Source: Saccharomonospora azurea NA-128 (GTDB lineage: Bacteria; Actinomycetota; Actinomycetes; Mycobacteriales; Pseudonocardiaceae). Taken from it: a stretch of DNA of 50,203 nt. Location of the stretch: positions 1,864,122 through 1,914,324 of the forward strand of contig NZ_CM001466.1 of assembly GCF_000231055.2 (NCBI RefSeq), written 5' to 3'. Made by a program: the position numbers and the translations under genes. The notes below the pieces were generated by a model. It did no database searches. It was not told the origin of the DNA and saw nothing but the letters and a program-made list of their open reading frames with translations. Positions 1-50,203 of the stretch are shown piece by piece (within the stretch, counting starts at the first letter, position 1; each line of letters opens with the position of its first letter).

Positions 1-814
1 CCAGCGCCCTGCTCTGGTAGCGCTCGCCCTCACCCCTCGGGGCGGGCGCGGGGCGCGCGCTCGGCCGCGTCTTCGCGGCGACGGCGTCCGGGCCCGTCAC
101 GATCCGGTCCTCGACCGCCGCCCAGGCCCGCTCGATGGCTCTGGCCTCCCGCCACTCCCCGGCGCGCTGCACGACGTCGAGGATGATGCTCTCGTTACCC
201 GCCGCGAGGCCCTGGGTCAGCGCTCCCGCCATCGACATCCGCGAGTCGGCGCGCGTCGGCCCCTGGGACCCCGGTGTGACCAGGTCCTTGAGCCACGGGT
301 GGTGGTCCACGGCGGCCAGCAACCCCGCCACCTCCGACGGGAGCGGCGCCCACCGTCCGAGCCGGGTGACGACCGAGAGGAGGAGCCCGAGCGCGTCGAC
401 GGCCAACGTCGGCAGCACCTGGGTGCCCCTGACCCCCTCGGCCGGGTGGTGGGTCTCGTCCTCGGCGGCCTCGTCCTCGATCGTCAACGGCTCGGACTCC
501 GCCCGCCGGACGAGCTTCACGATGTCCCGGACCCGGGGTGGTGGATCGGCCACGGTGACGACGAGCCGCGACGTCGGCCCGTTCACGCGCGCCCACTCCA
601 CCCGCGGATGGGACTCGACCGCCTCCTCGACCCTGCGGGCCACCTTGGCACGGCCCTTGCCCTGCACTCCCTGCACCTCGACGTAGAACCGGCGAGGGCT
701 GGTTGCGACGTACCGCCGCGGGCTGGCGACCAGTGACGCCAGCCCCTGCGCTGTGCCGACGGCGGTACCGACGAGGGACAGCGGGCCGGGGATCGGCAGA
801 CCGAGCAGGTTCAT
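1..814 (-). CDS. CtpI-like cation-transporting P-type ATPase, N-terminal part (cut by window edge)
   Basis: The reading frame enters from the left edge and begins at ATG 814; an in-frame GTG at 835 is an alternative start. Only about 271 residues are visible. They contain a hydrophobic Pro/Gly/Leu start ([16 protein letters not shown]), a ferredoxin-like segment around residues 40-100 (FYVEVQGV, then [12 protein letters not shown] and VEWARVNGP), and an Ala/Leu-rich segment resembling the long N-terminal extension of mycobacterial CtpI-type ATPases. The transmembrane core, the DKTGT phosphorylation motif and the ATP-binding domain would lie outside the window, so ion specificity and activity cannot be judged. 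The assignment rests on recall of CtpI-like N-termini, and the third-position GC bias supports this frame. Confidence 0.55.
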
Positions 815-875
815 GGAGCCGGAATGCCCCGCCACGTGGTGTTCTACGCACTGCGGCGGGGGCTGTCGGCCGCTC

Positions 876-1943
876 TCAGAGCGCCTCGGAGATCGCCGTG
901 CCGAGGTCCTCCGTGGTCGCCGTGCCACCGAGGTCGGGAGTCGCCACCCGCCCCTCGGACAGCACCTTCTCGACGGCGCCGTCGACCGATCGGGCGGCCT
1001 CCGACTCACCGAGATGGTCGAGCATCATCGCGCCCGCCAGGATCTGCGCCACCGGATTCGCGATGCCCTTGCCGGCGATGTCCGGGGCACTGCCGTGCAC
1101 GGCCTCGAACATCGACGGGTGGGTGCGTTCCGGGTTGATGTTGCCGGACGGCGCCATGCCCAGCCCACCCGTGACGGCGGCGGCGAGGTCGCTCAGGATG
1201 TCGCCGAACAGGTTCGACGCCACGACGACGTCGAGCCGGTCGGGCTGCTGCACCATCCTGGCGGCGAGGGCGTCGATGTGGCACTGCTCCGCGGCCACGT
1301 CGGGATACTCGGCCGCGACGAGCTCGAAGATCTCGTCCCAGAACGGCATCGTGTGGATGATGCCGTTGGACTTCGTCGCCGAGCACACGCGACGCGAACG
1401 GGTACGGGCCAGCTCGAACGCGTACCGGATGATGCGCTCCACCCCGACGCGGGTGAACACCGACTCCTGCAGCACGAACTCGCCGGGTTGCCCCTGGTTG
1501 TGCCTGCCGCCGAGAGTGGAGTACTCGCCCTCCGAGTTCTCGCGGACGATCACCATCTCCAGCTCGTCGGCCGTCCGCCCCGCGAGCACGGATGTGGTGC
1601 CGGGAAGCAGCCGCACCGGCCGGAGGTTGACGTACTGCGAGAACGCGCGCCGCAACGGGATGAGCAACCCCCACAGCGACACGTGGTCCGGCACCCCGGG
1701 AAACCCGACGGCACCCAGCAGGATCGAGTCGAACCGGGACAGCGTCGCCACACCGTCCTCGGGCATCATCGCGCCCGTCGTGCTGTAGCGCTCGCAGCTG
1801 TAGTCGAACTCGGTCCAGCGCAGTGCGAAACCGTGGCGTTCCGCGGCGGCGTCGAGCACCCTGCGCGCCTCCAGGGTGACGTCGACACCGATGCCGTCGC
1901 CGGGAATGGTCGCGATGTCGTAGGTCCTCACCGGCGCGATCAC
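876..1943 (-). CDS. Tartrate dehydrogenase-like / isopropylmalate-isocitrate dehydrogenase family enzyme
   Basis: A 355-residue NAD(P)-dependent beta-decarboxylating dehydrogenase. The start is GTG at 1943, whose GTGA overlaps the stop of the upstream aldehyde dehydrogenase by 4 nt, so the two are translationally coupled. Visible family features are IPGDGIG at the N-terminus, the ENSEGEYS substrate loop, the SATKSNG segment, the metal-binding stretch [13 protein letters not shown] and the nucleotide-binding loop [18 protein letters not shown]. Length and motifs fit the tartrate dehydrogenase/decarboxylase (TtuC) branch better than leucine-biosynthesis LeuB, because the neighbours are catabolic. 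The physiological substrate, probably a malate- or tartrate-like 2-hydroxyacid, is inferred. Confidence 0.8.
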
Positions 1944-3403
1944 AGGCTCACCGCGACGTACTTGGTCTCCAGGAATTCCTCGATGCCGACGGTGCCGCCC
2001 TCCCGGCCGAGGCCCGACTGCTTGACGCCGCCGAACGGCGCCGCGGGGTTCGACACGATGCCCTGGTTGAGCCCGACCATGCCGGTCTCCAACCGCTCGC
2101 TGACGCGCAGGGCTCGCTTGACGTCGTTGGTGTAGACGTATCCGACGAGGCCGTACTCGGTGTCGTTGGCCGCCGCCAGCGCCTCGTCCTCGGTGTCGAA
2201 CACCGAGATGGGCGCCACCGGGCCGAAAATCTCCTCCCGCGACAGGCGGGCGTCCGCGGGCACGCGGGTGAGCACGGTCGGCTGGTAGAAGTTGCCGGGC
2301 CCGTCCACGGTCGCACCCCCGGTCAGCACCTCCGCGCCGCGCCGGGCGGCGTCCTCGACGAGCTCGTCGACCTTCGCCACCGCCGCGGAGTCGATGAGTG
2401 GTCCGACCACGACACCGTCCTCCGTGCCCCGACCGATGGGCAGCGCCGACATGCGCTCGGTGAGCCTGCGGGCGAACTCGTCGGCGATGCCGCGTTGCAC
2501 GTAGAAGCGGTTGGCCGCCGTGCACGCCTCGCCGATGTTGCGCATCTTCGCCTGCATGGCGCCCTCGACCGCCGCGTCGAGGTCGGCGTCGTCGAACACC
2601 AGGAACGGCGCGTTGCCGCCCAGCTCCATGGACGTGCGCAACACCTTGTCGGCGCACTGCTCCAGCAACAGGCGCCCCACCGCCGTCGACCCCGTGAACG
2701 ACAGCTTGCGAGCCCGCCCGTCGCGGATGACGGGCTCCATGACCCCGCCCGCGTCGGACGTCGTGACGACGTTGAGCACGCCGTCGGGCAGTCCCGCGTC
2801 CGCCAGGATCTGCGCGAGCGCCAGCATCGACAACGGCGTCTGCTCGGCGGGCTTGACCACCATCGTGCAACCCGCCGCGACGGCCGGACCGATCTTGCGG
2901 GTGCCCATCGCCATCGGGAAGTTCCAGGGCGTGATGAGCAGCGACGGGCCGACGGGCTGCTTGGTCACGAGGAACCGCCCGGTGCCGTTCGGTGCCACGG
3001 CGTACCCGCCGTCGATCCGCACGGCCTCCTCGGCGAACCAGCGGAAGAACTCGGCCGCGTACGCGACCTCGCCCCGCGACTCCGCGAGCGGCTTGCCCAT
3101 CTCCAGCGTCATCAGCAGGGCCAGTTCCTCCTGCCGCGCGAGCAGCGCGTCGTAGGCCCGGCGCAGGATCTCCCCGCGCTCCCGGGGCGAGTGGGCCGCC
3201 CAGTCCGCCTGCGCGGAGACGGCGGCGTCGAGCGCCGCCAGGCCGTCCGCGGCGGAAGCGTCGGCCACCTCGCAGAGCACCGCCCCGGTCGCCGGGTCGG
3301 ACACGGGGAACGTCGCGCCGCTGCCGGCGGGCGTCCACTTGCCGCCGATGAACAACTCCTTGGTGACGGCTTCCACCACGCTCGACTCGGTGACCGCGCT
3401 CAT
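1940..3403 (-). CDS. gabD: NAD(P)-dependent succinate-semialdehyde dehydrogenase-type aldehyde dehydrogenase
   Basis: A 487-residue aldehyde dehydrogenase. ATG at 3403 is preceded by GAGGAG and was chosen over longer in-frame extensions that lack coding character. Class motifs are present: ITPWNFPMAM (cofactor site), FTGSTAVGR, the general-base Glu in MELGGNAPF (E260) and the nucleophile Cys in GEACTAANR (C294). The GEACTAANR form and overall length match the GabD (SSADH) branch, which oxidises succinate semialdehyde to succinate. It is the first gene of a minus-strand pair with the tartrate-dehydrogenase-like gene and is divergent from an aminotransferase of GabT type. This supports a role in GABA-like omega-amino acid catabolism, but other semialdehydes are possible. 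Confidence 0.85.
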   Translation of the reverse strand: MSAVTESSVVEAVTKELFIGGKWTPAGSGATFPVSDPATGAVLCEVADASAADGLAALDAAVSAQADWAAHSPRERGEILRRAYDALLARQEELALLMTLEMGKPLAESRGEVAYAAEFFRWFAEEAVRIDGGYAVAPNGTGRFLVTKQPVGPSLLITPWNFPMAMGTRKIGPAVAAGCTMVVKPAEQTPLSMLALAQILADAGLPDGVLNVVTTSDAGGVMEPVIRDGRARKLSFTGSTAVGRLLLEQCADKVLRTSMELGGNAPFLVFDDADLDAAVEGAMQAKMRNIGEACTAANRFYVQRGIADEFARRLTERMSALPIGRGTEDGVVVGPLIDSAAVAKVDELVEDAARRGAEVLTGGATVDGPGNFYQPTVLTRVPADARLSREEIFGPVAPISVFDTEDEALAAANDTEYGLVGYVYTNDVKRALRVSERLETGMVGLNQGIVSNPAAPFGGVKQSGLGREGGTVGIEEFLETKYVAVSL

Positions 3404-3455
3404 GAAGACTCCTCGCTGTCGCTGATTGCGCCACTGCGAGTGCCATGCTACGAAT

Positions 3456-3467
3456 ATTGTCGACAAT
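3456..3467. promoter_or_regulatory. 12-bp perfect palindrome in the gabD/gabT divergent promoter (GntR-type operator candidate)
   Basis: ATTGTCGACAAT is a perfect palindrome in the 215-bp region between the two divergent starts (3403 and 3619). The TTGT-CG-ACAA core has the form seen for many GntR-family (FadR/FCD subgroup) operators. Its central position could control both directions at once. No GntR gene is present nearby, so the binding protein is unknown. The rest of 3404-3618 shows only the gabT ribosome-binding site. Confidence 0.5.
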
Positions 3468-3618
3468 CTACAACCCTGGAGGACACTCTCCCCGACCTCG
3501 GGGGACGCGACCATCGCGCCACATGCGACGAGCGTCCCTCGCCCAGCTCGCCACACCGATCCGCCACGCGAACGACGTCCACCGACGTCACCCAGCCGTT
3601 GCAAAGGAGCACGCTGAC

Positions 3619-4875
3619 ATGGCCCGGCTTTCCCCGATCCTCAAGCAGGCCACTCCGGTCGTCGTCGACCACGGAGAGGGCACCTACCTCTACGACACCA
3701 GCGGACGCCGCCACCTCGACTTCACCGCGGGCATCGGGGTGACGAGCACCGGACACTGCCACCCGCGCGTGGTGGCCGCCGCTCAGGAGCAGATCGGCAA
3801 GCTGATCCACGGGCAGTACACCACCGTGATGCACAAGCCCCTGCTCGACCTGACCGAGCGGCTCAGCGAGGTGCTGCCGCAGGGGCTCGACTCCCTGTTC
3901 TTCGCCAACTCCGGCAGCGAGGCCGTCGAAGCGGCGTTGCGCCTCACCCGGCAGGCGACGGGACGGCCGAACGTCGTCGTGTTCCAGGGCGGCTTCCACG
4001 GCCGCACGGTGGCCGCGGCGTCGATGACCACGTCCGGCACGCGGTTCAGCGCGGGCTTCTCGCCGTTGATGAGCGGCGTGCACGTCGCGCCGTTCCCGTA
4101 CGCCTACCACTACGGGTGGGACGAGAAGACCACCACGGAGTTCGCCCTGCGCGAGCTGGACTACCTGTTCGCCACGCAGACCTCCCCGCAGGAGACGGCG
4201 GCGTTCTTCGTGGAACCGATGCTGGGCGAGGGCGGCTACGTGCCCGCGAACAGCGAGTTCCTGGCGGGCTTGCGCCGCCGCGCCGACGAACACGGCATCC
4301 TGCTGGTCGTCGACGAGATCCAGACCGGGTTCGGGCGCACGGGCAGGTTCTGGGGCCACGACCACTTCGACGTCCGCCCCGATGTCGTACTCATCGCGAA
4401 GGGACTCGCGAGCGGTTTCCCGCTCTCGGGCATCGCGGCGTCGCAGGAACTCATGAGCAAGGCCTGGCCGGGCTCGCAGGGCGGCACGTACGGCGGCAAC
4501 GCGGTGTCGTGCGCGGCGGCGCTGGCCACCCTGGACGTCATCCAGGAGGAGAACCTCGTGGAGAACGCCGCAGCGCGGGGCCGGCAACTGCTGGAGGGCG
4601 CGAAGGCGGTCGGCGAGAAGACGCCGGGGATCGGCGACGTGCGCGGCCTCGGCCTGCTCGTCGGGTCGGAGTTCGTCACGGCCGACGGCAAGCCCGACGG
4701 CGCGACGGCGCAGGCGGTGCAGAAGGCCGCCGCCGAGAAGGGGCTGCTGCTGCTCACCTGCGGGGCGTTCATGAACGTCGTGCGCATGATTCCGCCCCTG
4801 GTGGTGACCAGCGAGCAGATCGACGAGGCGTTGGAGATCTGGACCGACGTCGTCGCCTCGGTCACCGGTTCCTGA
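3619..4875 (+). CDS. gabT: 4-aminobutyrate-type aminotransferase (class III, PLP-dependent)
   Basis: A 418-residue class-III aminotransferase. ATG at 3619 is preceded by AAAGGAG with 9-nt spacing; longer in-frame extensions upstream run through the promoter region and were not used. It shows the NSGSEAVEAALRLTR phosphate-binding segment, GGFHGRT, the DEIQTGFGRTG motif carrying the PLP-interacting Asp, and the Schiff-base lysine in IAKGLASGFPLSG (K261). The family transfers amino groups from GABA or related omega-amino acids to 2-oxoglutarate, giving semialdehydes that the divergent gabD-like product could oxidise. The following DUF3830 gene begins 34 nt downstream and is probably cotranscribed. 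The exact amino donor is not determined by sequence. Confidence 0.85.
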   Translation: MARLSPILKQATPVVVDHGEGTYLYDTSGRRHLDFTAGIGVTSTGHCHPRVVAAAQEQIGKLIHGQYTTVMHKPLLDLTERLSEVLPQGLDSLFFANSGSEAVEAALRLTRQATGRPNVVVFQGGFHGRTVAAASMTTSGTRFSAGFSPLMSGVHVAPFPYAYHYGWDEKTTTEFALRELDYLFATQTSPQETAAFFVEPMLGEGGYVPANSEFLAGLRRRADEHGILLVVDEIQTGFGRTGRFWGHDHFDVRPDVVLIAKGLASGFPLSGIAASQELMSKAWPGSQGGTYGGNAVSCAAALATLDVIQEENLVENAAARGRQLLEGAKAVGEKTPGIGDVRGLGLLVGSEFVTADGKPDGATAQAVQKAAAEKGLLLLTCGAFMNVVRMIPPLVVTSEQIDEALEIWTDVVASVTGS

Positions 4876-4909
4876 TCCGCGCCTCCACCGACCTGCCGAG
4901 GAGTTTTCG

Positions 4910-5407
4910 TTGGCTCGCTACATCACCATCACGCTCGACAAGCGCGGCGTGTCGTGCCGCGCCCGGCTGCTCGACGACGAGGCGCCGAGGACCTGCCAGG
5001 CGGTGTGGGACGCCCTGCCGCAGAGCGGCTCGGCCTACCACGCGAAATACGCCCGCAACGAGGTCTACACCCTCGTTCCCCCATTCGCCGACCCGAAGCC
5101 GGGCCGCGAGAATCCCACGGTGACGCCCATTCCCGGCGACGTCGTGTACTTCGGATTCGAGCCGTGGGAGATCGGCAACCCGGCGTACGGGTACGACGAG
5201 GACAGTGAGGCGCACAGCGCGAAAGGCGCGACCGATCTCGCCATTTTCTACGGCCGCAACAATCTCCTGATCAACGGCGACGCCGGATGGGTTCCCGGCA
5301 ACGTCTTCGCGACGATCACGGAGGGGCTGGAGGACATGGCAGCGGCCGCGCAGGACCTGTGGTTGCGTGGCGTCGAGGGCGAGACGCTGACGTTCGCGCG
5401 CGCCTGA
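4910..5407 (+). CDS. DUF3830 family protein (predicted cyclophilin-like fold)
   Basis: A 165-residue protein beginning at TTG 4910, with GAGGAG 6 nt upstream; no ATG lies near the N-terminus, so the TTG is well supported. The opening beta strand (ARYITITLDKRGVSCRARLL), the APRTCQAVWDALP segment, and the GDVVYFGFEPWE and FYGRNN stretches are what I recall for DUF3830 proteins, which are predicted to have a cyclophilin-like barrel and whose function is not established. It has no signal peptide. Its position behind an aminotransferase suggests an accessory or catalytic role in the same catabolic module. This link is inference from gene order only. Confidence 0.7.
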   Translation: MARYITITLDKRGVSCRARLLDDEAPRTCQAVWDALPQSGSAYHAKYARNEVYTLVPPFADPKPGRENPTVTPIPGDVVYFGFEPWEIGNPAYGYDEDSEAHSAKGATDLAIFYGRNNLLINGDAGWVPGNVFATITEGLEDMAAAAQDLWLRGVEGETLTFARA

Positions 5408-5416
5408 ACAGCAGAA

Positions 5417-5547
5417 GTGTTCACCCGACCGGGTGGCATTGCGATCTTCACTCTGCGTGTACAGTCGATCACTCGGCGGAGTGGCACGGCTACAACCTCC
5501 GTCCCACGGCGCCGACTCGCAGCAGATCGACCCGGTCGGGCGAACAC
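5417..5547. repeat. Inverted repeat, 18-bp arms, ~131 bp end to end
   Basis: GTGTTCACCCGACCGGGT at 5417-5434 is mirrored by ACCCGGTCGGGCGAACAC at 5530-5547, with 17 of 18 positions complementary. Each arm also contains a smaller internal palindrome, for example CACCCG-AC-CGGGTG in the left arm. The structure starts 10 nt after the DUF3830 stop. It may be a large terminator-like stem, a remnant of a miniature inverted-repeat element, or a pair of regulator sites; the sequence alone does not decide. No coding region is seen inside. Confidence 0.5.
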
Positions 5548-5660
5548 GATTGGTCACGATAGTCGACACAATCCGGCCCCTGTGCAAAACCCGAAAGGGG
5601 TACGTGTTTAGACTGAGAGGATTTCACCAACGGCTCCGCTCGCACTTCTCGATCTTTGAC

Positions 5661-5695
5661 AGCGAGATGCATTCGATGGAAATCTTGATCTCGCT
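5661..5695 (+). promoter_or_regulatory. Stem-loop in the leader of the 30-residue ORF
   Basis: AGCGAGAT (5661-5668) pairs perfectly with ATCTCGCT (5688-5695) across a 19-nt loop. It lies in an AT-richer leader (about 5600-5760) that precedes the small ORF at 5763. A TAGACT hexamer at 5609-5614 could be a -10 box. The stretch 5408-5762 holds no larger gene that I can support; it contains the inverted repeat and this leader. Confidence 0.35.
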
Positions 5696-5762
5696 TTCGA
5701 AAGCAGTGTGCGCACCAATTCGCTGGATCCCCAACGGAAACCTTTGGTAGAAGGAGCCCCTC

Positions 5763-5855
5763 ATGGAGTTCATGGTCATGCACGCCCACTACGCCGGTGA
5801 CATCCTCACGGGCGTGCTGGCGCACCTCGCCCACCTGCTCGGCTGGTTGGTCTGA
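5763..5855 (+). CDS. 30-residue small hydrophobic/His-containing protein
   Basis: ATG 5763 is preceded by GAAGGAG (5751-5757), one of the better ribosome-binding sites in the window, and the frame closes at TGA 5853-5855. The product begins MEFMVMHAHYAGDIL and ends in a hydrophobic helix-like stretch (TGVLAHLAHLLGWLV) with four histidines at positions 7, 9, 21 and 24. The C-terminal half could lie in or on a membrane. A strong GC hairpin follows 25 nt after the stop, so the ORF has its own leader, start signal and terminator-like end. I do not recognise a family. It may be a small membrane protein, a peptide toxin or an unusual leader peptide. Confidence 0.5.
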   Translation: MEFMVMHAHYAGDILTGVLAHLAHLLGWLV

Positions 5856-5880
5856 GCCACGGCGCCACAGGCATGACGAC

Positions 5881-5913
5881 GCGGGGCCGGCACAGGCGCG
5901 AAGCCGGCCCCGC
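5881..5913 (+). terminator. GC-rich hairpin after the small ORF
   Basis: GCGGGGCCGGC (5881-5891) pairs perfectly with GCCGGCCCCGC (5903-5913) around an 11-nt loop. There is no T-run, as is common for actinobacterial terminators. It separates the small ORF from the flavin oxidase gene at 6029. Confidence 0.6.
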
Positions 5914-6028
5914 TCCCTCCCCGCCCCACCGCCATTCCCCCGTTTTCCCCACCCCGCCCGAAACCCTTCCCCAAACGCGAGAATGATTCATAGCCGAGTG
6001 GTGCTCGACCGTACTAGGCTGCTCGGCC

Positions 6029-7411
6029 ATGGGCGACGTAGCGCAGCGGCTGGCCGACATCGTCGGTGCCGACAATGTTGTGAGCGGCGACGCCGTCGGT
6101 GACGACTACACCGGCGACGAAGCCCTCGTCGGAGAGCAGACCCGGCCCGCTCACGTGGTGAAACCCGCGTCCGCCGACCAGGTCGCCGCCATTCTTCGAC
6201 TGGCCACCGAGGAAGTCCTTCCCGTGACGGCCCGCGGATCCGGAACAGGACTGTCCGGCGCGGCCCGGCCACGAGCAGGTGGTCTGGTCGTCTCCTTCGA
6301 GCGGATGAACGCGATCCTCGACATCGACACCGTCAACCACGTCGCCGTCGTCCAGCCCGGAGTCACCCTGTCCGAACTGGACGCCCGCACCGCGGAGGTC
6401 GGGCTCGGCTACACCGTCTATCCCGGCGAGCTGAGCGCGAGCGTCGGCGGCAATGTCGGCACCAACGCGGGCGGCATGCGGGCCGTGAAGTACGGCGTCA
6501 CCCGCAACAACGTCCTCGGGCTGGAGGCCGCGTTGCCGACGGGTGAGCTCATCCGCACGGGAGGACGGTCGGTCAAGACGTCCACCGGCTACGACCTGAC
6601 CCAGCTCATCATCGGCTCGGAAGGCACGCTCGCGCTCGCCACCGAGGTGATCGTCAAACTCCACCCGCGCCTCGCCCACAGTGCGACGGTGCTCGCCCCC
6701 TTCCCCACGCTCGAAACCGTGATGAAGGCCGTCCCGCAGGTCGTCTCCAGCGGGCTGGCACCCCACATCCTCGAATACATCGACGCGCTGACGATGGCCG
6801 CCATCACCCACACCGCGGAGCTGTCGCTCGGCATCCCCGACAGCGTGCGCGACGCGTCGCAGGCCTACCTCGTCGTCGGGCTGGAGAACCGCGACGCCGG
6901 CCGGCTCGACGCCGACGTCGAGGTGCTCGGCACGGTGCTCGCCGAACTCGGCGCCGCCGACGCCTACGTTCTGGAGGGGCCGTCCGCGCGCAAGCTCATC
7001 GAGGCCCGCGAGAAGGCGTTCTGGACCGCCAAGGCCGCCGGCGCCGACGAGGTGCTCGACGTCGTGGTGCCGCGGTCGTCCCTTCCGGACTTCCTCGACG
7101 CCGCGCAGGCAGCCGCCGCGCGCACCGGGTCCGGCGTCGTCGGCTGCGGCCACGCGGGCGACGGCAACGTGCACCTCGCCGTGTTCCAGAAGGACCCCGA
7201 CACCCGTGCTGCGCTCCTGCACGACATCTTCGCGGCGGGCATGGCGCTCGGTGGCGCCATCTCCGGCGAGCACGGCATCGGACGTGCGAAGAAGGACCAC
7301 TTCCTCCAGCTGGAGGACCCAGTCAAGATCGAACTGATGAGCCGAGTGAAGCGGGCGTTCGACCCGGCCGGGATTCTCAACCCCGGTGTGCTCTTCGGCC
7401 GGGAGGACTAG
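6029..7411 (+). CDS. FAD-linked 2-hydroxyacid oxidase (GlcD / D-lactate dehydrogenase family)
   Basis: A 460-residue vanillyl-alcohol-oxidase-fold flavoprotein. The N-terminal FAD-binding part includes the ARGSGTGLSGAA motif (about residues 70-81), PGELSASVGGNVGTNAGGMR and GSEGTLALATEVIVKLHP. The C-terminal part contains GCGHAGDGNVHLAVF and GEHGIGRAKK, with the conserved His residues that ligate metal or substrate in GlcD-like enzymes. It oxidises D-2-hydroxyacids such as glycolate or D-lactate to 2-oxoacids. ATG 6029 has no ribosome-binding site, but a TAGGCT -10-like hexamer ends 8 nt before it, suggesting a leaderless mRNA. It is followed at 2 nt by a ThDP enzyme that probably uses its product. 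Confidence 0.85.
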   Translation: MGDVAQRLADIVGADNVVSGDAVGDDYTGDEALVGEQTRPAHVVKPASADQVAAILRLATEEVLPVTARGSGTGLSGAARPRAGGLVVSFERMNAILDIDTVNHVAVVQPGVTLSELDARTAEVGLGYTVYPGELSASVGGNVGTNAGGMRAVKYGVTRNNVLGLEAALPTGELIRTGGRSVKTSTGYDLTQLIIGSEGTLALATEVIVKLHPRLAHSATVLAPFPTLETVMKAVPQVVSSGLAPHILEYIDALTMAAITHTAELSLGIPDSVRDASQAYLVVGLENRDAGRLDADVEVLGTVLAELGAADAYVLEGPSARKLIEAREKAFWTAKAAGADEVLDVVVPRSSLPDFLDAAQAAAARTGSGVVGCGHAGDGNVHLAVFQKDPDTRAALLHDIFAAGMALGGAISGEHGIGRAKKDHFLQLEDPVKIELMSRVKRAFDPAGILNPGVLFGRED

Positions 7412-7413
7412 AC

Positions 7414-8973
7414 ATGACCATGAACGGTGCCCAGTCGTTGGTACGCACTCTCGTCGACGCCGACGTCGACGTGTGCTTCACGAACCCAGGGACCTCGGAG
7501 ATGCACTTCGTCGCCGCACTCGACGACGTGCCGCAGATCCGTGGCGTGCTCGGGTTGTCGGAAGGAGTGGTCACCGGAGCCGCGGACGGCTACGCCCGTG
7601 TGGCGGACAAGCCCGCCGCCACGCTCCTGCATCTCGGCCCCGGCCTCGCCAACGGGCTCGCCAACCTGCACAACGCCCGCCGAGGCCACACGCCGGTCGT
7701 CAACATCATCGGCGACCACGCCACCTACCACAAGGAACTCGACGCACCGCTCGAATCCGACATCGAGGCCCTGGCCGGGTCGTTGAACGGCTGGGTGCGG
7801 CGGTCGTCGAGCACGGCGGAGGTCGGTGCCGACACCGCGGCGGCGGTGGCCGCGGCCCAGGACGCTCCCGGCCAGGTGGCGACGCTGATCCTGCCCGCCG
7901 ACGTGTCGTGGGGTGAGGGCGGGACACCCGTCGCGCCGAAGGCGTCGCGCTCTCCGAGGCAGGTGGACTCGGACACGGTGAAGGGGATCGCCGAGGTGCT
8001 GCGGGGCGGCGAGCCCGTGGCCCTGCTGGTGGGCGGTGCGGCGTGCCGGGAAGCCGGGCTGCGCGCGCTGAGCCGCATCGCCAAGGCCACCGGCGCCAAG
8101 CCGTTCGCCGAGACGTTCCCCTCCCGCATCGAACGCGGAGCGGGCCTGCCCAACATCGAACGGCTCGGCTACCTGGCCGAGCAGGTGGCCTACCAGCTCG
8201 ACGGCGTGCGACACCTCGTCGTGGTGGGAACCCGCGCGCCCGTGTCGTTCTTCGCCTACCCGGGCAAGGCCGGCGATCTGGTGCCCGAGGGCGCGCACGT
8301 CCACACCCTGGCCGAGCTGGGCGACGACGTCGTCGCCGCGTTGGAGGAGCTCGCCGACGAGGTGGCGGCCGACGTCGAGCCCGACCTCGCGCCGGCGCAG
8401 CGGCCCGAGCTGCCGAGCGGCGACCTCACGCCGCAGAACTGGGCGCAGGTGATCGGCGCGCTGCTGCCGGAGAACGCGATCATCTCGGACGAGGCGAACA
8501 CCTCCGGTCTGCTGGTGCCGATGACCACCGCGGGAGCGCCCCGGCACGATGTGCTGACGTTGACGGGTGGCGCGATCGGGCAGGGGATGCCGGTGGCCAC
8601 GGGCGCGGCCATCGCGGCCGAGGACCGGCCGGTGATCAACCTCGAATCCGACGGCAGCGCCCTGTACACCATCCAGTCACTGTGGACGCAGGCGCGCGAG
8701 AACCTCAACGTCACGACCGTGGTGCTGAACAACCGCGCCTACGCCATCCTCCGCATGGAGCTGCAGCGCGTGGGTGCGGAATCGTCCGGTCCGAAGGCCA
8801 ACGGCCTGCTCGACCTGTCCACACCGGACCTCGACTTCGTGCGGATGTCCGAGGGCTTCGGTGTGCCGGCGACCCGGGCGAGGACGGCGGAGGAGCTCGC
8901 CGAACAGTTCCGCCGCGCGGTGTCCGAACCGGGCCCCCACCTCATCGAGGCCATGGTGCCGCCCCTGCTCTGA
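7414..8973 (+). CDS. ThDP-dependent acetolactate synthase/decarboxylase-like enzyme
   Basis: A 519-residue three-domain thiamine-diphosphate enzyme. The conserved catalytic Glu lies in LGLSEGVVTGAADGYAR; the ThDP/Mg2+ site is the ESDGSALYTIQSLW...VLNNRAYAILRMEL segment in the C-terminal domain. The family includes acetolactate synthase large subunits, benzoylformate decarboxylase and glyoxylate carboligase. No small regulatory subunit gene is adjacent, which argues against the biosynthetic IlvB role. The start lies 2 nt after the oxidase stop with GGGAGGA upstream, so the two genes form an operon. A plausible scheme is a 2-hydroxyacid oxidised to a 2-oxoacid that is then decarboxylated or ligated, as in mandelate degradation; this is inference. 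Confidence 0.75.
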   Translation: MTMNGAQSLVRTLVDADVDVCFTNPGTSEMHFVAALDDVPQIRGVLGLSEGVVTGAADGYARVADKPAATLLHLGPGLANGLANLHNARRGHTPVVNIIGDHATYHKELDAPLESDIEALAGSLNGWVRRSSSTAEVGADTAAAVAAAQDAPGQVATLILPADVSWGEGGTPVAPKASRSPRQVDSDTVKGIAEVLRGGEPVALLVGGAACREAGLRALSRIAKATGAKPFAETFPSRIERGAGLPNIERLGYLAEQVAYQLDGVRHLVVVGTRAPVSFFAYPGKAGDLVPEGAHVHTLAELGDDVVAALEELADEVAADVEPDLAPAQRPELPSGDLTPQNWAQVIGALLPENAIISDEANTSGLLVPMTTAGAPRHDVLTLTGGAIGQGMPVATGAAIAAEDRPVINLESDGSALYTIQSLWTQARENLNVTTVVLNNRAYAILRMELQRVGAESSGPKANGLLDLSTPDLDFVRMSEGFGVPATRARTAEELAEQFRRAVSEPGPHLIEAMVPPLL

Positions 8974-8984
8974 TCCCCTGACGC

Positions 8985-9027
8985 CGTGTCCGCGGCCTGC
9001 GCACGCGTGTCCGCACTCCCGGTACCG
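8985..9027 (+). repeat. Copy A of a dispersed repeat made of two ~21-bp units
   Basis: Units begin CGTGTCCGCGGCCTGCGCAC and CGTGTCCGCACTCCCGGTAC. Related copies lie at 29239-29280 (inverted), 39731-39772 and 39811-39876 (inverted, three units). This copy begins 12 nt after the stop of the ThDP enzyme gene. Its end forms a hairpin, CCCGGTAC at 9018-9025 with GTACCGGG at 9032-9039, that could act as a terminator. Confidence 0.7.
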
Positions 9028-9070
9028 CCCCGTACCGGGAAGGCGACCTCATGATCGACATACTGTGGCC

Positions 9071-10255
9071 ATGCCGATTGCGAAGTGGGCCACAAGGAAG
9101 GTTCGTGGGACGGCGGTCGTACTCGGACTGTGCACCGCCGTCACCACCGGACTCACCCCACCGCTGCACGCGGAACCGCACTCACCGCTCGACATCGCGG
9201 TGGAAGCGGTCGTCACCGCGGGCGCGCCGGGAGTCTACGCGGTGGCGGAGTCCGGAGGGGACAGTGAACACGCTGCCGCCGGAGTCGCCAGGCTGGGTTC
9301 CGGCCGCTCGCCGGACACCGAGGGGCGGTTCCGTGCCGGAAGCGTGACCAAGACGTTCGTCGCCACAGTGGTGCTGCAGCTGGTCGCCGAGGGCAGGATT
9401 CGGCTGGACGACCCGGTGAACGACCATCTGCCGGGGCTGCTGCCGTACACCGAGCCGATCACGATTCGCCAGCTCCTGGGTCACACCAGTGGCCTGCCCC
9501 GCGACATTCCGCACTGGAACTCGCCGGAGGAGATCGACACGCGGCGCTGGGAGGTGTTCACCCCGGCCCAGCTCGTCCGCGAAGCGACCCAGGGCGTGCC
9601 GCTGCTCTTCCCGCCGGACACGTCGTTCAGCTACTCCAACATCGGCTACACCGTGCTCGGCATGCTGGTGGAACGGGTGACGGGCCGGAGCCTGGCCACG
9701 GAGGTGACCCGGCGGATCAGCGCACCGCTCGGTCTGCGCGACACCACGCTGCCCACCTACCAACCGTTCCTGCTGCGCCCGGCAGCACGTGGCTACGAGC
9801 AGCTGCGCGCGGACGGCGCCCCTACCGACGTCACCACCTACGTCATGTCGCGCGTGTGGGGATCGGGCAACCTGGTCAGCTCGGCGCGCGATCTCAACCG
9901 GTTCTTCGACGCGCTGCTCGAAGGCCGACTGCTGCCCGAGGAGCAGCTGACGGAGATGAAGACCGTTCGTCCCGGGGTGCTCGGCGGTATCGACTACGGG
10001 CTCGGGATCATGTCGGTGCCCAGCCCGTGCGGTGGCCCCGACTGGTGGGGCCACGGTGGGGACTGGCCGGGATACAACACCTGGAGCCTGCACACCGAAG
10101 ACACCGAAAGGCAGCTCACCGCGGGGATGAGCATCGACCTCACCGCGCCTGTCGAGGCGCACTCGGCGATGCTGAACGCCGTGGCGGTGACCGCACTCTG
10201 CGACAGCTCGGCGCCCCACGCCACGACGGTGCTCGAGAAACCGGACCTGCGCTAG
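9071..10255 (+). CDS. Secreted serine hydrolase (class C beta-lactamase / D-Ala-D-Ala carboxypeptidase fold)
   Basis: A 394-residue protein. ATG 9071 opens a signal peptide (Lys/Arg-rich N-region, VVLGLCTAVTTGL core, probable cleavage after LHA near residue 34). The penicillin-binding-type active site is visible: nucleophile Ser and Lys in SVTK (S91, K94), YSN in FSYSNIGY, and HGG in WGHGGDWPG in place of KTG. The fold covers beta-lactamases, DD-peptidases and esterases, and the HGG version is common in actinomycete DD-peptidase/esterase homologues. TACTGT at 9061-9066 ends just before the ATG, suggesting a leaderless transcript. Substrate not assignable. Confidence 0.8.
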   Translation: MPIAKWATRKVRGTAVVLGLCTAVTTGLTPPLHAEPHSPLDIAVEAVVTAGAPGVYAVAESGGDSEHAAAGVARLGSGRSPDTEGRFRAGSVTKTFVATVVLQLVAEGRIRLDDPVNDHLPGLLPYTEPITIRQLLGHTSGLPRDIPHWNSPEEIDTRRWEVFTPAQLVREATQGVPLLFPPDTSFSYSNIGYTVLGMLVERVTGRSLATEVTRRISAPLGLRDTTLPTYQPFLLRPAARGYEQLRADGAPTDVTTYVMSRVWGSGNLVSSARDLNRFFDALLEGRLLPEEQLTEMKTVRPGVLGGIDYGLGIMSVPSPCGGPDWWGHGGDWPGYNTWSLHTEDTERQLTAGMSIDLTAPVEAHSAMLNAVAVTALCDSSAPHATTVLEKPDLR

Positions 10256-10286
10256 CGGAACGAGAGCGACCCACGTGGTCCGACGG

Positions 10287-10325
10287 CACAGGGCCGCTGC
10301 CCCGATCCGGGACAGCGGCCCTGTG
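10287..10325. terminator. Bidirectional terminator between convergent genes
   Basis: CACAGGGCCGCTG (10287-10299) pairs perfectly over 13 bp with CAGCGGCCCTGTG (10313-10325). It lies between the 3' ends of the serine hydrolase (plus) and fadB (minus) and can serve both. Confidence 0.75.
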
Positions 10326-10344
10326 TGTCTCGATCGAGAGGGAC

Positions 10345-12513
10345 CTACTCGAAGATCTCGCCCTTCTCAGCCTTCTCCACCAGCGACGCCGGCGGCTCGA
10401 AGTGGCTGCCGTAACGCTGCGCGAGTTCCCGCGCCCGCGCGACGAAGCCCTTCAGCCCGCCCTCGTACTGGTTGATGTACTGGATGACACCACCGGTCCA
10501 GGCCGGGAAGCCGATGCCGAAGATCGACCCGATGTTGGCGTCCTGCACCGAGTTGAGCACGCCCTCGTCGAAGCACTTGACGGTCTCCAGCGCCTCGGCG
10601 AAGAGCATCCGCTCCTGGAGGTCGGTGAACGGCACGTCACCGCTGCCGCTGTCGAACGCCTCCCGCAGCCCCGGCCACAGCCCGGCCCGCTTGCCGCTGG
10701 AGTCGTACTCGTAGAACCCGGCCCCGGCGGAGCGGCCCTTGCGGTCGAACTCGTCGAGCATCCGGTCGATGACGGCCTCGGACGGGTGCGGCGTCCACGT
10801 GCCGCCCGCCGCCTCCACGGCCGCCTTCGTCTCGGCGCGGATCTTGCGCGGCAAGGTCAGCGTCAGCTCGTCCATCAGCTGCAGCGGCGGCGCCGGGTAC
10901 CCGGCCTGCGCACCGGCCTGCTCGATGGTGGCGGGCTCCACGCCCTCGCCCACCGCGGCGACGGCCTCGTTGAGGAACGTGCCGATGACGCGGCTGGTGA
11001 AGAAGCCCCGGCTGTCGTTGACGACGATCGGGGTCTTCTTGATCTGCAGCGTGTAGTCGAAGACCTTGGCGAGCGTGGCGTCGGAGGTCTTCTCCCCGCG
11101 GATGATCTCCACGAGCGGCATCTTGTCCACCGGCGAGAAGAAGTGGATGCCGATGAAGTCCTCCTGCCGCTTGACGCCCTCGGCCAGGCCGGTGATGGGC
11201 AGCGTGGAGGTGTTGGAGCCGAGGACGGCCTCCGGCTCGACGATGTTCTCGATCTCCTGGAACACCTTGTGCTTGAGCTCGGTGCTCTCGAAGACCGCCT
11301 CGATGACGAAGTCGACGCCTTCGAGGTCGGCCGCGTCACCGGTGGTGGTGATGCGGTCGAGCAGTGCCTTCGACTTCTCCTCGGTGGTCTTGCCGCGCTT
11401 GAGGGCCTTCTCCTCCAGCTTGCGGGCGTAGTCCTTGCCCTTCTCGGCGTTCTCCTTGGAGACGTCCTTGAGGACGACGTCGATACCCGCCTTCGCCGAC
11501 ACGTACGCGATGCCGGCGCCCATCATGCCCGCACCGAGCACACCGACCTTGCGGGCGGTGTACTTCTCGAACCCGTCGGGGCGCGAGCCGCCGGAGTTGA
11601 TGTGCTGCAGGTCGAAGAAGAACGCCTGCGTCATGTTCTTCGCGACCTGGCCGGTCACCAGGCTGACGAAGTACCGCGTCTCGATCAGAGATGCGGTGTC
11701 GACGTCCACCTGGGCGCCCTCGACCGCCGCGGCCAGGATGGCGCGCGGGGCGGGCATGGGCGCGCCCTTGAGCTGCTTGCGCAGCGTCGCGGGGAACGCG
11801 GGCAGATTCGCGGCGAACTTCGGGTTCGACGGCGAACCGCCGGGGATCTTGTAGCCCTTGACGTCCCACGGCTGCTGGGCCTCGGGGTTGGCCTTGATCC
11901 ATTCCTTGGCCTTGGGCAGCAGCTCGTCGACCGAGCCCACGAGCTCGTGCACGAGGCCGAGCTCCAGCGCCTTGGCGGGCCGGTGCCGCTGGCCCTGCAC
12001 CAGTACGTTGAGCACGGCGTTCTGGATGCCGAGCAGGCGCACGGTGCGCACGATGCCGCCGCCGCCGGGCAGCAGGCCGAGGCTCACCTCCGGCAGGCCG
12101 ATCTGCACGCCGCGGACGTCGGCGACGATGCGGCGGTGGCAAGCCAGCGCGATCTCCAGGCCGCCGCCGAGCGCGGCGCCGTTGATCGCGGCGACCACGG
12201 GCTTGCCCAGGGTCTCCAGGCGACGCAGGTCCTGCTTCATCGCGTTGGACATCTCGGTGATGGCCTCGGCGTCGGCCGGGGTGGCCTTGATGAGGTCGTT
12301 GAGGTCGCCACCGGCGAAGAACGTCTTCTTCGCCGAGGTCAGCACCACGCCGGTGATGGAGTCCTTCTCGGCCTCCAGGCGGTCGACGGTGGCCCGCAGC
12401 GACTCGCGGAAGTCGGCGTTCATCGTGTTGGCCGACTGGTTCGGGTCGTCGAGCGTGAGCACGACGATGCCGTCGGAGTCCTGCTCCCAGCGGATGGTCT
12501 TGGATTCAGTCAT
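10345..12513 (-). CDS. fadB: Fatty-acid oxidation complex alpha chain: enoyl-CoA hydratase / 3-hydroxyacyl-CoA dehydrogenase
   Basis: A 722-residue bifunctional enzyme. Residues ~1-200 are a crotonase domain with NGAALGGGLEIALACH and LPEVSLGLLPGGGG. Residues ~330-510 are an NAD-binding 3-hydroxyacyl-CoA dehydrogenase domain (VGVLGAGMMGAGIA, SNTSTLPITGLA, GIHFFSPVDKMPLVEII, VVNDSRGFFTSRV). A second HCDH C-terminal domain follows to the end. Length and arrangement match mycobacterial FadB (about 720 aa) of the trifunctional beta-oxidation complex. ATG 12513 lies 16 nt after the thiolase stop, so fadA and fadB are one operon and their products form the hydratase-dehydrogenase-thiolase complex. 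A longer in-frame start at 12567 would overlap fadA and is not preferred. Confidence 0.93.
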   Translation of the reverse strand: MTESKTIRWEQDSDGIVVLTLDDPNQSANTMNADFRESLRATVDRLEAEKDSITGVVLTSAKKTFFAGGDLNDLIKATPADAEAITEMSNAMKQDLRRLETLGKPVVAAINGAALGGGLEIALACHRRIVADVRGVQIGLPEVSLGLLPGGGGIVRTVRLLGIQNAVLNVLVQGQRHRPAKALELGLVHELVGSVDELLPKAKEWIKANPEAQQPWDVKGYKIPGGSPSNPKFAANLPAFPATLRKQLKGAPMPAPRAILAAAVEGAQVDVDTASLIETRYFVSLVTGQVAKNMTQAFFFDLQHINSGGSRPDGFEKYTARKVGVLGAGMMGAGIAYVSAKAGIDVVLKDVSKENAEKGKDYARKLEEKALKRGKTTEEKSKALLDRITTTGDAADLEGVDFVIEAVFESTELKHKVFQEIENIVEPEAVLGSNTSTLPITGLAEGVKRQEDFIGIHFFSPVDKMPLVEIIRGEKTSDATLAKVFDYTLQIKKTPIVVNDSRGFFTSRVIGTFLNEAVAAVGEGVEPATIEQAGAQAGYPAPPLQLMDELTLTLPRKIRAETKAAVEAAGGTWTPHPSEAVIDRMLDEFDRKGRSAGAGFYEYDSSGKRAGLWPGLREAFDSGSGDVPFTDLQERMLFAEALETVKCFDEGVLNSVQDANIGSIFGIGFPAWTGGVIQYINQYEGGLKGFVARARELAQRYGSHFEPPASLVEKAEKGEIFE

Positions 12514-12529
12514 CGTTTGTTCTCGTTCC

Positions 12530-13741
<1,212 letters not shown>

Positions 13742-13779
13742 GCCTGAGGTCCTTCCTGGCGCAGATTGCCGTTCGGGGT

Positions 13780-13795
13780 GCTAATCGCTACTAAC
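13780..13795. promoter_or_regulatory. Possible TetR-type operator at the fadA promoter
   Basis: GCTAATCGCTACTAAC has the GnTA-N8-TAAC form and partly resembles (10/16) the sites before accD1 (39700-39715). It overlaps the region where the fadA promoter must lie. It may belong to the adjacent double-TetR protein instead. Weak evidence. Confidence 0.25.
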
Positions 13796-13875
13796 ATAAT
13801 CCCGGATCATCCGAGGTTGTCAACGTGCTGTCGGGGTTGCCACCATGCCAACACACGCTAGAGTGTGCTCACGTT

Positions 13876-15075
13876 ATGGGTGATGACAGCAGCAGGAACA
13901 GGCGTCCACGCGACCGCAAGGCCCAGCTCGCGGCGGTCGCGTCCGAGCTGTTCCGTCAGCGCGGTTATCACGGCGTCGGCATCAATGACCTCGCCGCGGC
14001 GGCGGGCATCACCGGCCCCGCCCTCTACCGGCACTTCTCCGACAAGCAGGCGGTCCTGGCGCACGTGCTGCTCACCGGGCTGCGCGACATGGAGCTCGCC
14101 ACGGAGGCCGCGCTCGACGAGCGCCGCACCGAGTCGTACGAGAGCATCCGGGAACTGCTGACCGGGCTCGCGGCCCGCTCGGTGGAGCGCAGGGACGTCG
14201 CCGCCCTCTGGCGCTGGGAGGGGCGTCACCTCGACGCCGAGAGCCAGCAGCAGATCCGGCGCCGGTCCACCGCGATGCTGGCGGCGTGGGCGCGGGTGCT
14301 GCAGCGCAAACGTCCCGAACTCTCGGACGACGACGCCGAGCTGCTGTGCTGGGCGACGCTGTCGGTGTTCGGCAGCGTGTCGGTGCACCGCACCACGCTG
14401 CCCAAGCGCCGGTTCACGGACCTGCTCACGTCGCTGGCCCTGCGTGTGCTGCACGCCGAACTGCCCGAAGTGGACACGGCGACCGAGGCGGCACCGACAC
14501 CGCGCACGCTGGGCACTCCGTCGCGGCGGGAGCAGTTGCTGACGGAAGCCGCCGAGCTGTTCCGCCGCCGCGGGTTCGCCGACGTCAGCATGGAGGACAT
14601 CGGCAAGGCCGCGGGCATCGCGGGCCCGAGCGTCTACCGCCACTTCCCCAGCAAGGCGGCACTGCTGGCCGCCATCGGCAGGCGCGCGGGCGACCGGCTC
14701 ATGCTCGCCGCCGACCACGCGCTGCGGACGAGCGCACCAGCCGACGAGCGGGAGGCGTTGCGCCGACTCGCCGCCTCCTACGTGCAGACACTGACCGGGC
14801 CCCCCGAGCTGCTCGTCGCGTTCTCGGTGGACCACGTGCACATCGACGAGCGCGACCGGCCGGAGCTGCTGCGCATCCAACGCGACTACGTGGACCAGTG
14901 GGTGCGGCTGCTGGAGGCCGTCCAGCCCGGACTGGACACGCGGGAAGCGAAGATCACCGTCCACGCGGCGCTGACCATCGCCAACGACCTCACGCGGACC
15001 CGGCGGGTCGCCGCACGCCCGAATCTGGTCGAGGAACTGACCACGCTCCTGCACGCGGTACTCGGAATCGACTGA
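13876..15075 (+). CDS. Tandem (double) TetR-family transcriptional regulator
   Basis: A 399-residue protein made of two TetR units in one chain. The first HTH is at ~residues 15-60 (LFRQRGYHGVGINDLAAAAG, then ITGPALYRHFSDKQAVL) and its ligand domain runs to ~200. A second complete HTH follows at ~218-265 (LFRRRGFADVSMEDIGKAAG, then IAGPSVYRHFPSKAALL) with its own C-terminal domain. Such a chain could bind DNA as a pseudo-dimer. ATG 13876 was chosen because TAGAGT at 13859-13864 looks like a -10 box just upstream; an in-frame start at 13825 lies inside that promoter. It is divergent from fadA and followed by fadE24-fadE23, so lipid-catabolism control is likely. Confidence 0.85.
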   Translation: MGDDSSRNRRPRDRKAQLAAVASELFRQRGYHGVGINDLAAAAGITGPALYRHFSDKQAVLAHVLLTGLRDMELATEAALDERRTESYESIRELLTGLAARSVERRDVAALWRWEGRHLDAESQQQIRRRSTAMLAAWARVLQRKRPELSDDDAELLCWATLSVFGSVSVHRTTLPKRRFTDLLTSLALRVLHAELPEVDTATEAAPTPRTLGTPSRREQLLTEAAELFRRRGFADVSMEDIGKAAGIAGPSVYRHFPSKAALLAAIGRRAGDRLMLAADHALRTSAPADEREALRRLAASYVQTLTGPPELLVAFSVDHVHIDERDRPELLRIQRDYVDQWVRLLEAVQPGLDTREAKITVHAALTIANDLTRTRRVAARPNLVEELTTLLHAVLGID

Positions 15076-15116
15076 GTTGCCCGCCCCTACTGGCGCGGCC
15101 ACGAACCCACCCGCTA

Positions 15117-15134
15117 ACCTACTCGCGAGTAGGT
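15117..15134. promoter_or_regulatory. 18-bp perfect palindrome upstream of fadE24
   Basis: ACCTACTCGCGAGTAGGT is perfectly self-complementary and ends 18 nt before the fadE24 GTG start. Its position between promoter and ribosome-binding site fits a repressor operator, most simply for the double-TetR regulator encoded just upstream. Confidence 0.6.
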
Positions 15135-15152
15135 AAACCGGAGGGGAAAGCT

Positions 15153-16490
15153 GTGGCCCGACAGAATGCGACACGACGCGACGCCATGGGCTTCGGTCTC
15201 GCGGCGCTCAACCGGCTCGCCGGAAGTCCTCTGCTCGACCGCGCCGGCCTGCGCAAGCCCGTGGAGAACCTCGTGGCCACGGCCACGCGGCAGGGTTTCC
15301 GCGCGGCGGGTGCAGCGCAGCGGACGTTCAAGGCGACCACCCGGCTCGGCAAGCCCGCGCGGCTGGCCCCGGCCACCGACACGGGACTGTTCGACCTGAC
15401 GCCCGACGACGAGCAGCAGATGATCGTCGAGACCGTCTCGGAGTTCGCCGCCGAACAGCTGCGGCCCGCGGCGGCCGAGGCCGACGACGCGCTCGCTCCC
15501 CCGGACGGCCTGCTCGCCCGCGCGGCCGAACTGGGCCTGACCGTGGTGGGCATCCCGGAGGAGCTCGGCGGCGTCGGCAGCGAACGCTCGGCCGTCACGA
15601 ACGTCCTGGTGGCGGAGGCGCTCGCCCACGGCGACCTCGGGTTGGCCGTGGCCGTGCTCGCCCCGTCGGCGGTGAGCAACGTCCTCGTCCGCCACGGCGA
15701 CGCCCACCAGCAGGCGACCTACCTGCCCGCGTTCACCGGGGAGGACGTGCCCGCCGCCGCACTCGCGCTGCAGGAGCAGGTGCCGCTGTTCGACGTCTTC
15801 GCGCCGCGGACCACCGCCCGCCGCACCCCCCACGGCTACCGCCTCGACGGCGTGAAGAACCTCGTGCCGCGGGCCGCGCAGGCGGAGCTCTTCGTCGTAT
15901 CGGCGAACCTGGAGGGCCCGAAGGGCGCCGGTCCCGCACTGTTCGTGGTGGAGTCGGGCACGAAGGGCGTCGGCATCGAGGCGGAGCCCGCGATGGGACT
16001 GCGCGGCGCCGCCACCGGCAAGCTCGTGCTGGACGACGTGTCGCTGCCCGCGAGCGCACTCGTCGGCGGCGGGAAGCGGGACGTGTTCACCGACGTGGTG
16101 CGCTCGTCGCGGCTGGCGTGGGCGGCGCTCGCGTGCGGCACCGCGAAGGCCGTGCTCGACTACGTGATCCCGTACGTCAACGAGCGGGAGGCGTTCGGGG
16201 AGCCCGTGAGCCACCGGCAGGGCGTGGCGTTCCAGGTGGCCGACATCGGCATCGAGCTGGAAGGCATGCGGCTGGTGACGCTGCGCGCGGCGTCCCGCAT
16301 GGAGCAGGGCAAGCCCCACGCCCGCGAGGTCGCGCTCGCCCGCAAGCTCGCCACCGACAAGGGCATGCAGATCGGCAGCGCGGGCGTGCAACTGCTCGGC
16401 GGACACGGCTTCGTCAAGGAACACCCGGTGGAGCGCTGGTACCGCGATCTGCGCGCGGTCGGCGTCATGGAAGGGGTCGTCTCAGCATGA
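15153..16490 (+). CDS. fadE24: Acyl-CoA dehydrogenase, FadE24-like
   Basis: A 445-residue acyl-CoA dehydrogenase starting at GTG 15153 behind GGAGGGGAAAG. An N-terminal extension (GFGLAALNRLAGSPLLDRAG) precedes the acyl-CoA dehydrogenase core that begins at FDLTPDDEQQMIVETVSEFA; the same extension is known in mycobacterial FadE24. The middle and C-terminal domains include GVKNLVPRA, NEREAFGEPVSHRQGVAFQVAD and GVQLLGGHGFVKEHPVERWYRD. Such enzymes introduce the 2,3-double bond into acyl-CoA using FAD. It overlaps the next gene by 4 nt (ATGA), matching the conserved fadE24-fadE23 pair, whose products may act together. The usual catalytic Glu cannot be placed with certainty by eye. Confidence 0.8.
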   Translation: MARQNATRRDAMGFGLAALNRLAGSPLLDRAGLRKPVENLVATATRQGFRAAGAAQRTFKATTRLGKPARLAPATDTGLFDLTPDDEQQMIVETVSEFAAEQLRPAAAEADDALAPPDGLLARAAELGLTVVGIPEELGGVGSERSAVTNVLVAEALAHGDLGLAVAVLAPSAVSNVLVRHGDAHQQATYLPAFTGEDVPAAALALQEQVPLFDVFAPRTTARRTPHGYRLDGVKNLVPRAAQAELFVVSANLEGPKGAGPALFVVESGTKGVGIEAEPAMGLRGAATGKLVLDDVSLPASALVGGGKRDVFTDVVRSSRLAWAALACGTAKAVLDYVIPYVNEREAFGEPVSHRQGVAFQVADIGIELEGMRLVTLRAASRMEQGKPHAREVALARKLATDKGMQIGSAGVQLLGGHGFVKEHPVERWYRDLRAVGVMEGVVSA

Positions 16491-17695
16491 TCAACCTTGA
16501 GGTCCCGAAGAAGGCCAAGGCGCTGGTCAACCAGGCCCGGCAGGCCGCGACCGAGGTGTTCCGGCCCATCTCGCGCAAGTACGACCGCGCCGAGCACGCG
16601 TATCCGTCCGAGTTGGACATGCTCGCGGCGTTGCTGGACGGGTTGAACACCTCCGGTGAGGGCGGCGCGGGCGCAGCCGGCGTGCGCCGCAAGGACAACA
16701 AGAACTCCGGCGGCAACCGCAACGGCGGCAACCTGCTCACCGTGCTCGGCACCATCGAGCTGTGCTGGGGCGACGTCGCCCTGCTGCTGTCGATGCCCCG
16801 ACAGGGACTCGGCAACGCGGCCATCGCGTCGGTGGCCAACGACGAGCAGCTCGAACGTTTCGGCAAGGTGTGGGCCGCCATGGCCATCACCGAGCCCGGC
16901 TGCGGTTCCGACTCCGCCGCCATCACCACGACAGCGACCAAGGACGGCGACGACTACATCCTCAACGGGGAGAAGATCTTCGTCACCTCCGGGGAACGCG
17001 CCGACGCCGTGGTCGTGTGGGCGACGCTCGACAAGAGCAAGGGCCGCGCCGCGATCAAGTCGTTCGTCGTGGAGAAGGGCACCCCGGGCTTCGAGGTCGT
17101 GCGGCTGGAGCACAAGCTCGGCATCCGTGCCTCCGACACGGCGGTGCTGCGCTTCGACAACTGCCGCGTGCCCGCGAAGAACCTGCTCGGCTCGCCGGAG
17201 ATCGACACCAAGAAGGGTTTCGCGGGGGTCATGCAGACCTTCGACAACACCCGTCCGCTGGTGGCGGCGATGGCGATCGGCGTCGCGCGCGCGGCCCTGG
17301 AGGAAACTCGCCGCCTTCTGGAGGAGGCGGGCGTCGAGGTCGACTACGACAAGCCCGCGCTCGCGCAGCACGCCGCCGCGGCGACGTTCCTGCAGCTCGA
17401 AGCCGACTACGAGGCCGCGTACCTGACGACGCTCGAAGCGGCGTGGATGGCGGACAACCGCAAGCCGAACTCGCTGCAGGCGTCCATCGCGAAGGCCAAG
17501 GCAGGCCGCACGGTCGTCGACATCACCCTCAAGTGCGTCGAGCTCGCGGGCACCCTCGGCTACACCGAGGAATCGCTGCTGGAGAAGTGGGCACGCGACT
17601 CGAAGATCCTCGACATCTTCGAAGGCACGCAACAGATCCAGCAGCTCATCGTCGCCCGCAGGCTGCTGGGCAAGACGAGCAAGGAACTGAAGTAG
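16487..17695 (+). CDS. fadE23: Acyl-CoA dehydrogenase, FadE23-like
   Basis: A 402-residue acyl-CoA dehydrogenase whose ATG overlaps the fadE24 stop (ATGA). It shows the FAD/substrate signature AMAITEPGCGSDSAAITTTA, NGEKIFVTSGERAD, the beta-domain DNCRVPAKNLLG and the C-terminal KWARDSKILDIFEGTQQIQQ, followed by IVARRLLG. The N-terminal EVFRPISRKYDRAEHAYP is typical of FadE23. Together with FadE24 it probably forms a beta-oxidation dehydrogenase step. Its last ~22 codons are duplicated 3 kb downstream (20683-20748). A terminator hairpin follows immediately. Confidence 0.85.
   Translation: MINLEVPKKAKALVNQARQAATEVFRPISRKYDRAEHAYPSELDMLAALLDGLNTSGEGGAGAAGVRRKDNKNSGGNRNGGNLLTVLGTIELCWGDVALLLSMPRQGLGNAAIASVANDEQLERFGKVWAAMAITEPGCGSDSAAITTTATKDGDDYILNGEKIFVTSGERADAVVVWATLDKSKGRAAIKSFVVEKGTPGFEVVRLEHKLGIRASDTAVLRFDNCRVPAKNLLGSPEIDTKKGFAGVMQTFDNTRPLVAAMAIGVARAALEETRRLLEEAGVEVDYDKPALAQHAAAATFLQLEADYEAAYLTTLEAAWMADNRKPNSLQASIAKAKAGRTVVDITLKCVELAGTLGYTEESLLEKWARDSKILDIFEGTQQIQQLIVARRLLGKTSKELK
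17606..17671 (+). repeat. 66-bp direct repeat, copy 1 (inside fadE23 3' end)
   Basis: Identical at 64 of 66 positions to 20683-20748. The two differences (G/A in both cases) are synonymous third-codon changes in the encoded ILDIFEGTQQIQQ... segment, so the second copy derives from a real coding gene. This copy continues naturally to GKTSKELK-stop, the normal FadE23 end. Confidence 0.9.
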
Positions 17696-17704
17696 GCCAG
17701 GAGG

Positions 17705-17748
17705 GAAACCGCCCGTCCACTGCGCTTTCCGCGGTGACGGGCGGTTTC
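17705..17748 (+). terminator. Terminator after fadE23
   Basis: GAAACCGCCCGTC (17705-17717) and GACGGGCGGTTTC (17736-17748) form a perfect 13-bp stem 10 nt after the fadE23 stop. It also faces the 3' end of the convergent small gene ending at 17754. Confidence 0.8.
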
Positions 17749-17753
17749 CGCGT

Positions 17754-18014
17754 TCAGACCCTCACCGTCCGCCCTGGCCCCTCGTGAAGCCCAGTGCGCT
17801 TGATCTCCTCGGCCTTGCGGCGTTCCCGGTCAGCCCAGTACCTCGCCTCGTGGTGGTGGGCTCGGTCGATCTCCGCGACCTCGGCGTAGACGCGCGCGCT
17901 CCGCAGGTAGTACCGCCGCCACTCCGAAGCCGGGGCATCCAATGCCGGGCGGATGCCCTCCAGTGCCAGGTGCGCCTGGCACAACGTCCGCGCTTCCGGA
18001 ATCGACTCGGTCAC
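17754..18014 (-). CDS. AMED_5909-like small protein, function unknown
   Basis: An 86-residue charged protein from GTG 18014, chosen because GGAGG lies 7 nt upstream; a GTG at 18020 overlapping the preceding stop is possible. The middle is helical and rich in Arg, Tyr, Glu and Ala (SEWRRYYLRSARVYAEVAEI, then HHHEARYWADRERRKAEEIK). It resembles, from memory, a small actinomycete family named after AMED_5909, whose members sit near HTH regulators in accessory regions. It is downstream of and 2 nt from the other small minus-strand gene, so they form a two-gene unit. Confidence 0.6.
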   Translation of the reverse strand: MTESIPEARTLCQAHLALEGIRPALDAPASEWRRYYLRSARVYAEVAEIDRAHHHEARYWADRERRKAEEIKRTGLHEGPGRTVRV

Positions 18015-18016
18015 CC

Positions 18017-18280
18017 TCACACCTCCCTGCTCAGCCCGGCCGCTACCGGCACGTTGGCCTGCCCGCTCTCCCGACCGACCCATTCGGCCAGCTCCGCAGC
18101 CGCTCTCCCGAGGTCTTCCAGGAAACGCCGGAAGTCCGGCCATTCCGCCGGGTCCGCAGGCGGCACAATCGCCACACGATCGGGCTCGCAACAATCGACC
18201 AACGTGGCCTCCTCGTCCACGAAACAGAAAGTCCGGCTCCCGGCCTGCCCGCCCGGACAGAACGTCACCTCGAATGGCAC
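18017..18280 (-). CDS. Hypothetical protein (87 residues)
   Basis: Starts at GTG 18280 with GGGGGAGGAG about 6 nt upstream; earlier in-frame starts lack a ribosome-binding site. The product begins VPFEVTFCPGGQAGSRTFCF, carries four cysteines (two in DCCEPDRVA) and a helical acidic segment (PDFRRFLEDLGRAAAELAEW). No family is recognised. It is the first gene of a two-gene minus-strand unit divergent from the DUF5919-like gene. Confidence 0.55.
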   Translation of the reverse strand: MPFEVTFCPGGQAGSRTFCFVDEEATLVDCCEPDRVAIVPPADPAEWPDFRRFLEDLGRAAAELAEWVGRESGQANVPVAAGLSREV

Positions 18281-18578
18281 CGTTCGCTCCTCCCCCGACA
18301 CGTCAGGCCCACGCCGACCATCGCAAGCTCTGTGGGAACGCCTCATCGAACTCGCTTGAGAACCAGCCCCCAGCGAGGCGCCATCGTGTCGTAAACCCCT
18401 CTTGTCGTCACCCGTGTCGCCGCCTGTACGGCGGCACATCACAAGGCTCGTCCAGGCTAAGGTCCCGTCACGACACCGCATATGTCGCGTCTCGAACTTC
18501 TGCCCCTCGTCAAGTCTCGTCCTTGTCTCATTCTCGTACTAGGGTCGACTACTGACCGGCGTCATGGGGGATGAGTCG

Positions 18579-19463
18579 ATGGCTGACAAGCCGACCGTGC
18601 TGAAGGTGTTGCTACGACAACGGCATCTGCAGGGACACCGCGCGTTCTGCAAGGAGTACGACAAGCTCGCGAAGAAGCTGGAGCCTGACCTGGTAGGGAG
18701 TGGGCCGAGTAAGGCCCAGTTCTACCGTTGGCTGTCCCGCGACCTGCAAGGGCTGCCCTATGCCCACCACTGCCGCATCCTCGAAGCGATGTTCCCCGGC
18801 TGGACCGCCGAGCAGCTCTTCCAGGAGCACACGGGCGACATCGAGTTCGTGCCCGAGCCACCGAACACCGCCGCCGCTACGACGAGCAAACCAAAACCGG
18901 CACAGCACACCGTGCAGGGAATGGCCGACGTAACCGCCGTCTTCCCCAGCCGCCCCGCATTCTCGCACGAGATCCCGCCGCACAAACTCTTCGACGGCGC
19001 TGAGCAGATCAGCATGGTCGGGCTCTCGCTCAACCTGCTCTGCCAGAGCTACCCCGACCGATCCCTGCTCGACCTGCTCGAATCGGGAACCGTCGTCCGG
19101 TGTCTGTTCCTCGACCCGGCCGGTCGCTACATCAAGGAACGCGAGCGGGAGGAATCCCACCCCGAGGGCGTGCTGTCCACGCTCACGACGCTCAACATCC
19201 AGACCCTGCAGCGGCTCCAAGGCAAACTCTCGCCCGAGGCACGCGGGAACCTACGCATCCGCACCTCCGACGAGGCCGTGCGGTTCAACATCACCGTCAT
19301 CGACGACGCGACATGCGTCGTGCAGCTCTACCTACCGGACGCGCGAGGCGTCGAGTCCCCAACGTTCGTGGTCGAGAAGCAACCCGGCCCGCCGGGCCTG
19401 TTCGAGACGTTCTCTCAGGTGTTCGAGTCGATGTGGGCGCGAAGCAAGGAGATCACCGCGTGA
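18579..19463 (+). CDS. HTH-type protein with C-terminal DUF5919-like domain
   Basis: A 294-residue protein. ATG 18579 is preferred because GGGGGA lies 7 nt before it and homologues that I recall begin there; ATG 18564 in the same frame is the alternative. Residues ~5-85 form a helical N-terminal domain (VLLRQRHLQGHRAFCKEYDK, then RWLSRDLQGLPYAHHCRILE), a regulator-like DNA-binding unit. A Pro/Thr-rich linker follows. The C-terminal domain (~125-290) has SMVGLSLNLLCQSYPDRSLL, GTVVRCLFLDPAGR and VIDDATCVVQLYLPD, which I recall as DUF5919 and which looks PLD-like in layout. Its stop overlaps the phosphatase start (GTGA), indicating tight coupling. The signal it senses is unknown. Confidence 0.65.
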   Translation: MADKPTVLKVLLRQRHLQGHRAFCKEYDKLAKKLEPDLVGSGPSKAQFYRWLSRDLQGLPYAHHCRILEAMFPGWTAEQLFQEHTGDIEFVPEPPNTAAATTSKPKPAQHTVQGMADVTAVFPSRPAFSHEIPPHKLFDGAEQISMVGLSLNLLCQSYPDRSLLDLLESGTVVRCLFLDPAGRYIKEREREESHPEGVLSTLTTLNIQTLQRLQGKLSPEARGNLRIRTSDEAVRFNITVIDDATCVVQLYLPDARGVESPTFVVEKQPGPPGLFETFSQVFESMWARSKEITA

Positions 19464-20254
19464 AGGACCTGAACACACTGCTCGCCGTGGCGCAGGATGC
19501 CGTCGACATCGGCGCGAACCTGATGACCACCTCGGCGCCGGGCACCGTCAGCACCAAGGGCGACCGAGACTATGTGACCGAGCTGGACGTGCGAATTCAG
19601 CATGAGATCCGCGACCACCTCGCCCGCGCCACCCCCGACATCGACTTTCTTGGGGAAGAGGAGGGCGGTGGGGCGATCGATGAGAGCACCGACTACGTGT
19701 GGGTACTCGACCCCATCGACGGCACCTCGAACTTCGCCCACGGCATCCCGCTCTGCGCCACCTCACTAGCCCTGGTTCACCGAGGCGAACCCGTCGTAGG
19801 CGTGATCGTCGCGCCGTTCCTGAACCTGCGCTACCACGCCACCAAGGGTGGCGGAGCGTACTGCAACGACAAACCCATACACGCCAGCGAGACGACCGAC
19901 CTCAGCCGTGCCATCGTCTCCATCGGTGACTACGCCACCGGACCCGGAGCCGCCGAGAAGAACCGCCGCCGCTTCGCCGTCACCCAAGCCCTAGCCGAAA
20001 ACGTCGAACGTGTCCGCATGTTCGGCGCAGCCTCACTCGACCTGGCCTGGGTCGCAGAAGGCCGCACCGACGCCTGCGTGATCCTCAGCAACAAGCCATG
20101 GGACATGGCTGCGGGCGTGTTGATAGCAAGAGAATCGAGTGCCTCAATCTCGGATATCAATGATTCGGACTACCGCTTCAGCTCTAGATCAACCTTCTCT
20201 TCCAATTTCTACATCAGAGCGACTCTAGTCTCACTCTTGAATCGGACCTGCTGA
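19460..20254 (+). CDS. Inositol monophosphatase-family phosphatase
   Basis: A 264-residue protein starting at GTG 19460 inside the preceding stop. The Mg2+-dependent Li+-sensitive phosphatase motifs are intact: GEEEGG (E66-E68), DPIDGTSNFAHG (D84, D87) and WDMAAGVLIARE near residue 212. The family hydrolyses inositol monophosphates, fructose-1,6-bisphosphate, histidinol phosphate or 3'-phosphoadenosine nucleotides; specificity is not evident. The last ~45 codons are AT-richer than the rest, though the C-terminus still resembles the family. The GTGA overlap with an HTH/DUF5919-like gene suggests a regulatory or stress/defence role rather than housekeeping metabolism; this is inference. Confidence 0.8.
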   Translation: MKDLNTLLAVAQDAVDIGANLMTTSAPGTVSTKGDRDYVTELDVRIQHEIRDHLARATPDIDFLGEEEGGGAIDESTDYVWVLDPIDGTSNFAHGIPLCATSLALVHRGEPVVGVIVAPFLNLRYHATKGGGAYCNDKPIHASETTDLSRAIVSIGDYATGPGAAEKNRRRFAVTQALAENVERVRMFGAASLDLAWVAEGRTDACVILSNKPWDMAAGVLIARESSASISDINDSDYRFSSRSTFSSNFYIRATLVSLLNRTC

Positions 20255-20682
20255 GGCGCCGGGACTTTCGGACTCAATTGAACGGGTGAGCAAATATTCG
20301 GTGAATCACCGACGCTAGACTTTTTTAGCCAACTCCCGCATTGCTGTGGCCACTTGACCCGGCCACCATTCAACCTTTCCACAAGAAACATGGAGGGTAA
20401 TATGTGGGGTTACTCTTTTGTGGAATCGTCGCATTCGCCAACTCTGACACAATGAAAGCATCTACGCGCCTTTGGAGCTGCGCCAACCGACAACGGTCGG
20501 CGGGCCGCGTGCTCGGCTGCATGTCGAGGTGGAGGAGACGGGCTGGGCAGGCTCGCGCCAGGCCGTCTCCATGCCGTGTTAGGTGGAGCGGAACCGGGTA
20601 GCCGCGAGGTTCACGAAAAGTCTGCGCAGGTCCGAGGCGGTTTTCACTTTTTCCCCTCCAGGTTGGCGCTGACCGGCCGCGA
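20255..20682. other. Non-coding, AT-richer island end
   Basis: No gene is supported here. The first ~200 bp are distinctly less GC-rich than the window average, and a T6 run occurs near 20320. Short open frames have no recognisable product. On the minus strand KTASDLRRLFVNLAATRF can be read near 20595-20650, which may be a decayed coding remnant. Confidence 0.4.
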
Positions 20683-20748
20683 ATCCTCGACATCTTCGAA
20701 GGCACACAACAGATCCAGCAACTCATCGTCGCCCGCAGGCTGCTGGGC
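20683..20748 (+). repeat. 66-bp direct repeat, copy 2 (fragment of a fadE23 3' end)
   Basis: Encodes the same ILDIFEGTQQIQQ...RRLLG peptide as fadE23 with two synonymous differences, then diverges and reaches a stop at 20779-20781. There is no start or upstream dehydrogenase sequence, so it is a non-functional gene fragment. It marks the right border of the putative island. Confidence 0.85.
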
Positions 20749-20794
20749 TCGCCGTCCTGCGACCAATCCGTGCGTGCCTGAGAAGTGACGGGTG

Positions 20795-21478
20795 TCAGTC
20801 CGTGCTGGATGCCAGGCCGGTCCGGTAGGCGAGGACGACTGCTTGTACGCGGTCCCGCAGGTCGAGTTTGGTGAGGATCCGGGACACGTAGGTCTTCACC
20901 GTCTCGGTGGAGATGACCAGTTCCGCGGCGATTTCGGCGTTGGACAGGCCGGCGGCGAGGTGTTCGAGCACTTCCAGCTCGCGGGGCGCCAGTGCCCGCA
21001 CGACGGCGTCTCGTGCCGGGCGGGAGGTGTCGGCGGGGCGGAGCCGTTCGGCGAAGTGGCCGATCAGGCTTCGGGTGACCGCGGGGTCCAGCAGGGAGTC
21101 ACCGCGGGCGATCGTGCGGACGCCGTCGACCAGCTGCGCCGGCGGCGTGTCCTTGAGGAGGAACCCGCTGGCGCCGGCGCGCAGTGCCTCGTACACGTAC
21201 TCGTCGACGTTGAACGTGGTGACGACCAGCACCTTCGCCGGTGCCTCGACGCCGGGACCGGTCAGCTCGCGGGTCGCCTCGATGCCGTCCAGAACGGGCA
21301 TACGGACGTCCATCACGATCACGTCGGGGCGCAACCGCCGCGCAGCCTCCACCGCCGCGCGACCGTCGGCCGCCTCGCCGACGACCACGATGTCGGGCTG
21401 CGCGGAGAAGATGGTGACGTAGCCGGTGCGCACCAGTTCCTGGTCCTCGCAGATCAGCACCCGGATCGGCTCGGTCAT
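20795..21478 (-). CDS. NarL/FixJ-family response regulator
   Basis: A 227-residue two-component regulator. The receiver domain has the acidic pair in CEDQ, the phospho-acceptor Asp in VIVMDVRMP (D57) and the LLKDTPP lysine region. A LuxR-type HTH occupies ~residues 160-225 (LAPRELEVLEHLAAGLSNAE, then LVISTETVKTYVSRILTKL). The ATG overlaps the kinase stop (ATGA), so it is the output partner of the upstream histidine kinase. Target genes are unknown; the CPBP protease gene at the head of the operon is a reasonable candidate. Confidence 0.9.
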   Translation of the reverse strand: MTEPIRVLICEDQELVRTGYVTIFSAQPDIVVVGEAADGRAAVEAARRLRPDVIVMDVRMPVLDGIEATRELTGPGVEAPAKVLVVTTFNVDEYVYEALRAGASGFLLKDTPPAQLVDGVRTIARGDSLLDPAVTRSLIGHFAERLRPADTSRPARDAVVRALAPRELEVLEHLAAGLSNAEIAAELVISTETVKTYVSRILTKLDLRDRVQAVVLAYRTGLASSTD

Positions 21479-22665
21479 GTGGGCCTCCCTGGAATGACGG
21501 CCCGGACGCGGAAGCCGTCGTCGGGCAGAGCACCGGAAACCAGGTCCCCGCCGAGCATCCGCACCCGTTCCCGAAGTCCTGTCAGACCTCGGCCGCCGGA
21601 CGGTGTGGCCGTGTCGCCGACCGCTGGACCGCGAGTGATCACCTCGACCTCGATGTGGTCCTCGCGGTGTCGGACCATGACCGTGGTCGGGTTTCCGGTC
21701 GCGTGTTTGAGCGCGTTGGTGAGCGCCTCCTGTACCACGCGGTAGGTGGCCAGCTCCACGTCGACGGACCGCGGTCGTTGCTCGCCCTGCTCGGTCCACT
21801 CGACGGGCTGTCCGGACAGCCGGGCCCGTTCGACCAGATCACCGACCTTTCCCATGGCCGGCGTCCGGTCCGCGGTCCTGGACTCGCCGGTCGCTTCGAG
21901 AATGCCGAGCAGGGTCCGCAGCTCCGTCAACGCCCGGCGTCCGGTGTCGCTGATGGCGCGCAGGCCGGTCCCGGTGCGTTCCGGCGCGGAGTCGAGCAGG
22001 AACTGCGCCGCGTCGGCCTGGACGACCATCGCGGTCACGTGATGGGTGACCACGTCGTGCAGATCGCGAGCGATGCGTGCCCGCTCGGTGGCCGCGGCCA
22101 CCTCGGCCGCCAGCCGTCGACGTTCAGCCTCTTCCGTGCGCCATCGACGCATGCCGGTGCCGGCCAACCAGATCACCACCAACACGAGATAGAACGCGAC
22201 GAAATCCGGAAACCGTTGCGGTGAGCCAAGGTTCTGCAGTGCCACGGCGAGCCCCGCATAACCCGCGGTCAGCACTGCGGCAAGCCCTCGACGGAACCGC
22301 TCCAGGTGCGCGCCGGCGGCGTACAACGCGAGGAGAATCCCCACCTTGCCGAACGTGTCCGGGTAACTCAGCACCTGACCGATCGCGAATGCGGTACCGA
22401 TGATCGACACACACACGGCCGGCATGCGGCTGCGTACCGCGAGCGGCAGGCACATCGCCAGCGTCAGCGCCGCACCGACCACCGCGCCGATTCCGCCCGG
22501 CTCGCGCTCGGGGAGATCGCCGATCTCCGGCCCGATGTGGGCGATGGTCGGCGCGAATGCCAGCACGGTCACCACCGCCGCCAACACACTGTCCTTGACA
22601 GACGATGGGAGGTCTCGCCACCCGTCGAGTGCGGCGCTGAGGCGGGATGTCGCGCTCGCAAGCAT
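21475..22665 (-). CDS. Sensor histidine kinase (HisKA_3 type)
   Basis: A 396-residue membrane kinase from ATG 22665. Several hydrophobic segments fill residues ~25-170. They are followed by the dimerisation/phospho-acceptor helix ERARIARDLHDVVTHHVTAM with His at ~203, then the HATPase domain (VVQEALTNALKHATGNP N-box, GGRGLTGLRERVRMLGG G-box). This is the NarL-partner class of kinases. It starts 9 nt after the CPBP protease gene and overlaps the response regulator by 4 nt. There is no large extracytoplasmic domain, so it may sense a membrane-associated signal. Confidence 0.9.
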   Translation of the reverse strand: MLASATSRLSAALDGWRDLPSSVKDSVLAAVVTVLAFAPTIAHIGPEIGDLPEREPGGIGAVVGAALTLAMCLPLAVRSRMPAVCVSIIGTAFAIGQVLSYPDTFGKVGILLALYAAGAHLERFRRGLAAVLTAGYAGLAVALQNLGSPQRFPDFVAFYLVLVVIWLAGTGMRRWRTEEAERRRLAAEVAAATERARIARDLHDVVTHHVTAMVVQADAAQFLLDSAPERTGTGLRAISDTGRRALTELRTLLGILEATGESRTADRTPAMGKVGDLVERARLSGQPVEWTEQGEQRPRSVDVELATYRVVQEALTNALKHATGNPTTVMVRHREDHIEVEVITRGPAVGDTATPSGGRGLTGLRERVRMLGGDLVSGALPDDGFRVRAVIPGRPT

Positions 22666-22674
22666 TCGGCGAGT

Positions 22675-23511
22675 TTAGCGCCGCCGCATGGGCACGAGAT
22701 TGCCGCGCTTGTGAGCGGCGATGAGCACGGGCAGGGCGAACAGCAGGCTCACGATGACGGGAACGATCGACCCCTCGATGCCGAACCGGCCGCCGGTCAG
22801 CAATTCCGGGCCCGTCGGTTCGGCGATCAGCAAACCCGGAGACGCGTGACCCGAGACCGGGACGCCGAGCAGCCCTACGATGGTGTTCCAGGCGAAGTGC
22901 AGGCCCGCGACCACCCAGATGTTGCGCAGCCACAGGAACGTGGCACCCATCAGGACCCCGGCCTCGACGGCGATCGCGAACCCGGTCCACACCGTGGCGC
23001 CGGGGTTGGCCAGGTGGATGGCACCGAACAGCACCGCACTGATCGCCAGCGCCGCCCCACTGCCACACAGCCGTTCCAGCCCTTGCAACAGCAGGCCGCG
23101 GAAGAGCAGTTCCTCGGTCACCGCCGCACCGAACTGCACCGCCGCGATGCTCGCCACGGTCGCCATGACACTCCCGGACGCCCAGGTGAACGAGAACTCG
23201 CTGATCACCATGAGCATCGAGGTGGTGATGAACACGGCGCCCAGCCCGATGCCGAGCAACGCCTGACGCCCGGCCCGTGCCCTCGCGATCTCCGGCGTGC
23301 TCCGCCGCGCGACGTAGCGCATGACCACCCAGTAGACGGCGACCGCGGCGACCGCGCCCACGACCGCCGGCACCGGCGACCCACCCGAGGACAGCGCCGA
23401 CACCCCGCCGACACCGACTGTCCCGACCAGCATCCAGGCGAGCGGAGACCGCAAGACGCGGCCCGCTCGCCCGGGCTCCTGATCCGTACGCGCGACCGAC
23501 ATCGTGTGCAT
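22675..23511 (-). CDS. CPBP-family intramembrane metalloprotease
   Basis: A 278-residue polytopic membrane protein; ATG 23511 has GGAGG 5 nt upstream. The three CPBP (Abi/Rce1-like) motifs are present: EELLFRG (E133, E134, R138), FGAIHLANP (H166) and HFAWN (H205, N209), which bind metal within the membrane. The family includes CAAX prenyl proteases and bacteriocin-immunity proteins. As first gene of an operon with a kinase and response regulator, it may process a membrane protein or peptide connected to that signalling system. Substrate unknown. Confidence 0.85.
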   Translation of the reverse strand: MHTMSVARTDQEPGRAGRVLRSPLAWMLVGTVGVGGVSALSSGGSPVPAVVGAVAAVAVYWVVMRYVARRSTPEIARARAGRQALLGIGLGAVFITTSMLMVISEFSFTWASGSVMATVASIAAVQFGAAVTEELLFRGLLLQGLERLCGSGAALAISAVLFGAIHLANPGATVWTGFAIAVEAGVLMGATFLWLRNIWVVAGLHFAWNTIVGLLGVPVSGHASPGLLIAEPTGPELLTGGRFGIEGSIVPVIVSLLFALPVLIAAHKRGNLVPMRRR

Positions 23512-23724
23512 GGTGACCTCCGGTTGACCACGGCCGCACGGCTGGGCGACCCGCTGAAAACGCTAGAAGCGCACCGACGTCAGCGAATCACCAGCGAGCG
23601 GACGATCCGTGTCGCTCTCACGGGGGACACGTCAGCCCGTGCGACGTCAGTGCGGTTGGTGTCCTGGTCCGCTGGGCAGCCAGTGCGCTGGGCGAAGGAT
23701 GCGGATCCCGGCTGCCGAACGCCA

Positions 23725-24645
23725 TCACTTGCCATCCTGGTTCGGTTGCGGCGAGGGGGCAGGGCAGGACGCCGTCGCCCGCCGACGCGAGACGGCGCCG
23801 ATCTGCCAGGTGACGGAGTACAGCAACAGTGCGATGGCGAACGAGGCGCCCGCTCTCTTGGCGATCCCGTTCAACACGCCTTCGGCGAGGGTTCCCCACG
23901 GAGCTGGGACCGTCTTGGACGGATAATTGGTCTCGCTCGCGCCGTCGCGCAGGTAGACGGTAGTGGGCCGGCTATAGTCCACTTCGGTCACATAGCGGAA
24001 GGCGTCGAAGTCGTCACGGGCGTTGACAGCGCCGCCCAGCACGGGTGCCGCGATCAGCAGAGTCACTACGCTCCACCGCAGGGTGGGACTCAGGCGGGCA
24101 ACGGTGTCGGTGCCGCCGTGGGTGCGCAGACGGCCGCGGCGCCGCCACAGATGCCAGCCGACGGCCGCCAGGCCGAAGGCGGTGCTCGCATGCTGCAGCA
24201 GCCGGTCAGCCGTCAGGCTGACCAGCAGTTCGTCGCCGTGGGTGAAGAAGTCCCATACCAGGTGGGAGGCGATACCGATCAGGGCGGAGATCAACAGCCA
24301 CGCGGTGTACCGGACTTTCGCCGCTCGGCCGGTTGCTCGCTCGGGTTCCGGGAGGCGGAGACTGGATGGGAGCAGTGCTGTGATCGGGGCGCGCAGCATC
24401 CGGTACGCGGCGAGCAGACTGATGGCAGCCGGCAGACTGACGAGCAACCCGACAGGAATCGAGTGGGTCTGCGTGGCGTTGAGGAGTGGCCCGTACCAGT
24501 CGTGCGGACCGGTCTCGGACACGCCGAGGGTGGTCAGGAAGTACGGGAGGTCGGGTGCCACGGCACCCGCGACCAGAGCCGCCGGAACGAAGGGCCGACG
24601 CAGCAGCGGCAGCACTGCTGCGGGGTGGGACACGGTGAATGGCAC
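23725..24645 (-). CDS. DUF4184 family membrane protein
   Basis: A 306-residue protein from GTG 24645. The opening VPFTVSHPAAVLPLLRR followed by VAGAVAPDLPYFL is the DUF4184 hallmark. Further hydrophobic segments contain His/Asp residues (SHLVWDFFTHGDELL) that could bind a metal, as in membrane-embedded hydrolase-like families. Function is unestablished. The C-terminus is basic and tail-like. No operon partner is evident; 23512-23724 contains only the CPBP promoter region. Confidence 0.75.
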   Translation of the reverse strand: MPFTVSHPAAVLPLLRRPFVPAALVAGAVAPDLPYFLTTLGVSETGPHDWYGPLLNATQTHSIPVGLLVSLPAAISLLAAYRMLRAPITALLPSSLRLPEPERATGRAAKVRYTAWLLISALIGIASHLVWDFFTHGDELLVSLTADRLLQHASTAFGLAAVGWHLWRRRGRLRTHGGTDTVARLSPTLRWSVVTLLIAAPVLGGAVNARDDFDAFRYVTEVDYSRPTTVYLRDGASETNYPSKTVPAPWGTLAEGVLNGIAKRAGASFAIALLLYSVTWQIGAVSRRRATASCPAPSPQPNQDGK

Positions 24646-24851
24646 TCAGTGATCTTTTCTGCTCGGAAGAGACCGGGCGGGCTTCACTGCACGCCGCACC
24701 GCGGGCGCCCTGTGGGGCCCGCGATCACACGACTGGCCTGGCCCAGACAGCACTCACGGATAGAACACCGGAGAGTGTATTCCCTGCCGTGGCACCGAGA
24801 CCCACCGAACACGGTCCACAGCAGCACCCCACGCACATCCTCACTCGAAAG

Positions 24852-25244
24852 TCAGGACCACTTTCCAGCATGATCGCTCCGACTTCCCGAGCGGGGATGC
24901 ACAGCCCCGCAGCCAGGCGGTCTCCAGGCAGTCAGGGAGCACGTGACGGCCGGAACCGGCGAGAAGCGATCCACTCGCCAACCGGGCGACGCGCCCGCGC
25001 CTGCGGCAGCGGCACTGCGGAAGGTCCGCCGGTAGGCGCCCTGAGGCACACCGACGGTGCGGGCGAAGTGGCGACGCAATGTCGTCGTCGTGCCGATGCC
25101 CGCGGCCTGCGCGATGGCGTCGATGCTGTCCTCGATGTTCTCCAGCAGCTCCTGGGCTCGGCGGACCCGCTGCGTCGACAGCCACTGCGACGGGCTGGCG
25201 CCGGTCACGGCCCTGAAGTGGACTTTCGACACCACAGTGGACAC
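24852..25244 (-). pseudogene. Remnant of an AraC-family (GlxA-like) regulator, C-terminal HTH only
   Basis: The frame encodes the AraC-type DNA-binding half (FRAVTGASPSQWLSTQRVRR, IDAIAQAAGIGTTTTLRRHF, VGVPQGAYRRTFR) starting in mid-domain. The DJ-1/PfpI-like N-terminal domain usual for GlxA regulators is absent, and upstream sequence is the GNAT gene. Homologous sequence ends near FRS, after which the frame continues without recognisable content. Just before 24840 a frame reads KVVLTFE-stop preceded by DHAGK in another frame, similar to the C-terminus of zinc-type dehydrogenases, so this interval may contain two decayed genes. Confidence 0.55.
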
Positions 25245-25260
25245 ACGACCCTGACGACGG

Positions 25261-25797
25261 CTATGGCGCCGTCAGAGCCCGCACGTAACGAACCTCCCTG
25301 AGCAGCGGTCCGTCCGCGATCCTGTCGACCTTGGCTGCGCCCTCTTCCGCCCAACCGGCGCGCTCGTAAAAGCGGCGCGCACGCGCATTGCCCTCCAAGA
25401 CCCACAGCGTGGCGCGCAGACAACCGCCCTCCCGGAGCACGGCCAGGGCCGAGGCATGCAAGCGCCGTCCCAACCCTCGACCCCACATCGCGGGGTCGAG
25501 GTAGAGGCTCTGCAGCTCACCGGTGCCCGCAGAAGCGTCCTCGTCCCGCGACGCGCTCACACACGCGAATCCCGTGACCGTCCCACCCTCGGTCACGACC
25601 ACGACGGGCGCCGCTGACTCCCCGGCGGTGAGCTGTCGCCGCCATGCGGCCTGCCGCTGCGCGATCGACAAGCCCGCCAGGAAGTCCGCGGGAAGCAGAC
25701 GGGCGTACGCGGCCCGCCACGACTCCACGTGGATCCGCCCGATCGCCTCCGCATCGGCGAGGCTCGCGAACCTGACCGCGACCGCAGCTGGCGCCAT
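25261..25797 (-). CDS. GNAT-family N-acetyltransferase
   Basis: A 178-residue acetyltransferase from ATG 25797. The acetyl-CoA loop is in LYLDPAMWGRGLGRRLHASA (RGLGRR, around residue 115), and the C-terminal VLEGNARARRFYERAGW motif is typical of the family. IHVESWRAAYARLLPADFL near the N-terminus is common in small GNATs of this subgroup. The substrate (amino acid, antibiotic or protein amine) is unknown. It stands alone between the symporter operon and the AraC remnant. Confidence 0.85.
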   Translation of the reverse strand: MAPAAVAVRFASLADAEAIGRIHVESWRAAYARLLPADFLAGLSIAQRQAAWRRQLTAGESAAPVVVVTEGGTVTGFACVSASRDEDASAGTGELQSLYLDPAMWGRGLGRRLHASALAVLREGGCLRATLWVLEGNARARRFYERAGWAEEGAAKVDRIADGPLLREVRYVRALTAP

Positions 25798-25900
25798 ACT
25801 CCCGACCTTCGCCCCTCTCGGCCGGGTCGGGCAAGCGGTTTCCGCAGTCACGCACCGACGGACCTCCGAGACCTGCCCCGAAAAAGCGGCAGGGCCACGG

Positions 25901-25926
25901 GAAAGTCCCCGTGGCCCCACTAGCCG
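25901..25926 (-). terminator. Terminator of the symporter operon
   Basis: GGGCCACGGG (25901-25910) and CCCGTGGCCC (25917-25926) form a perfect 10-bp stem with a 6-nt loop, 20 nt after the stop of the small transporter subunit. Confidence 0.7.
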
Positions 25927-25945
25927 CTGTCGTCACCGAAGGGTG

Positions 25946-26077
25946 CTAAACGACCGTCGTGCCGTCCTTACGCGCGCTCCTGTAGTCCTTGATCACGCCA
26001 CGCGTGAGCACGGCCAGGACGATGGCGGTGAGCAGTGGCCACACCATGATGTAAGCCGTCACGAGAATAGTTTCCAT
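25946..26077 (-). CDS. Putative transporter small subunit (43 residues)
   Basis: ATG 26077 follows AAGGA at 5-nt spacing. The product is one membrane helix (TILVTAYIMVWPLLTAIVLA) followed by a basic cytoplasmic tail (RGVIKDYRSARKDG). Proteins of this size and pattern accompany sodium:solute symporters in actinobacteria and proteobacteria and are annotated as putative transporter small subunits. It starts 32 nt after the symporter stop, so it is part of the same transcript. It is easily missed because of its length. Confidence 0.75.
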   Translation of the reverse strand: METILVTAYIMVWPLLTAIVLAVLTRGVIKDYRSARKDGTTVV

Positions 26078-26109
26078 GTTCCTTCCCTACTGTCCGGTCG
26101 GCGTCGAGG

Positions 26110-27774
26110 TCAGCGAGCTGCGACCGGGTCGTCGCCCTTCCCGATCATCTCCTTCTCCTCGTCCTGGAACGCCGTCACGCGCTCGTTGAGCAGTGCGAAG
26201 TCGTACCGCTCGGTGTTGCGCATGGTGACCAGCACGCACGTCACGGTGCTGGCACCGTAGGCGACCAGGGCGCCGAGCAGTGTCGGGTAGTCCCGCAGGA
26301 ACCCGAACACGAACGGAGCGAGGCCGACGATGGTGACCCCGGCGACGCCCAGTCCGACCTGCTTGCCGAAGAAGCCGAACGCCATCAGGCCGAACACGAC
26401 CGCGGCGCCGATCAGCGCGGCGAGCTCCATCACGATGCCGACGACACCGGTGAGGGGCAGCCACTCGAAGCGCGACACGAGGAAGAACGCCACACCGACG
26501 AGCGCGGCCGAGGTGAACGCGGCGTTGCTGATCCGGTCCCAGAAGCAGCTGACGATGACCGGGAACACCAGCGCGCCCCACAGGCCACCCATGAACACGA
26601 GCAGTCCCAGGATGTCGAACTTCGTCATGGCGATCATGACGCCCATCGCCGTGGCGCCCACCATCGTCAACCGGCCGATGAGGAGCATCGTCTCCGGCTT
26701 CACCTTGCGCTTGGCCAGGTTCCGTCCGTAGATGTCGGTCATCACCAGCGACGACAGCGCCGCGAGGTCGGAGTCCGCAGTGGACGACAGCGAACCGATC
26801 ACCAGGATGAACAGCAGGGCGATCATCGCCGCGGGCAGGTACTCGGAGGCCGTCTGCGGGATGATGTTGTTCATGTCGCCGTTCAACGGCTCCAGCCCGA
26901 CCATCAGGGCCACCAGGCCGATCATGCCCAGGCCGATCACGGTACCGCCGTAGCCGAGGGTCGCCGTGAGGAACGTGGCCTTGATCTTGTCCTGACGCAC
27001 CGCGAAGAGACGCTGCGCGATGGTCTGGTTACCGACCGCGTAGGCGAGGACGGCCGCCAGGTACGGGGCACCCTGCTCCAGGAACGCCGTGCCGGAGAAG
27101 AAGTTCGCCTGCTCGTCGGTGATCCTCAGCAGCCCCTCGTCGACGAGGTCCGTACCGCCGGCAGCGAAGAAGACCATGGGGATGATGATCGCCGCGGCCA
27201 CCATCATGGCCACGAGCTGGGCGAAGTCGGTGAGCACCGAAGCGCGGAAGCCCGACCACAGCGTGTAGGCGAGCACACCGACAGCCACCGCCAGCACACC
27301 GTGCACGAAGTCGAACGGCGTGAGGATCTCCACCAGCGCACCCGCGGCGGTGAAGTTCGCCGTCAGGCTGATGACGCTACCCGCGATGTTGGAGAACGCG
27401 AGAATCAGCTGGCTGGACTTCCCGTGCCGGGCCCGCATCATCTCGGCCAGCGTGTGCGCGCGGGGCGCGAGCTCACGGAACCGCCGACCGAAGGGATAGA
27501 TGCAGAGGATCATGAGCGCGCCCCACAGACCGTAGTGGATGGGGCCCGACAGACCGTACGTGTAGCCGGACGTGGCGCTGGCGTAGAACGATGCCGCCCA
27601 CACCCAGGTGGCCGTCATGCTCGCAGCCGAGATCCCGAACCCCACAGCGTTGTTCGAGACCATGAACCCGTCGACGTTCTCTTTCTTCTCTCGAATAGTC
27701 AGAGTGAGAAGATAAGTCAAACCATAGAATCCGACCAATAAGAGAACGGTAGTTGTTGCACTAAGCTGAAACAA
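26110..27774 (-). CDS. Sodium:solute symporter family permease
   Basis: A 554-residue protein with about 13 hydrophobic segments. TTG 27774 is the start, with GGAGAG 6 nt upstream; no closer ATG fits the N-terminal helix (QLSATTTVLLLVGFYGLTYL). SSS-family landmarks include the TM1-TM3 region ENVDGFMVSNNAVGFGISAA and TATWVWAASFYASATSGYTY, and the LFILVIGSLSSTADSDLAAL stretch of TM8 where sodium binds. The overall pattern is near urea/monocarboxylate-type members, but the solute is not predictable. The partner gene downstream encodes a 43-residue subunit. Confidence 0.85.
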   Translation of the reverse strand: MFQLSATTTVLLLVGFYGLTYLLTLTIREKKENVDGFMVSNNAVGFGISAASMTATWVWAASFYASATSGYTYGLSGPIHYGLWGALMILCIYPFGRRFRELAPRAHTLAEMMRARHGKSSQLILAFSNIAGSVISLTANFTAAGALVEILTPFDFVHGVLAVAVGVLAYTLWSGFRASVLTDFAQLVAMMVAAAIIIPMVFFAAGGTDLVDEGLLRITDEQANFFSGTAFLEQGAPYLAAVLAYAVGNQTIAQRLFAVRQDKIKATFLTATLGYGGTVIGLGMIGLVALMVGLEPLNGDMNNIIPQTASEYLPAAMIALLFILVIGSLSSTADSDLAALSSLVMTDIYGRNLAKRKVKPETMLLIGRLTMVGATAMGVMIAMTKFDILGLLVFMGGLWGALVFPVIVSCFWDRISNAAFTSAALVGVAFFLVSRFEWLPLTGVVGIVMELAALIGAAVVFGLMAFGFFGKQVGLGVAGVTIVGLAPFVFGFLRDYPTLLGALVAYGASTVTCVLVTMRNTERYDFALLNERVTAFQDEEKEMIGKGDDPVAAR

Positions 27775-27897
27775 CTAAACTCTCCATGACCTTTTTGTTT
27801 GTAATTCCCTCCTTTTCGGGAGGGCGGGCGAAGAACTGTCTTAGTTTACTTTCGGACATTTTGGAACCGGTTAGTAACAGAGACCACACATTTGGCG

Positions 27898-27911
27898 GTG
27901 ATGCAGATCAC
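27898..27911. promoter_or_regulatory. CRP-like site upstream of the symporter
   Basis: GTGATGCAGATCAC fits the CRP/GlxR half-site pattern GTGA-N6-TCAC with perfect arms. It lies about 125 bp upstream of the symporter start. Cyclic-AMP-type control of carbon-source uptake would be consistent, but this is sequence resemblance only. Between it and the gene, a short hairpin (CCCTCC 27807-27812 with GGAGGG 27819-27824) occurs in the leader. Confidence 0.4.
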
Positions 27912-28363
27912 GGAGAGGAAACAATTCGCCTGTCGAAACCGCTGCGTCAACACGTCGAACGCCTGCCATAGCCGCAGATAGGAGCGCTCCGCCGCGCCCC
28001 ATCTCCGACGGCCCCCCAGTGCTACTGTGACTAGCATCATCTTGACACGACTACACCGTCGTGTTGGTCAGCGAGAGAAATCGTGGACCACACCACGTTC
28101 TCGCCGACGGAAAAATCCGTAGGAAAATCGACGGCGGCCGGTACTGACCACCCACCAATCCAGCCCGACGGCGACAGTAGAATCGGCACTACCAGGCGAG
28201 ACTCGAGTGGGATCGCGGCCTGCGGAGCTCGATATTTCGACGCCGCCGCGCGGCGAATCCCGGTCGGAATCAGTGGGCTCGTTCTGCCTCGCAGAAATCG
28301 ACACCACGCGGTCCGGACACACTCGAAAGGACTGGTCGAACCAGTCGGGGTGGCCGAATCAGC
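27912..28363. other. Intergenic region without supported gene
   Basis: This stretch separates the symporter promoter from the 3' end of the dioxygenase gene. Short open frames on both strands have no recognisable product and weak codon bias. A TTGACA hexamer at ~28043 on the plus strand could be a -35 element, but no convincing downstream gene follows. Confidence 0.4.
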
Positions 28364-29167
28364 TCAGTGCCACGTCGGAGGAGAGGTCCGACCGGTCACG
28401 CCCGGTCGTCGCGCAGGGCGAGGGGCCATGGCGCGCTCGACCGCGTTCGGCTCGGCGGCGTACGGGTCGAGTGCCCCGACCGGCACCAGCGGTGGTTGAG
28501 CCATGAACCGCGGCGTGCGTCCACGATGGGGCTGGGCGCCGTGCACGAGGAAGGGGTGGCACACGTACACGTCGCCGACCGTGCCCGTCGCGAGCGCGAC
28601 GGGGCGGTGTGCGGACGCCTCCACGGCGTCGTGGCACAGCGACAGCCACTTGCGCCCGTCGTCACCAGCGGGTTCAAGCAACGGAGGCACGTCGAGATGC
28701 GAGCCGACCCGGATGCGCGTCGGCGCGTCGTCCGGGCCGACCTCGGAGAACAGGAACAGCAGGAGCAGCGCACGGCCCTGCGAACGGTGGTCGAGCCAGA
28801 ACTCGCCGTTCGGCCCGGCGTAGCCGGCCTCCACGTGCCACCCGGCGTCCCCCGGGTCCTCGTCGCTCGGGAACCGCACGGGGAACGTGCCCAGACCGCC
28901 GAGCGGCTGCCACCGGCCCACGCCCACGAGCGCGTCGAACGCCTCGTGCAGCGTGGGCGTGGTGGCGGCTTCACGGAACGGCGGTGTGGAGAAGCCACCC
29001 AGTCGGACCACGGGCTGCGTCCACGTGGCCGGGTCCGTGCGTGAGCAACCCGTGGCGTCCCACAGTTCCCGCACGCATCGCTCGCCGATGTCGACGGGGA
29101 ACGCCCCGTCGAGCTTCACGAACCCGTCCCGGACGAACTGCTCGACCTGCTCGGTACGCAACGCCAT
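28364..29167 (-). CDS. Phytanoyl-CoA dioxygenase (PhyH) family protein
   Basis: A 267-residue Fe(II)/2-oxoglutarate-type oxygenase. The metal-site region reads GWHVEAGYAGPNGEFWLDHR; the usual HxD motif is HxE here (H111, E113). The distal His is in CHPFLVHGAQPHRGRTPRFM (H209), with Arg residues shortly after for 2-oxoglutarate binding. The double-stranded beta-helix core is otherwise complete. Family members hydroxylate lipids, small molecules or natural products. No biosynthetic neighbours hint at a substrate. The C-terminus is Pro/Arg-rich and probably disordered. Confidence 0.75.
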   Translation of the reverse strand: MALRTEQVEQFVRDGFVKLDGAFPVDIGERCVRELWDATGCSRTDPATWTQPVVRLGGFSTPPFREAATTPTLHEAFDALVGVGRWQPLGGLGTFPVRFPSDEDPGDAGWHVEAGYAGPNGEFWLDHRSQGRALLLLFLFSEVGPDDAPTRIRVGSHLDVPPLLEPAGDDGRKWLSLCHDAVEASAHRPVALATGTVGDVYVCHPFLVHGAQPHRGRTPRFMAQPPLVPVGALDPYAAEPNAVERAMAPRPARRPGVTGRTSPPTWH

Positions 29168-29238
29168 CCACCGGCCTCCTCACAACAGGCGACCAGCGTG
29201 GCAAGGGCGTCTTGGCGGGAACAAGCGGTTTTACGGGC

Positions 29239-29280
29239 GTACGGGAAGTACGAACACGCGTGCGCAGAGCGCGGACACGG
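29239..29280 (-). repeat. Copy B of the dispersed ~21-bp-unit repeat
   Basis: Read on the minus strand it contains CGTGTCCGCGCTCTGCGCAC followed by CGTGTTCGTACTTCCCGTAC, matching copy A unit for unit. It begins 14 nt after the stop of the oxidoreductase gene at 29294 and has the same orientation as that gene. Confidence 0.7.
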
Positions 29281-29293
29281 TGTGGCAGTGGGG

Positions 29294-30217
29294 TCAGGCG
29301 ACCGACAGGACGATCTTGCCTCGGGTGCGGCCCTCCATGCTCAGGCGCCAGGCCTCGGCCGCCTGCTCCAGCGGCAGCACGCGGTCGACGAACACGCGCA
29401 GCTCGCCCGCGTCCGCCAGCCGCGCCAGCTCGGTGAGGTCGGCGGCGTTCGGCCGCACCCACATGGTCGCGCCTCCGAGTTCCTCGGCTCGCGGATCCAC
29501 CACCGATACCAGGCGCGAGAAATCCGACAGCACCTCCCGCGAGGCGTCGATCGACTCGCCACCCACACAGTCGACCACGGCGTCCACCCCGTTCGGCACA
29601 AGTGACCGCACGCGCTCGACGAGACCCTCGCCGTAGCTCACCGGCTCGGCGCCGAGTTCCCGCAGGAAGTCGTGGTTGCGTTCCGAGGCCGTACCGATCA
29701 CGCGGGCGCCGCGGAGCACCGCCAGCTGCGTGGCGAACGCGCCGACGCCACCGGCGGCCGCGTGCACGAGCACCGTCTCCCCCTCGCCGACCCGGACGCG
29801 GTCGAGACACTGGTAGGCGGTGAGCCCTGCCAGCGGCAGCCCGGCCGCCTCGGTCCAGTCGAGCGCGGCGGGCTTGCGTGCGATCAACCGCACGTTGGCC
29901 GCGACGAGCTCGGCGTACGTCCCGTTCTGGACCCAGTCCTTGCGCACGTAGCCGATGACCTCGTCACCGACCTCGTAGTCGTACACGTCGAGTCCGACGG
30001 CCTCCACGACTCCCGACACGTCCCACCCCGGGGTGATGGGGAACTGCGTCTCCATCATCGCGTCGAGGTATCCGGCGCCGAGTTTCCAGTCCACGGGATT
30101 GACCCCCGCCGCCTTGACCCGGATGAGGACCTCACCGGGCGCCACCTTCGGGTCGGGCCGCTCGCCCAGGGTCAACACCTCGGGGCCGCCGTACTGCTCT
30201 TGAATGATCGCTCGCAT
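29294..30217 (-). CDS. NADP-dependent quinone oxidoreductase-like alcohol dehydrogenase (MDR family)
   Basis: A 307-residue medium-chain dehydrogenase/reductase from ATG 30217. It has a GroES-like N-terminal domain (APGEVLIRVKAAGVNPVDWK, TPGWDVSGVV) and a Rossmann domain with VLVHAAAGGVGAFATQLAVL. It lacks the structural-zinc cysteines and the catalytic zinc ligands of true zinc ADHs, so it belongs to the quinone-reductase-like branch, which reduces enones or quinones with NADPH. It starts 29 nt after the cysteine desulfurase gene and may be cotranscribed; a functional link is not obvious. Confidence 0.85.
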   Translation of the reverse strand: MRAIIQEQYGGPEVLTLGERPDPKVAPGEVLIRVKAAGVNPVDWKLGAGYLDAMMETQFPITPGWDVSGVVEAVGLDVYDYEVGDEVIGYVRKDWVQNGTYAELVAANVRLIARKPAALDWTEAAGLPLAGLTAYQCLDRVRVGEGETVLVHAAAGGVGAFATQLAVLRGARVIGTASERNHDFLRELGAEPVSYGEGLVERVRSLVPNGVDAVVDCVGGESIDASREVLSDFSRLVSVVDPRAEELGGATMWVRPNAADLTELARLADAGELRVFVDRVLPLEQAAEAWRLSMEGRTRGKIVLSVA

Positions 30218-30246
30218 GTCCGCGGCAACACCGCGGCGCGACGGGT

Positions 30247-31446
30247 CTATTCCAGCGCGCGGTGCGCAGGCCCGGAGTGGGTGACGACTGCTCCATGCCC
30301 GGCGGCGGTGATCAGCTCGGCCGCGCGGTCGACGTCCTCCTCCGTGCTCCACCGGCCCAGCGACAGTCGCAGTGCCGCCAGGCTCCGCTCGGCGGGCAGG
30401 CCCATCGCGGTGAGCACCGGCGACGGCATGTCTCGGCCGCTGTGGCAGGCCGAGCCGGTCGAGGTCGCCACCTCCGGGATCGCGGCGAGCAGCTCGTGGG
30501 CGCGCACGCCGTCGACGCTGACGTTCAGGGTGTTCGGCAGCCGCGACGTCGGCGGCCCGTTGAGCCGCACCCGTTCCCCCAGCCCCGCACGGAGCCGCGC
30601 GTGGAGGCGGTCCCGCAGCGTGCGGACGCGCTGGTGTTCGCCGGCCACGAGGGCGTCCGCCGCGAGCCGCGCGGCGGTCCCGAGGGCCACGGCGTAGGCG
30701 ACGTTCTCGGTCCCGGCCCGCAGGCCGTGCTCCTGCCCGCCGCCGTGGACCAGCGGCTCCAGTCGCACACCCGGCCGGACGTAGAGGGCGCCGACGCCCT
30801 TCGGCGCGTACATCTTGTGGCCCACCACGGTGAGCAGGTCCACGTCGAGCGCGGTCACGTCGACCGGCAGTTTCCCCACCGCCTGGGCGGCGTCGCAGTG
30901 GAACACCGCGTCGTGCTCGTGGGTGACGCGGGCCAGCTCGGGGATCGGTTGCAATGCACCAGTCTCGTTGTTCGCCGCCATGATCGACACCAGCACCGTG
31001 CGCGGGGTGAACGCGGCGGCCAGTGCGGCCGGGTCGACCAGGCCGTCCCCGTCGACGGGTAGGTAGGTCACGTCGACGCCGTGGCGGCTCGCGAGCGCCC
31101 GGCAGGACTCCAGCACGGCGGGATGCTCGGTGCGCTGCGTGATCACGTGTGGCCAGCCGGTCCGCGCAGCGAGCGTGGCTCCCCGTATGGCCAGCGCGTT
31201 CGCCTCGGAACCCGACCCGGTGAACACGATGCGGTCGGCCGACGTCCCGATCAGCGCGGCCACCCGGGCGCGCGCGTGGTCCAGCGCCCCACGCGCCTCG
31301 GTGCCGTAGCGGTGAGCGCTGGACGGATTGCCGAACGCGCTGGTCAGGTAGGGCAGAACAGCGTCGGCTACAGCCGGGTCGACCGGCGTGGTGGCGTTGT
31401 AGTCGAGGTAGATCGGCCCGTCGACGAGCCCGCCGGGGACGGCCAC
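30247..31446 (-). CDS. Cysteine desulfurase (NifS/IscS class V aminotransferase)
   Basis: A 399-residue PLP enzyme from GTG 31446 with GGAAGG upstream. IYLDYNATTPVDPAV opens the protein; AANNETGALQPI, HCDAAQAVGK and the Schiff-base Lys in VVGHKMYAPKGVG follow; the persulfide-forming Cys is in TSTGSACHSGRDMP. It removes sulfur from L-cysteine to form a persulfide for Fe-S clusters or thio-modification. No iscU, sufE or mnmA gene is adjacent, so the recipient is unknown. The ACHSG loop resembles NifS/IscS (group I) rather than SufS. Confidence 0.88.
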   Translation of the reverse strand: MAVPGGLVDGPIYLDYNATTPVDPAVADAVLPYLTSAFGNPSSAHRYGTEARGALDHARARVAALIGTSADRIVFTGSGSEANALAIRGATLAARTGWPHVITQRTEHPAVLESCRALASRHGVDVTYLPVDGDGLVDPAALAAAFTPRTVLVSIMAANNETGALQPIPELARVTHEHDAVFHCDAAQAVGKLPVDVTALDVDLLTVVGHKMYAPKGVGALYVRPGVRLEPLVHGGGQEHGLRAGTENVAYAVALGTAARLAADALVAGEHQRVRTLRDRLHARLRAGLGERVRLNGPPTSRLPNTLNVSVDGVRAHELLAAIPEVATSTGSACHSGRDMPSPVLTAMGLPAERSLAALRLSLGRWSTEEDVDRAAELITAAGHGAVVTHSGPAHRALE

Positions 31447-31622
31447 GGCACACCTTCCTTCCCGTCGGCCTCTCCCGCCGTTATAGCGCGGCGGGGGCCA
31501 GGGCGCGCGCCGAGCGAGTCAGAGCGGCGAGCGGCTCCCCAGCGAAGGGTCGAGGGGCCAATCAGTGCTTTAACCTGCTCGGACGCTTTCAAAGCAACCT
31601 TCGACGTGGCTACTCTCCGAAC

Positions 31623-32021
31623 ATGGCCGATGGCGCGGAAGCAAGGAAGCTGGCCGCGGGCGGTTACGCCGCCCTCCCGATCGCAGACATCCGAAAGATC
31701 GCCGCCGACCAACGTCGTCGATTCGCCGGCAAGGCCATGCGGATCGGCGACAACGACACCGTGCATGCCGTGCGCCTGCGCACCTGGGTTCACGGCGAGC
31801 GCATTCCCGCACCAGCCTGCCATATCGGCACGGACACCACGGACGTCAGCGGCGAGCGGACGCCTGTCTCGGACCAACCCGTCAACTGCAAACGCTGCCT
31901 CTCCTACAAGGTCGCTAGGGAAGAGGGAGAGCCCTACCGCCCGCGCCTCGCGCAGATCGGCCTCTGGCCCGACGGGGAAGACCACGAGCTACCAGCATGG
32001 CCGCCATCTGAGAACGAGTAA
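31623..32021 (+). CDS. Hypothetical protein with possible zinc-binding cysteines
   Basis: A 132-residue protein from ATG 31623. No ribosome-binding site is seen, but TACTCT at 31611-31616 lies 6 nt before the ATG and fits a leaderless promoter. The C-terminal half contains ACHIGTD, then VNCKRCLSYK, a Cys/His-Cys-x2-Cys arrangement found in small actinomycete zinc-binding proteins that have a HxxxxxPACH-like context. The N-terminus is helical and basic (IRKIAADQRRRFAGKAMRIG). The family was not recognised with certainty. Confidence 0.55.
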   Translation: MADGAEARKLAAGGYAALPIADIRKIAADQRRRFAGKAMRIGDNDTVHAVRLRTWVHGERIPAPACHIGTDTTDVSGERTPVSDQPVNCKRCLSYKVAREEGEPYRPRLAQIGLWPDGEDHELPAWPPSENE

Positions 32022-32088
32022 GCACGACGACTCCTCGTACGCCGCCCCGTCTGCCGGAATACCCTGTGAACCCCGGCGTTACAGTAGT

Positions 32089-32106
32089 TAGTTGACAGGA
32101 CAACTA
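32089..32106. promoter_or_regulatory. Inverted repeat before the luciferase-like monooxygenase (MarR-type operator candidate)
   Basis: TAGTTGACAGGACAACTA has perfect 6-bp arms (TAGTTG/CAACTA) around a 6-nt centre, ending 19 nt before the ATG at 32126. The spacing and TAGTTG arms resemble MarR-family operators. No MarR gene is next to it. Confidence 0.5.
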
Positions 32107-32125
32107 CTTGGGCGTGGTGACATTC

Positions 32126-33229
32126 ATGCAGTTCGGCATCTTCACCGTCGGCGACGTGACGACCGACCCCACCACGGGGCGGACACCGACCGAACACGAA
32201 CGGATCAAGGCGATCCTGCGCATCGCCATCAAGGCGGAAGAGGTCGGCCTCGACGTCTTCGCCACGGGCGAGCACCACAACCCGCCCTTCGTGCCCTCGT
32301 CGCCGACCACGATGCTCGGCTACATCGCCGCGCGCACCGAGCGCCTGATCCTCTCCACGTCGACCACGCTGATCACCACGAACGACCCGGTGAAGATCGC
32401 CGAGGACTTCGCGATGCTGCAGCACATCGCCGACGGTCGTGTGGACGTCATGATGGGCCGCGGCAACACGCCGCCGGTGTACCCGTGGTTCGGGCAGGAC
32501 ATCCGCCAGGGCATCCCGCTGGCCGTCGAGAACTACGCGCTGCTGCACGAGTTGTGGCGCAAGGACGTCGTCGACTGGCAGGGCCGGTTCCGCACGCCGT
32601 TGCAGGGCTTCACCTCCACGCCGCGTCCGCTCGACGGGGTGCCGCCGTTCGTGTGGCACGGGTCGATCCGCAGCCCGCAGATCGCCGAGCAGGCCGCCTA
32701 CTACGGTGACGGCTTCTTCCACAACAACATCTTCTGGCCCGCCGACCACACCAAGCGGATGGTCGCCCTGTACCGCGAGCGGTACGCCCACTACGGCCAC
32801 GGTGAGCCGCACCAGGCGATCGTGGGCCTGGGTGGGCAGGTGTTCATGCGCAAGAACTCGCAGGACGCCGTGCGCGAGTTCCGCCCGTACTTCGACCACG
32901 CCCCCGTCTACGGTGGCGGGCCGTCGCTGGAGGACTTCACCGAGCAGACGCCGCTCACCGTCGGCAGCCCCCAGCAGGTCATCGACCGCACCCTGACCTT
33001 CCGCGAGTACGCGGGCGACTACCAGCGGCAGCTGTTCCTCATGGACCACGCGGGACTCCCGCTGAAGACCGTGCTGGAGCAGCTCGACATGCTCGGCGAG
33101 ATCGTGCCGGTGCTGCGCAAGGAGTTCGCCGCGCTGCGGGCGCCGGGCGTGCCGGACGCGCCCACCCACGACTCCCTGCGGGCGGCGAAGCAGCAGTCCA
33201 CCGACGGCACCGCCGACACCGAGAGGTGA
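32126..33229 (+). CDS. LLM-class flavin-dependent oxidoreductase (CE1758-type)
   Basis: A 367-residue bacterial-luciferase-fold monooxygenase. ATG 32126 gives the standard MQFGIFTVGDV first strand; upstream in-frame TTG/GTG codons would add unrelated residues. FATGEHHNPPFVPSSPTTML and MMGRGNTPPVYPWFGQD are characteristic of the subgroup that occurs with a dedicated FMN reductase. Reduced FMN from the following gene would let it oxygenate an unidentified substrate. The pairing with the next ORF at 2-nt spacing matches the CE1758/CE1759 two-component family known in actinobacteria. Confidence 0.82.
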   Translation: MQFGIFTVGDVTTDPTTGRTPTEHERIKAILRIAIKAEEVGLDVFATGEHHNPPFVPSSPTTMLGYIAARTERLILSTSTTLITTNDPVKIAEDFAMLQHIADGRVDVMMGRGNTPPVYPWFGQDIRQGIPLAVENYALLHELWRKDVVDWQGRFRTPLQGFTSTPRPLDGVPPFVWHGSIRSPQIAEQAAYYGDGFFHNNIFWPADHTKRMVALYRERYAHYGHGEPHQAIVGLGGQVFMRKNSQDAVREFRPYFDHAPVYGGGPSLEDFTEQTPLTVGSPQQVIDRTLTFREYAGDYQRQLFLMDHAGLPLKTVLEQLDMLGEIVPVLRKEFAALRAPGVPDAPTHDSLRAAKQQSTDGTADTER

Positions 33230-33231
33230 CC

Positions 33232-33828
33232 ATGAGCGCCTACAACCTGGCCGTCGTCTCGGCCGGACTCACCAACCCGTCGTCCACCCGCCTGCTGGCG
33301 GACCGGCTGACCGACGCCGTCAGCGCGCGTGTGCCCGTCGAGCCGCACGTCGTGGAGCTGCGCGACCACGCACGCGACATCGCCGACAACTTCATCACCG
33401 GCTTCGCTCCCCCGGCGCTGTCGGCCGAGCTCGACGCGGTGGCGAAGGCCGACGCCCTGATCGCCGTCACACCGATCTTCAGCGCGTCGTACAGCGGGCT
33501 GTTCAAGTCGTTCTTCGACGTCGGCGAGCCCACCGCACTACGCGGCAAGCCCGTGCTCATCGCCGCGACCGGCGGCACGCCGCGCCACTCGCTGGCCCTC
33601 GAGCACGCCGTGCGGCCGCTGTTCGCCTACCTCCGGGCCGTCGTCATGCCCACCGGCGTGTACGCCGCGTCGCAGGACTGGGGCGGCGAGGACGCGGCCG
33701 AGCTGGCCCGACGCATCGACCGGGCGGCCGCGGAACTCGCCGACGCACTCAGCGGCCGCCCCGCCTCCGTCGAACCCGAGGAGGAGTTCGTCCCCTTCGA
33801 CGAGCTGCTGCGCAGGCAGGGCCAGTAG
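33232..33828 (+). CDS. NAD(P)H-dependent FMN reductase (CE1759-type)
   Basis: A 198-residue flavodoxin-fold reductase. ATG 33232 has GAGAGG 5 nt upstream; a GTG at 33226 overlapping the previous stop is possible. AGLTNPSSTRLLADRL near the N-terminus binds the FMN phosphate, VTPIFSASYSGLFKSFFD and IAATGGTPRHSLALE follow as in MsuE/SsuE-like reductases. It supplies reduced FMN to the adjacent LLM monooxygenase. The C-terminus (EEEFVPFDELLRRQG) is acidic, typical of this subfamily. Confidence 0.85.
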   Translation: MSAYNLAVVSAGLTNPSSTRLLADRLTDAVSARVPVEPHVVELRDHARDIADNFITGFAPPALSAELDAVAKADALIAVTPIFSASYSGLFKSFFDVGEPTALRGKPVLIAATGGTPRHSLALEHAVRPLFAYLRAVVMPTGVYAASQDWGGEDAAELARRIDRAAAELADALSGRPASVEPEEEFVPFDELLRRQGQ

Positions 33829-33837
33829 CGGCGGGAG

Positions 33838-34272
33838 TCAGCGCACGAGCGTGTGGTGGCGAGCCACCGCCCACCACCGCCCGTCCTGCTTGACGACGAC
33901 GTAGAGGACCTTCATGACGTGGTCGTCGTCGACGAGATTGCCCTTGGCGTCCGTCGCCCGCGCGCCCTTGTAGGCCAGGGCGACGTCCGGCCGCACGAAC
34001 AGCACGTCGAGCACGTCGTAACGCACGTGTTCGTCGCGCAGGAATCCCGCGAGACCCTGCCGGGTGGCCTCCACAATGGAGTCCACTCCGGACAGCGTGA
34101 CGCCCACCGCGTTGACCACGGTGGCGTTACGAGCGAAGTGTTTCGTCATCAACTCCGCGTCGTTGGTGTTGTACGCGGTCTCGGTGTCGGCGATGATCCG
34201 ATGGATGGCGGCGCGGTCCTCCTCGGTCGGTGAGGAGTACTCGACGACGGGAGAGTCGGTGGTCGCTGTCAT
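33838..34272 (-). CDS. SgcJ/EcaC-like SnoaL-fold (DUF4440-type) protein
   Basis: A 144-residue alpha+beta-barrel protein. AAIHRIIADTETAYNTNDAE, then HFARNATVVNAVGVTLSG are typical of the SgcJ/EcaC subgroup of the NTF2/SnoaL superfamily, and DGRWWAVARHHTLV closes the barrel. Members bind small hydrophobic ligands or act in polyketide tailoring, but stand-alone copies are common and of unknown function. A perfect 18-bp palindrome lies 16 nt upstream of its ATG, so transcription is probably repressor-controlled. The 3' end is convergent with the FMN reductase, 9 nt apart. Confidence 0.75.
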   Translation of the reverse strand: MTATTDSPVVEYSSPTEEDRAAIHRIIADTETAYNTNDAELMTKHFARNATVVNAVGVTLSGVDSIVEATRQGLAGFLRDEHVRYDVLDVLFVRPDVALAYKGARATDAKGNLVDDDHVMKVLYVVVKQDGRWWAVARHHTLVR

Positions 34273-34287
34273 GCCACCATCCTGAAC

Positions 34288-34305
34288 CCTCCAGATATCT
34301 GGAGG
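34288..34305. promoter_or_regulatory. 18-bp perfect palindrome at the SgcJ-like gene
   Basis: CCTCCAGATATCTGGAGG is fully self-complementary and lies 16 nt upstream of the ATG at 34272, immediately beyond the expected ribosome-binding site, between this gene and the GNAT stop at 34324. The regulator is not encoded next to it. Confidence 0.55.
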
Positions 34306-34323
34306 TCAAGACGCCGACGCCGC

Positions 34324-34839
34324 TCACGGCGCCACCCGGTCCTCCAACACCTGACCGACCCAGTCGCCGACCCGGAACGTCTCCGTCGGCGTGAACCCCT
34401 GACCGCGGTAGTAACGCACCAGCTCCCCGTCACCACCCGCCCAGCAGTCGACGCGCACCAGGCTCCGACCTCGCCTGCGCGTCTCCTCACGCGCCTCGGC
34501 AAGCAGGTGCGCGCCCACCGCACGTCCGGTGAAGGCCCGTGACGTGATCAACAGATCGATGTAGACCTCCGGCTCAGACACCGGAGGGATGTGCGCGGGC
34601 GGGTGGTCGGCGAAGATCGACGCACCGGCGGCGACTCCGTCGATCTCCGCCACCACCAGGTGCGGGTGCGCGGCCATTCCGCGCACCCGTTCCACCCGCT
34701 TCGGATCCTGTGAGAAGGGCACGGAACCCCACTGGCCGGTGCGACCTCGTTCGGTCAGCCAGGCGACCGCGCCGTCGAACATGTCGAGCAGGAGGGCGTC
34801 GTCACCCGGACGACCCGGTCGGAGTCGAATGTCGTTCAT
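34324..34839 (-). CDS. GNAT-family N-acetyltransferase
   Basis: A 171-residue acetyltransferase from ATG 34839. It shows the N-terminal IRLRPGRPGDDALLLDMFDG, the TGRAVGAHLLAEAREETRRR acetyl-CoA loop/helix (residues ~105-125) and VRYYRGQGFTPTETFRV near the C-terminus. The cofactor loop (R-x-V-G) is a slightly relaxed version of the usual Q/R-x-x-G-x-G. Substrate unknown. It lies upstream of the SgcJ-like gene on the same strand, separated by the palindrome, and 25 nt from fadE19's 3' end. Confidence 0.8.
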   Translation of the reverse strand: MNDIRLRPGRPGDDALLLDMFDGAVAWLTERGRTGQWGSVPFSQDPKRVERVRGMAAHPHLVVAEIDGVAAGASIFADHPPAHIPPVSEPEVYIDLLITSRAFTGRAVGAHLLAEAREETRRRGRSLVRVDCWAGGDGELVRYYRGQGFTPTETFRVGDWVGQVLEDRVAP

Positions 34840-34864
34840 GAGGCGAGCAGCCTACGCGCCCGGC

Positions 34865-36022
34865 TCAGTCCGTGACACCCAATTCCCGGGCAATCAGCAT
34901 GCGCTGCACCTCGCTCGTGCCCTCACCGACTTCGAGGATCTTGGCGTCGCGGTAGAAGCGGCCCACCGGGTATTCGTTCATGAACCCGTAGCCGCCGAAG
35001 ATCTGCGTGGCGTCGCGGGCGTTGTCCATCGCCGCGTTGGAGGCCACCAGCTTGGCGATGGCCGCCTCCTTCTTGAACCGCTCGCCGCGCAGCATCTTCG
35101 CCGCCGCGTTGTAGTACGCCAACCGGGCGGTGTGGGCGCGCAACTCCATGTCGGCGATCTTGAACTGGATCGCCTGGTACTCGCCGATCCGGCGCCCGAA
35201 CGCCTCACGTTCCTTGACGTAGCGCAGACTCTCGTCCACACAGCCCTGCGCCAACCCGACGGACAGCGCCGCGATCGCGACCCGCCCTTCGTCCAGGATG
35301 GACAGGAACTGCGCGTAGCCGCGGCCACGCTCGCCCAGCAGGTTCTCCTCCGGCACCCGGCAGTCGTCGAACGTCAGCCCGTGCGTGTCGGACGCGTTCC
35401 ACCCGACCTTGGAGTACTGCGGCTGCACCGTGAAGCCGGGGGTCCCCGACGGCACGATGATCGCCGAGATCTCCTTGCGTCCGTCGGGCGTCCGCCCGGT
35501 GACGGCGGTGGCCGTGACGAGGCTCGTGATGTCGGTGCCCGAGTTGGTGATGAACGACTTGCTGCCGTTGAGCACCCACTCGCCGTCCTCCAGCCTGGCG
35601 GTGGTCCGCGTCGCCGACGCGTCCGATCCACCGCCCGGCTCCGTGAGGCCGAACGCGCCGAGCGCCCGCCCCTCACACAGCGCGGGAAGCCAGCGCTGCT
35701 TCTGCTCCTCGGTACCGAACCGGTAGATCGGCATCGCACCCAGCGACACCCCGGCCTCCAGGGTGATCGCCACCGACGAGTCGACCCGGGCCAGCTCCTC
35801 CAACGTCAGGCACAGCGCGAAGTAGTCGCCGCCCATCCCGCCGTACTCCTCCGAGAACGGCAGGCCGAACAGTCCCATCTCGCCCATGCGGCGGACGATG
35901 TCGTAGGGGAACTGCTCACGCTCGTAGAAGTCCCCGATCACCGGGGCCACCTCGGAGGTGGCGAAGTCGCGCACGGTGACGCGCAGGTCCTCGTACTCCT
36001 TGTCCAGCCTGTCATCGATCAT
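34865..36022 (-). CDS. fadE19: Acyl-CoA dehydrogenase, FadE19/isovaleryl-CoA dehydrogenase-like
   Basis: A 385-residue acyl-CoA dehydrogenase whose ATG overlaps the accA1 stop (ATGA). It has the signatures [50 protein letters not shown] and the C-terminal [20 protein letters not shown]. Adjacent methylcrotonyl-type carboxylase genes point to leucine breakdown: isovaleryl-CoA to 3-methylcrotonyl-CoA. The arrangement accD1-accA1-fadE19 equals the mycobacterial operon. The Glu of EGTSEVQ near the C-terminus is a candidate catalytic base; this was not checked structurally. Confidence 0.87.
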
Positions 36023-38040
36023 GATGCGCCTTCTTCCGGGGTCACCAGGGCGAGGGGTTCGTCGAGCGCGACCTGTTGGCCCGCCCGCACGTCGAGTCGG
36101 CTCACGACCCCGTCGACCGGTGCCGTGATCGTGTGTTCCATCTTCATCGCCTCGACGACGAGCAGCGGGGTTCCCGCCTTGACGACGTCGCCGAGCGCAA
36201 CCTTGACGACGAGCACGGTGCCGGGCATGGGACTCGTGATGGGTCCCGCCTCCACCGACTCGGCATGCGAGGCGAGCAGGTTGGGGCGCTCGCTCACCGC
36301 GACGGCGCGCCCCTCTCGCGCGTACCAGACCGCACCGTCGGCGGCCTCGGCCCGGCGGTACCGGCGGTACTCGCCGTCCACCCGCACGACGAGGTCGGCG
36401 CCCTCCCGGCTCGCGGACACCGCCAGCGGGGCGGCTCCGTCCACCGTGACCTCGGCTCGCTCGGGGTCGCCCTCGACGCGCACGAGCGCCTCGGCGGTGC
36501 CTGCCCGCAGACGCATGGTCAGCCCGGCGTTGCCGCCGATCCGCCACCCGCTCGGGACATCCCAGGGGTCGATCACTTCGCCCGTGGGCCACAGCGCCAG
36601 CACCCGGTCCAGCGCCGCCGCGACGACGAACTCCTCGACGCCGGCGGTGTCGGCGGTGTCGGCGGTGTCGGCGGTGTCGGCGGTGTCGGCGGTGAGGGTG
36701 AGCAGTTCCCGCTCCACCAGTCCCGTGTCGAGCCTGCCCTCGCGGACGTCCGGATGCCGCAGCAGCGTCCGCAGGAACGGCACGTTCGTCGTCACACCCA
36801 GCACGGCGGTGTCGGCCAGAGCCCGGTCGAGCCGGTTCAGAGCCGACGCGCGATCCGGACCCCACGCGATCACCTTCGCCAGCATGGGGTCGTAGTGCGA
36901 CGCCACGACCGTGCCCTGCCGTATCCCGGAGTCCACCCGCACGTGCGGACCGGACGCCTCGTGCAGGCCCGACACCGTGCCACCGGTGGGCACGAAGTCG
37001 CGCGCCGGGTCCTCGGCGTAGACGCGGGCCTCCACGGCGTGCCCGTCGAGCCGCACGTCGTCCTGCGTGAACGCCAGCTCCTCACCCGCTGCGACCCGCA
37101 GTTGCCACTCCACGAGATCGAGCCCGGTCACCAGCTCCGTGACGGGGTGCTCGACCTGGAGCCGGGTGTTCATCTCCAGGAAGAAGAACTCGTCGGGAGC
37201 CGCCGACGACACGATGAACTCGACCGTGCCCGCGCCGACGTACCCGACGGAACGCGCGGCCTCGACCGCCGCCTTGCCCATGCGGTCGCGCGTCGCGTCG
37301 TCGAGCAGCGCCGACGGAGCCTCCTCGACGATCTTCTGGTGTCGCCGCTGGAGGCTGCACTCGCGCTCCCCCAGGTGCACGACGCCGCCGTGCCGGTCGG
37401 CGAGCACCTGGATCTCGATGTGCCTGGGGTCGGCCACGAACCGCTCCACCAGCAGGCGGTCGTCACCGAAGGCGCCTCGCGCCTCCCGCTGCGCCGACTC
37501 GACGGCGGCGGACAGCTCGCCCGGCGCGTGCACGAGCCGCATGCCCTTGCCGCCACCGCCCGCGGACGGCTTGAGCAGCACCGGGTAGCCGACACTCTCC
37601 GCCGCCGCCGCGACCGAGTCCACGTCGGACACGTCGTTCGCGCCCGGCACGACCGGCACACCGGCCGCCGACACGGTCTCCTTCGCCCGGATCTTGTCGC
37701 CCATCGCCTCGATCGCGCCCACGGGTGGGCCGACGAACACGAGCCCGGCGTCCTCACAGGCCCCGGCGAACGCCGCGTTCTCCGCGAGGAAACCGTAGCC
37801 CGGGTGCACGGCCTGAGCCCCGGTCGCCCGCGCGGCGGCGATGATGTCCGGAATGGACAGATAGCTGCGGGCCGCCTCGGCCGGTCCGACGCGGATCGCC
37901 ACGTCCGCCTCGGCGACGTGCCTGGCGTCGGCGTCAGCGTCGCTGTACACGGCGACCGACCGGATGCCCAGGCGCCGCAGAGTCGCGATGACCCGCACCG
38001 CGATCTCACCCCGGTTGGCCACCAACACGGTGTCGAACAT
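36019..38040 (-). CDS. accA1: Biotin-dependent acyl-CoA carboxylase alpha chain (methylcrotonyl-CoA type)
   Basis: A 673-residue protein with biotin carboxylase (residues ~1-445: [56 protein letters not shown]), a BT linker region, and a C-terminal biotinyl domain with [10 protein letters not shown], whose Lys carries biotin. It fixes bicarbonate onto biotin for transfer by the beta chain. The linker contains a tandem Ala-Asp-Thr repeat encoded by a 9-bp minisatellite. It lies 5 nt after accD1 and overlaps fadE19, forming a leucine-degradation operon. Confidence 0.9.
36643..36693. repeat. 9-bp coding minisatellite in accA1
   Basis: GGCGGTGTC is repeated five times without error (36643-36687) followed by GGCGGT. 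It encodes a run of Ala-Asp-Thr triplets between the carboxylase and biotinyl parts. Because the unit is a multiple of three, copy-number change would alter linker length without frameshift. Confidence 0.85.
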
Positions 38041-38045
38041 GCCCC

Positions 38046-39659
38046 TCACATCCTGAAGACGCCGTAGTTCACCGGTTCGAGCGGCGCGTTGGCCGACGCC
38101 GACAACGCCAGCCCCAGCACGGTGCGCGTGTCCTTCGGGTCGATCACACCGTCGTCCCACAGCCGAGCCGTCGAGTAGTACGGGTTGCCCTGCGCCTCGT
38201 ACTGCTCACGAATGGGGTCCTTGAACGCTTCCTCGTCCTCGGCGGACCACTCCTGACCGCGCGCCTCCAGGCCGTCCCGGCGCACGGTGGCCAGCACGGA
38301 CGCGGCCTGCTCTCCGCCCATCACCGAGATCCGCGCGTTCGGCCACATCCAGAGGAACCGCGGCGAGTACGCCCGCCCGCACATCGAGTAGTTCCCGGCG
38401 CCGAACGACCCACCGATGATCACGGTGAACTTCGGGACCCGCGCGCAGGCCACGGCCGTGACCATCTTCGCGCCGTGCTTGGCGATGCCGCCCGCCTCGT
38501 AGTCGCGACCCACCATGAAGCCGGTGATGTTCTGTAGAAAGACCAGCGGCACCGACCGCCGGTCGCAGAGCTCGATGAAGTGCGCGCCCTTCATCGCGGA
38601 CTCGGAGAACAGCACGCCGTTGTTGGCGATGATGCCCACCGGGTGACCGTGGATGCGCGCGAACCCGGTGACGAGCGTGGCGCCGTACTCCTTCTTGAAC
38701 TCGGCGAACCGGCTGCCGTCGACGACCCGGGCGATCACCTCGCGGACGTCGTACGGGGTGCGCGGATCGGCGGGCACCACGCCGTACAGCTCGTCGGGGT
38801 CCACGGCCGGCGCCTCGGTGGGCGCCACGTCCCACGGGCGCGGCGAGCGCGGACCGAGCGTGGAGACGATCGAGCGCACGATGCGCAGCGCGTCGGCGTC
38901 GTCCGCGGCCAGGTGGTCGGTGACCCCGGAGGCGCGCGCGTGCACGTCCCCGCCGCCCAGCTCCTCCGCCGTCACGACCTCGCCGGTCGCGGCCTTCACC
39001 AGCGGCGGACCGCCGAGGAAGATCGTGCCCTGGTTGCGGACGATGACGGCTTCGTCGCTCATCGCGGGCACGTACGCGCCGCCCGCCGTGCAGGAACCGA
39101 GCACCGCGGCGATCTGCGGAATGCCGCGCGCCGACATCGTCGCCTGGTTGTAGAAGATGCGCCCGAAGTGCTCCCGGTCGGGGAAGACCTCGTCCTGCTT
39201 GGGCAGGAACGCGCCGCCCGAGTCCACGAGGTACAGGCACGGCAGGTTGTTGTGCAGCGCCACCTCCTGCGCCCGGAGGTGCTTCTTCACCGTCATGGGG
39301 TAGTAGGTGCCGCCCTTGACGGTGGCGTCGTTGGCGACGATGACGCACTCCCGCCCGGACACCCGGCCGACACCGGTGATGATGCCCGCGCTGGGCGCCT
39401 CGTCGTCGTAGAGGCCGTTCGCGGCCAACGGCGACAGTTCCAGCAGCGGGGAGCCGGGATCGAGCAGCGCGTCGACCCGGTCGCGCGGCAGCAGCTTGCC
39501 CCGCTCGACGTGCTTGGTGCGCGCCTTCTCCGGGCCGCCCTGACGCACGGTGGCCAGCCGCTTGCGCAGGTCGGACACCAACTCCTCGTGGTGAGCGACG
39601 TTGCGCGCGTAGGACTCACCTCGGGTGTCGACAGCACTGGCGAGAGCAGGAGTGTCCAT
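38046..39659 (-). CDS. accD1: Acyl-CoA carboxylase beta chain (3-methylcrotonyl-CoA carboxylase type)
   Basis: A 537-residue carboxyltransferase from ATG 39659; a GTG directly before it (39662) is an alternative start. The sequences [60 protein letters not shown] and [13 protein letters not shown] are the hallmark of methylcrotonyl-CoA carboxylase beta (MccB/LiuB) rather than the propionyl type. It transfers CO2 from biotin to 3-methylcrotonyl-CoA, giving 3-methylglutaconyl-CoA. It is the first gene of the operon and its promoter carries two copies of a TetR-type operator. Confidence 0.9.
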
Positions 39660-39670
39660 CACACCACCAA

Positions 39671-39715
39671 GTTAGCACCCGTTAACTTCTCGTGAATATG
39701 TTAGCGCCCACTAAC
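39671..39715. promoter_or_regulatory. Two 16-bp TetR-type operators in the accD1 promoter
   Basis: GTTAGCACCCGTTAAC (39671-39686) and GTTAGCGCCCACTAAC (39700-39715) share the form GTTAGC-r-CCC-r-y-TAAC and start 29 bp apart. The site before tetR at 40865-40880, read on its reverse strand, matches the first in 14 of 16 positions. This ties the TetR regulator to the operon. They lie 12-56 bp upstream of the accD1 ATG. Confidence 0.75.
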
Positions 39716-39730
39716 CACCCTGTCCAGCGC

Positions 39731-39772
39731 CGTGTCCGCGAGCCACGCACGCGTGTTCGCAGTTCCCGTACG
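39731..39772 (+). repeat. Copy C of the dispersed ~21-bp-unit repeat
   Basis: Units CGTGTCCGCGAGCCACGCAC and CGTGTTCGCAGTTCCCGTAC. It faces copy D, so the two can form a long stem between the accD1 promoter and the SGNH gene end. Confidence 0.7.
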
Positions 39773-39810
39773 CCCCGGCCTCGGCTCGCCCACCAGCCTG
39801 CGGACGACTC

Positions 39811-39876
39811 CGTACCGAAAGTGCGAACACCCATACGTGGAGTGCGGACACGCGTGCGGGAGGCGCGGACACGGTG
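39811..39876 (-). repeat. Copy D of the dispersed repeat, with three units
   Basis: Minus-strand reading begins CGTGTCCGCGCCTCCCGCAC, continues CGTGTCCGCACTCCACGTAT and ends GTGTTCGCACTTTCGGTAC. The extra middle unit shows that the element grows in steps of about 21 bp. Confidence 0.7.
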
Positions 39877-39885
39877 CAGACACGA

Positions 39886-39921
39886 CAACGGCCGCCGCAC
39901 CCAGCGGTGCGACGGCCGTTG
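39886..39921 (-). terminator. Terminator of the SGNH hydrolase gene
   Basis: CAACGGCCG (39886-39894) pairs with CGGCCGTTG (39913-39921), with an inner GCACC/GGTGC stem, 27 nt after the hydrolase stop. Confidence 0.75.
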
Positions 39922-39948
39922 CTCGGTCTGTGGAATGGACGCGGCGAC

Positions 39949-40746
39949 TCAGCCCGTGACACCCTGCAGAGCCGCGTAGTAGCCCAGCCTCTGGCCGTTG
40001 GCGGTCGGGTGGTACGACTCCACGACCGGCCAGGTGAGGCTGTGCAGCCAACGCTCACCGGAGGCGCAGATCTCGTGGCCGTCGAACGCGGGGCGCATGT
40101 CGACGAAGGTCAGCCCGTGCGCCGCGGCGCGAGCGGACGTCACCTCGGCCAGCGTGTCCGAGCCCGAGTTGATGGCCGCGCGCTTCGTGTCGCTCAGCCC
40201 CACGCTGCAGGAGCCGCCGATCTCGTAGAAGTGCGGGTAGCCGAGCACCACGATCTGGGCGTTCGGCGCCCTGCTCTTCAGCGTGCTGTACACGTTGTCG
40301 AGCCGACCGGGCAGCGTGTTCCTGGCGAAGGTCTTCGCCTCCTCCACGCGGGCGATGCAGCCGCTGTCGGAGGTGGTCGTGCAGGTGGTCATCACGTCGG
40401 CGAACCCGGCGTCGTTGCCGCCCACCGAGACCGTGATGAACGTGGTGCTGGAGTCGACGGCCGAAGCCTGACTGATCACATCGGACGTCACCGCGCCGGA
40501 GCACGCGACGAACTTGAAGCTCGACACGCTGTGGGAATTCGCCCACAGCTGGGGGTAGGCGTTGGCACTGCGCATGCAGTTGCCGGAGTTTCCGTAGTCC
40601 TTCGCGCCGACACCGGACGAGTAGGAGTCGCCGAGGGCGACGTAGTTCACGTCGGCGGGCGCGGCCGCAGCCGAGACGGCGCCTCCCACGAGCGCGAACG
40701 CGAACACCATCAGAACTGAGAACAACCGCCGAGTCCGCACTCTCAT
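39949..40746 (-). CDS. Secreted SGNH/GDSL-family hydrolase (lipase/esterase)
   Basis: A 265-residue protein. ATG 40746 has AAAGG 8 nt upstream; a GTG at 40755 is an alternative. A signal peptide (RRLFSVLMVFAFALVGGAVS, cleavage near AAAA-P) is followed by the four SGNH blocks: VALGDSYSSGVG (nucleophile Ser), CSGAVTSD, VSVGGNDAGF and YHPTANGQRLG (catalytic His). Four or more cysteines suggest disulfides after export, as in Streptomyces SGNH lipases. It lies between tetR and the accD1 operon, but there is no sign that it belongs to leucine catabolism. Confidence 0.87.
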   Translation of the reverse strand: MRVRTRRLFSVLMVFAFALVGGAVSAAAAPADVNYVALGDSYSSGVGAKDYGNSGNCMRSANAYPQLWANSHSVSSFKFVACSGAVTSDVISQASAVDSSTTFITVSVGGNDAGFADVMTTCTTTSDSGCIARVEEAKTFARNTLPGRLDNVYSTLKSRAPNAQIVVLGYPHFYEIGGSCSVGLSDTKRAAINSGSDTLAEVTSARAAAHGLTFVDMRPAFDGHEICASGERWLHSLTWPVVESYHPTANGQRLGYYAALQGVTG

Positions 40747-40864
40747 AGGGCGCACCTTTCGTCAGTGTTTGGCCGCTCGAAGCTTTATCAGGTGGCCAGC
40801 TCACGACAGAAGCGTGCGAACCAGACATGACCCGACCGGACCAAGCCAGAAGTCGGGCGGACTC

Positions 40865-40880
40865 GTTAACAGCTGCTAAC
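40865..40880. promoter_or_regulatory. 16-bp operator overlapping the tetR promoter
   Basis: GTTAACAGCTGCTAAC is a near-perfect inverted repeat matching the accD1 operators (14/16 to the first). It covers the expected -35 position (about 40867-40872) for the -10-like TAGAGT at 40890-40895, indicating autorepression. Confidence 0.7.
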
Positions 40881-40901
40881 GACGGTCGCTAGAGTGTCGA
40901 T

Positions 40902-41489
40902 GTGCCTTCGGACTCTCCGCTCGTCCGCGGCGAGAAGACGACTCGCCGCGACCAGATCCTCGCGGCCGCCGCGGAGCTGTTCGCGCGGCACGGTTTCCAC
41001 GGCGTCGGCATCGACGAGATCGGCGCGGCCGTCGGCATTTCCGGCCCGGCGCTGTACCGGCACTTCCGGAGCAAGGACGCGATGCTCGGCGAGATGCTCA
41101 CGTCGATCAGCCACTATCTCCTCGACGGCGGCCGGGCGCGCGCCGAGGACGGCGGTTCACCCGATGAGGTGTTGGCCGGGCTCGTGCGCTTCCACGTCGA
41201 CTTCGCCCTCTCCCAGCCCGCGTTGATCACGGTGCAGGAACGCAACCTGGCCAATCTGTCCCAGCCGGACCGCAAGGAGGTCCGGGCGCTGCAACGCCGC
41301 TACGTCGAGGTGTGGGTGTCGGTGTTGCAGGCCGCGGTGCCGGGGCTCGGCGACGACCGCGCGCGTTCGGCGGCGCACGCCGTGTTCGGGCTGATGAACT
41401 CCACGCCGCACAGCCGTCACCTGCCCGACGACGAGCTCGCCGACCTGCTGACCACGCTGGCCCTCGGGGCCCTGTACGCCGCGAAGTGA
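40902..41489 (+). CDS. TetR-family regulator (BkaR-like) of the accD1 operon
   Basis: A 195-residue TetR protein from GTG 40902; TAGAGT ends 6 nt before the GTG, suggesting a leaderless mRNA. The HTH spans residues ~17-62 (ILAAAAELFARHGFHGVGID, then ISGPALYRHFRSKDAML). The C-terminal ligand domain includes LSQPALITVQERNLANLSQP. Mycobacteria have a TetR gene (Rv2506, bkaR) near the same accD1-accA1-fadE19 operon. Shared operator sequences support its control of that operon and of itself; an acyl-CoA is the expected inducer (inferred). Confidence 0.83.
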   Translation: MPSDSPLVRGEKTTRRDQILAAAAELFARHGFHGVGIDEIGAAVGISGPALYRHFRSKDAMLGEMLTSISHYLLDGGRARAEDGGSPDEVLAGLVRFHVDFALSQPALITVQERNLANLSQPDRKEVRALQRRYVEVWVSVLQAAVPGLGDDRARSAAHAVFGLMNSTPHSRHLPDDELADLLTTLALGALYAAK

Positions 41490-41535
41490 CGATCACCCTG
41501 GCGGGCGGCACCGAAGTCGACCCATCTCGTGTTGG

Positions 41536-42039
41536 ATGGGACCCGTGTGGGCCGACGAAGACCACGGACACGAGGACGCGCTGCTGCGCACAGCACAACG
41601 CGCCCTGGTGGCCGCTGCGCTCGCCGACGAGGAGGACGCGCTCGCGGCGGTGGGACCGGACGGCCTGCGCAGCGCACTTCCGGAGACCCGCGAACTGATC
41701 CTCCTACTGTTCGGCGCGTGCAGCGCCATGATCTCGACCCTGGGCGACGGCGGTGAGCGGCCGGTCCGCGTGCAGGTGCTGGACGAGACCGGCGAGGAGG
41801 TCTCGATCGACCAGGCGGACCCGGCGATGCGGACCGCGGTGCGCACGCTGCTGGCCGAGGTGCACGGCAACACCGACGCCGCCGCCGACCAGGTGGAGAT
41901 CGCGCTCGCCAACGCCGCGCCCGACGAGGTGGACAGCGTGGTGCTCGCGGCTCTGCACTGGACGCTGCGGCTGGCGACCGAATGCCTCGAACGCGACCTG
42001 CCCGTACCGCGCTGGATCGAGTCCGTCTTCAGCGAGTAG
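41536..42039 (+). CDS. Hypothetical protein (167 residues)
   Basis: ATG 41536 starts a frame with strong GC-third bias; an in-frame GTG at 41545 is another possible start. The protein is acidic and mostly helical (ALLRTAQRALVAAALADEED, VLAALHWTLRLATECLERDL), with a short beta-rich middle (RPVRVQVLDETGEEVSIDQA). No signal peptide, metal motif or known domain was recognised. It follows tetR by 46 nt and is convergent with the broken oxidoreductase genes. Confidence 0.6.
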   Translation: MGPVWADEDHGHEDALLRTAQRALVAAALADEEDALAAVGPDGLRSALPETRELILLLFGACSAMISTLGDGGERPVRVQVLDETGEEVSIDQADPAMRTAVRTLLAEVHGNTDAAADQVEIALANAAPDEVDSVVLAALHWTLRLATECLERDLPVPRWIESVFSE

Positions 42040-42044
42040 CCGCC

Positions 42045-42419
<375 letters not shown>

Positions 42420-42423
<4 letters not shown>

Positions 42424-43379
42424 CGCGCGTCCAGCAGCGTCTTGCCGAGCGCCTGGCGCGACTCGATGAGGGCGTGCGCGTCCGCCGCCCGCTCCAACGG
42501 GAACCGTTGCCCGATCACCGGTCGGAGCCGCCCCTGCGCCACCTCGGTCAGTGCCTGCCGCGCGTAGTCACGCAGGCGCGAGGGCTCGCCGGGCGACCAC
42601 GACACGACGCTGATGCCGCGTTCGTCCGCCAGCTCGGCGGGCACCTCCGTGAACACACCGCCGGCCGCACCGTAGGGCACGAACCGTCCACCCGGGCCGA
42701 GCAGGTCGAAGGCGGCCCGGCCCACGGCCCCGCCGACGGCGTCGAAGACCACGTCCACCCCTCCCGTCCGACGGCGGACGTCCTCGATCCACCGGTCGTC
42801 GCGGTAGTCGACGGTCACCTCGGCGCCGAGATCGGCGGCGAGCTCCCGCTTGCGACCCTCCCCCGCGGCCGCGACGACCGTGGCTCCCTTCGCGCGGGCG
42901 AGCTGAACCAGCAGGCTCCCGACGCCACCCCCAGCGGCTTCGACCAACACCCGCTCGCCCTCGCCGACACCGGCCGAGTCGAGCACCAGCAGAGCCGTGC
43001 GCCCGTCGGCCAACACCGCCACCGCGTCGTCGAGCCCGACCCCGTCCGGCACCCGAAGCAGCGCCGCGGCGTCGACCGCGACCTGTTCCGCGTAGCCACC
43101 GGAACCCGTGAGGCTCGCGACCACCCGCTCACCGATCAGGCCCGGGTCGACCTTCGTCCCCACCCGGGTCACGACCCCACCGACACCGTTGCCGGGCACC
43201 AGGGGCGGCTCCACCTAGAAGGGCCCGAACGGGCCCCGCCGGTACTGGGTCTCGACGAACGTGATGTTCGCGTACGCCACCCGCACCACCACCTGTCCCG
43301 CGTCCGGGTCCGGATCCGGGGCCTCTCCGGGCACCAGGACCTCGGGACCACCGAATGCGGTCATGCGCACAACTCGCAC
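42420..43379 (-). pseudogene. Zinc-type alcohol dehydrogenase / quinone oxidoreductase with in-frame amber codon
   Basis: GTG 43379 (behind AGAGGAG) starts a GroES-like domain (MTAFGGPEVLVPGEAPDPDP, then VRVAYANITFVETQYRRGPF). A TAG at 43215-43217 interrupts it, and the same frame continues at once with VEPPLVPGNGVGGVVTRVG, the rest of the GroES domain and a Rossmann domain (VLVEAAGGGVGSLLVQLARA). Only one codon is wrong. It may be a recent nonsense mutation, a sequencing error, or a split gene restarting at GTG 43214. The downstream AKR in the same operon is clearly dead, so decay is more likely. Confidence 0.75.
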
Positions 43380-43560
43380 GGGCACTCCTCTCCGCCGGTC
43401 ACCAGCCTGCAACCTCGACTCGACTGGAGGTCAAGATCACAGCAGGCGGCACCACGGGAAGGCGGACGAGCACAGGGAAAACGGAGTCCCTGCACGAGGA
43501 ACACGCGAGAAGAGAAGAAGCGCCGGTCCGTTGTGATACGGAACTCGACGCAGAAGAAGG

Positions 43561-43605
43561 GGCGGCCCGCTCTACCAGCCTGGGGGTCACCGGGAGCGGG
43601 CCGCC
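43561..43605 (+). terminator. Strong GC hairpin in a 450-bp gene-free region
   Basis: GGCGGCCCGCT (43561-43571) and AGCGGGCCGCC (43595-43605) form a perfect 11-bp stem with a 23-nt loop. No recognised gene ends just before it on either strand. The region 43380-43836 has no supported protein gene. Confidence 0.5.
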
Positions 43606-43644
43606 GACACCCAGCTTAAGCAATAAGTTCCGACTTCGCCGCTC

Positions 43645-43672
43645 GGGGGCGGGAGTCACCCCGTGTTTTTTT
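43645..43672 (+). terminator. Hairpin followed by T7 run
   Basis: GGGGG (43645-43649) can pair with CCCC (43659-43662), followed by GTG and seven T residues (43666-43672). T-runs like this are rare in such GC-rich DNA and look like an intrinsic terminator on the plus strand. What is transcribed into it is unknown; a small RNA from 43400-43670 is possible. Confidence 0.45.
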
Positions 43673-43836
43673 CCCACCACGGAGTGACGACCGTGGTGAT
43701 TCGTCCAGTTCGGCCCGACCTGGGATGTCCTCGGCGCGAAATCGACCGAGACCGACGCCTCCCGTTGATCGTCCAAACAGCCAGTACGGCAGGATGGCGC
43801 GAGCCAAGCGCACGATCACAAGGAATAGAGGGCAGC

Positions 43837-44925
43837 ATGCACGACGGCAGCGGCCGCATCGCGGTGCAGAACCTCACCAAGCAGTTCGGCGCCGTCACCG
43901 CGGTGCAGAATCTCAGCTTCACGGTGGAACCCGGCAGCGTCACGGGCTTTCTCGGCCCGAACGGCGCCGGTAAGACGACCACGTTGCGAATGCTGCTCGG
44001 GCTCGTCCGCCCGACGGCAGGCACGGCGACCATCAACGGTCGGCAGCATCACGAACTGGGCAACCCCGCCCGCGTCGTCGGTTCGGTACTCGACAACGGC
44101 AGCTTCCACCCGAAGCGGAGCGCACGCGATCACCTGCGCGTGTACGCGGCGGCGATCGGGGTGCCGGACCAGCGCGCGGACGAGGTGCTGGGACTCGTGG
44201 GCCTCAGCCCCGCGGGCCACCGCAAGGCGGGCGGATTCTCCCTCGGCATGCGCCAGCGACTCGCGTTGGCCACGGCGCTGCTCGGTGATCCTCAGGTTCT
44301 GGTGCTCGACGAACCGGCCAACGGACTCGACCCCGAGGGCATCGCGTGGCTGCGCACGTTCCTCCGCTCGTTCGCGGCGCAGGGCCGCACGGTGCTGGTC
44401 TCCAGCCACCTGCTGTCGGAGGTCGAGCAGACGATCGACCAGGTGGTCATCGTGAGTGCGGGCATGACGCGCTACTTCGGGCCGCTGGAGCACCTGCGCC
44501 AGAGCCAGCGCTCGCGGGTCCTGGTGCAGCCCGCGGACGCGTCCGGGCTCGCGACGGCGTTGCGCGAGGCCGGCATCACCGACGTCGAGCCCACGGCGGA
44601 CGGCCGTGTGGCGGTGGCCGGGACGACGGTGCAGCAGATCGGCGACGTCGCCGCGAAGGCGGGCATCGCCGTGTACGGCATGGAGGAGCAGAAGGCCGAC
44701 CTGGAGCAGCTGTTCTTCCAGCTGACCTCGGGTCAGTACGCCGGAGCCCCACTGCCCGGACAGCCCGCCCAGGGCAACTGGGCCCAGCCCGGCGCGCCCC
44801 AGGCAGCACAGCCCAACCCGTACGCGCAGTACCAGCAGACCCCGCAGCAGACGTACCAGCAGAACTACCAGCAACCCGGTCAACAACCGCAGCCGAACCA
44901 GGGCTGGGGAGGTCAGCAGCAGTGA
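43837..44925 (+). CDS. ABC transporter ATP-binding protein with Gln/Pro/Tyr-rich tail
   Basis: A 362-residue ATPase from ATG 43837. Walker A is GPNGAGKTTT (K46), the signature is the degenerate GFSLGMRQRLALA form usual in ABC-2-type systems, and Walker B is VLVLDEPANGLDPEG, followed by VLVSSHLLSEVEQ. From about residue 303 the protein becomes a low-complexity tail (NPYAQYQQTPQQTYQQNYQQ and similar). That tail is absent from ordinary family members and is probably disordered. The next gene encodes the permease and overlaps by one base (TGATG), so they form one exporter. Confidence 0.88.
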   Translation: MHDGSGRIAVQNLTKQFGAVTAVQNLSFTVEPGSVTGFLGPNGAGKTTTLRMLLGLVRPTAGTATINGRQHHELGNPARVVGSVLDNGSFHPKRSARDHLRVYAAAIGVPDQRADEVLGLVGLSPAGHRKAGGFSLGMRQRLALATALLGDPQVLVLDEPANGLDPEGIAWLRTFLRSFAAQGRTVLVSSHLLSEVEQTIDQVVIVSAGMTRYFGPLEHLRQSQRSRVLVQPADASGLATALREAGITDVEPTADGRVAVAGTTVQQIGDVAAKAGIAVYGMEEQKADLEQLFFQLTSGQYAGAPLPGQPAQGNWAQPGAPQAAQPNPYAQYQQTPQQTYQQNYQQPGQQPQPNQGWGGQQQ

Positions 44926-45821
44926 TGGGCAACCTGATCAAGGCGGAGTTCCGCAAGACGTTCAGCCTCAACCTGTGGTGGGCGCTGGCCATTCCGGCTT
45001 TCGTGGCCTCGCTGGTGTTCGCGTTGAGCTGGGGCGCCAGCGTCAACGACTTCAACGAGTTCCTCGGCAGCAGTGACGCGCAGGAACTGGCGATGCTGCT
45101 CGGGATCGACGTCGCGACCATGCCGGTGGGGCTGCTCTCGCTCGGGCGTGCGATCAACATCGGCGTGTTCTTCGGTGTGCTGTTCGGCGTCACGGCTCTC
45201 GCGGGCGAGTACCGCAACAAGACGATCAGCACGACGTTCCTCACGGCACCGAACCGCGCGTCCGTGCTCAGCGCGAAGATGGTCACGTTCACCGTGTGGG
45301 GCCTCTTCTACGGCGTCATCGCCGTCGGGGCGGCGAGCATCGGCACGGCGATCACCGTGGACAGCGCCGGGCTGCCCTCGGCGGGGCAGTGGCTCGGCAT
45401 CGCCGGGGCCGGGCTGCTCGCGGCCATCCTGGGCACCCTGTTCGGCGTCGGGCTCGGCGCCGTGTGGAACAGCGTCACCGGCCCGACCGTGTTCCTGTGC
45501 CTGTGGATGCTGCTGATCGAGAACATCCTCGTGCTCGTGGCGTTCTTCTCCGCCGAACTCGACTGGCTCGGCGGCGTGCTGCCGAACGGGGCGCTGAACG
45601 GCATCGTCGGTGCCGTCGGTGCGGAGGCGTTCGGGGCGATCGGGTCGTCGATGTCGGCCCACATCGACCAGATCGACGACGGCCTGCAGTGGGGCATGCA
45701 GTTCTTCGCGGGCGCTCCGGGTGCCTTCTCGTGGTGGGCCTCCGCCCTCATCTTCTTCGCATGGACCATGCTGTTCTTCGGTAGTGGTTGGGCCGCCAAC
45801 CAGAACCGCGACATCACCTGA
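44925..45821 (+). CDS. ABC-2-type transporter permease
   Basis: A 298-residue membrane protein with about six hydrophobic segments. MGNLIKAEFRKTFSLNLWWA is a typical ABC-2 permease start; ALAGEYRNKTISTTFLTAPN with the LSAKMVTF that follows is the characteristic cytoplasmic loop that contacts the ATPase. ATG 44925 shares its A with the stop of the ATPase gene; a GTG three nt upstream is an alternative. Substrate is unknown (drug, peptide or lipid). It is followed 23 nt later by a fused exporter gene, possibly on the same transcript. Confidence 0.85.
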   Translation: MGNLIKAEFRKTFSLNLWWALAIPAFVASLVFALSWGASVNDFNEFLGSSDAQELAMLLGIDVATMPVGLLSLGRAINIGVFFGVLFGVTALAGEYRNKTISTTFLTAPNRASVLSAKMVTFTVWGLFYGVIAVGAASIGTAITVDSAGLPSAGQWLGIAGAGLLAAILGTLFGVGLGAVWNSVTGPTVFLCLWMLLIENILVLVAFFSAELDWLGGVLPNGALNGIVGAVGAEAFGAIGSSMSAHIDQIDDGLQWGMQFFAGAPGAFSWWASALIFFAWTMLFFGSGWAANQNRDIT

Positions 45822-45844
45822 CGCGAGACGAAGAGGGGTCGTGA

Positions 45845-48800
45845 GTGGAGAGCAGAGCACCGACACTGTCACCCACCCACGGCCCCTCTTCCCGTTCCCG
45901 GGGCGGCTGGATCAGGCGGCTGGCGTCGGCCTGCTGGCGGCACCCCGTGCTGGTCGTGCTGGCGCTGTCCGCGGCGGTCGTCGGAGTGGGCCTGCAGGCG
46001 GCCACGCCGCTGCTCGTGCGTGCCGCCGTGGACGGCGCGGTCGCCGGTGACACCTCCGACCTCACCCTGCTGGCGGGCGGCCTGGTAGGCCTGCAGCTGC
46101 TGGCGTTCGGCAGCGCGTTCGCACGCCGCTACCTCGGCGGCCGACTCGCCCTCGACGTGCAACACGACCTGCGTCGCGACGTGTTCGCGTCGGTCTCCCG
46201 CCTCGACGGCGGCAAGCAGGACTCGATGAAGACCGGGCAGATCGTGTCGCGGGCGATCACCGATCTGCAGCTGGTGACCGGGTTCCTCATGCAGGTTCCG
46301 CTGTCGGCGGGCTCCGTGGTCTTCGCCCTCCTCGCGCTCGGCGCGATGCTGTGGATGTCGCCGCTGCTCACCCTCATCGCCCTCGTGGTGGCTCCCGCCG
46401 TGGGCGTGGTGGTCGCGGTGAGCCGCAAACGCCTCTTCCCCGCCACGTGGTCGGCGCAACAGCGGGCGGCCGACCTCGCCCAGCAGGTCGAGGAGACCGT
46501 CACCGGGGTTCGGGTGGTGAAGGGCTTCGGGCAGTCGTCTCGGGAGGTCACGACGCTGTCCGGGAAGGCGCGCAGGCTCTACGCCGAACGCCTGCGGGCC
46601 GCGCGGCTGGCCGCGGTCCCGACGGCCACCACCTCGGCGCTTCCCGCGGCGGGCCAGGTGGCCGTGCTCGCCGTCGGCGGGATCCTCGCCCTGCGTGGCG
46701 AGATCAGCCTCGGCACCTTCCTGGCGTTCGCCACCTACGTCTCGGCGCTCGTCGGTCCGGCCCGGATGCTCGCGAGCCTCATCGTGCAGGCCCAGCTCAC
46801 CCGTGCCGGAGTCGAACGGGTCAACGAGCTCGTCGACGCCCAACCCGAGGTCGTCGACCCCGCTCACCCCCGGCCCGTACCCCCGGGTCCGCTGTCGGTG
46901 CGCTTCGACGACGTGCGGTTCGGCTACACGCGCACCGATCCCGTGCTCCGGGGACTGTCGTTGGAGGCCCGGGCGGGCGAGACCCTCGCGCTCGTGGGCA
47001 CCGCAGGCTCCGGGAAGTCGACGATCTCGCTGCTGCTCCCCCGCTTCTACGACCCCCACGCGGGCTCAGTGCGACTCGGCGGGGTCGACGTGCGCGAGCT
47101 GGCGCTCTCCGACCTCCGGCGCACCGTGGGCGTCGTGTTCGAGGAGGCGTTCCTGTTCTCGACGTCGGTGCGCGAGAACATCGCCTACGGCAGGCCGGAC
47201 GCATCCGACGAGGAGGTCGTGGCCGCCGCGAAGGCCGCCGAGGCGCACGAGTTCATCAGCGCCCTGCCCGACGGCTACGACACGCAGGTGGGTGAGCGCG
47301 GCCTGACCCTCTCGGGCGGGCAACGCCAGCGGCTCGGCCTCGCCCGGGCTCTGCTCACCGATCCCCGGGTGCTCGTGCTGGACGACGCGACGTCGGCGGT
47401 GGACACCGTCACCGAGTCCGCGATCCACGACACGCTCCGCAGCGTGACGCGCTCGCGCACCACGATCCTCATCGCCCACCGCCGCTCCACGCTCGCGTTG
47501 GCCGACCGCATCGCGGTCCTCGACGGTGGGCGGGTCGTCGACGTCGGCACGCACGACGAGCTCTGGCAGCGGTGCGCTCTCTTCCGCGACCTCGTGTCGG
47601 GGCCGGGCGACGACGTCGAGGCGATTCACCGGCACACCGACCTGGCGAGCGACGGCAGCGGTGTGACCCCGCAGCTCTGGCCGAAGCAGGACAAGGCGGA
47701 CGAGGACGGCACGCAGACCGGAGACACCGCGGTGAGCAGGGCGACCACGACGGCCCCGGCGGTCGGCCCGGGTTCGCGGGCCTCGCTCGACCTGCCGCCC
47801 ACCCCCGACCTGCTGGAACGGGTGCGGCGCCTGCCCCCGGCGACCGGCGAACCCCGGCTCGCCGGCGAGGACCCCACGGCGGAGGACCCGCACTTCCGGT
47901 TGTGGAGGCTGCTCCGCCCGGTGCGCCCGATCCTGGCGGCCGTGGTGGCGCTCGTGGCCGTCGACGCGCTCGCCGCCATCGCCGTGCCCGCCCTGTACGA
48001 GCGCGGTGTGGACGACGGTGTGCGGGTGGGTGTGGAGTCCGCCGTCTGGCTGGCCGCCCTCGCCGGAGCGGTGGTGATCGCGGTCGACTGGGTCGCCGTG
48101 TGGGCCCAGACGCGGCTCACCGCCCGCAGCGGCGAGTCGGTGCTCTACCTGCTGCGCGTGCGCAGCTACGCCCACCTGCAACGACTCGGCCTCGACTACT
48201 ACGAGCGCGAGCTCGCGGGCCGCATCATGACGCGGATGACCACCGACATCGACGCGCTGTCGACGTTCCTCCAGACCAGCCTCGCGACCGCCGTGGTGAG
48301 CGTGCTCACGCTCGTGGGCATCAGCGTGGCGCTGCTGGTCACCGACGTGAGCCTCGCGCTGTACGTCTTCGCCGTGCTGCCGGTCCTGCTGGTGGCCACG
48401 GTGCTGTTCCGCCGACGGGCGTCCGCCGCGTACACCGAGGCGCGCGAGCGGGTCAGCGCCGTCAACGCCGACATGCAGGAGAACGTCTCCGGAATGCGGG
48501 TCGCCCAGGCCTACACCCGGGAGGAGCGCTCGGCCGAGCAGTTCGCCTCGCGCAGCGACGCCTACCGGCGCTCGCGACTGCGCGCGCAACGCTACGTGGC
48601 GACGTACTTCCCGTTCGTCACCCTGCTCTCGGGCGTGGCCGAGGCCGTGGTGCTGGTGGCCGGAGCCACCCGGGTCGCCGACGGCACCCTCTCCATCGGC
48701 GTGCTCATGGCGTTCCTGCTCTACCTCGGCCTGTTCTTCTCGCCCGTACAGCAGCTGTCGAGCGTGTTCGACGCCTACCAGCAGGCCAAGGTCGGCCTCC

Positions 48801-49603
48801 GGCGCATCGGCGACCTGCTCCGCACACCGACGTCGGTGCCCCCGCCCGAGAACCCGGTGCCGGTACCGGCCCGGCTGCGGGGCGAGGTGAAGCTCGTGAA
48901 CGTCGGGTTCCACTACCCCGGCGCGGAGACGCCCGCGCTGCAGGACGTCGACCTGCACGTGTCGCCGGGCACCACGGTGGCGCTCGTGGGCGCGACGGGT
49001 GCCGGCAAGTCGACGGTGGTGAAGCTGATCGCGCGCTTCTACGACGCCACCCGGGGCCACGTGTGCCTGGACGGCGTCGACGTGCGCGACTACGACCCGG
49101 AGCAGCTCACGGGCCGGATCGGGCTGGTGCCGCAGGAGTCGCACCTGTTCTCCGGCACGGTGGCCGACAACGTGCGGTACGGCAGGCCCGACGCCACCGA
49201 CGCCGAGGTGGAGGCCGCTGTGCGCGCGGTCGGGGCGCTGGAGGCCGTCGCCGCCCTGCCGAACGGCTTCCACCAGCAGGTCGGCGAACGGGGCCGCTCG
49301 CTCTCGGCCGGGCAGCGCCAGCTGGTGGCGCTGGCGAGGGCGGAGCTGGTGGACCCGGACGTCCTGCTGCTCGACGAGGCCACCGCCGCGCTCGACCCGG
49401 CCACCGAGGCGGCCGTGCTGCGGGCCACCGACCGGCTCGCGTCGGCCCGCACGACGTTCGTGGTCGCCCACCGGCTGGCCACGGCGGCACGCGCCGACGA
49501 GATCGTGGTGCTGGACCACGGACGTATCGTGGAACGCGGGAGCCACGACGAGCTCGTCGCGGCGAACGGGCTGTACGCGCAGATGTGGCGTCACTCGGCG
49601 TGA
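45845..49603 (+). CDS. Fused ABC exporter (TMD-NBD-TMD-NBD), Rv0194-like
   Basis: A 1252-residue full-length exporter from GTG 45845. The order is TMD1 (~30-320), NBD1 (~350-580), a Pro/Ala/Thr-rich linker (~600-680), TMD2 (~690-980) and NBD2 (~1010-1250). NBD1 has GTAGSGKST (K391), VFEEAFLFS at the Q-loop and VLVLDDATSAVD, where the catalytic Glu is Asp (D514). NBD2 has GATGAGKST (K1055), VPQESHLFSG, LSAGQRQLVALA and VLLLDEATAALD (E1178). Thus one of the two ATP sites is degenerate, as in heterodimeric multidrug exporters. Layout resembles mycobacterial Rv0194. Likely exports drugs or lipids. Confidence 0.9.
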   Translation: MESRAPTLSPTHGPSSRSRGGWIRRLASACWRHPVLVVLALSAAVVGVGLQAATPLLVRAAVDGAVAGDTSDLTLLAGGLVGLQLLAFGSAFARRYLGGRLALDVQHDLRRDVFASVSRLDGGKQDSMKTGQIVSRAITDLQLVTGFLMQVPLSAGSVVFALLALGAMLWMSPLLTLIALVVAPAVGVVVAVSRKRLFPATWSAQQRAADLAQQVEETVTGVRVVKGFGQSSREVTTLSGKARRLYAERLRAARLAAVPTATTSALPAAGQVAVLAVGGILALRGEISLGTFLAFATYVSALVGPARMLASLIVQAQLTRAGVERVNELVDAQPEVVDPAHPRPVPPGPLSVRFDDVRFGYTRTDPVLRGLSLEARAGETLALVGTAGSGKSTISLLLPRFYDPHAGSVRLGGVDVRELALSDLRRTVGVVFEEAFLFSTSVRENIAYGRPDASDEEVVAAAKAAEAHEFISALPDGYDTQVGERGLTLSGGQRQRLGLARALLTDPRVLVLDDATSAVDTVTESAIHDTLRSVTRSRTTILIAHRRSTLALADRIAVLDGGRVVDVGTHDELWQRCALFRDLVSGPGDDVEAIHRHTDLASDGSGVTPQLWPKQDKADEDGTQTGDTAVSRATTTAPAVGPGSRASLDLPPTPDLLERVRRLPPATGEPRLAGEDPTAEDPHFRLWRLLRPVRPILAAVVALVAVDALAAIAVPALYERGVDDGVRVGVESAVWLAALAGAVVIAVDWVAVWAQTRLTARSGESVLYLLRVRSYAHLQRLGLDYYERELAGRIMTRMTTDIDALSTFLQTSLATAVVSVLTLVGISVALLVTDVSLALYVFAVLPVLLVATVLFRRRASAAYTEARERVSAVNADMQENVSGMRVAQAYTREERSAEQFASRSDAYRRSRLRAQRYVATYFPFVTLLSGVAEAVVLVAGATRVADGTLSIGVLMAFLLYLGLFFSPVQQLSSVFDAYQQAKVGLRRIGDLLRTPTSVPPPENPVPVPARLRGEVKLVNVGFHYPGAETPALQDVDLHVSPGTTVALVGATGAGKSTVVKLIARFYDATRGHVCLDGVDVRDYDPEQLTGRIGLVPQESHLFSGTVADNVRYGRPDATDAEVEAAVRAVGALEAVAALPNGFHQQVGERGRSLSAGQRQLVALARAELVDPDVLLLDEATAALDPATEAAVLRATDRLASARTTFVVAHRLATAARADEIVVLDHGRIVERGSHDELVAANGLYAQMWRHSA

Positions 49604-49693
49604 AGGAGCACTGTGAAGACGGTGACAGGAGGTGCGACGACCCGAAGAAGGACGAACTTCTCACCCATAGGACGAACGATCTTGATGACCGGT

Positions 49694-49706
49694 TGTTGTG
49701 ACAACA
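49694..49706. promoter_or_regulatory. Inverted repeat upstream of kgd
   Basis: TGTTGTGACAACA has perfect 6-bp arms around one base. It lies in the 249-bp region between the exporter and kgd, about 150 bp before the kgd start. TAGCCT at 49792-49797 could be the kgd -10 box. Function of the repeat is unproven. Confidence 0.3.
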
Positions 49707-49852
49707 TTCACCTTATCGATACAGCCCTGTCGGGCCCCCATTCCACCCACGTCATGGGCGAGTTCGGTGACACAGGCCGAAACCCGGGGGTTAGCCTGGT
49801 AGTCGCGAATTCACCAAACCAAGATCGAGACGGATAGAGGCGAGTCCCAGCC

Positions 49853-50203
49853 GTGTCCAGCAGCAGCCCTGCGTCACAGTTCGGCCCCAACGAGTGGCTC
49901 GTCGAGGAGATGTACGACCAGTTCCTCGCCGACCCCTCTTCAGTCGACGCCGCCTGGCATGAGTTCTTTGCCGACTTCAAACCCGCCCAGAGTGCACAGG
50001 CGAAGCCGGACGCGACGGGCGCAGAGCCGAAGTCGGCCGCGAACGGTCAGTCGACGCAGTCCGCGCCGAAGACGGAACCGAAGGCAGCCCCGAAGCCGGC
50101 ACCCGAGCCCGCCCAGGCCCCGAAGGCCCCGACATCGAGCGCGCCCGCGGCCCCGAAGCCCGCGCCCAAGCAGGAGCCGAAGCAGGCTTCGTCCGCCGCG
50201 GCC
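49853..50203 (+). CDS. kgd: Multifunctional 2-oxoglutarate metabolism enzyme, N-terminus (cut by window edge)
   Basis: GTG 49853 begins the hallmark N-terminus [20 protein letters not shown] followed by AWHEFFADF, the E1o N-terminal helix that docks in the actinobacterial Kgd/OdhA family. After it comes an Ala/Pro/Lys-rich linker that continues to the window end (117 codons visible). The complete protein (usually about 1200 residues) fuses an E2-like acyltransferase domain to the thiamine-diphosphate E1 domain and works in the TCA cycle as 2-oxoglutarate dehydrogenase/decarboxylase. Catalytic domains are outside the window. Confidence 0.9.

Follow-up and report, generated by a model that had tools for sequence, protein, structure and literature searches.

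An acyl-CoA dehydrogenase gene in Saccharomonospora azurea is followed at its 3' end by the worn-down remains of a mobile element

Results

A 66-nt direct repeat frames an island behind an acyl-CoA dehydrogenase gene. The window, by which we mean the whole 50,203-nt stretch of the Saccharomonospora azurea NA-128 genome that was analyzed (contig NZ_CM001466.1, positions 1,864,122 to 1,914,324), contains an acyl-CoA dehydrogenase gene for which we keep the name fadE23 from the initial annotation. Positions 17606-17671, inside this gene, recur at 20683-20748, 3077 nt from start to start, with 64 of 66 bases (97%) identical, a repeat far above chance in a whole-genome search (E 2.4e-24). As initially annotated, both differences (window positions 17629 and 17644, ACG/ACA and CAG/CAA) are synonymous third-codon changes. 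The description of the block as the last 66 bp of the gene needed correction: it stops 21 bp short of the fadE23 stop codon (17693-17695). In the intact relatives described below, the repeat continues through the stop codon, and the right copy in the window is therefore truncated at 20748. The features of the locus are:

16487-17695, + strand: fadE23-like acyl-CoA dehydrogenase, the target gene (Pfam Acyl-CoA_dh_1/_M)
17600-17622, + strand: putative attL recombination core, TCGAAGAT-CCTCGAC-ATCTTCGA, encoding (S)KILDIFEG
17606-17671, + strand: left copy of the 66-bp repeat, attL side (direct-repeat search)
17696-17750, + strand: putative left tip (the left ends of three intact elements are homologous)
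17751-17804, no strand: region of the deletion junction (intact elements have about 5 kb more here, int-repSA-tra)
17754-18017, - strand: small conserved element gene, "cargo1", start codon uncertain (homologues in intact elements)
18017-18481, - strand: doubtful ORF, "cargo2" (ORF call only)
18564-19463, + strand: DUF5919 protein (PF19319, E 3.2e-29)
19460-20254, + strand: inositol monophosphatase family protein (PF00459, E 4.5e-56)
20255-20502, no strand: variable, lower-GC stretch of the element (GC profile, blastn)
20503-20748, + strand: element right end, consisting of an arm and attR (L040, L041 and L042 have right ends 82-84% identical)
20683-20748, + strand: right copy of the 66-bp repeat, attR (repeat search, alignment to intact elements)

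The island retains cargo and has no detectable mobility genes. Of the four genes initially annotated between the repeat copies, those for the DUF5919 protein and the monophosphatase are solid; their products are 88-91% and 82-83% identical, respectively, to those of intact elements. The cargo1 protein has no Pfam match and is 52-60% identical to homologues that lie between tra and DUF5919 in the intact elements. The fourth, cargo2, is doubtful, having neither a Pfam match nor a homologue in L040-L042. A regulatory role for the DUF5919 protein would be a guess. The last approximately 45 codons of the monophosphatase gene are element-specific, with a breakpoint near 20117, and 20117-20503 had no blastn match to L040-L042. 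The lower-GC stretch, noted initially as an AT-rich right end, is real, with a GC content of 0.507-0.560 at 20100-20549 versus 0.64-0.66 at 18600-20099, and 0.66-0.73 from 20700 onward (300-base windows). For the two cargo genes, dN/dS between the window and other loci was 0.07-0.30, values that allow no inference because they mix time in a live element with time in a relic. The island indeed lacks an integrase: the best match in the window was at chance level (E 0.74), and the distant recombinase remnant that the initial annotation proposed looking for was not found in the island. Matches to rep or tra in the window were also at chance level (E at least 0.03), and the genome has no integrase of the intact-element family at E ≤ 1e-60.

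Three other genomes have intact elements at this fadE23 3' end. These elements (L040, L041 and L042) are 10-11 kb long and contain genes for a tyrosine integrase, RepSA, an FtsK-type protein, a DUF5919 protein and an inositol monophosphatase. Pfam detected all five in L040 (int PF00589, RepSA PF20199, FtsK_SpoIIIE PF01580, DUF5919 and Inositol_P) and FtsK_SpoIIIE also in L041; in G130 and G109, integrase and rep were identified by homology. With a tyrosine integrase, RepSA and an FtsK-type gene (in L042, a candidate tra ORF) between att repeats, L040-L042 have the anatomy of actinomycete integrative and conjugative elements (AICEs). The window aligns to L040 in ordered blocks at 17560-17750, 17805-17913, 18314-20117 and 20503-20747; the order is unchanged in L041 and L042, where the second block is shorter. 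It is thus colinear with the intact elements at both ends and lacks about 5 kb (int-rep-tra) near 17750-17805. The first blastn block stops at 17749-17750, and the next starts at 17805 (L040) or 17824 (L041 and L042); protein matches of cargo1 extend to approximately 17760 in L041 and L042. The left tip has a terminator-like inverted repeat directly past the fadE23 stop codon and is also found behind fadE23 in five other members of the genus.

Empty, partly decayed and differently occupied sites were found in other genomes. The initial annotation proposed comparing the region downstream of fadE23 for empty sites and for other cargo, and both exist. G079, which shares the genus code of the three occupied genomes, has an empty site with one copy of the 3' end and sequence matching both sides of the occupied site; the left-tip segment was not seen at this empty site. 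In G247 this fadE23 3' end is occupied by a prophage that encodes portal, head, tail and endolysin proteins as well as another tyrosine integrase, and the repeat copies are about 36 kb apart. Window sequence past 20748 has no match in the flank of the intact elements. The gene adjoining attR in those elements, presumably for an LLM-type oxidoreductase, has its counterpart in the window 11 kb further on, at 32108; the empty site of G079 also lacks this gene, and matching there resumes with the gene that comes after it.

In G003 (which has a protein 97.8% identical to that of the window fadE23), G004 and G002, some island genes are present and the right repeat is absent. The initial annotation had taken the same genes lying elsewhere without a repeat as evidence against integration; here the repeat is missing, but the genes are at the same place. 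Because G003, G004 and G009 match the window without a break at the point where int-rep-tra is deleted, we read the state of G003, G004 and G002 as probable further decay. A plasmid search for such an island gave 55 matching records, none of which covered 80% of the query; in the 20 listed, the match was confined to the dehydrogenase end or to the DUF5919 and monophosphatase regions.

A group of related integrases is associated with acyl-CoA dehydrogenase genes. We sampled the best 80 of 549 confirmed relatives plus 20 further matches, drawn from those ranked highest after the three intact ones, and removed 7 of the 100 loci as duplicates. Among sampled integrases that share at least 55% identity with the intact one, a limit set after the data had been seen, an acyl-CoA dehydrogenase gene adjoined 29 of 30. 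Measured from the best integrase match, 23 of these genes were within 450 bp and 6 were at 0.5-2 kb; at the remaining locus the contig ends. Automatic labels had given 24 dehydrogenase targets, and the recount of 23 plus 6 differs because in L144, as in L051, a second integrase fragment separates int from the gene. Below 55% identity, the automatic rule scored none of the 63 sampled loci as having an acyl-CoA dehydrogenase target, and a closer look at two of them (L066 and L069) found no such gene. L066 nevertheless groups with the 30 on a 93-row tree, with no dehydrogenase gene in 5.5 kb. No tRNA gene was found between 100 bp before and 600 bp after the int end in any of the best 80 of 549 loci, some of which have little flank. 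The integrases that use fadE23 do not form one clade (p-AU 0.0001), suggesting that targets may have been switched between dehydrogenase genes.

The putative recombination core lies in codons for a conserved motif. The attachment core of a tyrosine recombinase consists of inverted half-sites around a 6-8 bp spacer that is identical in attL and attR. The putative core in the window is an 8-bp inverted repeat with a 7-bp spacer, and across the integrase group the putative core, again an inverted repeat around a 7-bp spacer, falls in the codons for KIxxI(F/Y)EG, a conserved C-terminal signature of acyl-CoA dehydrogenases. The core pattern occurs twice in the 4.76-Mb genome (reversed control, 0), once in fadE23 and once in a gene 85% identical to a target. 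Spacers vary between paralogue groups. Of 31 loci examined, the strict pattern finds both cores in 12, and the attL and attR spacers agree in all 12, as expected of a tyrosine recombinase with a crossover at this putative site. The upstream edge of attL/attR identity is at the same codons across paralogue groups. Both repeats in the window keep the spacer and the right half-site, and the left half-site of attR is altered (CGAAT versus AAGAT, GAGAT or AAAAT in intact elements). Equal spacers are also expected from plain homology of the two 3' ends.

Discussion

The island is what remains, in eroded form, of a mobile element whose insertion site is the end of a gene for fatty-acid breakdown, and the two repeat copies are attL and attR. 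It is homologous to and colinear with intact AICEs at the same site at both ends, with the right end cut within attR, and we found in it none of the integrase, RepSA-type replication and FtsK-type transfer genes of a functional AICE. The initial annotation suggested site-specific integration with an acyl-CoA dehydrogenase gene as target, which the integrase-bearing elements in three genomes bear out, and a stripped or previously unrecognized small integrative unit. The unit is stripped, but it is a relic of a known class, the AICEs, rather than a new kind. We are highly confident that 17600-20748 is a decayed AICE whose tyrosine integrase used the fadE23 3' end as attB.

We propose that the integrase recombined attP with attB inside the fadE23 3' end, with the crossover most likely in the 7-bp spacer between the inverted half-sites in the KILDIFEG codons. 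Element DNA would then have given fadE23 a synonymous 3' end, now attL, that restored the gene, and the displaced end would have become attR. A later deletion of about 5 kb would have removed int, repSA and tra, and the right end would have been truncated and one attR half-site altered. Because of these losses, the island is probably immobile.

Two other origins were rejected. In a local duplication, ordinary segmental duplication or illegitimate recombination would have placed a copy of the fadE23 3' end 3 kb downstream without the action of any mobile element; this fits a window without an integrase and a fadE23 3' fragment that lies away from fadE23 in G021 contig 60. However, 20503-20682 is homologous to the right arms of the intact integrase-bearing elements, as are the left end and cargo to their counterparts, and this colinearity makes local duplication highly improbable. 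Had the inserted element been a phage, as the G247 prophage at the same 3' end might suggest, the DUF5919 protein and monophosphatase would not be expected to match AICE cargo (82-91% protein identity), nor the right arm to match AICE right arms (82-84% DNA identity); we give a phage origin almost no weight.

Cis-mobilizable elements (CIMEs) provide another comparison, in which the island would be a small unit that a related integrase from another element could excise in trans. Both repeats are present with spacer and right half-site, and diverged related integrases (52% identity) occur in the same genus (G002 and G005). In contrast, attR is truncated with its left half-site altered, the genome has no integrase of the family at E ≤ 1e-60, and the shared deletion junction suggests long residence, so we consider mobilization in trans unlikely. 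Some observations also count against an AICE relic: the window has no int, rep or tra remnant (best E 0.03), the sequence past 20748 is unlike the intact-element flank, the dehydrogenase gene is somewhat distant in 6 of 30 integrase loci and missing near L066, and attR differs from attL at only 2 of 66 positions, by our estimate fewer than expected for a relic as old as the junction shared with G004.

Several paralogous acyl-CoA dehydrogenase genes appear to serve the integrase group as targets through a single attB motif, and the group appears to have switched between these genes. Intact copies at the same kind of gene end in related bacteria suggest that the enzyme recognizes DNA coding for a motif shared by several fatty-acid genes. 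With half-sites placed in conserved codons, only the 7-bp spacer would have to match attP, and such a lineage could hop between paralogues. We think it likely that one AICE integrase lineage has KIxxI(F/Y)EG-coding DNA as attB and hops between paralogous dehydrogenase genes by acquiring a new spacer and 3' tail, a judgment lowered slightly because L066 falls inside the group and has no dehydrogenase gene. Hopping of this kind probably leaves each host gene intact; the window would then preserve one such insertion as a fossil, and the bacterial family would have a recurrent landing site at the fadE23 3' end. If true, this would explain how coding genes are used without harm and how targets change between paralogues. 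It also supplies candidate integrases with which to insert DNA behind acyl-CoA dehydrogenase genes, and relics missed by int-, rep- or tra-based searches could be found in this way.

The type example of AICEs is pSAM2. The intact relatives resemble known AICEs in their tyrosine integrase, RepSA-type initiator, FtsK-like transfer gene, flanking direct repeats and size of about 10 kb, and differ in targeting acyl-CoA dehydrogenase 3' ends instead of a tRNA gene. In the literature searched, which included few subscription journals, we found neither an acyl-CoA dehydrogenase 3' end as an AICE target nor, in the same literature, a mention of DUF5919. In PMC9513070, AICE insertion sites are mostly tRNA genes (36 tRNA, 14 protein-coding and 1 intergenic), so coding targets in themselves have precedent. 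In the present case, one integrase group is linked to a single protein family, with a simple proposed attB rule of conserved half-sites plus a matching 7-bp spacer. The same paper also reports no correlation between integrase sequence and integration site in its Streptomyces population, which argues against the link between integrase group and target. The defective Streptomyces AICEs it describes are like the window in having cargo between direct repeats after loss of mobility genes, and both were found by comparing a site between strains; they differ in target and hosts and in keeping a partial integrase, none of which was found in the window relic. According to PMC9934374, the Mycobacterium abscessus prophage prophiT49-3 also uses an acyl-CoA dehydrogenase gene as attB (fadE, attB-21). 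Unlike the element in the window, it has a serine integrase and is inserted near position 280 of 1140 bp rather than at the 3' end, likely inactivating the gene.

The island behind fadE23 is a relic of an integrative element

The two ends of the island are copies of one sequence. The initial annotation had described a near-identical 66-bp repeat with two synonymous differences, and we confirmed this: positions 17606-17671 (attL) and 20683-20748 (attR) form a direct repeat that is identical at 64 of 66 positions, both mismatches are third-codon and synonymous, and the second copy was recovered in a whole-genome search with an E value of 2.4e-24. A fadE23-like acyl-CoA dehydrogenase gene indeed carries the repeat within its 3' end, although not as its very last 66 bp, as had been proposed; the repeat ends 21 bp before the stop codon. 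Pfam identified two of the four open reading frames between the repeats.

Open reading frames between the repeats (window coordinates)
17754-18017, small gene; homologues in intact elements, no Pfam match
18017-18481, open reading frame with neither a Pfam match nor a homologue in the intact elements
18564-19463, DUF5919 protein (Pfam)
19460-20254, inositol monophosphatase (Pfam)

The island is a relic of an actinomycete integrative and conjugative element (AICE) that is intact in G041, G130 (Prauserella flavalba) and G109 (P. endophytica). In these three genomes, the repeat copies flank 10-11 kb, with a tyrosine integrase gene (int) beside fadE23, followed by genes for RepSA, an FtsK-type protein, the small gene product, DUF5919 and inositol monophosphatase. 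The window is colinear with the G041 element (L040) over the left end (17560-17750), the small gene (17805-17913), DUF5919 and most of the monophosphatase (18314-20117), and the right arm with attR (20503-20747). The order is the same in the G130 and G109 elements (L041 and L042), for which the second block begins at 17824. Approximately 5 kb with int, rep, and tra is absent from the window between the first and second blocks. The attR of the window ends at 20748, and the repeat in the intact elements continues through the stop codon; the left half-site of attR is CGAAT in the window versus AAGAT, GAGAT or AAAAT in the intact elements.

We used the fadE23 3' end to search 297 genomes of the family, giving counts that are lower bounds. 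At least seven (G000, G041, G109, G130, G194, G247 and G259) carry a pair of copies in the same orientation, no more than 40 kb apart on a single contig; G009 makes eight, with a second copy that came from a separate search. Comparing the regions downstream of fadE23 in relatives for empty sites, as the initial annotation had suggested, pointed to G079. This genome, from the same genus as the three occupied genomes, has a single fadE23 3' end among the matches listed. Its DNA matches the left side of G130 up to the stop codon, and the right side of G130 from the attachment core (described below) into the flank for ~240 bp, which is the pattern expected of an unoccupied site. The gene adjoining the right side in the occupied genomes, which we take to be LLM-type, was not found in G079, where matching genes resume with the one beyond it.

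Decay within the genus of the window

A terminator-like inverted repeat stretch is present behind fadE23 in six of the 12 genomes of the genus (G000, G002, G003, G004, G009 and G010); in the remaining six the match ends near the fadE23 stop codon. We read this stretch as the left tip of the element because it is present in the intact elements and was not seen at the empty site in G079. Alignments of G003, G004 and G009 to the window run unbroken over the deletion junction, and we therefore infer a single old deletion of the integrase, RepSA and FtsK-type genes followed by independent decay. Alternatively, exchange between species may be the source of the common junction. Under a single old deletion, the near identity of attR to attL (64/66) is at odds with the apparent age of the event, and might require gene conversion or later exchange.

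Among the matches listed, only G000 and G009 of the 12 have a second fadE23 3' end. That of G009 (L021, 8404-8481) is decayed, including the stop region, lies 6.8 kb downstream of fadE23, and directly precedes a gene that is presumably mnhA. The genes between the two copies are not AICE cargo, except for a piece of the small gene.

Identity in the monophosphatase gene is high until just past the WDMAAG motif (window position 20117) and then falls to ~50% over the last ~45 codons. We saw this drop in the four pairs compared (drawn from the window, L041, L042, L040 and L022), including Prauserella versus Prauserella, the only pair extended, in which the 600 bp downstream of the gene are equally dissimilar. 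The drop looks like the constant boundary of a cargo module that has been exchanged. Separately, an inositol monophosphatase gene, from the family to which the AICE cargo gene belongs, has a related Streptomyces integrase (L101, 11268-12071) at its 3' end.

The attachment core

Across paralogue groups, attL and attR begin to be identical at the same codons on their upstream side, inside AGAT-N7-ATCT(T/A)CGA(A/G)GG, which encodes KIxxI(F/Y)EG; we refer to the inferred inverted repeat around this 7-bp spacer as the core. In 31 loci (L040 and the 30 with integrases at least 55% identical to its own), the strict pattern was found at attL in 25, at attR in 14, and at both in 12. The attL and attR spacers are the same in all 12 of the latter, which fits a spacer rule without proving it, because plain homology of the two 3' ends would give the same result. 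The spacers are CCTGGAC, CCTCGAC or TATGGAC in fadE23, and CACCCAG or CACGCAG, CTTCACC, and CTACGAC in other dehydrogenase groups. The genome of the window has two matches to the core pattern (reversed control, 0): fadE23 and an acyl-CoA dehydrogenase gene that shares 85% identity with an Amycolatopsis target.

The fadE23 3' end has another occupant and further duplicates. In G247 (L038 and L039; C1:302000-341500), a prophage sits at the same 3' end and core. It carries genes for portal, head, tail and endolysin proteins, as well as a tyrosine integrase of its own that was unmatched when we searched for the AICE integrase at E ≤ 1e-60. Short duplications of the 3' end are 2.3 kb apart in G259 (L043), with an HTH/TPR gene between them, and 1.0 kb apart in G194 (L044); neither genome has an AICE integrase at E ≤ 1e-60. 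A fragment of the 3' end is also present on contig 60 of G021 (L034, 8111-8151), and fadE23 of that genome is on a different contig.

Integrases associated with dehydrogenase genes

With the G041 integrase as query, we took the best 80 of 549 confirmed relatives and 20 further loci, and removed seven duplicates, leaving 93. An acyl-CoA dehydrogenase gene ends within 450 bp of int in 23 of the 30 loci at or above 55% identity and is 0.5-2 kb away in six (L051, L064, L132, L138, L140 and L144); in L143 the contig ends 433 bp past int, and a dehydrogenase 3' fragment is on the other side. An automatic rule labelled none of the 63 integrases below 55% identity with a dehydrogenase target. Beside these it placed 15 CAP proteins, six glutamine synthetases, five TAP-like hydrolases and 29 others, with eight lacking a candidate. 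Ten representative target genes were named by Pfam, two of them as dehydrogenases. None of the 80 best-matching loci has a tRNA gene between 100 bp upstream and 600 bp downstream of the end of int. What we take to be the catalytic R-H-R-H-Y residues are invariant in 30 aligned rows (L040 and 29 of the 30). L051 (2526-2657) and L144 (14991-15215) have a second integrase fragment between the integrase and dehydrogenase genes, as would be expected had a more recent element inserted next to an earlier one.

The 30 integrases form one branch of the 93-row tree together with L066 (SH-aLRT 98), a 31st row that is 51% identical, on a long branch, and has no dehydrogenase gene within 5.5 kb after int. 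A second tree, limited to the 30 and four outgroup rows, sets them apart with 100/100 support. Forcing the six fadE23 users into one group was rejected (p-AU 0.0001); this set had been noticed on the earlier tree before being tested. Therefore, on this tree, use of fadE23 was gained or lost at least twice.

Comparison with known elements

AICEs, their decay, and their use of coding genes as targets are already known. In our literature searches we found no report of an AICE that targets the 3' end of an acyl-CoA dehydrogenase gene. PMC3218068 identifies attR in most cases as a tRNA gene 3' end and does not use the word dehydrogenase; PMC9934374 describes a serine-integrase prophage within a fadE gene. 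PMC9513070 lists 36 tRNA, 14 protein-coding and one intergenic insertion site, and describes traces consisting of cargo and two repeats. It also reports that integrase sequence and insertion site were uncorrelated in that population, in contrast to the association found in the integrase group described here.
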